Of a stretch of 64,000 nt of DNA, positions 1 to 64,000 are shown piece by piece. The stretch comes from Crossaster papposus (Eukaryota; Echinodermata; Asteroidea; Velatida; Solasteridae). The DNA is taken from positions 1,674,001 through 1,738,000 of the forward strand of contig JBAIAA010000028.1 in the NCBI GenBank assembly GCA_037893245.1, read 5' to 3'. The notes under the pieces were generated by a model that was not told the DNA's origin, made no database searches, and saw nothing but the letters and a program-made list of their open reading frames with translations. Each line of letters begins with the position of its first letter. The stretch's first letter is position 1. The position numbers and the translations under genes were made by a program.

Positions 1-361
1 TTCTTGACCTGCAAATCAAGGAAATTCGACGCCAGTTTTCCAGCGCGTACTGAACTTTTGCATGGCCGCCATTTTTATGATGAGCAAAACGAGCATTGTG
101 GGTATTCTGTGACGTCACTGCCAAAGTGCGTGCCGACCGTACCACTATACGCGGGGTGCTCTGCGATGTCACAGGTCATTGTATCGCGCGCGCAACGCGA
201 TACTCCGACCTGTGACATCGGAGAGCACCCCTGCGTATAGTGGTACGGTCGGCATGCACTTTGGCAGTGACGTCACAGGCAATCACAAAAATGGCGGCCA
301 TGCAAAAGTTCAGTACACGCTGGAAAACTGGCGTCAAATTTCCTTGATTTGCAGGTCAAGA
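1..361. repeat. Foldback element, arms about 178 bp
   Basis: The opening TTCTTGACCTGCAAATCAAG returns as its reverse complement ending at 361, and the match runs nearly to the centre near 180-205 (ATCGCGCGCGCAACGCGAT). The whole is one near-perfect hairpin of miniature-transposon type. The left end may extend beyond the window. No coding potential. Confidence 0.85.
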
Positions 362-609
362 ATTGATCGTGAATACCTTAGAAGTTCGTTAACTCAGCTC
401 GGACACATATGGAAGGTTATTTAGACGATTAAGAGGTATTTTGTTACGTATTTGTGTGGATTATGGCAACATTTTGAACCACTTTCTAGAGCTTATAGGA
501 TTTCAAATATCTTCTGGCTCGGCCTCTAGTAGCGCAAGATAATGCCCAAATGTTAAAAAAGCGATAACTAGAGGCCAGTAACTCGGTCTAGAAAAAACTA
601 TAGTATACC

Positions 610-1720
610 CGTTCAGCAAACGCGACTGTGGAGATACATTGATGATGTATTTTTCATATGGACCAGTGATGAGGACAGTCTACTGACTTTCACTAATCAC
701 ATGAATTCCTTCCACAGGACCATCAAGTTCACATCAGAGTACTCACATCATCAGGCCCACTTCCTGGATGTCACCATCCGCAAGGAGGACAACTTAATAA
801 CCACTGATCTGTATTCTAAACCCACAGACACACACCAGTATCTCCACTCCTCCAGCTGTCACCCTAGGCATTGTAAGACTGGTATAGCATTTAGTCAAGC
901 CCTCAGACTCAAAAGGATTTGTTCTAACGACTATGATTTCTCCCGCCATTCACAGAAACTGAAGAACAACTTGGTTGCCAGGGGTCACAGTTCCCGCCAA
1001 GTTCAACGTGCCATTGCCAGAGCCAAAGCCGTACCCAGAAATTTGGCCCTAAAGGTAAAGGCCCCCCAGGCTAATGCCAAACCCATGATCCCCCTGGTGA
1101 CTACCTTTCACCCCAGTCTCCCTTCCCTTCGCAAAATCACCAACGACAGCCATCACATTCTCCACACTTCAGATCGCCTTGTCCGGGCCATCCCCGACAG
1201 CCCTGTATTGGCCTATAGACGCCCTCAAAATCTACGAGACCTCATTGTTCGAGCCGAAGTTCCCAGCTTGGATGCATCTCCCCCCATCCAGCACGGAACT
1301 TTCAAGTGCAGCTCTAGATGTGTGGTCTTCCACATCCACATTCAGGAGTCTGACTCCTTTTCTGGCCACTCTTCTGGTACTACTCATAGAATTATTGGTA
1401 ACATCACTTGCAGTACATCTAACGTCATATATCTCATCTCTTGCAGGTTTTGTGGAGTTCAGTATGTCGGAGAGACCAAAAATGCCCTAAAAAGCGTTTC
1501 TACGGTCATCGATCGACTGTCAACACCAAGAAACTGGATACCCCTGTAGGACATCACTTTAACCAGCCTAACCATTGCATTTCTGATATGATTCTTCAGG
1601 GCATAGAATCACTTGGCTATCGGGAAGACTCAGTCCGCCTCAGCCGGGAGAAAGTCTGGATGAATCGTCTTCGGACTATTCAACCACATGGGCTTAACAT
1701 CCAACTAGGAAATGATTAAC
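610..1720 (+). mobile_element. Penelope-like retroelement, 5'-truncated
   Basis: The reading frame shows an RT palm piece with YIDD at about 635-646, then FLDVTIRKEDNLITTDLYSK and PTDTHQYLHSSSCHP, the hallmark block of Penelope-like elements. A GIY-YIG endonuclease region follows (VIYLISC then VQYVGET, about 1417-1480). The frame is interrupted about once, and the 5' part of the RT is absent. The element appears dead. Sequence downstream to about 2175 is probably its 3' UTR. Confidence 0.88.
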
Positions 1721-2180
1721 TTCTATTTTTTCTCCATTTGTCATCTGTTTCAGATTCATTCCTTGCCAGAATTTTGTTTTTGTTGTTGTTTTTGTTTGTT
1801 CTCACTTCTCTGGTTTTCCTCAAACCCCCCCCCCCCCCCCTCCTCATTACTCCTATTCATACTTATTTGTTAGTTCTTCCCTTTGATCTCCACCCTGGAC
1901 CCCTTTCCTTGTGGCTTTACCCCTTCTGTTTTTGTTCCTACCCCGCCTTTGATCCTACCCACACTGACCTCACCCTTTAATCCCTCAGCCTAATCCTCCT
2001 TTTGTTGTTTGTTCCATTGAACTCTGTGCTTTGTTTCTTTTGTGTTTTTTCAGCGTCCATGATGTGCATCATGCTGTATATTGCCCTATATATGTTTGTT
2101 TCTTGTACACAGTCATTTAGTCTCTGAAGAAGATCTTGTTAAGATCGAAATATTAGGCCCTCTTAACTTATTTGACTGTT
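1721..2180 (+). mobile_element. Probable 3' UTR of the Penelope-like element
   Basis: T/C-rich sequence with a C tract at about 1826-1842 runs into CTGAAGAAGATCTTGTTAAG at 2124-2143, a block repeated at 4401. No ORF is supported. The motif CTGAAGA-stem-GAAA at 2124-2150 resembles part of a hammerhead ribozyme core. Confidence 0.5.
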
Positions 2181-2183
2181 TTA

Positions 2184-2299
2184 AGATGGCGGATAACGTC
2201 GTTCAATGTCATCGTTGACAGAAGCCATGTGAATGGTTCTAACCCCGACCGGGGTTATGGTACAAACAGTTTATTGAACGATGTTATCCGCCATCTTGT
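2184..2299. repeat. Small foldback (115 bp)
   Basis: AAGATGGCGGATAACGTCGT at the left is mirrored by the reverse complement of the end ATGTTATCCGCCATCTT. The loop includes CCCCGACCGGGG. It is a miniature inverted-repeat element. Confidence 0.8.
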
Positions 2300-2423
2300 A
2301 ACAGTCGCGTTTGCGGAACGGGGATAGTTTGCACCTTTTTTACAGAAAAAATTGGGCGAGATTCGACCAATTTTATTGAAGTGCCGGCTGGGTGAGTTGA
2401 TAAAGTACTCATAAAAAATGTGT

Positions 2424-2736
2424 TTGGAGGTAGACCGTGCAGCAGTATGGGAGTAATTGTGTCTGTGCATGGTTTATATTGTACAGTGGTTAACCTGTAC
2501 AAAACCTCTCTATCTATGGGGCTCTGCCCTGCGGGAATCGGGAGCCCCATAGTTCTAGGGGTAGCTTGATATTACGCACGAGTCTATGTATGAGACAATT
2601 GCCCCTAGAACTATGGGGCTCCCGACCCATAGATAGAGAGGGTTTTTACAGGTTTACCGCCGTTAAACAATATAAACCATGCACAAATTACAGGCAATTA
2701 CCCCCATACTGCTGCACGGTCTACCTCCAAACATAG
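2424..2736. repeat. Foldback element, ~310 bp
   Basis: GTTTGGAGGTAGACCGTGCA at 2424 is matched in reverse complement by the segment ending TGCACGGTCTACCTCCAAAC near 2734. An inner pair (CCCATAGTTCTAGGGG / CCCCTAGAACTATGGG) continues the stem. It abuts the next palindrome. Confidence 0.85.
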
Positions 2737-2737
2737 T

Positions 2738-3349
2738 CAGAGTAACTTGGACCCAAAAATCACCTTTTTCAACATTTGGACATGGTCTGGTGATTAGGGT
2801 CCAAGCAAGATCCATTTGAATCGTTGTACGAAATGTCTGCACATCGATCCCCCATGACCTCCCACACTTATCCCCCCAAATGTCACGGAAAACGGCCACT
2901 TACAAAAATGCTGCTTGTCCCCAGTAGGCACTAAGGATCAAGGAAGACACTAACACTATCTTAGGTGTGTTCTTACCTTTTAAACAAGTGAGAAAAACGG
3001 GCCTCAAAACGTGGAGCAATGTTTGATCCATTCAAACATTGGCTAAGTGCATTTGAATTGGCGAACATTGCTCCACATTTTGAGGCCCGATTTTCTCACT
3101 TTTTTTATCCTTGATGTCTTTTTTTGATGTCTTCCTTGATCCTTAGTGCCTACTGGGGACAAGCAGCATTTTTGTAAGTGGCCGTTTTCCGTGAAATTTT
3201 TGGGGATAAGTGTGGGAGGTCAAGGGGATCGATGTGCAGACATTTCGTACAGCGATTCAAATGGCTCTTGCTTGGACCCTAATGTCACAAGACCATGTCC
3301 AAATGTTGAAAAAGGTGATTTTTGGGTCCAAGTTACTCGGACTACTCCA
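2738..3349. repeat. Large palindrome (~610 bp) with a second hairpin at its centre
   Basis: Sequence from AGTCAGAGTAACTTGGACCC runs inward and returns as its reverse complement ending GGTCCAAGTTACTCGGACT. The centre (about 2965-3100) is another inverted pair containing GAGCAATGTTTGA. This looks like one foldback inserted into, or grown at the apex of, another. Confidence 0.85.
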
Positions 3350-3565
3350 AACAATAGCCTAAGTCTGCCATCTTTGTTCCTGACGTTCTTCATCTGCTCC
3401 CAACTGAGCGGGGAGTGAAAATCCTGTTCACGAACACCGTTTGTAGGTAGTACCTTAGTTAAGCGCGGGCATTTTCGACCGGGGTGTGAATTTGACCACC
3501 CGTTACTTACATGTATACTGCCCAACATGCCAAATAAAATCCGTGCGAGGTATCTTGTCTTAATT

Positions 3566-3715
3566 TTAACCCTAACCCTGCCAGATCCAGCACAGTGCAT
3601 CTGTGGTGACTGCTTGACCTTGCTGGACTCTGCACACAAGTCAATTTGACAAAGTATGCAATCTGTTGCGTCTGGCAGGGTTTCTAGCCAAAATACCCTG
3701 GAGGGTTAGGGTTAA
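3566..3715 (+). mobile_element. TTAA-bounded miniature element, CCCTAAC ends
   Basis: It is bounded by TTAA on both sides, with termini CCCTAACCCTGCC and GGGTTAGGG. Internal text (GACTGCTTGACCTTGCTGGA) recurs in reverse at 46569-46716. The TTAA duplication and CCC start fit the piggyBac superfamily. Confidence 0.75.
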
Positions 3716-4284
3716 TTAATTATAATAATTATAAACTGTATACTACTAAGTTGGCCACTTTTTGTATAACCCTAACTTCATAGGGTGTGTGTAAAATCAA
3801 ATTCATATTGATTTTAGCGGATTGAGGATTGTTAGGGTTATTTAAAGTGTGGATAGCTCATCTGAACCGAACACACCCAACAAGCAAAAAAAACCAACGC
3901 TAAAGAATACTACACACCCCATTATTAGTAAATGGTAGTTGTGATATTAGGTAGATTAATGGACAAGACAAGGCAGGCAATGTGACTACTCTACTGTTCT
4001 ACTTCCACAAGATACTGTCAAGTGTTACCATGGAGCTAGGCCAGGGGTCTCAATAGTAGCCAGTAATTAAATAAAGGGTAATGGCTGAGGAACATGCCAA
4101 TCCTAGCAAGATAATTGGACAAGGTGTGCTGTGACTGTGAACAAAACAGACCGAGTACAATGAGGCTACAATGTAAGTGCACTGCCAGTGTGACTTATTG
4201 AGGGGAAGCCGCAGTGTGAACTATAGAGGATCCATTCTTTGATACAGATTCTGTTCCATTTAGTTGACACAGTAATACAGTAAG

Positions 4285-4455
4285 GTCGCGTTTGTTTAGT
4301 TAATAATGGACAGCAATTGTGTTCAAGAGCGCTCTATAAATGCCCGTTATTATTATTATTATTAATATCATTGCGTTGGTAATAGCAAGTTATTATGTCT
4401 CTGAAGAAGATCTTGTTCAGATCGAAATATTATAGGCCCTCTTAACTTATTTGAT
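4285..4455 (+). repeat. SINE/LINE-like tail plus Penelope 3' block
   Basis: GAGCGCTCTATAAATGCCCG followed by (TTA)n near 4350-4365 looks like a short retroelement 3' tail. At 4397-4454 follows a near copy of the 2120-2175 block that ends the Penelope-like element. The family of the first part is not recognised. Confidence 0.5.
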
Positions 4456-4885
4456 TTGTATATTTCAGGTCATTCCAGCCAGTAAGCAGTTTGCAGCAGT
4501 TTTAATCTTATTCAAGTTATTATGTTGGTAACAATGAGTTTTTGTGTTGAGTTATAGTGCTGAGTTCTTGTGCTGGTGGTAATGATGAGTTTTAGTCAAG
4601 CCATAACAAGCCATTTACCGGCTCATACATGAACAATAGGAGTACCTCATCCCTGGATTTTACTTGTATTACCACTAGCCTTCTGTGTAGTATTTTGTGG
4701 TAGTCAGTATATGTACATGTATGCTGCTTTCATTACATACACAATATGCAATAAGAGTATTTTTCAGTCTGCATTTATCTTTGAGCAAACTAACTCCCGC
4801 AAAACCTTGGAATATTTGCTTGTTGTTTCCTTGTATCTAATGGGTTGTTATGTTGTAATTTGTTTTGGTTTCGTTTGTTTGACAG

Positions 4886-5243
4886 TTAAAGGTAGGATAC
4901 ACCATTTGCAAATATCAAGAAAAAAATTACTTCTGAATTATTAAGAAATATCTTATTTGAAAGTAAATAATGATTTCTCTAGGCATCCAGCAAAACGATT
5001 GTGCTAGATATCCTGTAATTTTTTCGGAAAATTTAATTGAATTAAAAAAAAAAAACAAGAAAGTGTTCGGTGCCGGTTGAAAACGAACGCCGTTTTTCTT
5101 GCTTTCTTCTCGGCATCCATGATTGTAAAACTTTGGACAGGTCAGTTAAACGATATTTGCTATAAAATACAACCCCCAAATCCACCCACTCATGATAGTT
5201 CAAGCAATTACACACGGGTACCAATAGTGTATCCTACCTTTAA
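4886..5243 (+). mobile_element. TTAA-bounded miniature element, AGGTAGGATACAC family, copy 1
   Basis: It has TTAA-AGGTAGGATACACC at the left and GTGTATCCTACCT-TTAA at the right. Internal landmarks are GAATTATTAAGAAATATCTT and CGGCATCCATGATTGTAAAA. It is 358 bp with no ORF of its own. Other copies lie at 22521, 29113, 47251 and 63441. Confidence 0.85.
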
Positions 5244-5307
5244 AGCTGTATGTCATGACATAATAGTTTGATATGTTGAACAGCTCGCAACAAAGTTGAT
5301 TGAACCC

Positions 5308-5934
5308 TAGCCCATGTTGGACTCCTCCGTTGTGTACAACGCGACGCAGTCCAGGGTATCAATGTATCCTGCCATAGCGAAAAATTGTACAACGTTTTTT
5401 CATATTTTTACCTGATGAAGGAAGCCGAAATCTCGCTTATGTATTCCTTGTGTCTGGAATTACAGATCGTCATGGGTTATTAAAAGTTAATGTGTCTTTA
5501 GGCAACTTATTTACAGAAAATAAATTGCAAATCCACGCTTTTGGACATGAACATCATGTACGAACTCTGTACAAATCCCTACATGCGTGCGCGGGTACCC
5601 AGCAGCCTCATCTGCTGTAGGCCGGCGCGTCTGCCGGGTACCTGCGCACGCACGCATGTAGGGATTGTAGAGAGTTCGTACATAATGTTCACCAAAAAAA
5701 AGTGAATTGGCAATTTATTTTCTGTAAATAAGTTGCCTAAAGACACATTAACTTTTAATAACCCATGACGATCTGTAATTCCAGACACAAGGAATACATA
5801 AGCGAGATTTCGGCTTCCTTCATCAGGTAAAAATATGAAAAAAAGTTGTTGTAAATGTTCTCGCTATGGCAGGATACATTGATACCCTGGACGTCAGTTG
5901 TAATGCAATGAAGAACTTCGCCCAACCTGGGCTA
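5308..5934. mobile_element. Foldback transposon with 9-bp target duplication
   Basis: The 627-bp unit is a palindrome whose arms pair from about 5351/5896 to a central hairpin near 5570-5665. Its ends are TAGCCCATGTTGG and CCAACCTGGGCTA. The flanks carry ATTGAACCC at 5299-5307 and 5935-5943, a 9-bp direct repeat expected of Mutator-type insertion. Confidence 0.8.
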
Positions 5935-6184
5935 ATTGAACCCTAGTGTTTTGTGAACAGATGGGGAATTAAAAATGATTATGCAGCACAGCAGGTTTGA
6001 ACTGAACACAGCATGCATGCACTGTCTAACCAATGCAAAACCTACTGCAACTGCAATGTCTTTTCTCCATAAAATTCAGTGGTATTATACCTGTACATGT
6101 GTTGTTGAGATGTGAAATGAGTGACCATTTTTTGTTGCACTGTAGTATCACATATGGGTATTTCCATTTGGGAGGGTTAGGGTT

Positions 6185-6394
6185 TTAACCAGTTCGAGCC
6201 GGATGACGTATATAAACACAAAGTTTCCCCCAGATTCAAAACGGATGACGCATAAACACGCCACGAGCAAGGCCGGAAATGTCTGTCAGCAGCGAGCAAG
6301 GCCGGAAATGCGTGGGTGTGCTTCCTGTTACTATCGGCCTGAACATGCCTCGGATCAAGTTTCGTTAAAAATAATCCCGGCGCGAACTGGTTAA
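6185..6394 (+). mobile_element. TTAA-bounded miniature element, CCAGTTCG family, copy 1
   Basis: TTAA-CCAGTTCGAGCCGG at the left and CCGGCGCGAACTGG-TTAA at the right enclose 210 bp. The internal GAGCAAGGCCGGAAATG block is duplicated. The other copies are listed at 20119, 20646, 31977, 35577, 36608 and 50976. Confidence 0.88.
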
Positions 6395-7930
6395 TAAGGG
6401 TGTCAATGCTGTATGCATAACTTTGTAAATAAAGTATTTGCTGCACTCTTCGCAGTTTTTAGTATGTGGTAATTGTACTGTAATTGTCACTAAAAACATG
6501 AATTTTACAAATTTAATTTATCTTCATACATGTACATGATGACAAATATTGTTTCACGTTTATTGGGGACACCAAATTTGGTGTCCTCCTTACACGTAAA
6601 AACGTTGTCTTTTTTTGTCATAAATATCAACTTTAAATAAAAGTACGTGTACATTTACGTGCGAATCAGCCCGATATGCTGGAATTGCAGCCCAATGTGT
6701 GCAGCTACATGTAGTCGCATCGCGATAGCTCTCTTATAACATTTTTGCACGCATGGTTCTCACTTTTATTGCATGCAGCAATAGGAAAACTGGTACCCAT
6801 CGTGCGCTAAAAGAGCACAAAAAATACGAAGTACTGGAAGGGAAAAAACATTGAATTTCGACATCCTACATTGTCTTAAGAATGCCTCTACAAACATCAA
6901 TGGAAAAAGCAAATGTATGGGAGTTAATTTACAGAATGTGATCTCACTTTCTCTGTATGTATTTTAGTTTTAATACATTTATTTTGAGGCTGTACTGCTC
7001 GTACTTGAAGCGATAAAGCGTAGTGTGTTTTCGCGAAATATTCTGCCGCACATGGCGGCCGGCCGCAGAGCATGCACATTGCACTTTGTCAAGAAAATGT
7101 ACACAGGTTTTGATCAATAGTATTTATAAGCACAACAAATACAAACACCTACATGTATGTACTTAAGAGATTTTTTTCTGTTGACTTTTCTTTCATTTTA
7201 TCAAAACAAAAAGTGAAGGGTTTAACCTCTTCTTTATTGCCATGTTATGATTTGTTTAATTATTTTAGAGTCAGTACAACTCTGATTTATTGTAAGCTCT
7301 TTTTAAATTGATACGGTTTTTAATAAATTATAAATATAACAGACAATACATGTACCGGTACACGTTTAGTGAGTTTTAAACATTGCAAAAAAACCACAAA
7401 TGCAGGAGCTGAAATGAAAAACAAAAATGACAAAATACAAATATTTTCCTACCTGCCTACCTACATGTACCAGGATTTGTTTCTGGCCGATACTGTAAAC
7501 AAACCATTTTGTTTGTCTGGACTAAACGGTTTCCCATGTGTTTTCCCACCATTGCAAAATGTTAACAGTGAAATTGGGGAAATAATCTTGAGGAAAACAA
7601 ATAACTTTGGTTCCAGTTGAATTAATTCTTATTTAATCAAGTGATCCGGAACTGTTGATGACCCAGAGAATTGTCATGCTTACTGTATGCTTGCTAAAAA
7701 CGCTCATAAACTGTACAAGCACAGGTACAATCTGTACATACTGTACAGATTGTTCAAGTGTGTTTACTCTGTGAAATTATAATTTATTGACAAGGATTTG
7801 GCAAAGTACATGTCACCCTGACTCTCACATCAAGGCTGATTTTAATCAGCAAAGTCAAAACCCAAGTGACACTGAGCAATAAAAAAAAATAGCTCCCTGT
7901 GTTTCTGTGCGCTTCCAGGTGACGAAGGCT
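6395..7930. other. No gene or clear repeat seen
   Basis: AT-rich sequence with scattered ACATGTACATGT motifs. The only longer ORF (7369-7620) shows no family motif or splice context. An end of an AGGTAGGATACAC-type element may begin at 7933 (TTAAAGGTGGAATATACC). Confidence 0.4.
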
Positions 7931-8215
7931 TATTAAAGGTGGAATATACCTTTTGCAGCTGATCCAAAAATTAACCAACCAAAATAGTGTTGGAAAGTTA
8001 TCTTGTTTTAAAGATATTGGTGACACTAAACTCCATGTGGAATTATACCTTCTGACATGCTGTCATTTTAAAGGAAATTACAAAAGAATGTCATTTCCAA
8101 AGATGTGTCTCAGAGATGCATATTTAAAAATATTTGAAAATGTCCAAGAGTGCACGCAAGCATTGGAATGATGCCCACACGTTTGCATGGCGCTGTTATT
8201 GGTCTGTTGTCTTTT

Positions 8216-8405
8216 TAGGCCAGGCATCCACTACCGGCCGCCCTGTAGCTCTACAGGCCGGCCGGTAGCTCTACAGGCCGGCCGGTAGCTGTGCCGGCCG
8301 GCCTGTACATGTACATGTAGCTGTAGCTGTATCTGTATCCTGTAGACCGCCCGGTAATGAAACCGGCCGTTAATGAAATCGGCCGGTAATGGATGCCATG
8401 CCTTA
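8216..8405. repeat. GC-rich inverted-repeat element with CCGGCCGG units
   Basis: The ends TTAGGCCAGGCATCCA and TGGATGCCATGCCTTAA are inverted copies. Inside, GGCCGGCCGGTAGCTCTACA is repeated about three times. The base composition is sharply different from the surroundings. Confidence 0.7.
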
Positions 8406-10176
8406 AGTAGGAGATGTCACCAACGTGAATGGGGTTTGAATGAGGAGCATCTAATGGATGTTGCCATATTCTCCTCATCCATGTAAAATTCATCTTGATG
8501 GAACCTCTGAAAAGCCTTAATCTATCAACTTTGTCATAAAAAAACATGCTGGTGTCTTGAGTCTATCAGAATCCACCAGTATACAGCATGTATACATGTA
8601 CATTCTGGAGAAATCATGAATCCATCAACAATTCGTGGAGAGTGGTCGCACAAATTATCGGGCTCCTGTTTTTAGTCAAAATTTTGTCTTTCTTTTAGCT
8701 GATTTATGAACTTTTTAAAGAACTTCTTGCCTGCCACAGAGGACTTTTACTATCGTGGATTACAGAGGATATATTTTTGTCGACTCCAAGGACCACTGGA
8801 GTCTCTCTAAGGGTTTTTAGGATTTTTAGGATTTTAATTCTTCGCGCCATTCATTTTTGGAAACCACGCGTGGATGCACTATTGCGTCATAGACGTCACA
8901 GCCGTCAGTGGAATTCTACAACTTTCCATCGCCATTGCCCAATGAATGTGTGCCGTATTCTTTTTTTACCAAGCGTTTTTAACAGTTTTGAATGTAATAA
9001 TTTCTTCATCGTTCCTCGAAATTTGTAATATACAAATTTTTGAAAAAAACCCCAACTTTTTGGCCAAAAGGTATTTTTGAATTAAAAAAAAATGTGGAAT
9101 ATTATTTTAGCGGAATACACAGTAATCAAAGAGCTAAAACTTTGGCAGGATAGGTGTCAAATCACTAGTCTTTGGATTTTGAGAGCTTTTGCTGAGCACT
9201 TCAAACGATAAAAATGCACAACTGACAAATGGTGTACTATTGAACTTTAAACTGTTGACTTAGTGTAATGCAGTGCAGCTGTTGTGTGCAGACAATATTG
9301 CGTGTGACGTCAGATATGTACATTTGTAAACTAATGATCCGAGTTCCGATGTAGATTACACATGTGCATGCATACCATTTATGGAGAGGTACATGTACAT
9401 GTACTGTACTGTACATGGAAAGGTTTATGTTGTAAAAATGTCAAGGTGCTTTTACTACTTTAATTTCAGCAACGTGGGCTATAGACTGTGTTTTTAAACA
9501 TGCGTTTTCTTTTTCTTTTTCTTTAATACTTTGTTTTTAGAAAGATCTGAACCATTAAATGGCCATAAATATAAATGATAAATTCAAACTTAATTTTACA
9601 CCTATATGAAAACAAAATCCCAGTACTGCGCGTCAAGCACTGACGTAGAAATTACATTTTTACATAAATGATATAGTGACGACTGCTTTATACTGCATGT
9701 TGGATATGCTTTAAAAAAACTAGTGTGTGAATGAGAGAACAATGAAATTATGTACCGGTGCGTATGACGTAATTATCATTTTTTCTTCTAATTTTTCCTA
9801 ATTTAATATATCGTTCACATTTTGTAAGTTGATATAAAATAATATTCGTTTAAACGTTTGTATCTATCTTTCAGTAAAAATAACGGTGTCAAAACAAAGT
9901 ATTCCAAGAAAACTACCCGCTTTAAACATTGAAGCTCCTATTTGGTTTCTCTCTTGTAGGTTTCTTGAGGTCAACTTACACGCTCTATTTCCCCGACCTG
10001 CTTTCTTTTTCTAGGTCTTTTTTTACTTTAATCATTTTCTATAAATTTTGCAAATATCATGTCTTACATACATGTACAGTACATGTATGGTTGTCTTGAT
10101 TATACTGATCTTGGGATATTTGATATCGGCTGAATATTCGAATTTGCCCGTTTGTATAAGCAGCATACACACACAC
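8406..10176. other. No gene seen
   Basis: AT-rich sequence without a supportable ORF. Around 8547-8640 there is text related to the element at 41298-41711 (GTCTATCAGAATCCACCAG). Nothing else was recognised. Confidence 0.4.
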
Positions 10177-10741
10177 CAGGGTTGTCACCACGCCGGGCGC
10201 CGCCGGGCGGTGCTACCCAGCTCCCAAAATTTTCGCCCGGTACTCAAGGTCAAGTTCAGCCTTACCGCCCGGCTCAAATTTCTTACCCTAACTCAGGCCT
10301 CAACCTTAACAGCGGCCGCCGCGATGCCCCAGCCAATTGCCGTGAAGCCCCTTCAAAAAAACACGTACATTACGGCCACTTGGCCGTCGTGCCCCTTTCC
10401 ATTTTAATTATACTACATGTATGTATTCGAAAGTGTTAACGTTAACGTTGTGACCCATTATGAAAGTAAAATTGTACGTAGCGTAGCGTGGAGAACCGAA
10501 CGTGGCATGGCAACCATATCAAAGTAGTTGAGTTGTTTACTACTAAAAACACGGCACCAGACTACTCTCATGTATAGACTGGCTACAGGTCCCTACACTG
10601 AATAGGCCGTATTATTGAACGTTGAGGGCGCTGTGCTCGCGGTATTTGGGGGTATAATTAAAAGTGATTATACCCCTCCCTCAGGCCGCGGATCGATGGC
10701 ACAAATTACCCGGCTCTATAAATGGTCTGGTGACAACCCTG
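10177..10741 (+). mobile_element. hAT-like non-autonomous transposon
   Basis: The termini are CAGGGTTGTCACCA and TGGTGACAACCCTG. It sits in a CA microsatellite, with ACACACAC before it and ATACACAC after it, consistent with an 8-bp duplication. The internal GGCCGTCGTGCCC block is shared with the element at 42929-43638. No transposase ORF is visible. Confidence 0.75.
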
Positions 10742-10774
10742 ATACACACACACACACACACAAGTGTGTAAAGG

Positions 10775-11150
10775 CCTTCGATCGTGGACGGGGTATTGTC
10801 CGACCGTCTTCCCTCTTTTGTTTATACTCTAACGTTTTTTGATGATCGCCATAGGATTTGTACACGGGAAAAGATCGTGGACGTTTTGTCAATCGTGGAC
10901 CCATTGTTTGACTCCCAATTCTTTTGTCCGACGACCACGATTGCCGGTCAATACAAACGCACACAAGTGGGTAAATGCCGTCAATAGGGGACGGGGCATT
11001 GTCCGACCGTCTTCCCTCTTTTGTTTGTACTCTAACGTTTTCGGATGATCTCCATAGGATTTGCACACGAGTCTGAATCGGGGACCTTTGCGGAATAGGG
11101 GACCCCATTGTTCCCTTTGTCATACGTCCCCTATTTCAATCAAAAACAAA
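10775..11150. repeat. Two direct copies of a ~210-bp repeat (TCGTGGACGG family)
   Basis: GTCCGACCGTCTTCCCTCTT and TTTGTACTCTAACGTTTT-type text occurs at about 10800 and again at about 11010. A reverse-oriented copy lies at 11770-11970 and a distant relative at 58803-58983. Apparent ORFs here are by-products of the repeat. Confidence 0.75.
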
Positions 11151-11461
11151 CGCACAGTCACTGTGAAATCATTTGTATCCTAAAAGGTGGGGCTTTATTG
11201 TCGAATACCAGTTTTTCATGGATGGTAATTTTCTGTCAACATTGGTTCATCCTTGTTTGCAAGTTGAAGCCCTTTATAGTTTCATGTACTTATAAAGTCC
11301 CCAGGTAGTACTATACTGTAAACACTAACTGTAAACAGTCCCATGTTGATTGCCACACAGAATTTTAACTGACCGCCAATTCCGTGTTACTTTTTACTGG
11401 CACAGCACACAGTCTCAGCTGGCAGTGTCGAATATAAATCAATAGAAGTAAATGTTGCTAA

Positions 11462-28220
<16,759 letters not shown>

Positions 28221-28656
28221 GGCTGTTCTTTCAGGATTGGGCTGTTGATATGCCAGATTCAAACTAATCTGGCTCTTGAATTTCCAGGGCCGAATGTATC
28301 CCGGCATCTTCAGTCCTTGTTTTTTGGTTGTTTTTTTAGCTGTAATATGAAACTTATTGTAAGGTATTTCCAAGACAATTTATATAAGGTGTGAGTATAT
28401 TAACTGTGTGTATGGTGTTTTGACATCTGAGAAAATGGGACATTTCTGCCCGATTTGAAAATGGAAAACAAGCGCGTTGGTGAAAAATTGGTGGTAGTTG
28501 TGGTGAATGGATTGTTAAATATGATTGCTGTTTTTGGCATTTATTACGTATTAATCTGTAAAACAGTTTTTACCGGACACTCGGTCAAGGTCATGCAGTG
28601 TAAAATTCCCGTCTTTATTTCATATAGCCATGCTTTGACTGGAGGTGATTGATATT

Positions 28657-29076
28657 TGTGACCTGTCATCACAAAATGAGCGAAAGTCGCACGGAGTGAT
28701 TTCCCAGTACGGCCAGTCAAAGTCAAAATTTGAAGGGGTGGTCGATTTTGAGATTATATGGTTTTTTTAAAGACTAAATCCCCAACAATCAATTCCCAAT
28801 TTTTCAGGACGATCAGATACAAAAAAATTGTTTTTGAGACAATTTTGACTATGCCTTTCTATGCCTTTCACACAATTTCTCGCAAGAAATGACCGTTTTC
28901 TCATAATCTCTGTATTAAGACTCCAGACTAAAAAATTTAAATAAAAAAATATCGAGTATCAAACCTCCAAGTGTTATATACCATGGGAAAGCTCTGTTTC
29001 CACAGAATTTAGAAATACCCATATCTCAATTTTTTATTTTGCCGACTTTACGCTCATTTTGTGATGACAGGTCACA
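28657..29076 (-). mobile_element. TGTGACC-type element, copy with empty TTAA site
   Basis: The ends TGTGACCTGTCATCACAAAA and GTGATGACAGGTCACA enclose 420 bp that align, in reverse, with 53372-54077. It contains TCTGTATTAAGACTCC, the uninterrupted form of the site that holds an insertion in the other copy. It lies about 440 bp after the ADSS stop. Confidence 0.85.
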
Positions 29077-29112
29077 TATGCCAACTGCACCTACCAATTA
29101 CCTCTTTTCCCT

Positions 29113-29430
29113 GTTAAAGGTAGGATACACTATTTGCAGATATAAAAAATCTTTAATACCAAATTATTAAGATATATCTTACTTATTTGAAAGTAAAGAA
29201 CGATTGTAGGCTAGATATCCGGTAATTGTTTAAAAAAATGAATTTTATAAAAACAAATCACTGAAATACTCGCGAGTAATTTTCTTGCGAGTACTTGAGT
29301 AGCAAAATCCACTACTCTCCCGGCATTGAGATCTGACTGTGTTTTACTAGTCTGTATGCAATGCATGGCAGGGGAAGTGGAGGTTTCGACTGTCTGTGAC
29401 TGAGTGAACACTTTAACAGATATTTGGTGT
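29113..29430 (+). mobile_element. AGGTAGGATACAC-family element, copy 3, with hAT-related insertion
   Basis: TTAA-AGGTAGGATACAC begins at 29113 and the internal GATTGTAGGC...TAGATATCC follows. From about 29268 the text (ACTCGCGAGTA...CTTGAGTAGCAAAA) matches an end of the hAT element at 48170-49487. The usual right terminus was not found. Confidence 0.6.
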
Positions 29431-31387
29431 TTTTATTGGCCTATTTATGAGAAAACCTCCAGAAATGCATTTTTGTTGTAATTTTGTTGTGCATTTGTAT
29501 ACACATTGTACATACATGTATGCAGGTATAAATGATGTATGTAAATAAGGCTTTTTCTTGACAAAAATGTCTTAAAAAAATATCCTAACTTAAGAGCACC
29601 CATTACAATTTTTTAAAGACTGTAGATAACATCATGAACTAACTTTTGAGAAAATATTTCGAAATTTAAAGGCGACACATTTTCATAATTTATGGTCGAA
29701 TGACCTTTTGTAACATATTTTCTCTATGCTTTATGGTACGATTAAGATTTAATTTTATGAAACGAAAACCATTTGGAAGTCGTGCTAATTAGTTTAAAGT
29801 TCACTGGTCCGTATCTCAACAACGAACGAGCTAAATTTAAAAAAAAATCAGTTCTGGGCATTTTTCATATAGGCCAATCATAACACCAAATACCACTTCA
29901 ATCTGCACGGGTCGAATACAAAGTCACGTTGAATTGACACGAAATGACCCTATTAGTAAATCACAAATACTTGGTGATGTAGTGTGATGAAAAACCTGAA
30001 ATTTTGTTGAACATTGTTTAATCATAACCTTGTCTCGCAGGAGATGTCTGGAAAAGCTTTACGCAAAGGACAATTTTGCATCTTTTGAAACTCTAATTTC
30101 GTCGCTTTTTAAAGTACATGTAAGAATTAAATCGATTTGAATTGTACAAGTAATTTTAGATATGTAAGATGTCCGAAACAATTTTTTTTCCCAAGTGGAG
30201 CATGTAGTTTGCTATGGATTGTTTAAGGAGAGTGTCATTAGGCAAATGTCTTGACTAAATCCGAAAGTGCACCAGATTCCATTTAACAAATAAAATTCAG
30301 GTTTTTGAATAAAAAAAAAAAAGAGATGTATATTTACATAAAAGATACAAAACATTTGAAATGTATCACGTATTGTACACAATTTGTCAATTTTTGAATT
30401 GTGAAATTTATATGTTTTGAGGGTTTTGTTTTTTAAATTGTGTGGCCAACTTTTTTTCAGACCATTCTTAATTGACATCTGGCAAATCAGGATATCTGTG
30501 TTTCACACAAATACAAATGTAGTAAATATGTTGAAGCAGACATTAGCTGTAGCTGCAAATGACTACTGAAAATGTGGACAGAGGCAGCTGTATTTAAAAT
30601 GCAACGGTTGATTTTCTTGGTTCTACTAAAACTTTTATAGGTACATGTAATCTATTTTTCGGTAACTTTATTTTTTTTAATTGTTAGAAGTTGTTAATAT
30701 GTTTATTAATAATACAGGTTGGCAAGCGGATGACAATTTTATGTTTAATCATGTGAATTTTTGGAAGTACCTTCAACTTTTATTGTTTGTATCTGTGTAT
30801 ATTTACCATTTGCACATTATTTTGACTATGTACTGTTTTTTCCATTATGCTATGTAGATTTTGTTTGTTTGTGTAAACAGCTACTAACTTAGATGCTTTG
30901 AGCATTGGGCTTTAAATGCGATCATAAAAAAAATAGATTTGGAATAATTCTCTTAGCCTTAACAATCCTTATCCAGTCAAAATCCAACACCAGGTTTTGT
31001 TGGAATCTGTTAGGATGGGTACTGAACCCCTAAAGTAGTCGTCTTTTTAGGCATGCATCTCGAATCAATCCAACAGGTTGTGTGTACAGTTTGCCATATG
31101 GTGTTGGAATTTGCAAGGATGGGTATGGTTCCTATTAAAATACAGTAGGGAGTTAGGGTTAAAAGCCCCAAAGTTATTTTTTTTTCCTGCCCAAGGACAA
31201 ATTGATATTTTCTTTTTATAACATCATTTGTACACAGGCACACCATAATACAATTGGTTTGAGGAGCTACACAAAATCAGTCAAGCATTCGTAGCCCTAT
31301 CTTAAAACTTAAAACTAAAGAGCTGTAGACTTAACAATGAATCCATACATTTTTGCTGTAACTGTATGAAAATGTTGAAATTGCAAC
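29431..31387. other. Intergenic or ADSS 3' region, no gene seen
   Basis: AT-rich sequence with AATAAA-like hexamers (near 30287) and two loosely related GTTGGAATnTGnnAGGATGGGTA blocks at about 31000 and 31105, next to a TTAGGG-TTAA end at 31154-31162. No coding exon is supported. Confidence 0.4.
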
Positions 31388-31567
31388 ATCTTATTGTATC
31401 ATCTTATTGTATCATCTTATTGTATCATCTTATTGTATCATCTTATTGTATCATCTTATTGTATCATCTTATTGTATCATCTTATTGTATCATCTTATTG
31501 TATCATCTTATTGTATCATCTTAATGTATCATCTTAATGTATCATCTTAATGTATCATCTTATTGTA
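31388..31567 (+). repeat. Minisatellite, 13-bp unit x~14
   Basis: TATCATCTTATTG repeats perfectly for about ten units. Three units then carry TAATG instead of TATTG before the last returns to the first form. Confidence 0.95.
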
Positions 31568-31976
31568 TTATTTAATATCAGCCATCCACTTTACTTTTTT
31601 TTCAGAATTATGCTGTTGTTTTTGTTGGTAAAACTAAAAGTGCTTTGAAAAATATTGACTTGAAACTTGTTAAAGTGCAATTGTTTTGTCAACTGGAAAT
31701 TTAGTGAAACTTGGATGGCCCGGTTCATCAGGGCAACAAGGATAACCTAAAAACCAAACAGCTTTTGCACATTTATATTATTTTTTCCTTTTAAAAGTTT
31801 TCTTTATTGATCCTTTCCTTTATTTTGTCTTGATCCTAGTAGTCGTTACATAATGTTTGCTGTAAAATATAATGGATATGCATTTTAATTCATCGCCCTG
31901 ATGTATAGTTGGGATTGAAATAAATCGTGGGTTTGAAAATTAGACTGACAATTTGTTTCTCTTAATCAAAATCCCT

Positions 31977-32218
31977 AAAACCAGTTCGGGCCGGATGACG
32001 TATATAAACGCAAAGTTTTCCCTAGATTCAAAACGGATGACACATAAACACGCCACGAGCAAGGCCAGAAATGTCTGACGGCAGCGAGCAAGGCCGGAAA
32101 TGCGTGGGTGTGCTTCCCGGTACTATCCGCCTGAAGCCTCTTCGGATCGAGTTTCGTTAAAAATAATCCCGCGCGTCGGCTTAGTGATGTTAACATAATC
32201 CTGGCGCGAACTGGTTAA
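31977..32218 (+). mobile_element. CCAGTTCG-family element, copy 4
   Basis: CCAGTTCGGGCCGG at the left and GGCGCGAACTGG-TTAA at the right. The left flank reads TAAA where TTAA is expected. Confidence 0.85.
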
Positions 32219-33094
32219 CAAAAACCAGCTAAATATCAGTCAAAAACAACAAAAATCATCTAAAAATGTGCTTTGTAACCCTGTGTTTGTCGAGGAAGAA
32301 TTGTCATGCTAAGCATTAGGTTTTTGTTAGCATCTCCATGAAATTGGCCTCTGTTCTCTGCCGCAGCTCGAAATCAACGCAAAATGGTATATGTACATTG
32401 GAAATAAAAAGAGGTATAAAACGGGCGGCGCGCAGGTGGAGTACTGTCTTGTCCACGGTTTCTTGGAGACGGATGTACTGTGGTTAGCACACTCAGTGGG
32501 AATTGAATCTTTAGTCGGACCTACTACTAACAGGGTCGGACGCTTGAAATTAAAATTTTCTTAAATGTTTGTATTCATCCCGACAATAAACTTGGACACC
32601 AAAAAAAGTCGATGAAAAATGAGCATATAGACATATTAAGAATGTGCCATTGTGCCCCCTGTGTTCAAAATCCCGGCCGGCTGATGTCCACGCATTATGT
32701 TTTGCATAAAATCTGGTTAAGGAGTGACGTCACAGGTCAAATCGCCTTAGAACTTTGTGACCTGCGACGTCTCCTTAGCCAAATTTTACATTTAAATACA
32801 GTTAATTATAAACAGAGGGCACATCGTCTATAACTCAACTCATAAGCTGTTGTGAAAGGCTGGGTAAAGTTGACAAAGTAATAACAAATAGCATCATTGC
32901 TAAAATACTGAATATTCATGACGCGAGGGGTCTAGAGACGCCCATTTTTTTACCCTAACCCATAGGGAAAATAAACTACGCCAGCGGCGGCGTTGAGTAT
33001 AATGGCTGCAAGTCGGGTACATTGCAAATAAAAAAAGAAGTAGAGAACGGGCGGAGGTTTAGGAAACTATATTCAGTTTTGTTTGCCTTCAGTT

Positions 33095-34322
33095 GTCCAG
33101 GCAAAATACTTAATTTTGTTTTGTTGACCTCAAACAAATTGCAACAAACTGTTTTTTCACCACAGTGCACTTCTATAAGGTCCCTAAAATGACATAATAA
33201 AAGTCTATAAAAATGCAAGTGGCGGTAATATGTATAATTTGCATAAATCTTTAATCCCTGCCGTGTAATATGTTTATTCCCATATTTGGGTATATATTTT
33301 ATTTAATTTTTTTGAAAAGTTTATGTAGGAGATTCTACTTACACATCCTTACTTCAATAACATTTTTTTAAAGCATGTAAGTGACTAAATAATTATGAAA
33401 ATAGAGTAATGGTCCAAAATGACTACAATACCCTATAATTTGCACGCATTTACCTTGTCTCCAGATATCATCAAGTAGTCAGTATTGACGAGCTTCAAAT
33501 TCACCAAGTTACTTACTGGCACAGTTATCCTATTAAAACCTTATGGAAAATCATATGAACAATGATAACATTATGATATTTAGCCCAGCAAACAAAAACT
33601 GGGGAAAATGGTGTGTCCATAAATTGAGCTAAAAAGAAGATGAAGGGTTGCCTAAGGTGAGAGACTTAAGTTCAAGGAAACCCACCTAAATTAACGATAT
33701 TTGTTGCTTACAATAATCATATCTATGTTAAAATGTATTTTGGGGATTTCCTTGAACTTGTTCAAGTCTCCCATTTTAGGCAACCCTTTAACTACTACTT
33801 TTCCGCCCAATTTATGGACACACCATTTTCCCCAGTTTTTGTTTGCTGGGCTAAATATCACAATGTTATCATTGTTCATATGATTTTCCATAAGGTTTTA
33901 ATATGATAACTGTGCCAGTAAGCAAATTGGTGAATTTGAAGCTCACCAATACTGACTACTTGATGATATTTGGAGACAGTGTAATGTGCGCACATTAAGG
34001 TCACGAAGTTGTCATTTCGGATAATTACTATGTTCTCATAATTATCCAGTCACTTGCTTTAGAAGATGTTATTGAAGTAGAGATATGTAAGTAGAATCAC
34101 CAAAATAAACTTTTCAAAAAATACAAAATATATATATACCCAAATATGGGAATAAATATATTACGCGGCAGGGATTAACGACTTATGCAAATTAGTCATA
34201 TTTCCACCACTTGAATTTTTAAAGACTTTTAATATGTCATTGTGGGGCCCTTTTAGAAATCCATTGTGGTGAAAATTGTTTTGTTGCAATTTGTTTCAGG
34301 TCAAAACATATTTTTCCTGGAC
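33095..34322. mobile_element. 1.2-kb palindromic element, copy 1
   Basis: GTCCAGGCAAAATACTTAAT at 33095 returns as the reverse complement ending TTTTTCCTGGAC at 34322, with matching blocks throughout (TTTATTCCCATATTTGGG / CCCAAATATGGGAATAAA; CCAGCAAACAAAAACTGGGG on both arms). The apex is near 33650. It ends about 260 bp before the NAA40 start codon. No ORF is credible. Confidence 0.88.
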
Positions 34323-34439
34323 TACAGCCAGACCTTTTAAATAAGTAAGGTAAACAATCCTAAAATCCTAAAATTTTCAGGAATTTTGGGACGGAATACT
34401 CCCGTTAAAACATAATTACTGGAGACAAGAATTGTAAAA

Positions 34440-34585
34440 CAACCACATGTTTTCCCGCGGCGCGGTGGAACTGAAAAAAATAATTACCGGGAATTTCGCT
34501 ACACTTTTCGCCCAAATAACTGAAATAAGATTTTGGGTTTCATTTATTTGGTACTTGACTTTTGTCATTTTGAAATTAGACGGCT
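34440..34585 (+). promoter_or_regulatory. Probable NAA40 promoter and 5' UTR
   Basis: A short CpG-bearing stretch (CCCGCGGCGCGGTGG near 34455) lies about 130 bp before the NAA40 ATG, in otherwise AT-rich DNA. No TATA box is evident. It is squeezed between the start codon and a 1.2-kb palindrome ending at 34322. The transcription start is inferred, not shown. Confidence 0.4.
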
Positions 34586-34591
34586 ATGGGG
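34586..34591 (+). CDS. NAA40: NAA40 exon 1 coding part (Met-Gly)
   Basis: Only six coding bases, ATGGGG, are followed at once by a GTAAGT donor. Joined to exon 2 they give MGRKSAKGKEKK, matching the family start MGRKSSKAKEKK. Met-Gly followed by basic residues would permit N-myristoylation, which is known for some family members. Confidence 0.88.
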
Positions 34592-37500
34592 GTAAGTATC
34601 CCTTTTCACCTGTACTAGCTTGAGAATTCCAGCTCTAAACTTATGGCATGGCCTGCCCTGGCGATGCCGATGGCGTGCATGGGGAGTTTCGATGGCGTGA
34701 GAATCTCCCATTCGATCACCGAATCATGAACTAGTTTAAATTAGAGCTAGAATCGGCTTACATGCGTGTGCACCTAGTCAACTCGTACCCGAGTCAACTC
34801 GTACCCAATTCAACTCGTATCCGAGACAACTCGTACCCGAGACAACTCGTACCTGAGTGAGTCAACTCGTACCCGAGTCAAATCTGCCAAACTAGGGCAA
34901 CTCGTACTCCCCTGGCCCTAGTTCGGCAGATTAATTAATTTTCTTCCTCTTTTTACCATGTCCTGATCTAGGACTACATTTTAATGTTTTACTGTATTTT
35001 GTTTTATAATAATTCATTTGAATTTTTTTATTCATAATCTAGATAGATGACTGGTGTGCCCATACTGTAAATATGTCGGAGGGTTTGCGATAATAACATT
35101 TCCTATTCTGACAACGTGTACAAAATTGAAATAGTTACTAACATTTTACTTTTCACTTTTTACTTTTCATTTTTCAAATATTATCAAATTTATGTTGATG
35201 TAAGATTTTCTCACATTTCGGACGTTACAATATGGCAACTTTTGATGAGTTTTTCAGAACGCTGTCGCCGATTTTCTGCGGCCATTTTTCCATTTTTGTT
35301 GAAATGACCCCTAAGCAGGGTGCCCGCGGGGTTGAGTGTCATAAAAAATGATTAATTTCCAATAAAACTGATAGCAAAACTCAGTTTAAAAGGCTAGATG
35401 TCACGTTGAAGAGCTGTTGTTGGTGTGGACTGTGGAGGCCTTTTATACAATTAAAATTGATGGACTAGGCACCGAGAAAAGGGTTTTTGTAGCTCGTTAA
35501 CAAAACAAAACCCAAAAATCTTGGGTTTGTAGCATTTTTATGAAGGTATTAGTACCCGGGGATTTCTTCTCTAGTCTTAACCAGTTCGCGCCGGGATTAT
35601 TTTAACATCGCCGAGCCGACGGGCGGGATTATTTTTAACGAAACTCGATCCGAAGCGTGTTCAGGCCTATAGTGCTGGGTAGCACACCCACGCATTTCCG
35701 GCCTTGCGCGCTGCTGACATATATTTCCGAACTTGAACTTGGCGTATATATTCGTCATCCGTTTTGAATTTGGGGAAATTTTTGCGTTTATATTCGTCAT
35801 CCGGCGCGAACTGGTTAAACTCATAAATGGATTTATTAGCTTATTTTCTGTAAAAAAAAGTAAAAAATTCTAGCTAGATCAGTAGATGCACTTAAAAAAT
35901 AAATAAAAATTGGTCAGTTGGTGATGTCGCGATTTTAGCTAAGAGGTGGGTAGGGAGGGGGGGGGGGGGGGGGGGGGGAGGGAGGGGGGGGGGGGGGGGG
36001 GGGGTGGAGAAGGAGAAATGGGGATGGTGATTTCAATTTAAAAAAAATCTTAACATTGAACAGCTTTCTAAGACAGTATTGAGAATTGATATCAAGATTG
36101 TTAGGCCAAGGGATAAGGTCTAATAAAATAAATTTTTAATTGGATCACATAGAAGCTATGGTGCGATGATTCTTTATAATGTTTTGTTTGCTTCAGCGTG
36201 TTTTTCTTGGGGTGTAAGACCTAGTCAGACCCTTCTGCTGGATCTTCCAAAGAAAATGGTATTTTGTTTCAATTAAATGGTTGAAATGGCATTCCAATTA
36301 ATGTGGCTTCATGAATAAGGCCAAACAGAGGTACGTTCGTCTGTCGGACCAATGGTAGCATTAGATCCAGAGAATCAGGGTTTCACCAATTGCCTTTTCT
36401 TGTAAATTTGTTTTTTGTATTTCTCTAATCTAGAGCTTTAATTTGATGTATAATTTTGTCATGTTTCAAATGACATACATAGGCTACTGGTGACTGTACA
36501 AAGGTCTTTGTCCAACTAGCCAGGACTATTTCATCAAGAATATCTATTTATTTAATTGGATTTTTTGTTATCGATTTGTTATTTAATTTATATTTTTATT
36601 AAATTTTTTAACCAGTTCGCGCTGGGATTATATTAACATCGCCGATCCGAGGCGCGTGATTATTTGTAACTGATTATTTGTAAACAAGATCCGAGGCGGG
36701 TTCAGGCCGATGGTACCGGAAAGCAAACCCACGCATTCCGGCCTTGCTCGCTGCTGACAGACATTTCCGGCCTTGCTCGCTGGTGACAGACATTTCCGGC
36801 CTTGCTCGCTGCTGACAGACATTTCCGGCCTTGCTCTTGACTTGTCATCTGTTTTAAATCTGGGGAAAACTTTGCGTTTTTATATACGTCATCCGGCGCG
36901 AACTGGTTAATTACATGTATGTCTTTTTACTTGGTATTAATATATTTTGTATTCAATTGTGTTTTGGGGGATAGATTTTTTTACATTAACCTTTTTAGGG
37001 AAATTTTAGGGCAACTTTGGCAGATGGTTTATAAAATCTAGTTTGATGTTATTTTTAAAACAAATACAAAATACAAGTAAAACCATAAAATAAGAAATAT
37101 TGGGAAAAGTTTCAAAAGTTTCCCCCTGCGTGCCAAAATTATCCCATTTTACGGTAACATATTGACATCTTAAAAGTTTTTTCTTGGTCCTCTATGCTTT
37201 AAGATGCCGAAAGGCATTTTTTGACGACTAAAAGACAGTCTTTCCAACGACTAAAAGACGTCATTTGACGACATACATGTAAAGACGCGCTAATGTGTTT
37301 ATCGGATTGGGTTGACTAAGCCAAACCGATCTGACACATTAAACATATAAACCGAATAAATCAACCAAAACTTGCCAACACTTTTAATTGAAGTTTTGTT
37401 TCATCAATTTTATCTTAGAGGAAATCTGCCAAAGGGAAGGAGAAGAAGTTGAAGAGGAAAGTGGTAAAACAATTAGATAGGGTTAAAACAAAAATGAAGT

Positions 37501-40500
37501 ACTTTCATCTTATGCAATAGACCAGTTTCCTAATAAATTCAAATTTATGCACGCATGTGCATAAATAGGCCAAAAGGTTTGAAGCAAAATCTGTGATTCA
37601 CGCCGTGATTCAGTGGCTGCGATTCTGCCAGCAATGTGGTGGATGGTACGCCCCTAAAAAAGTCACAGTATTTTCTTTGACTCGTGGAGGTAAGGAGGTC
37701 TGCTGATTTCCCTCGACCTCGTTGATTTTGTCCCCATAAAACGTATTTAAAGCAGAAAGTATTACCTACAGCTGTATGATGATTTCCGAAGACAAATCCT
37801 GGAGAAATTGAGAGAAAATTATAATTTTTGTTGGACTCCTGTACATTTTCAATGGGCTGTTTCACTTCTTGCCTATCTATGCGCATTCGTGCATGAAATT
37901 AATATGAATTTAATAATCCAATTATTGGCAAACTCTCTGCCCTTGTATTAAGGATTGCCAACTTAGAGTGAAGTCAGTGAATAAGACAAAAGTGAAAACT
38001 CTTTATCACTTTATCATGATATGTTAAATGTGACCCAGCACGAGTAAATGAGACACTTTGAGGCAAAAATTAAATTTGAGATTTTGATTTCATCATTTAA
38101 AGCTAAACAAGCTTTAAATGATGAAATCAAAATCTCAATTTTTATTTTTGCCGCAAAGTGTCTCATTTACTCGTGCTGGGTCACAAATATGCTGAAAGCA
38201 GCACACAGTGGATTTCAGTGTCTACACACATGTACAGGTCTATGCATTCAAATTCTATATTATTTATCAGTATTTGTATTCTCGGAAAGAATTCCATATC
38301 TTAACATCGGATGTTGTTATGCTGAAGATATTCCAGCTTTACCACAAAGGGCGCCTAAATTTCAGAAGTTAGACAACACACTTTTTGGAAATAAAAAAAC
38401 GTTCTGTTTTTTTCTGGACAAAGCCTTTTTTTCTGTCGTGGCTCAAAGGTTTTGTATGTAAGAACTCGGATATTGAATTATTTTCGTATTGTCAGATAAT
38501 GTACGATATTGCGATTCATCAACACATCAATTGATTCACCCCGTCCAGAATTTCTTGGAATAGTCCAATCAGAAACTGTCAGAAAATTACCTTTACAATT
38601 TAAAGTGGCCTGATATTTCAGCCTAGAAAACTACGAGTCTCTCCTCCTAGCCCCTATTCTTATATCCCAAGCTCCACCCCAATCTAATCTACTTGTAACC
38701 ACATTCCCTGTGGCTTCTGAGATGTACTCTGCCAGGCCAACCTGACGTGAATGTTTTGCTTGAATTCGTGATCTAGGAGCAGGCTTGCCTGGCTGCTTCA
38801 CAAGTCATTGTTGATGCTGCTAATGCACTTGATGATCCCATGGAGAGCCTAGCACCATTCAAGAAATACAACAGAAATGGGTGAGTTAGGCCAATTAAAA
38901 ATAAAAACATGTTTAGCGTCCTGCCTTTTTGAAAAAAAAGGAAGGAGCCACTTTTTTTCTTCAAAATGGCCGGCCGACAATTTTCAAGACAACCTGCCAG
39001 GCTTTTTTTTAAGATGATCTCTGGACAACAGACGTACGTACTAATGGACTATTTCCACAGCATGTACACAGTGATGCTAAAGTAAAAAAATACGATCTTT
39101 AAAAAAAATAAAAATTTAAAGATTTATAATTTATCATTTTTTTCCAGTTTAAAAAAAAAAAAAAAAAAAAAAAAGGAGGCGGCCTCAAAAAAGGAGGCGG
39201 CCTCAAAAAAGGAAGCGGCCTCAAAAAAGGAAGCGGCCTCAAAAAAGGAAGCGGGCAGGGACGCTAAACATGATTTTTTTTATTTGGCCTTGTATTTCAA
39301 TATTAGTTTTGGACCCTTCACCGACATGTATTTACACTGTATACTCGGTGATGCCCTGAGGGATTCTTTAAACAAATATCACTTACTCAGGTGGGACTCG
39401 AACCCACAACCTGCTTTCTAGTGCAGATGTCTAACACCACTCGACCACCGAGGTAGCCGGGGTCAACTGGCTGATTTGAATCTGATTAGCAATGATGCAA
39501 TTTAAGATGGAATTCATGTCGAGAAAGTTAAAGAGAAACGCGGCGTACTTTGATTTTAGACTTCTAGTGCCTTGTTATCTGCAGTATATGTTTTACCTCA
39601 ATTTGCACAGTGAGTGAAATTTCATCAATCTTTTAAATATTCTTTGTCTTAAATCTGAAGTTTAAGTACCTGTTTATAACGGCGTGGTGTCCAGGCCGGC
39701 TTAAGGGCCCCGGGAAATTTTGGTTACTAGATGCTCTTTGGTGCAATCTGAGGCATTTCCTGGCCAGTACGGTGAGCTAAATCCTTCTAGTCCAGGCAAA
39801 ATACATAATTTTGTTTTGTTGACCTCAAACAAATTGCAACAAATTGTTTTTCACCACAGTGCACTTTTATAAGAATTACATACTAAAAGTCTACAAAAAT
39901 CCAAGTGGTGGAAATATGTCTAATTTGCATAAATCGTTAATCCCTGCCGTGTAATATGTTTATTCCCATATTTGGGTATATATTTTATTTTTATTTTTTT
40001 AAAAGTTTATTTTGGCGATTATACTTAAACATCCCTACTTCAATAACATTTTCTAAAGCATGTAAGTGACTAAATAATTATGAAAATATAGTAATGGTCC
40101 AAAATGACTACAATTATACCCTATCATTTGCACGCATTTACCGTGTCTCCAGATATCATCAAGTAGTAAGTATTGAAGTGCTTCAAATTCACCAAGTTGC
40201 TTACTGGCACAGTTATCCCATTAAAACCTTATGGAAAATCATATGAACAATGATAACATTGTGATATTTAGCCCAGCAAACAAAAACTTGGAAAAAATGA
40301 TGTGTCCCTAAATTGGGCTAACAAGTAGGTGAAGGGTTGCCTAAGGTGAGAGACTTAAGATTTTTGTTGCTTACAATAATCATATCTACGTTAAAATGTA
40401 TTTTGGGGATTTCCTTTAACTTGTTCAAGTCTTCCATGTTAGGCAACCCTTTAACTACTTTTTAGCCCAATTTATAGACGCACCATTTTTCCCAAGTTTT

Positions 40501-43500
40501 TGTTTTCTGGGCTAAATATCACAATGTTATTATTGTTCATATGATTTTTCATAAGGTTTTAATATGATAACTGTGCCAGTAAGCAACTTGGTGAATTTGA
40601 AGCTCACCAATACTGACTACTTGATGATATCTGGAGACAGTGTAATGTGCGCACATTTATAGGGTCACAAAGTTGTCATTTTGGATAATTACTGTGTTCT
40701 CATAATTATTCAGTCACTTAATGCTTTAGCAAATGTTATTGAAGTAAGGATATTTAAGTAGAATCACCAAAATAAACTTTTCAAAAAATAAAAATAAAAT
40801 ATATACCCAAATATGGGAATAAACATATTACACAGCAGGGATTAACGATTTATGCAAATTAGACATATTTCCACCACTTGGATTTTTGTAGATTTTTAGT
40901 ATGTAAGTCTAGGAACCTTATAGAAGTGCACTGTGGTGAAAAACAATTTGTTGCAATTTGTTTGAGGTCAAAACTTATTTTTCCTGGACTATTCCTAAAT
41001 CCTGCAAAATCATACAAAACCTACTGGATTCGGAATAAATTAGGGAGTATTAAGGTTGCGATTAAATCTTATTTGCCTTTCAGGTTGAATGTGACGATAG
41101 AATGCTGTAGGAGGTCACGTATGGATGAGAAGATGCTGGACTGGGCCTTCAACCTCACCAAGAAAAACATGCAAACGCTGTAAGTGCATAGATTAGGTTC
41201 CAGACTTATCCGTAAAGCAAATCCTTAGTCACAAAAAGAATATCGAACATTTGCAATCATAAAAAAAATATAAAAAATACCAAATTATAAAATATCTTTA
41301 ACCCTAACTCCCTCACGGCTTTTACTAGAAAGTATCCTGAATCCGCCACAGTCCACCAATTTTGGTTTGCAAAACTGCTGGTGTCCTGAGTCCATCAGAC
41401 TCCACCAGTATGCATTCTGGAGATATCCTGAGTCCATTATAATCCACCAGCAAAAGTTTGATGGACTGTGACGGATTCAGGATACCTAGGTGGCATACAA
41501 AAAATTGCTGTGCGTTTCTCCATAGAGTCCATCACAGTCCATCACCTAAATTTCTGTATCCTGAATCCATCAAACTCCTGCAGTAACGCTAGGCTTAAAA
41601 TCCTCAATCCATCACACTCCTCCAGTTGTTCAATATGGAGGTATCCTGAATCCGCTAAAATCCTCCAAAACAGGAAATGGATTTTGATGGACTCGGGGTG
41701 GTTAGGGTTAATACTGGACTGTTGGTGAATCCCAGACAGTCTATTGCATCCTGTAAAATTATGATACCTGGTGTGCCGTCATTTTCAAGAAAAGTGGTAT
41801 TTTTATATCACTTTCCAATGGTGGTCGGCCGACCAGCTTTGGTTAAAACTGGCTTCTTTCAAATACTACCCCCAATTTACCATATTTATTTAGTACGCAT
41901 TTTGTTAGCAATCAATAAAAACGAATACAAGCCAACTAGACTGGTTTCCTGACCATACAATTCCCTAACTTCAAGAAGATGATTGTTTTTCTTGGTTTTT
42001 TCATCATCTACGAACACAAACCTTCAAACAAGTTGGTGTAATAATATTTGCTATACAATATTAACCCCCCAAATCCATCCATTTCTAAAAATCACAGCAA
42101 AAGCAAAAGATGCACGTTTCCTTTAAGAAGATAGGTAAGGAGCTAATGTAATCCACGTGTTGTTTTTATGCCTTAGATACGAGGAAAGCAAGAGTGGCTG
42201 GAGACCTAGAGATAAAAGAGACGAGATGACAGACGACCGGGCGTGGTACCTAATCGCCAGGAAAACTGATGATACGCCCGTTGGCTTGATTCACTTTCGT
42301 TTTGACATGGACTTTGACGATGAGGTTGTGTATTGGTGAGTGTTTAGCATGTTGTATGTGTAGGAGTGCTGTTATAAATGCTTAGCAGCAGTTTGGGCAT
42401 TGGGTCAATCTTAACCTTTTGATGCCGGTTTGACATGGACTTTGACGATGAGGTTGTGTATTGGTGAGTGTTTAGCATGTTGTATGTGTAGGAGTGGTGC
42501 GAAATACCGTACCCTCTGGAGACATGAACACAATGTGTACAATGGAGACAAAACGTCTCCGGAGGGTAAATTTCTATAGATGAATAGGTCTCCATTGGGA
42601 ATTTCACGAATTAGATTTTTGGATTTTACTTAAATTACTCAAAAACTAGGATTAGGATGTGGGTTAGTGTTTGGGTTAGGGTATAATATAGGGTATATTG
42701 GGTTGAAATTTCAACCCAGGACAAAAATTATGGTTAAAATGGGAGCATTTTGAAAAACGTGCTCGACTTTCTAACCATTTTGTACACGAGAACAAAGCCA
42801 TGTCTCCACAGTGATACAAAAATGCGAATTGATGCTGTTATAAATGCTTAGCAGCAGTTTGGGCATTGAGTCAATCTTAACCTCTTGATGCCGGTTTGAA
42901 ATGGACTTTGACGATGAGGTTGTGTAAACAGGCCTGGAATTACAAATTTTTTAGGGCAAGGCCACTTTGGCCTTGGAGTATTCAAAATTTGGGAGGGCAC
43001 CAAGGCCAGTAGAAAGGGCACCAAGGCCAAAATTTGAAAATAAAAAAGAAGTCCAATTTCTTGCATTTGGCAGCAGAGTGTTCTAGTTCACCTTTAACAG
43101 TCCGCTTCAAAACTCTCTTTTCGCGGCATTGTTACTCTATTAAATTCTTGTAGTTTAATCCGAAAAGTTTTGGACGGTGACGGGATTCATTCACTAAAAA
43201 CGTTTTTCTAGTCATGCGGTGCAACAATTCCACCAGAAGAGGGTGTTCAAACAACAGAGAGCGCCCTCTGTTGGTCAATGTTTTTTATTTTAGACTGGTC
43301 CCTTGTTTAAAGACGTCGGGTGTTCGTGTACAACGGGTGCCGAGAGAGTCGCGAATGCGTTGAACGTAAACAATTTACGCTAGTGCAACTTCCTTTGACT
43401 CGTTCGAGCGGATTGCGCTGGATATACATTAAAACACGTCACAAGCACAAGATGCATCGTAGGCTGAAAACTAACACAAGTAAATATTTAACTTTCATAA

Positions 43501-46500
43501 AAAGGGCACGACGGCCAACAGGGGTAAAGGGCACGACATTATGGCCGTGAAAAGGGTATTTTTTCGAGGGGCACCACGGCCAGTTGCAAGGGCATCGACG
43601 GCACTGGCCGTCGTGGCCGCCGTGTAATTCGAGGCCTGGGTGGGTGTTTAGCATGTTGTATGTGTAGGAGTGCTGTTATAAATGCTTAGCAGCAGTTTGG
43701 GCATTGGGTCAATCTTAACCCCTTGATGCCGGTTTGAAATGGACTTTGATGATGAGGTTGTGTATTGGTGAATGTTTAGTATGTTGTATGTGTAGTATGT
43801 TGTATGTGTAGGATTGCTGTTATAAATGCTTAGCAGCAGTTTGGGCATTGGGTCAATCTTAACCTCTTGATGCCGGTTTGAAATGGACTTTGACGATGAG
43901 GTTGTGTATTGGTGGGTGTTTAGCATGTTGTATGTGTAGGAGTGCTGTTATAAATGCTTAGCAGCAGTTTGGGCATTGGGTTCATCTTAACCTCTTGATG
44001 CCGGTTTGACATGGACTTTGACGATGAGGTTGTGTATTGGTGGGTGTTTAGCATGTTGTATGTGTAGGAGTGCTGTTATAAATGCTTAGCAGCAGTTTGG
44101 GCATTGGGTCAATCTTAACCTCTTGTTGCCGGTATGACATGGACTTTGACGATGAGGTTGTGTATTGGTGAGTGTTTAGCATGTTGTATGTGTAGGAGTG
44201 CTGTTATAAATGCTTAGCAGCAGTTTGGGCATTGGGTCAATCTTAACCTCTTGATGCCGGTTTGAAATGGGCTTTGACGATGAGGTTGTGTATTGGTGAG
44301 TGTTTAGCATGTTGTATGTGTAGGAGTGCTGTTATAAATGCTTAGCAGCAGTTTGGGCATTGGGTCAATCTTAACCCCTTGATGCCGGTATGACATGGAC
44401 TTTGACGATGAGGTTGTGTATTGGTGAGTGTTTAGCATGTTGTATGTGTAGGAGTGCTGTTATAAATGCTTAGCAGCAGTTTGGGCATTGGGTCAATCTT
44501 AACCTCTTGATGCCGGTTTGAAATGGGCTTTGACGATGAGGTTGTGTATTGGTGAGTGTTTAGCATGTTGTATGTGTAGGAGTGCTGTTATAAATGCTTA
44601 GCAGCAGTTTGGGCATTGGGTCAATCTTAACCCCTTGATGCCGGTATGACATGGACTTTGACGATGAGGTTGTGTATTGGTGGGTGTTTAGCATGTTGTA
44701 TGTGTAGGAGTGCTGTTATAAATGCTTGGCAGCAGTTTGGGCATTTGGTCAATCTTAACCCCTTGATGCCGGTTTGACATGGACTTTGACGATGAGGTTG
44801 TGTATTGGTGAGTGTTTAGCATGTTGTATGTGTAGGAGTGCTGTTATAAATGCTTGGCAGCAGTTTGGGCATTTGGTCAATCTTAACCCCTTGATGCCGG
44901 TTTGACATGGACTTTGACGATGAGGTTGTGTATTGGTGAGTGTTTAGCATGTTGTATGTGTAGGAGTGCTGTTATAAATGCTTGGCAGCAGTTTGGGCAT
45001 TGGGTCAATCTTAACCCCTTGATGCTGGTTTGACATGGACTTTGATGATGAGGTTGTGTATTGGTGAGTGTTTAGCATGTTGTATGTGTAGGAGTGCTGT
45101 TATAAATGCTTGGCAGCAGTTTGGGCATTTGGTCAATCTTAACCCCTTGATGCCGGTTTGACATGGACTTTGACGATGAGGTTGTGTATTGGTGAGTGTT
45201 TAGCATGTTGTATGTGTAGGAGTGCTGTTATAAATGCTTAGCAGCAGTTTGGGCATTGGGTCCATCTTAACCTCTTGTTGCCGGTATTAATTCCTCACTG
45301 CATCGGATTATATGCATGATGACTGCACAGCAGCCGTTGTCTAGCAGCTACACTGCACAATGAACCCGAGCATACACCCGTCACACAGGCCATGTTTTAT
45401 GGGGTAGCACAGCTGACATCTCTTTAAAATAGTTGTAATTTGGGTTCTGTTTGGTACCTAACTTTGGAATGTAATCTTTCTGAGGTTCAGGCTGAGCATG
45501 GTAGTTTAATAATGTGCATACAGAGGAGAACGTCCCATTTATCAAAATTAGTAGAGATTTTTCTGACGATGACTCTTTTATGTCCATGCAGTTACGAGAT
45601 TCAGCTAGTTGAGTCGGTCCGAAGGAAAGGTCTTGGCAAGTTCTTCATGCAAATTCTTTCTCTTCTAGCTCACAAGTAAGTTGTTTCATTATTACCTCCG
45701 CCAGGAGGTTATGCTTTTGCCGGTGTTTATTTGTTTGTTTATTGGGGTGTTTGTTTGTTTGTTTGTTAGCAGAATTACGGAAAAATTACCTAAGGGATTT
45801 TAACGAAATTTGGTGAGTAGATAACTTATTTGTCAAGGATGATTCCATTACATTTTCAGATTGATCTAGATCCAGATCAGGAATCTGGATCACTTTGAAT
45901 GATTTTTGTTAATGTTAAGCGTTGTACAAATCACGGTAAGTAAAAGCACCACTAAGCGGTGAAACGCCATTTTCTCCGGTTAAAGCACATTATTTTGCGG
46001 TTGTGGCAGAGGTCTGCGCTCTGTCGAGTGCCCTTTTTCCAGTTATTGAACGTGAACGTGACCTCCAAAAAGTCACAAAGCTAATTTTTAATGATGGCTG
46101 AATCTACACTAGGCTAGGTGCTTTTTTCCCCTGGAGATAATGAGTTCTTTGTGCATGGCTTTTTCATGACCATGAGTCAAATAGCTGTGCCGAATATGCC
46201 AATTATTTGAATATCCGACTGGAATAAGGCATTGCATTACCACAGGTACTGGTATGCATCCAAGATGTTATACAAATATCGCATGGTTTGAGGGGAAGTA
46301 GTGGGAATTACTGGTCCCGTGGTGTAGGTCAGCTCGACTACCTCCAGACGCGAAGCGGAGGAAGGTAGTCCAGCTGACCTACACCGAGGGACCAGTAATT
46401 CCCACCGTTTTCCAGAAATAAACCATGCTGTATTTGTTTTACTACACCTCATAGATATTCACTGCCTTGTTGATAAAGGCCGTCGTAGATTTTGCATCTT

Positions 46501-49500
46501 TATTCAGCGCAGGATATTTAAGTACTTTGTCAGTTAAAGACGGAAATCTAGTAACGCAGACTGGTTCCTTAAAACCCTAACTCTCCAGGGTATTTCGGCT
46601 AGAAACCCTGCCAGACGCAACAGATTGCATACTTTGTCACATTGATTTGTGTGCAGACTCCAGCAAGGTCAAGCAGTCACCACATATGCACTGTGCTGAA
46701 TTTGGCAGGGTTAGGGTAGATTACATGCCACAGACTACATGTCTACGAGGTGGGTTCCAGAGGGATTTGTTGGTGCTACCAAAAAAGAATACCACATGGC
46801 AGCGAGCTGAATACTCACCGGAATGATGTCACCTGGCAGCGTATCACCGGACACGCGGCGGAATTGGCCAATGACGCGCTCTAATTTGCTCATGACTATT
46901 TATGAGGTGTAGTAACAATGAATACTGCCCATAGTTGATGATAAAACCAATATTCAATGGTCATGACTTTGTAGTTTGTTTATAACATCCCTTTGGTTTG
47001 GGGTTACCTTTTTTGAGACATCATATATAAAGCTCATTGTTTTTAATACAAATCTTGATCAGTTTAATTGCCGATCGATGAGCACAACCAGTGCAATATC
47101 AAATGTGCACACACAAATAGTCTGGCACATATTGAACTTGTGCAGAATGTTTCAAATAATCAAATATTAAATTATTCGCAAAAAATGTGCCTGTAGCGAC
47201 TAGCCGTAATGAGTCATAATTTTAATAAAGAGATTGAATCCAATAAACGTATTGGTAGGATACACTTTTTGCAGATATTGAAACAAAATTACTACCGAAT
47301 TATTAAGAAATATCTTACTTATTTGAAAGTAAATAATGATTGTAGGCATCCAGCAAAACAATTGTGCTAGATATCCTGTAATTGTTCTATAAATTGTTAT
47401 TGCCGTAAAATCAAATAACAACATAAGAACCACTGCCCATCACCAGTTGAAAACAAAGGTCGCTTTTCTTGCTTTTCTCGGCATCCATGAATGTAAAACA
47501 GGTCAGTTAAACGATATTTACTATAAAATACAACCCTCAAATCCACCTATTCATGATAATTCAAGTAATTACCAATGGGGTATCATACCTTTAATTTCTA
47601 TATGTTTCACGTCTTAACCAAATATCGATATTTATTTGACAGGACGCATATGAAGAAAGTTATGCTAACTGTATTCAAGAAGAACGTCACTGCTTTAGAC
47701 TTTTTTACGAATACACTTAAGTAAGTATTGACCGTCCTAAGCTTAACAGTTTTGAGTTTGGGATGAAAAGAAAATACCAAAGATTCAGCCTCTGGGAAAG
47801 TGACTTTGAACTTGTACATTGTAACTTGTGGAGTGTCGTGGCCGGGCGGTTAAAAACCCGGTTTTCTGTTCCGCAGAGCGGGAGTTCGAGTCCCGGTGTC
47901 CTTAAGCAAGGCAATTAAACCACTATTGCTTCATCCTTCGGATGGGACGTAAAGCTGGAGGTCCCGTGTGTTGTGTAATGTACGTAAAAAAGAACCCAGT
48001 AACACTCATCGCTAAGAGGAGGGGCTTTGCCCCGGTGTTTCTGGCAGCGCCTCGGAATAGGCAACTAGATTGATTGGCGCTTTACAAATGCAAATAGAAT
48101 TGGTTTAGAACTACACATAGAGCTATATCAAATGACGAGTGCTAACTCCTCATTCGTACGCGTGGAGATTAGTGCTGGGCAGGTAACTCGAGTACTTGCC
48201 TACTCGTGATCAGTTATTGCTACTCATAGCACTACTTGCAGTTTTTTAACTATTCGATTACTCGTGTGAGCTCGAGTAGCAATAAATACTCGCAAGTAGT
48301 GATTGTTAGCAAGCGATGATTGTTGACAAGTACCGATTAAGTTGTGGCCGTATGATAGAACAACGCGTAAATACATTCCTTACAATTGCACGCCTACAAT
48401 GACACGTCTTATTCCCAACTAAATAAGGTTTAATGAACTAAATCCTTTGAGTGAGCCGACACGAAATGTAGCAAAATTTGCCGACTGCAGATGTCCCCAG
48501 CCTGCAATCTGCCAAGTAACAAAAAACGTCTAGAGTTTAATACATCTACTGTGTATTTGTGACCCACTCCACAATAATGGGTATTATGTCACAAAATAGT
48601 GAAATTGAGTTATATACATGGTTGGAAATCCCACAGCCTAAGCTTCTAGTTGGTATATAATAGAGCTCCATAGCTACTTCCGTTCTGGAAATATGACATG
48701 TTTGCTTTTGATTACTTCCTATTGGAGTTCAAATTACACTACTGAGAAAACAGGCTTTAAAAAAGCCGGTTTTGTTATAGAACAACAGAACGATGAACAC
48801 AAAATGGGTGCGTTTTCCACTTTAATCATCAAAATCAACATTTCTTTGAATGAAACCTGAAAATATTGGTATTATAGATGTCATTAATGGCAAAAAATGT
48901 AAATCTCATTTTGATGAAATGTTTACCCTCTCAACTTTGAGCGGGCCATTACATGATAATGCACAGCGCGACTTAATACCCTTTTTTGTAGAGCCGGTCA
49001 CATTTATGAATTAATTGAAATGCCTAGGAGGGTTTGTTACTTCTGAAGTTTCTTCAATTGTAGCTTCACCCACTCGTGCCACGTCAGGTCCCTCCAGCCA
49101 GTACGTTTCTCGGTGTCAGTGCGTTTTTTCATGGAGCTGGTTATACTGCAACACGGTCGAACTCTACTACTATACTAATGACAATTGCAATAGTTTTACA
49201 ATATGGTAATGATTTTTATTGATTTTCAATTCTACCATGGAGGAATCAAAACACATTCTGAATTGGAACTTGAGCAATAAAGGAAACCAAATTGCTGCAG
49301 AAGTCGCTGCGAAATTACCGTTTATGCCGTTATGCTTTAAATTTAAAAAAATGGTGATAAACAAGTCTGTGATCGTCATTTTGCACCTTGTAAAAATTGT
49401 GAAAACTACTCGCGAGTACTCGATTACTCGCGAGTAATGTCTTTCGCGAGTACTCGAGTGGGGAAAACCACTACTTGCCCAGCACTAGTGGAGATACTTT

Positions 49501-52500
49501 AAATGTTTTTGTAGAACCTAAACAAATAGATGGATTGAATTTTGAAAGTGTACTCTAAATGCAATGCGTATGTTCTACTTGCGCATTGCATTTAGAATAC
49601 ACATTTCCAAAATTCAATCCATCTATTTTTAACAACTTTCCTCGTCATGACGGTTAAAAAAACGTCACGGCAAAATCATCTGCAGCGGATACGCGCACGT
49701 ATTAAAACAAAAATTAAAAACGCTTATTTGCTGTTCAAGCGATTCAGTTTTGGGCGCATCGGCTTCGGTAACGCACTGTATAGAATACAAACACAGATAT
49801 GCAAATAGTCGTACAAAAGCCGTACAAAATGTTACAATCCTTCTTTATCAACACAAATTGTTTGCAGTTGCTCAATATCAGAGGGCAATGACCATCCATT
49901 GTAAGGTTGGGGCATTACACTTTTGCTGATGCAGACGGAAAAAACATCTGTGCCCTAATGACTTAAACAAAACTAGCTACAAAGCCTCTCAAGCTAATCC
50001 ATCCAAGACCGATTCTTGACTTGTTAGAGTGCGTCCTATTTCCCTTGATAATTCTCGTTGAAAGATCAGCACAGCTTGGAAATTATGCGATAATTCTTGA
50101 CTATTATCTGACAGCGCCCCTAGAGTTTTGAAGCATTGGCTCGGAGGACGGTGCCTCAAATCTCTTGAGTCCAGATGTCATTAGAAAAAACTCAATGCAT
50201 GGGCAGCCTAAGTCGGATTTATTTCTTCAAGTCAACAAACTGTCTGTCTATTGTCTGTTTGTTTCTGTCATAGCCACTGTTATTAACCCTTTAAACTCAG
50301 GCCTGTTTTCGAAGAATTTGTACCTGTTGCTAGTTTGTATATATACAAATATCATTTACAGTGTACAAATCCCACATAATTATGTAATTTATGCAAAAGA
50401 CGCGTAGACACGTCGAGAGTGAGACAGTGGCAGCAGCGATGGTGGGTAAAAATGCATTAAAATCCTTTGTAAATAAGTAAATTTATTAAATAAACTCGCA
50501 GACTGTGCGATCAGTATCTATCTTTGTAAAAAATGGCAGGACTACGGTTTTAGGAGAGATTTAGGAAAACATTGTTGGGCGAAAACGATATTTTTGTTTC
50601 CACATGAATTCCAGCGGGATTTTTTTATATTGTGGTCCTATCCGTCATTTTATCTGAAAGAAAAACTGGGATATTTTGAAAGAACAGTAGATTTATAGAA
50701 TCAGTTGGTCTAGGATACCCTTACAATATGATTGAATTCCACAATACAGGTATTTTCAGACCAATTTTGTACCCGTTCCATGAAGACTGTCCCGTTGACT
50801 TGCACGTCAAACAGTTCATGGTGGTAATTTGTGTACACATTCGTACACAACATATTGTGTAATGAACTATTTGACGTGCATAAATATGAATTATTTTGGG
50901 GAATATTTGGACCCCCAGGAGCTTTTAAGGGACTTATAAGTCAGAGTGCAAAGGGTTAAAGCCCGCTGAGTGCACTCAACCAGTTCGCGCCGGGATTATT
51001 TTAACAACGCCGAGCCGACGGCCGGGATTATTTTTAACGAAACACGATCCGAAGCGTGTGCCGGGAAGCACACCCACGCATTTCCGGCCTTGCGCGCTGC
51101 TGACATACATTTCCGAACTTGAACTTGGCGTGTTTATGCGTCATCCGTTTTGAATTTTGGGAAATGTGTGCGTTTATATACGTCATCCGGCGCGAACTGG
51201 TTAAGAACTACAATGTTTGTGCCGAGGAAAAGGTCATTAGAGGCTATTTGCTCGCCACATAGCTCACTGTGTGCGGTGTGAACTTTTGCCTGAGTTTTCT
51301 GCTTCGCGAGACCATGAGACAAAAATCTGTCATGTTTGATTTCTTTCACATCGCGAGGCCAAAAACTCGCGTGTTTGGTGAACTTGAGCTACGTGTTAAG
51401 CAAAAAAGAAAATTAACAAGCCAATGAACGTACTCTTATTCTGGTCACGTGATTTCAAAAGGATTTGTTTTAGCTCGGAACATACCTCATCAGGTTTAGC
51501 CTCTGCATGTAGCTCTCGTGTGCAGCAGGCTTTAAGCTGTAGGGGGGTGGGGGGGGGGGGGGGGGTTCACATTTCTGGATCTGACTTAGTATTTTCTATC
51601 TATTCAAATTATTATTATTTTTTTTTACTGTCAGTACGTTATGAAATACTTGTAAGTATAAACAATATGAAATGAGACATTAAATAAGAAAATATGAATT
51701 GATGAACATAAAGTATCAAATAATTGTAAAAAAAATTAACAAAAGTAAAATACAACCATGCAGCTATTGTCGTGTTCCAGGAAGAAGGTTGTTAGGGTAA
51801 AAGAATGGTTCAAAAGGCAAACAAATTGTGTTTTTTGTGTCATTCAAGCATGTGAGACTTCCGCGTTTCTGCGGTTTTCCGTGTCTTTAATTTGCCAACT
51901 CTTTTTTTTCGTGACTTTGCGTTTTTTGTTTTTCCTAACATCATCGCATGTTTGACATGCAGTTTAGTCAATTTGAAAAAAAAAAAAATTGCTATCTTTA
52001 TACTCAATTATCATTGCCCACTCTACGCATAGAGCTATATGTAGAGCACATCTAATGGCCTCACAGTGTACTGATCATTGATGTTAACATGTAATACAAA
52101 TGTTACCAAACATGCTCAAAGTGCGTTCACCTCCCTACCTCAGTGGGACGTTAATGCACTTGGAGCCAAGTTTATTCCCAAATAAATGTCCTTAGGATTT
52201 GAGATGCTGCTTTAGCTTACGTTAAAGACCAATAGAATTTCTGGCAAAAGGATAATTATAAAAATGCACAGTATTATTAGAATTATCAACAAATTTCACA
52301 AATTTCAGCCTCGTCTGATTTTTTTTAAATACAAAAATGAAATTTCTTTTATCTCCAAAAGGAATTTGTGTGTGCCATTTTTGTGTAGCACAAGGCGAAA
52401 TGTCGTCCTACTTGTGTGCAAGATATGTCAAATGTTGTCGAGATTGCCAAATGTTTTCTCTGTTTGTTTTGCATAATATAAGCAGCTTTCATACTCCTGG

Positions 52501-54692
52501 CTGAATATAAATCGATGGAAAATGAGAGGAATTATCCAAGTTAGAATGAGTTAGAGTAATGTTTGGCCTGTGAGTTAATCTAGATGAAAAACAAATGTCA
52601 CAGGTCTTTTTTTAGCATAATATGGTTTAGGTACGACTTGTTGATTTCATATGGATGGATTGCATGGCTGAAGCAATTAATCCTTTGTATGGGACTTGAA
52701 TGAATATGTTTCCCTTGGGAATAAAAGTTTATTGGCAAAATAAGTTTCATCTATTGAGAAATGAAGTCGGGGGGGGGGGGGGGGGGGGGGAAAAGAAAAA
52801 AAATGTTCACCAAAATTTAAAGGGAAATTCCAGGCTCAATAATATTTTATCTAGTCTAAAAGAATATATGGTAATATACTGACTCCGCAGAAAATTTGTT
52901 TTGATTTGTTATCGAGAACGACTTACGGGCCTATTATATTCACGATTTCTTGCCATTCACGATTTCTTGCCATTCGGGAGTACAAGGGCGCGTCCATATT
53001 GTTCAAATTTCCCGCCTCACCCGGGACATTATGACGTAGTGTCTGCACCTCAATGCACATCGCTTATTGCGTGTTGTTCGCACTGGTATCCTACCTTGAT
53101 GCGGCCAACTACATTATGCATAGCGAGTACATGTATTGCATTTCTGTGCAGAATATCGACTTGACGCGCCACAAACTATCGTTTAATTTTGTGTTTTCTG
53201 AGAAGAATAAAAATCTGTGAGCTAGTAAATATGGCATCAGGTCCTTCCCCGTATGATTTTGAGCCCACTTTTACATGTACAGTACACATTATGTATGCAC
53301 TATGTTGTACACAAAAGGATTCACTTGAATTCCTTGCGCGTGCAGGGCCGCTATTGTCACAATATCTCATATGTGACCTGTCATCACAAAATGAGTGTAA
53401 AGTCGTCAAAATCAAAAATTGGGATATGGGTATTTCTAAATTATGTGAAAAAAGAGCTTTCCAATGGTATATAATACTTGGAGGTTTGATAATAAATATT
53501 TTTTTAATTTTTTTTTTTTTAGTCTGGAGTCTTAACCACTTGGCGCCGGGCTACCCGAAATCGGGCATTTTTCCCGATACCACGCAGCCGGGTGCCCAGT
53601 TTCGGGCATCGAAAATTATATAAATTTTATAGTGCTGGAGGATTGTCTAGACTCGGTAACAAAGAGCGGATTACGCAAGACCAAACAATGGGGCCGTTTA
53701 TTTCCGGGCGCAATTCAATGGAGTCACTGGAGCGTGCAGGTCAGGCTAAACTAGCCCGGCTCCGTGTCACGCGCTCGGTATTTCCGCCCGGCGCGAAATG
53801 GTTAATACAGAGATTATGAGAAAACAGGCATTTCTTGCGAGAAATTGTGCGAAAGGCATAGAAAGGCATAGAAAGGCATAGTCAAAATTGTCTCAAAAAC
53901 TAATTTTATTTTTATCTGATCGTCCTGAAAAATTGGGATTTGATTGTTGGAGATTTAGTCTTAAAAAAACCCCATATAATCTCAAAATCGACCACCCCTT
54001 CAAATGTTGACTTTGACTGGCCGTGCTGGGAAATCACCCCGTGCGACTTTACGCTCATTTTGTGATGACAGGTCACATATGTACCGATAAACCAGAACAA
54101 AATGGCGGCTCGCATGACGGTAAGCGCAGTGCGAGAAAATCTGTTTTATATGATTACCGAAACCGATAAAAATGAAATAAAAATCAAGTCACAATGGCAA
54201 TTGACACTCTTTAACATTATGCAATTATAAACTATGGGTGGGGTTTCCCTTTAACAGCATTTATACAATTGACCTATTACCTTTTACGACCATTATCCAA
54301 TCAAAGCATCGGTTGAATATCACGCGATATTTCAAACCTTGGACCCCCTAACAAATCCAAACGCATGCAATTGCAATTTAACTCATTGTTAATCTCCCAA
54401 GTGGGGAATTTAGGAGGATTTCAACCAAGTACTAAATTAGTTGCATGCGTGCCCCGTTTGTTGAAATGCAAACACGAACTGGTTAGAGATATCCAGATTG
54501 TAATTCCACCACTAGTTTTGTCATGATTTTTTTAATTGTCATCCTGACAGATTTGAGAATGATGAGAGTTCGCCCAGCATCTTTGACCCAATGAACGATG
54601 ACGAGTACGACTATGAGATCATGAGCAAAGCAGTGCCACAAAGAAAACAGCCTCAAGAAACGCAGGTGAATGGCATTGAAGCTGTGCAGTGA
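34586..54692 (+). CDS. NAA40: N-alpha-acetyltransferase 40 (NatD), complete, 8 exons
   Basis: NatD transfers acetyl from acetyl-CoA to the N-terminal Ser of histones H4 and H2A, in nucleus and cytosol, without a partner subunit. Exons are 34586-34591, 37419-37463, 38777-38880, 41084-41179, 42177-42335, 45592-45675, 47643-47720 and 54551-54692. The sum is 714 nt, 237 residues plus TGA, the same length as the human protein as I recall it. Features in order are the MGRKS-type basic N-terminus (MG|RKSAKGKEKKLKRK), FKKYNRNGLNVTIEC, the EMTDDRAWYLIA block, HFRFDMDFDDEVVYW/CYE of the GNAT fold, the acetyl-CoA loop RRKGLGK, the KKVMLTVFKKN block, then an acidic tail DPMNDDEYDYEIMSK. The tail lacks the Cys/His-rich end of vertebrate NAA40, as may be expected of an invertebrate. 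The start is chosen because ATGGGG sits directly against GTAAGT and gives the MG-RKS junction in frame. Confidence 0.97.
34777..34882 (+). repeat. Minisatellite, 16-bp GAGTCAACTCGTACCC x6
   Basis: Six tandem units with small variants (GAGACA, AATTCA) lie about 190 bp inside NAA40 intron 1. Confidence 0.9.
35577..35818 (-). mobile_element. CCAGTTCG-family TTAA element, copy 5
   Basis: TTAA flanks both CCAGTTCGCGCCGGG and CCGGCGCGAACTGG. It is in reverse orientation (the ATTATTTTAACATCGCC side comes first) within NAA40 intron 1. Confidence 0.9.
35955..36005 (+). repeat. Poly-G tract (~50 bp)
   Basis: Almost pure G with a few A/T interruptions, in NAA40 intron 1. It could form G-quadruplexes on the coding strand. 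Confidence 0.95.
36608..36910 (-). mobile_element. CCAGTTCG-family TTAA element, copy 6, internal triplication
   Basis: TTAA at both sides, 303 bp. The block GACAGACATTTCCGGCCTTG is present three times in tandem, which explains its extra length. Confidence 0.9.
37419..37463 (+). CDS. NAA40: NAA40 exon 2, basic N-terminus
   Basis: Fifteen codons, RKSAKGKEKKLKRKV, lie between TTATCTTAG and GTAAAAC. The lysine-rich run matches the family's N-terminal localisation segment. Confidence 0.93.
38029..38185. mobile_element. Near-perfect hairpin, TGTGACCCAGCACGAG ends
   Basis: The arms are about 75 bp around the loop TAAACAA, with TGTGACCCAGCACGAG at one end and CTCGTGCTGGGTCACA at the other. The shared TGTGACC start suggests kinship with the larger TGTGACC elements. 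The ORF that begins inside it is not a gene. Confidence 0.88.
38777..38880 (+). CDS. NAA40: NAA40 exon 3
   Basis: It encodes EQACLAASQVIVDAANALDD and then PMESLAPFKKYNRNG. FKKY(D/N)RNG is characteristic of NatD. A terminal-inverted-repeat element begins 8 bp beyond the donor. Confidence 0.95.
38889..39289. mobile_element. TIR element hugging the exon-3 donor
   Basis: GGCCAATTAAAAATAAAAAC...GTTTAGCGTCCTGCC at the left and GGCAGGGACGCTAAACATG...TTTGGCC at the right are inverted. It starts 8 bp after NAA40 exon 3. Inside are an A tract and an 18-bp minisatellite. Confidence 0.75.
39174..39255 (+). repeat. Minisatellite, 18-bp GGAGGCGGCCTCAAAAAA x~5
   Basis: Two units read GGAGGC and the rest GGAAGC, showing stepwise spread. 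It is contained in the element at 38889-39289. Confidence 0.9.
39380..39456 (-). mobile_element. tRNA-like sequence (pseudogene or SINE head)
   Basis: The minus strand shows GGTGGTCGAGTGGTGTTAGA and a perfect T-arm GTGGG-TTCGAGT-CCCAC. The acceptor stem has mismatches and the anticodon loop appears to have eight bases, so I do not call a functional tRNA. Confidence 0.5.
39789..40990. mobile_element. 1.2-kb palindromic element, copy 2
   Basis: It is the same family as 33095-34322, with AGTCCAGGCAAAATAC at the left and TTTTTCCTGGACT at the right. CTAAATCCT occurs at 39777-39785 and 40995-41003, a candidate 9-bp target duplication set a few bases off the ends. It fills most of NAA40 intron 3. 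Confidence 0.88.
41084..41179 (+). CDS. NAA40: NAA40 exon 4
   Basis: It encodes LNVTIECCRRSRMDEKMLDW and then AFNLTKKNMQT, matching the WAFDLTKTNMQTMYE block. The acceptor is TTTCAG and the donor GTAAGT. A 1.2-kb palindrome ends about 90 bp upstream. Confidence 0.96.
41298..41711. mobile_element. TTAA-bounded element (414 bp), CCCTAACTCC ends
   Basis: TTAA-CCCTAACTCCC at the left and GGTTAGGG-TTAA at the right. The interior is a string of degenerate units of the type ATCCTGAATCCATCA...CTCCACCAG on both strands. Related text is found at 8547-8640. Confidence 0.8.
42177..42335 (+). CDS. NAA40: NAA40 exon 5
   Basis: It encodes YEESKSGWRPRDKRDEMTDD, RAWYLIARKTDDTPVGLIHF and RFDMDFDDEVVYW. The last ~37 bp and the GTGAGT donor have been copied many times into the following intron. 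Confidence 0.97.
42497..42832. repeat. Insert within the 128-bp array
   Basis: Unrelated sequence splits one array unit between GTAGGAGTG and GTGCTGTTATAAATGC. It contains CCTCTGGAGAC / GTCTCCGGAGG inverted motifs. The family is not recognised. Confidence 0.6.
42929..43638. mobile_element. hAT-like element inserted in the array
   Basis: CAGGCCTGGAATTACA at the left and TGTAATTCGAGGCCTG at the right are 16-bp inverted repeats with one mismatch. The interior has repeated GGGCAC(G/C)A(C/A)GGCC blocks, shared in part with 10177-10741. No clear target duplication is visible. Confidence 0.75.
45592..45675 (+). CDS. NAA40: NAA40 exon 6, acetyl-CoA loop
   Basis: It encodes YEIQLVESVRRKGLGKFFMQ and then ILSLLAHK. 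RRKGLGK is the R-x-x-G-x-G/A acetyl-CoA pyrophosphate-binding motif of GNAT enzymes. Confidence 0.97.
45694..45900 (+). repeat. Dispersed ACCTCCGCCAGGAGGTTATG repeat
   Basis: A hairpin-like CCTCCGCCAGGAGG start is followed by (TTTG)n, then GTTAGCAGAATTACGGAAAA and GATCTAGATCCAGATC. I recall closely similar repeats in many animal genomes, but I cannot name the family with certainty. Confidence 0.6.
46272..46437. repeat. Foldback related to 17251-17421
   Basis: ACAAATA..GCATGGTTT pairs with AAACCATGCTGTATTTGT, and GTGGGAATTACTGGTCCC with its partner. The outer arms match those of the 17251 hairpin but the core is different. Confidence 0.75.
46569..46716 (-). mobile_element. CCCTAAC element, reverse copy of 3566-3715
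   Basis: It reads CCCTAACTCTCCAGGGTATT at the left and GGCAGGGTTAGGG at the right. The body is the reverse complement of 3566-3715, with the flanking TTAA decayed. Confidence 0.75.
47251..47594 (+). mobile_element. AGGTAGGATACAC-family element, copy 4
   Basis: GGTAGGATACACTTTTTGCA at the left and ATCATACCT-TTAA at the right, same orientation as copy 1. It ends 49 bp before NAA40 exon 7. Confidence 0.8.
47643..47720 (+). CDS. NAA40: NAA40 exon 7
   Basis: It encodes THMKKVMLTVFKKNVTALDF and then FTNTL, matching the family's TQMKKVMLTVFKHN strand and helix. The acceptor is TTGACAG and the donor GTAAGT. Confidence 0.96.
   Translation, partial: DAYEESYANCIQEERHCFRLFYEYT
47830..48110 (+). mobile_element. 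tRNA-derived SINE
   Basis: The head GTCGTGGCCGGGCGGTTAAA and GGGAGTTCGAGTCCCGG give A- and B-boxes of a Leu/Ser-like tRNA. Then come TCCTTAAGCAAGGCAATTAA, CTTCGGATGGGACGTAAAGC and the tail TTGGCGCTTTACAAATG. It lies in NAA40 intron 7. Confidence 0.85.
48170..49487. mobile_element. hAT transposon relic with 8-bp target duplication
   Basis: The ends TAGTGCTGGGCAGGTA and CTACTTGCCCAGCACTA are inverted. GTGGAGAT flanks at 48162-48169 and 49488-49495 are an exact 8-bp direct repeat. Subterminal ACTCGAGTACTTGC / CGCGAGTACTCGAG repeats are abundant. No transposase is recognised. Confidence 0.88.
48558..49002. mobile_element. TGTGACC-type element nested in the hAT relic
   Basis: TGTGACCCACTCC starts and GAGCCGGTCACA ends a 445-bp segment inside 48170-49487. 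The inner arms are diverged. Confidence 0.5.
49525..49627. repeat. Hairpin, 103 bp
   Basis: AATAGATGGATTGAATTTTG and its reverse complement surround ACTCTAAATGCAATGCG / CGCATTGCATTTAGAAT. Part is shared with 16695-16735. Confidence 0.75.
50283..50959 (-). mobile_element. TTAA-bounded element, CCCTTTAAACTCAGG family, long copy
   Basis: TTAA-CCCTTTAAACTCAGGCC at the left and GAGTGCAAAGGG-TTAA at the right. Both ends match the 214-bp element at 57722, reversed; the interior is about 460 bp longer. Confidence 0.82.
50976..51204 (-). mobile_element. CCAGTTCG-family TTAA element, copy 7
   Basis: CCAGTTCGCGCCGGG begins after TCAA (a decayed TTAA) and GGCGCGAACTGG-TTAA ends it. It lies 16 bp beyond the previous TTAA element. 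Confidence 0.88.
51205..53371. other. NAA40 intron 7 sequence, no gene seen
   Basis: Holds poly-G tracts at about 51541-51565 and 52770-52790 and AT-rich DNA. The ORFs present are short and motif-free. Confidence 0.4.
53372..54077 (+). mobile_element. TGTGACC-type element, copy carrying a nested TTAA insertion
   Basis: TGTGACCTGTCATCACAAAA and GTGATGACAGGTCACA bound it. It aligns in reverse to 28657-29076 except for a TTAA-flanked insert. GGCATAGAAA is repeated three times near 53858. Confidence 0.88.
53532..53805. mobile_element. TTAA-bounded insert, CCACTTGGCGCCGGG ends
   Basis: TTAA-CCACTTGGCGCCGGGC at the left and GCCCGGCGCGAAATGG-TTAA at the right. It is a diverged cousin of the CCAGTTCG family, with its own body (GAAATCGGGCATTTTTCCCG). 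The uninterrupted target is visible in the sister repeat at 28657-29076. Confidence 0.9.
54551..54692 (+). CDS. NAA40: NAA40 last coding exon, acidic tail
   Basis: It encodes FENDESSPSIFDPMNDDEYD and then YEIMSKAVPQRKQPQETQVNGIEAVQ before TGA. F-x-x-D(E/D)SSPS and YEI(L/M)S agree with the family. The preceding intron is about 6.8 kb, the longest in the gene. Downstream sequence carries poly-G tracts and no certain poly(A) signal. Confidence 0.94.
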
Positions 54693-55127
54693 AAGAACGC
54701 AACAAAACCAAACGGAGGACTCAACTTTATCATTTGCTTCAGCTTCACTGCCGAAGCAAATATTGTTGTTGTAGGTGAACTTTATTCTCCCAGTTTCAGT
54801 GATTTTCCCATTTGATTTGCACAGGGTTGTTCAGACAACACACTTTGGCACTTTGCCAAGTCGGTTGGAATTGGTTTGGATTTTCAGGGGTTCCTTGGCA
54901 TGGGGACCATCCACAGATGATTTTGCCAAAGAGCTATAAAAAGGAACCCTTTTTACTATAGCTCCATTGTCTACTCGTTTTTTACTTTTGTGTTTAATTT
55001 CAAGTCGATGCATTCCTTTAGTGTTTTTTTGGTACACCAACAACAGTTGTCCCTGTCTCTTAGGTATCCTTTAAAGTTTGGTGGTGTTTTTGTTGCTGTT
55101 GTTGTCCGGTTTTTTTGTTTTCTTTTG

Positions 55128-55160
<33 letters not shown>

Positions 55161-57721
55161 GGGGGTTCCTGAACCACCCCCTTGTGTATTCTCCATGTAA
55201 GCACACTCCAATACCGGAGACACCTTTTTTCAGGTCTGAGCAGTTTGTAAAGTTCGGCGCACTTTTGAAGTCATTGCCAAACCAAGGCATAGGCCTATTC
55301 ACACGAAGCAAATTGTGTTCGTCCACGAACATATTTCTAGTTCCCTTTTATTTCTGCTGCAATGTTTTGCAGATAACAAGAGTTGTAGAAAATGAAAATC
55401 TACCTCGTGTGTACATGTACACTCATTCACATTTTGCCTTCAAAGTAATTACAATCCCAATATTTTTGTAATTTTTTTGTCAATGGCTATTGTCTGCTTC
55501 GCATTGTAATGGGCGAAGACCTTAAGTGAAGAAAAACATGAAACCTGAAAGTTACAAAATAATCAAGAGTGTGGTGCGTACAGTACAGTGTGGGCTATGC
55601 ATGTGCATGATCACATATGTACATTGCATACACAGCACAGCCTTGCATTCAAGGCTAATTGGTGATAGACTTTGAGATTGATAGACCATGAAAATATACC
55701 ATAATGGCAAAACAAGTTGACCAGGTTGCTAAAATAGATATAGATATTTTAGTTTCTTTGAAAATGATGCAAAATGTTGATATTTAAATCTAGGTCACTT
55801 CCTTTTTTTACTCTTTTAATTTTTGCATGACAATGACATTGCATACTGTAAAAAAAGATATCTTGTTCACTTTCAACCTTTTTTTTGAAGGTTAGGTTAT
55901 CAGCCTCGGTCCAAAAATCGGGCCACCAGTATCAAATGATCAAAAGGAGTAATGCTCGTAGCTTTTGGGGGGCAAGTTATGCACACCTAGAGTTGAAAAA
56001 TGGGTGGATAGCATTGTAAAATAAAAATAAATAAAAATGTAACGCCCACCAATATGCTAGTTACAGGATTAGTTAAGTAGTAACAAGAATTTTGGCAGCC
56101 ATTCTTAAAAAGAAGTGATTACACCCACAAGGCTGCCACTGCTGCAATGCTATCACATGTGACACGATCAAGCCGAATCAGTCGGATGTTGGCGAATCCC
56201 CAAAATGCACTGTATTCTTCGTTGGTATTTAAACAAATTTACATAACTCGACAACAAAACATCGTATCAACATGGGGTTTTCAGTTTTTAAAACGTACAG
56301 ATGCCCTCTTTGAAACTACATATACACTAATTATTTTGACCGGGGCATCCGACTGATTTCGCTTGATCGTGTCACATATTTTCCAATGACAGGGGTGCGT
56401 ACCTTGCCAAAAAACAACATGAGCATTATGGCCCTCCTTTGATACTGACCAACCACCTAGGCTGATGGCATATTGAAATGAACATGGATCCTGCATGCCG
56501 TACTGTTTATTGACATTCTTTCTGTATAAAAGTTCACCTGTATCAAACATTGTAAGCCAGTACTGATTAAATGATGACCAAAATAAATTACCTTTTTCAG
56601 TGAAGTGTTGTTTGTGTGTGTGAAAAAATGCAAGATCAACAGAATGTGTGCTGTGCTCTTCACTACTTACATGTATATCAGCTCGATATAAGACAAGGCG
56701 ACTCCTCCCCCCCCCCTCCTTTAGTCCCTCATACTATACACTCTTTAGACTATTGTTACCTAACGCACCCCCTAAAAAGAATTCCTGAGACAACACAACA
56801 TTCCGCAAGCACAATGACAACCACAAAGGAAAGGGGGGGGGGGGGGGGGGGGGGTGGGGGGGGTGGGGGGTGGGGGGTGGGGGGTGGGGGGTGAGTGCCC
56901 ATCTCCGTCTCATATCGTGCTTCATATGCCACTTCTTGCAATTTTCCTAATACTGTGATACTGCTACCGTATCTAGTTCTACAAAGTGGAATCATGAATT
57001 TTAGCTCACGATCTGGATTATATAGATACCCCCGCCCCCAACAAATCTCAAATGTGTGGCCAACTAAAAAATCCTTTTGGCTTTTCTCAGTCTTCAGATC
57101 GAAGTGAAGATAAGAAATTGAGACACTCGAAAACGGGGGAATCCATCGGATTTCTTGAGAGCTTATTGAAACGGGTTAGGGCAGGTGTTCAGGACTAGTA
57201 GGGATCAGGTTACTGGCTCAGAACGGATCAATTCAAGCTGTAGAATGCATTACCGGGAAATATTTCCCCCGTGGGCACCTACTTTTTTAGCAGACCCATT
57301 GCCAGGGGTTTTCAGACAGGGATGAGATTGTCAAAGTAAGAAAAACTAAATTGAAGAAATGTCTTAAAGATGATATCTTCTGAGATTTAAACAGTTTGAC
57401 ATCAGACAAAACTTAAAAATCTCATCCTTATTCAGAGAATATTTTATTCAACTGTTTAAGAAAGAATAAATCTCTTGGTCAATAAATCTATACCACACTG
57501 GTAATTAAGGTTCTATGCTGCAGTACGTGTCTGCGAGAAAGCTGCATCGCTGCAGCTATGTACGTTGTCATGGAATCTACACAAGAATTACACAAAAAAG
57601 TGAAGTTTTTTAAGGATGGTTGTGTGTATATTGACGTCTTACTTTTAAATGGTCTTTTCGATCATTTCGTTTAAAACATGTTTTGTAGCCCAATTGGGCG
57701 ATTCAAGGGCATAGTGCCCCT
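54693..57721. other. NAA40 3' region with poly-G tracts
   Basis: Holds a pure G tract at about 55131-55159 and a G-rich (TGGGGGG)n tract at about 56836-56892. A possible poly(A) signal AATAAA lies near 56580. No further gene was recognised. Confidence 0.5.
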
Positions 57722-57935
57722 TTAACCCTTTGCACTCAGCCCTGCGCTACATCTGACTTATAAGTCCCTTAAAAGCTCCTGGGGTTCCAAATATTCCCCC
57801 AAAATATAGCCCTATTTGTAAGCTTTCCAATGATACATAATTATATGGGATTTGTTCACTGTAAATGATATTTGTATATACAAACTAGCAACACGTACAA
57901 AATCTTCGAAAACGGGCCTGAGTTTAAAGGGTTAA
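57722..57935 (+). mobile_element. TTAA-bounded element, CCCTTTGCACTC family, short copy
   Basis: TTAA-CCCTTTGCACTCAGCCC at the left and GGGCCTGAGTTTAAAGGG-TTAA at the right, 214 bp. Confidence 0.85.
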
Positions 57936-58658
57936 TACCAGTGCTTCATGGGGGAAAGTGGGTGTCAACGCTGCGTCTTGTATACAAATGTTGGCTTCTG
58001 AATTTTACATATTAAACAAGCACTCTTCCATGTTTATTTTTCGACTGTGTGGCTCCTTAGGAAAATCCCCTGTCATCTTCCAAGACGGACAGGGCTTAAA
58101 CTGCACATTTCACTGTTGAAAAACCAAATACAAGAATGGCTACTATTATACCCTAATGTTGCGCGCATTTAATCTTTACTCAAATACCATTAGGGAATCG
58201 TCAAACGTTAGTATTGATGAGTTTTAAATTCAACAAGTTACTTACTGGCACAGTTGCCCCAACAATTTGCTCCATAATTTGGGCTAAAATTAGGACGAAC
58301 TGTTGTGTAACGTGGAAAACAAGTTCAAAGGAAATCCCCCAATAAATGTTTTATTGTTGCTTCATATTACCAATAAATTCGAGAATTTCCTTTAACTTGT
58401 TCAAGTCTCCCACGTTAGGCAACCCTTCATCCTTTTTTTAGTCCAATTTACATACACCTCGTTTTCCCCCCATTTGTTGTTTGCTGGGTTAAATATCACA
58501 CTGTTGTCATTGCTGACATGATTTCCCATAAGGTTTTAATAGAGTAACTGTCAACTGGGTAAGCAACTTGAATTTGAAGCTCATCAATACTGAGGTTTGG
58601 CAAGACTACTTGATGATATCTGGAGACAAGGTAAATGCGCGCAACTTTAAGGTATGAT

Positions 58659-60062
58659 ACATGGGCGGATACAGGGGGGGGGTCCAAGGGGTCCGGACCC
58701 CCCCTTTTTTCTTGAGTGAAAAAAAAAAAAAAAAAAAAAAACGAAAAAAAAAAAAAAATGTATTTCACCTAACAAGCAACGTACATACATGTACACGCAC
58801 GTTTGTTTATGGTGTAAATCGAGGAGTTTCCTTTGTTCCTCTCGAAAATTTCCTTTGTTTGTACTCTAACGTTTTGGTTTTGTACACGAATCTCAATCGA
58901 GGTCGTCCTCGATTCTAACCCTAACCCCAATTCACCTTCGTGTCGCCAGGTATGTGTCCTCCATTTACACCATAAACAGACGCACACATACATACGTGTA
59001 TTATTCTCAAACCACACACACAAAATAACAACCATATAGACTATGATTTGACTTTTTTGGCTTAGTTTTTCTAGCCGCTAGTTTGTTTATTCCTTCTTAT
59101 TGCATTTCAGGCAATTACATATTTTAATTTTTTTAACGCTTTCATAAGCTTGAACGGGGCAGGCTTGCCCCAAATGCCATGCTTGGCTCACCACTGGGCC
59201 CATGACTTGGCAGACTTGCCAATAAAAACACTGGAATTTCACCGTTTGAAGTGACGGTTGAGTAGCCCCAGCAGAACGAGTGCAATAGGCGCTAACCACA
59301 GTGTTTATATATTTGTCACGTGACCTAAATTTAAGCTAAATTTATGTAAATTACTAAACACTAAATTGGAACAAACACGCCGCTTTTTCCACCGTTTGTA
59401 GAGACGGTCGGAATAAACCCCGCTAGCACAAGCGGGCGTTTGGCGTGTAGTTTTTTAAAGATTAAACACAACTTGTAACATTTTATTTTAACATACAACT
59501 TTAAATTAAACTTACTTAATAACTATTAGGGCTTGTAATTTGTTTATTATTTTAAATGGAGTCATTGCCGGTCGCTCCCAGCCAAATCCTGCCTATGTTA
59601 AGTATGCCTAAGGTTTATGACCAATTAACCGTTACCTCATTTTACACGTAGTGTGAGTCAGTGTGCGCTGTTTTTAAATCCAAACTTCCAATACCGGTAT
59701 CCATAATATACTCCTCTGGTCAAAATTTATTTCAAGTTATCATTCCAGCTAAAAATGGTAAATATTAGATTTTAATCAGGCTTCATATTGCCACAACATT
59801 AACAAAAAATAGGTAGAAATTGGCCTCAGATTGCGCCAGAGAGCACCTAATAAACCAAAAAATTCAACTCCAAAAAATTGAACCCCGGCCGCAGGGACTT
59901 CGCGCTACGCGCTCGTGATGTGCGCTTCGCGTACATGCTTCCCAGTTACATGTACTCAAATTGTTACACACCCACATTTTCTTTTTACACACCCAATTCA
60001 CAAAATCCTGCCTAAGACCTTGGGTGGACCCCCCCTTTAAAAAAATCCTGGATCCGCCCATG
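58659..60062. mobile_element. DNA transposon relic, CATGGGCGGAT ends, nested in palindrome copy 3
   Basis: CATGGGCGGATACAGG and CCTGGATCCGCCCATG are inverted ends, flanked by TGATA on both sides (possible 5-bp duplication). It contains long A tracts (58718-58758) and a further hairpin at 58803-58983. No transposase is recognised. Confidence 0.7.
58803..58983. repeat. Hairpin with GTTTATGGTGTAAAT ends
   Basis: GTTTGTTTATGGTGTAAAT and ATTTACACCATAAACAGAC are inverted. The interior TTTGTTTGTACTCTAACGTT links it to the repeats at 10775-11150. Confidence 0.75.
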
Positions 60063-60215
60063 TGATAGTAGCCATTTTGGATTGTTACTATGTTTTCATA
60101 ATTATTAAAAGTTCGACGTCTTTAGATTGTTTTTAATTCAAACAAGGATGTGTAAATAGAATTACCAGAATAAAATTTATCAAAAAATAAAAATATACCT
60201 AAATAGGGGAATTAA

Positions 60216-60705
60216 TACAGGGTGTATAAAAAAATGTAACAAAATATAACGGAATACCACACGTAGAATGTATAACTAACATCGATAATATGTTTTTTTT
60301 TAAAGATATGGTTTCTACTTTAAAATGAGACATCAAACGTTCAAATCTGACAATGTTTGACAGAGTTATGAATAATTTCCCAAGAGGGGTCAAATTGACC
60401 ATGGGACCAAGTTTTTTGGTTTTGTTTGGATACGGTGCAAGTGTAGAATTGAAATCAAACCGTTAGAAACGTTTGTCTTTGTCCATGCAGGCGCCACCGA
60501 AATGAACCAGAGCTGACGGCAGCGGGCATGGTGGCTCAAATTATTTATAACTCTGTCAAACATTCTCAGATTTGGACGTTTGATGTCTCATTTTAAAGTG
60601 GAAGCCAGTATCTTTGAAACCATATCTATATTATCGATGTTAGTTTAACATTCTACGTGTGGTATTCCGTTAAATTTTGTTGCATTTTCTTTGATACACC
60701 TGTAT
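60216..60705. repeat. Foldback element, CAGGGTGTATA ends
   Basis: CAGGGTGTATAAAAAAATGT...GGAATACCACACGTAGAAT at the left is mirrored by ATTCTACGTGTGGTATTCC...GATACACCTG at the right. A second arm pair is AATGAGACATCAAACGT / ACGTTTGATGTCTCATT. It sits in palindrome copy 3. Confidence 0.8.
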
Positions 60706-60742
60706 ATTACACGGCAGGTATTAAGGGCTTATGCAAACTATG

Positions 60743-63440
60743 GCGGCCCCAGGGGGTGCACGTCATGGCACCCATCTAAATATATTTTGTTTATTCATAC
60801 CACCCATTGATGCTTCTGCAGATTCAAAATGATTTCCCCCAAGCAGAATTATACAATGCCATTGCATTACAAAAGAAAACACCCACCCCCCCCCCCCCCC
60901 TACAACAAAAAGTCCACAAATTAAAAAACACCTTTTTTTCACAAGTTTATTTCATTTACCAGATCTGCATTTTTCAAAAGAAAAATCCTTTGTGTTTGTA
61001 CAAATTACAGGATTATTTATATCACATGAACAACTTTCTTCAACCATTTATCTTTACAAATTATGTTTTGGATGTTGATGAAACATAATTTTAAAAGGAC
61101 AACAAATTAAAAAAACCAATCTATTGTTGCACTGTGTTAAAAATGTTTTTAATTTTCTATAATTGTACTGTTGTAAGTGATTTAAAAACAAAATATCATT
61201 AATTCGAAAAATATTTAAGTGCAATTAAAAATTTGCCTCGTAGTACTGAATTTGTCGTGTGATCTCGAAGCCACCACCAGTTTGGCATGTACTATACATA
61301 GTTATATCACCCAGTTGAAACGAAATGAAAAATGAGTCACACTGGCCGATGTTATGCTACTATAAGTCAAAGTAAAATGGGGTGAAAATTGAGTGAATTT
61401 TTGATAAATTTGGTAAGATTAAAATCTATCTTGACCAATTTTTTTCAGGAAAATTCAAAATGCAAATGCCAAAACCCCAGGGTCAAAGTAGTGAAATTGT
61501 AACATTTTAAAAGCATGTCGCAGATAAGCTTGGTAAGTTTTCATTATACTGTCCCAAAGGCATTATATTTTGCATTCGTCTGTTGGAAATACTGTGGTTG
61601 GTAAAGAGTTTTGCTGTAATAATAATAATAATAGTCCTATAAATAATAAACCATGAAAAACCAACCGAATAAATGCTCAATTTTCAAATGCGTGGTTTTC
61701 CTTTTAGCTGAACCATACCAATACTAAAATTAACATAACACTAATTTGGGTGTCAAATTAAAGCTGAACATGTTCTCTTTCCATCCATTACATACCAACA
61801 ACTCAATTTCACCAAAATACGACTTGTTTCTGGTTTTGTGAGAGCAGGTCACATATTTTGTTTGTATTCAGATTATACACAAACATTGATCGATTCCTCA
61901 ATGCTTGTTTACATTAGGCCGACCAAAAATAAATGTGCCAAATACACAAAGGAATGCAATTCCTACCAAGTCATAAACAAATTGGATATGGTTCACACCT
62001 GGATTCGATACATAAACATAATCAAATAATTTGGGGAATAAGGTGGAATATGGCTGAATTTCTCGACTTGGCCAGCAATATTAAAACATGTGCTTATATG
62101 CAAGCAGCCATATCCACTACTCTAGTCCCAAGTATGTTATCAACGGCTATGAATCAGTCACATTATGGAGACGCTTTCAATAATGAAATTCTTGTCGCAT
62201 CTGTTGTATAAATTAACTGCAACAATAACAAATGCTGCCACTCTGCAGTGATATTGTGTACGGTTCGGTCTAATAGCCAAAAGAATTAGACTGTTGACTA
62301 TGTTCACGTTTCGTCCCGTTTCAGGCACCGTATGCGCAGCCACATAGACACTGGATCCACGCACAGCTCAGCGTTACACACCAATGGTGGACATTCCTTG
62401 CAATTCGTGTAGTTAAGAATCCTTGACTAAATTTCTCAAAATACTAATTTTACTCACACCATAACAATTCTTTCAACCAACATTTGCAATTGTGACCCCG
62501 CCAGTTTTCCCCTTCACTTTTCCAAATATAACCCTAATTCAATTTTACCTCTAGAGCTCTTCCTCGAAAAAGGGAGAAACCTTGTGTATGAAGCCAACAC
62601 AAGGTTTTCGGTTTGTATATTATGTGGACATCTTTTGTGAGCAGGGCCACACACAGCAAAAGGAATGTGTGCACAAATTTGCATGGATTTTGTGCTCAAG
62701 TCATGGAGTCAGAAAGCAAAACACAAGGCTAGCTCTACACCCGGCCAAAACGTACTCCAACAAAACAATCGTAAAATCAGTGGTAAAAGCAGTTACACGT
62801 GTGCAGTGAAACTTGCATGTAAATACTAATTCTGGCAAAACAAAAATCATTAAAAACTACCCTCAATATGTACAGACTACACTGAGTGTAATATCACATA
62901 CAATTTTTGTTTATGAACAACTATCAAAATGTAATTCAAGTCACTAACAGTAAGTACAAGTTTTTATAGGCAGCAATGGTGATGATCACAATCTACATTC
63001 CCAAATTTCTTACAACAAAGGTCGTACTATTTTTTGGTACAATATATATTAAACACAATAATAATCGAGTACATACGTACAGTTCAGAGAAGTACTTTAT
63101 ATATTTATAGTCACACTACATAGTATATATATTTTTGTTAATTAAAGGACAATACAACCTCGTTTAGTTTTTCATGTCACAATACAATAGTAATTTTGTT
63201 TTCCCCATTTTGAAATGTTTAAATAAACAAAAATGTCAATATCCCTTGATAAATTAAAGGTAGAACTGTAAAGAAAGATAAAGTCAGAATAGAAGGTATG
63301 GGTATGTAGATGTTTTAAATACAAATGCACCGTAGCAGTATTTCAGTAGCAGTTATAGACGGTGGATTCTTATTGAAGGGCATATCGGATGCTGTTATCT
63401 CAATGTAATCTACCAAATTATCAAAAAAAGCTCACTTGGA
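60743..63440. other. No gene recognised
   Basis: AT-rich sequence with a C tract (60887-60901) and small ORFs without motifs. GAGAGCAGGTCACATATTTT near 61843 resembles one end of a TGTGACC element, but no partner was found. Confidence 0.4.
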
Positions 63441-63759
63441 TTAAAGGTAGGATACATCATTGGTACCGTAATTGCTTGAATTATCATGAATGGGTGGATT
63501 TGGGTTGTATTTGATAGTAAATATCGTTTAACTGACCTGCCCGAAGTTTTACAATCATGGATGCAGAGAAAAGCAAGTAAACCGGCGTCAGGCAGTGTTT
63601 TTTATGTTCTGGACAACTATCGCAATTTTTAAAAATAATATTTTTTTTTAACACTTACAGGATATGAATTCTTTTGCTGGATGTCTACAATCATTATTTA
63701 CTTTCAAATAAGTAAGATATACCGAATTAATATCTGCAAATGGTGTATCCTACCTTTAA
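63441..63759 (-). mobile_element. AGGTAGGATACAC-family element, copy 5, with a partial sixth abutting
   Basis: TTAA-AGGTAGGATACATC at the left and GGTGTATCCTACC-TTTAA at the right. From 63756 the text TTAAAGGTAAGGTACACCATT starts another member in the opposite orientation, sharing the same TTAA. Confidence 0.85.
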
Positions 63760-64000
63760 AGGTAAGGTACACCATTTGCAGACATCAGAAACAAACATGA
63801 GGTGGCGTTATCGTCAGAAACAAACAAAATGTATGAACAGCAAATGTTCCTACATACCTTATGTTGATTAAAGCCCTTTTCACCCGTCACAAACAAACTT
63901 ACAAGGTTTTAGACTCCACTGATGAGCACCGATGTTTGGCAACCAGCCAACAAATATCACAAGCTTTCACACGGCAAAAAAATTGTCCGCATCCCTTGAG

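Follow-up and report, generated by a model that had tools for sequence, protein, structure and literature searches.

A mirage-like minisatellite array across a splice donor of NAA40 in the echinoderm Crossaster papposus

In a window of 64,000 nucleotides, the whole stretch of DNA that we analysed, we observed that the tail of NAA40 exon 5 and its splice donor are repeated 14 times in the following intron. The array is very probably a neutral, turning-over "mirage" minisatellite lying across the intron 5 splice donor, whose decoy donors are ignored through exon definition. It belongs to a published class, the amphioxus mirages, and this kind of feature is not new. Nothing in the sequence suggests that the array itself has a function. 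The mitochondrial code and gene order indicate an echinoderm, probably a sea star.

NAA40 exon 5 and the repeat array

We identified the gene as NAA40 from exons 5–7, which when joined (107 aa) match the N-alpha-acetyltransferase 40 chains of the PDB (E values 1.6e-40 to 5e-40); the number of exon 5 is that of the original prediction and was retained. The introns flanking this exon are 997 nt (upstream) and 3,256 nt (downstream) long. Among the 40 best-scored of 2,432 candidates in the genome, full-length exon 5 occurred once, a count that is a lower bound. From the reading frame and the homology, we infer that the genuine first donor is the one used in NAA40 splicing.

42177..42335, + strand: NAA40 exon 5, 159 nt, phase 2 end; its translation is in frame with exon 6 and matches NAA40 chains
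42301..42335, + strand: exonic part of the repeat unit, the 35-nt exon tail (FDMDFDDEVVY plus 2 nt), from unit alignment
42336..42341, + strand: genuine 5' splice site TTG/GTGAGT, the sole frame-keeping donor of 15; predicted U1 pairing −11.1 kcal/mol
45592..45675, + strand: NAA40 exon 6, the next genuine exon, with a frame-preserving junction with exon 5
42301..45284, + strand: 128-bp minisatellite array, whose 15 exon-tail copies comprise the genuine one and 14 in the intron (TRF and unit register)
43772..43811, + strand: 16-bp internal tandem duplication, which makes one unit 144 bp instead of 128 bp (TRF and unit register)

The amplification of the exon tail and donor by about 14-fold in the next intron was borne out by our count over 42301–45284: the genuine copy at the end of exon 5 itself and a further 14 in intron 5, with the final unit stopping at 45284. 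The composition of the unit had to be corrected, as the alignment gives 35 nt of exon 5 and, beginning with the donor, 93 nt of intron 5, in place of the ∼37 coding bases and ∼85 bp of intron proposed earlier. TRF reported the 128-bp array at 43789–45285 (11.7 copies, 96% matches, score 2756), and exon-tail matching extended it leftwards via two interrupted units to exon 5 itself. The exon-tail copies start at 42301, 42429, 42895, 43733 and 43877, and thereafter each 128 bp up to 45157. In its own genome the unit was found solely at the NAA40 locus (at least 17 matches, all on contig C28), and no haplotig or second allele appeared among the scored genome candidates.

We also observed that the array is discontinuous, being broken by two dispersed transposons that were absent from the original prediction.

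42497..42834, unstranded: dispersed transposable element, 338 bp, within the first intronic unit (genome matches)
42927..43638, unstranded: dispersed element, 712 bp, with CAGGCCTGG/CGAGGCCTG ends, splitting the exon tail from the donor in the second intronic unit (genome matches)

Among the best 40 of 1,869 scored candidates for the 338-bp element, the 39 besides itself were 96–99% identical. For the 712-bp element the best 40 of 792 candidates comprised, besides itself, 38 at 95–99% identity and one at 92%; no target-site duplication was seen at its copy at 42927..43638.

Donors, stops and pseudoexons

Next, we compared the splice signals of the 14 intronic copies. TTG/GT is retained in 13 of them and the donor hexamers are GTGAGT (nine copies), GTGGGT (four copies, one of which, at 43640, is parted from its own exon tail by the transposon) and GTGAAT (one copy). 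Most copies keep a perfect donor, as had been claimed. The real donor and nine copies share a predicted U1 pairing of −11.1 kcal/mol, and three GTGGGT copies have −10.3 kcal/mol; the described ladder of near-identical donors was supported. By frame computation, use of any of the 14 downstream places as donor would bring the same early TGA into the mRNA. The premature stop expected from downstream donor use was confirmed for all 14; the first stop, however, is not the later TTTAG but a TGA that overlaps the donor (TGG TGA).

We also computed 14 pseudoexons, each running from an AG-type acceptor place in one unit to the donor place of the next. All are 78 nt long and keep the phase. An in-frame stop is present in 13, four have no AG, one has its donor place inside a transposon, and at the acceptor no clear pyrimidine tract was seen by eye.

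44090..44167, + strand: the sole stop-free pseudoexon of the 14, 78 nt, which would add 26 codons in frame

Divergence and turnover of the units

The exonic and intronic parts proved equally conserved among the copies, as proposed (variable sites 4/35 versus 13/93, P = 1). Of four exonic variants, three are non-synonymous. One of these four (Phe/Tyr), at the junction, may derive from the MITE described below and not from later mutation. The mean divergence between units is 3.5% (range 0–7.8%). On the earlier proposal of a recent amplification with the coding part unselected, the copies show no evidence of coding constraint, but "recent" can be kept only with qualification because the units diverge by 3.5% on average and any exchange among them would set the clock back.

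Two pairs of units are identical (44133 with 44389, and 44261 with 44517), that is, a 256-bp dimer has been duplicated. This and the lag-2 similarity (P = 0.02 by permutation) speak for turnover, but homogenisation of units with distance was weak (lag 1, P = 0.13; Mantel r = 0.16, P = 0.09).

A transposon terminus at the end of the unit

The unit ends in a TTAA-type transposon terminus, an observation absent from the original prediction. The last unit finishes with the first 18 bp of a MITE at 45267, TTAA included, and matches to the first 19–21 nt of the MITE lie both at 45267 and within array units.

45267..45418, unstranded: right-truncated TTAA/piggyBac-like MITE (alignment to dispersed copies)

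The family consensus is about 210 bp with ends TTAACCCCTTGACGCCGG...GTCAAGGGGTTAA, and the MITE is present at many loci without the NAA40 array. The left end was TTAA in 28 of 30 fetched loci, and the family combines this with inverted ends and short length. When the right end was sought by exact matching in the 30 loci, it lay at 209–211 bp in eight, at 228 bp in one and at 186 bp in one, and no clear right end appeared in 20, the NAA40 locus included. The genome also has 116 matches to PF13843 (piggyBac-type transposase). The piece at NAA40 differs by 12% from the family majority consensus (agreement at 131 of 149 positions), whereas the units are 3.5% apart, and the other two transposons lie inside units; this suggests an order of events in which the MITE came first.

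The MITE family was also considered as a general seed of arrays. We ran TRF over the 30 fetched loci, retaining periods of at least 30 and filtering out shorter ones, and obtained arrays in four (L050, L051, L067 and L069), of which L051 is the NAA40 locus. The whole MITE lies within a two-copy 447-bp tandem duplication in L067, and the arrays of L050 and L069 adjoin it; self-comparison also placed short-period arrays in L057 and L067, several hundred bp away from the MITE. A general seeding rule is unsupported because the NAA40 locus alone, one of 30, has the breakpoint in the MITE end, and at the unit boundary that end may be a bystander. A second array in the window (143 bp, 25103–25953), whose unit likewise starts with CCCCTTGCG, was set aside as a parallel case; TTAA is missing directly ahead of its motif, inspection by eye revealed no exon boundary, and it adjoins a Pao retrotransposon peptidase remnant.

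A proposed model for the origin and silence of the array

We propose that a TTAA-type MITE inserted into intron 5, 75 bp past exon 5. A break or replication error would then have joined two sites, one ∼18–20 bp into the MITE and the other 35 bp short of the exon end, which have ∼1 bp in common, and so produced a 128-bp tandem duplication. Unequal exchange could have raised this to 15 partly homogenised units, and the two other transposons would have landed in the array.

Exon 5, with its long introns on either side (997 and 3,256 nt), would be recognised across the exon, its acceptor pairing with the nearest, genuine donor; the decoys are probably ignored because exon definition favours the first donor, and all 14 would leave within the spliced-out intron. 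A slip to any of them would bring in the early TGA and presumably lead to nonsense-mediated decay. When two identical strong donors were combined with long introns, all five minigenes spliced exclusively at the upstream one; in short-intron contexts the donors closer to the acceptor win (PMC9225289). The exon-definition rule was derived in humans and in cells where two donors compete, against fifteen in NAA40. Before the filter for equal strength, downstream donors were preferred in ∼60% of the human events, and a figure legend for the weakened-donor minigenes also lists downstream use and exon skipping (PMC9225289).

Alternative explanations

The equal or nearly equal predicted U1 pairing of 12 of the 14 decoys, the identical early stop from every downstream place and the short-intron rule of PMC9225289 would all suit a splicing rheostat, in which the share of NAA40 pre-mRNA lost through the decoys to a degraded early-stop form depends on copy number, and array length tunes the output. 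We regard this as unlikely, because donor sequences vary freely among the copies (GTGGGT and GTGAAT occur, and a transposon splits one from its exon tail) and because the exon-definition rule (PMC9225289) together with the amphioxus RT-PCR (PMC3087553) predicts little effect. It is quite improbable that the array is, partly or wholly, a misassembled short tandem duplication. For one mirage of amphioxus the draft genome contained an aberrant assembly (PMC3087553), and the unit number in our assembly may be off, but misassembly of one copy would hardly yield units with variants of their own, a 16-bp duplication inside one of them and two unlike transposons in different units.

Intron gain from mirages has been proposed (PMC3087553), and the TTAG acceptor with the donor of the next unit could define a symmetrical 78-nt exon adding 26 residues, a nascent intron/exon. 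The common length and phase of all 14 pseudoexons and the stop-free 44090–44167 fit this idea. The stops in 13, the missing AG in four, the donor place within a transposon in one and the lack of a clear pyrimidine tract by eye speak against it, as does the aligned NAA40 chain, which has no insertion at that place, and we consider it very improbable.

Significance of the array

With the neutral mirage as the preferred reading, the phenomenon apparently extends from cephalochordates to an echinoderm. The founding duplication would have its breakpoint inside a transposon end, where the amphioxus globin paper (PMC3087553) called the mechanism of mirages unclear. The locus also offers a natural competing-donor experiment, in which a single acceptor faces the genuine donor and its 14 copies. 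Of these copies 12 are predicted to be nearly equal to it, most of the 14 lie 128 nt apart, and donor misuse is easy to read in this gene. A broader reading, which we hold doubtful, is that mirages form deuterostome-wide, seeded by transposon termini near splice sites, and that hosts tolerate more than 12 equal donors in a conserved gene as exon definition ranks strictly by distance from the upstream acceptor. If it were true, leak to the decoys would let array length influence the output of NAA40 mRNA.

Comparison with known systems

In the Antarctic fish antifreeze glycoprotein gene, a short intron–exon junction segment was amplified and the repeats turned coding, whereas the NAA40 repeats appear to stay intronic. 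For the potato RdRp case, a tandem-duplication model of intron gain, with the duplication tied to splice signals, has reportedly been put forward; in NAA40, by contrast, an existing intron was made longer. The variable internal tandem repeats of human segmental duplications resemble NAA40 in minisatellite expansion at exon–intron boundaries and can change gene structure (27 intron modifications), but they have ∼30-bp units, four copies on average, recent paralogues and RNA-supported altered structures, while NAA40 is a conserved gene at one locus (PMC2812944).

The closest likeness is to the mirages, originally described by Canestro et al. 2002 (as cited in PMC3087553). In the mainly open-access literature searched, they are described for amphioxus only and none for echinoderms. 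Amphioxus mirages occur in Adh3 and the globins BflGb6 and BflGb9 (PMC3087553) and in PGBD5 and troponin C (PMC3902484), and are reported to splice normally (PMC3087553, PMC3902484). They share with the NAA40 array tandem units across an exon–intron boundary, splice signals in many units and, probably, unit turnover. The unit of 128 bp in NAA40 compares with 150–160 bp in BflGb6, 157 bp in BflGb9 and 60 and 108 bp in PGBD5, and the 14 extra units with six and three in the BflGb6 haplotypes and up to seven in PGBD5 (PMC3087553, PMC3902484). BflGb6 repeats the acceptor (PMC3087553), whereas the NAA40 array repeats the donor; as far as these sources go, the echinoderm host, the MITE terminus at the unit end and the interruptions by transposons are peculiar to NAA40.

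NAA40 carries an array of exon 5 tails in intron 5

Exons 5–7 of the host gene, when joined (107 aa), matched five PDB sequences named N-alpha-acetyltransferase 40 (E 1.6e-40 to 5e-40) and also the GNAT family of Pfam, which identifies the gene as NAA40. The window lies on contig C28 of a genome of 1.02 Gb. Intron 4 of the gene is 997 nt long, and the following features surround the array:

42177-42335: NAA40 exon 5
42336-45591: NAA40 intron 5 (3,256 nt)
45592-45675: NAA40 exon 6

The array has a period of 128 bp (TRF), and each unit consists of 35 exonic and 93 intronic nt. When the units are aligned in register, 15 occurrences of the exon tail TTTGACATGGACTTTGACGATGAGGTTGTGTATTG or a close variant are seen, one belonging to exon 5 itself and the other 14 to the intron. 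We compared these 15 units after removing the two transposons from units 2 and 3, dropping insertion columns and skipping cells with gaps or Ns. Pairwise divergence was on average 3.5% (range 0–7.8%). The original prediction that the exonic and intronic parts are equally conserved among the copies was borne out, as 4 of 35 exonic and 13 of 93 intronic sites are variable (Fisher P = 1). Amino acid changes (Phe/Tyr, Asp/Glu and Asp/Gly) would result from three of the four exonic variants, the Phe/Tyr one being located at the duplication junction. Because of this equal variability and these replacements, the copies show no sign of coding constraint.

Units 44133 and 44389 are identical, as are units 44261 and 44517, and together they form a duplicated dimer. 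In permutation tests, unit similarity gave P = 0.02 at lag 2 and P = 0.13 at lag 1 (Mantel P = 0.09), and hence homogenisation of the units is visible but not strong.

The unit ends inside a piggyBac-like MITE

The last unit continues into a dispersed element whose initial TTAA lies at 45267, 75 nt past the last donor. Its family was sampled in 30 fetched loci, taken from 40 scored among 1,900 first-look candidates; members measure ~210 bp, and their two termini are TTAACCCCTTGACGCCGG and GTCAAGGGGTTAA. The left end bore TTAA in 28 of the 30 loci, and exact search located the right end in 10, eight of these at 209–211 bp. The element is a piggyBac-like MITE. The NAA40 copy ends prematurely at 45418. 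Of its 149 positions, 131 are identical to the majority consensus (88%; the other 29 copies, 88–95%, mean 91%); over the full alignment, which includes flanks and the missing end, the figure is 154 of 228. At the unit junction, MITE sequence ending in GCCGGT is joined to exonic TTTGACATGG with ~1 shared base; three units have GGTATGAC there and the others GGTTTGAC, either of which may be the original junction.

Since the first 18 bp of the MITE occur in every unit, the MITE is older than the array. Both inserts sit inside units, and hence the array, at a minimum its earliest units, predates them. The 39 best-scored siblings of one insert are 96–99% identical to it, and those of the other 95–99%, with one at 92%. 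As these lists hold the closest copies, no more follows from them than that both families include young members. The array itself probably originated by tandem duplication followed by unequal exchange.

Elsewhere in the assembly, one locus (L067, about 927-1889) holds the MITE family twice within a 447-bp tandem duplication (~86% identity between copies). Genome-wide, 116 piggyBac transposase matches were obtained; as 112 of them lack stops and many score equally, recent or present activity is suggested.

Only the first donor keeps the reading frame

Among the 14 intronic copies, the donor is GTGAGT in nine, GTGGGT in four and GTGAAT in one; in one of the GTGGGT copies (donor at 43640), exon tail and donor are separated by a transposon. 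Predicted pairing with the U1 5′ end amounted to −11.1 kcal/mol for the genuine donor as well as for nine copies, −10.3 for the three unsplit GTGGGT copies and −5.4 for the GTGAAT copy. The reading frame survives with the first donor alone; use of any of the other 14 donor places creates TGG TGA at the exon border. We also computed 14 pseudoexons of 78 nt, each bounded by an acceptor within a unit and the donor that follows it. Every one is a multiple of three, and 13 contain a stop, the sole open one being 44090-44167; AG is missing in four, and one ends in a transposon.

For introns longer than ~250 nt with near-equal donors, the upstream donor is described as favoured, and with strong donors it was used exclusively in five minigenes (PMC9225289). 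The same source gives a downstream preference in ~60% of human events without a strength filter and a less clean outcome for weakened donors, which speaks against a simple reading. NAA40 splicing would use the first donor, and mis-spliced RNA would presumably decay. Most likely, the array is neutral and is removed whole by splicing.

Other features of the window and the assembly

The window also contains the following repeats and elements (the TTAA-type copies were read by eye, and their coordinates are approximate):

24131-24204, (-) strand: one Rfam tRNA match exceeding the gathering score (44.9 bits), either a tRNA gene or a SINE
25103-25953: 143-bp unit, six repeats, next to what remains of a Pao/BEL retrotransposon (ORF 26122-26373, Peptidase_A17 at E 8.5e-16)
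31387-31568: 13-bp CATCTTATTGTAT minisatellite, 14 copies
31979-32219, 35580-35818, 36611-36910, 50960-51206: copies of another TTAA-type element, whose ends are CCAGTTCGCGCCGG-like; an internal 29-bp tandem repeat (36736-36836) lies in one of them

In the assembly, contig C8 (> 5 Mb; loci L075, L077, L078) has uninterrupted cytochrome oxidase ORFs of 682, 274 and 331 aa and also bears 10 of the 19 adh_short matches; it is probably a bacterial symbiont or contaminant. Kinase-like ORFs with equal scores recur about every 6.7 kb on contigs C701, C282 and C359, apparently as a large tandem array. Among five genetic codes applied to COX1 of the mitochondrion, a set without the flatworm code, that of echinoderms (AAA = Asn, ATA = Ile, AGA = Ser, TGA = Trp) yielded the conserved residues; the flatworm code shares these readings. 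ND1 and ND2 (ORFs named by eye) lie between 12S and COX1 on the strand opposite COX1, an order of tRNAs and ORFs as in sea stars, the probable class.

Comparison with known mirages

Minisatellite-like duplications of intron–exon boundaries are described in amphioxus globin genes and were named mirages, after earlier ones in Adh3, for which somatic instability is cited (PMC3087553). According to that report, units range from 10–72 bp to 150–160 bp, one globin mirage has six and three units in two haplotypes, and RT-PCR suggests undisturbed splicing; its authors regard the mechanism as unclear and propose that introns can be gained from mirages (PMC3087553). A further mirage is described in PGBD5 (units of 60 and 108 bp), with troponin C also cited (PMC3902484), and tandem repeats at exon–intron boundaries are also reported in humans (PMC2812944). 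Our analysis shows the anatomy, the host gene, the transposon boundary, the lack of constraint and the stops of the NAA40 array. The array is apparently a mirage minisatellite from outside the cephalochordates whose founding breakpoint falls within the end of a MITE.
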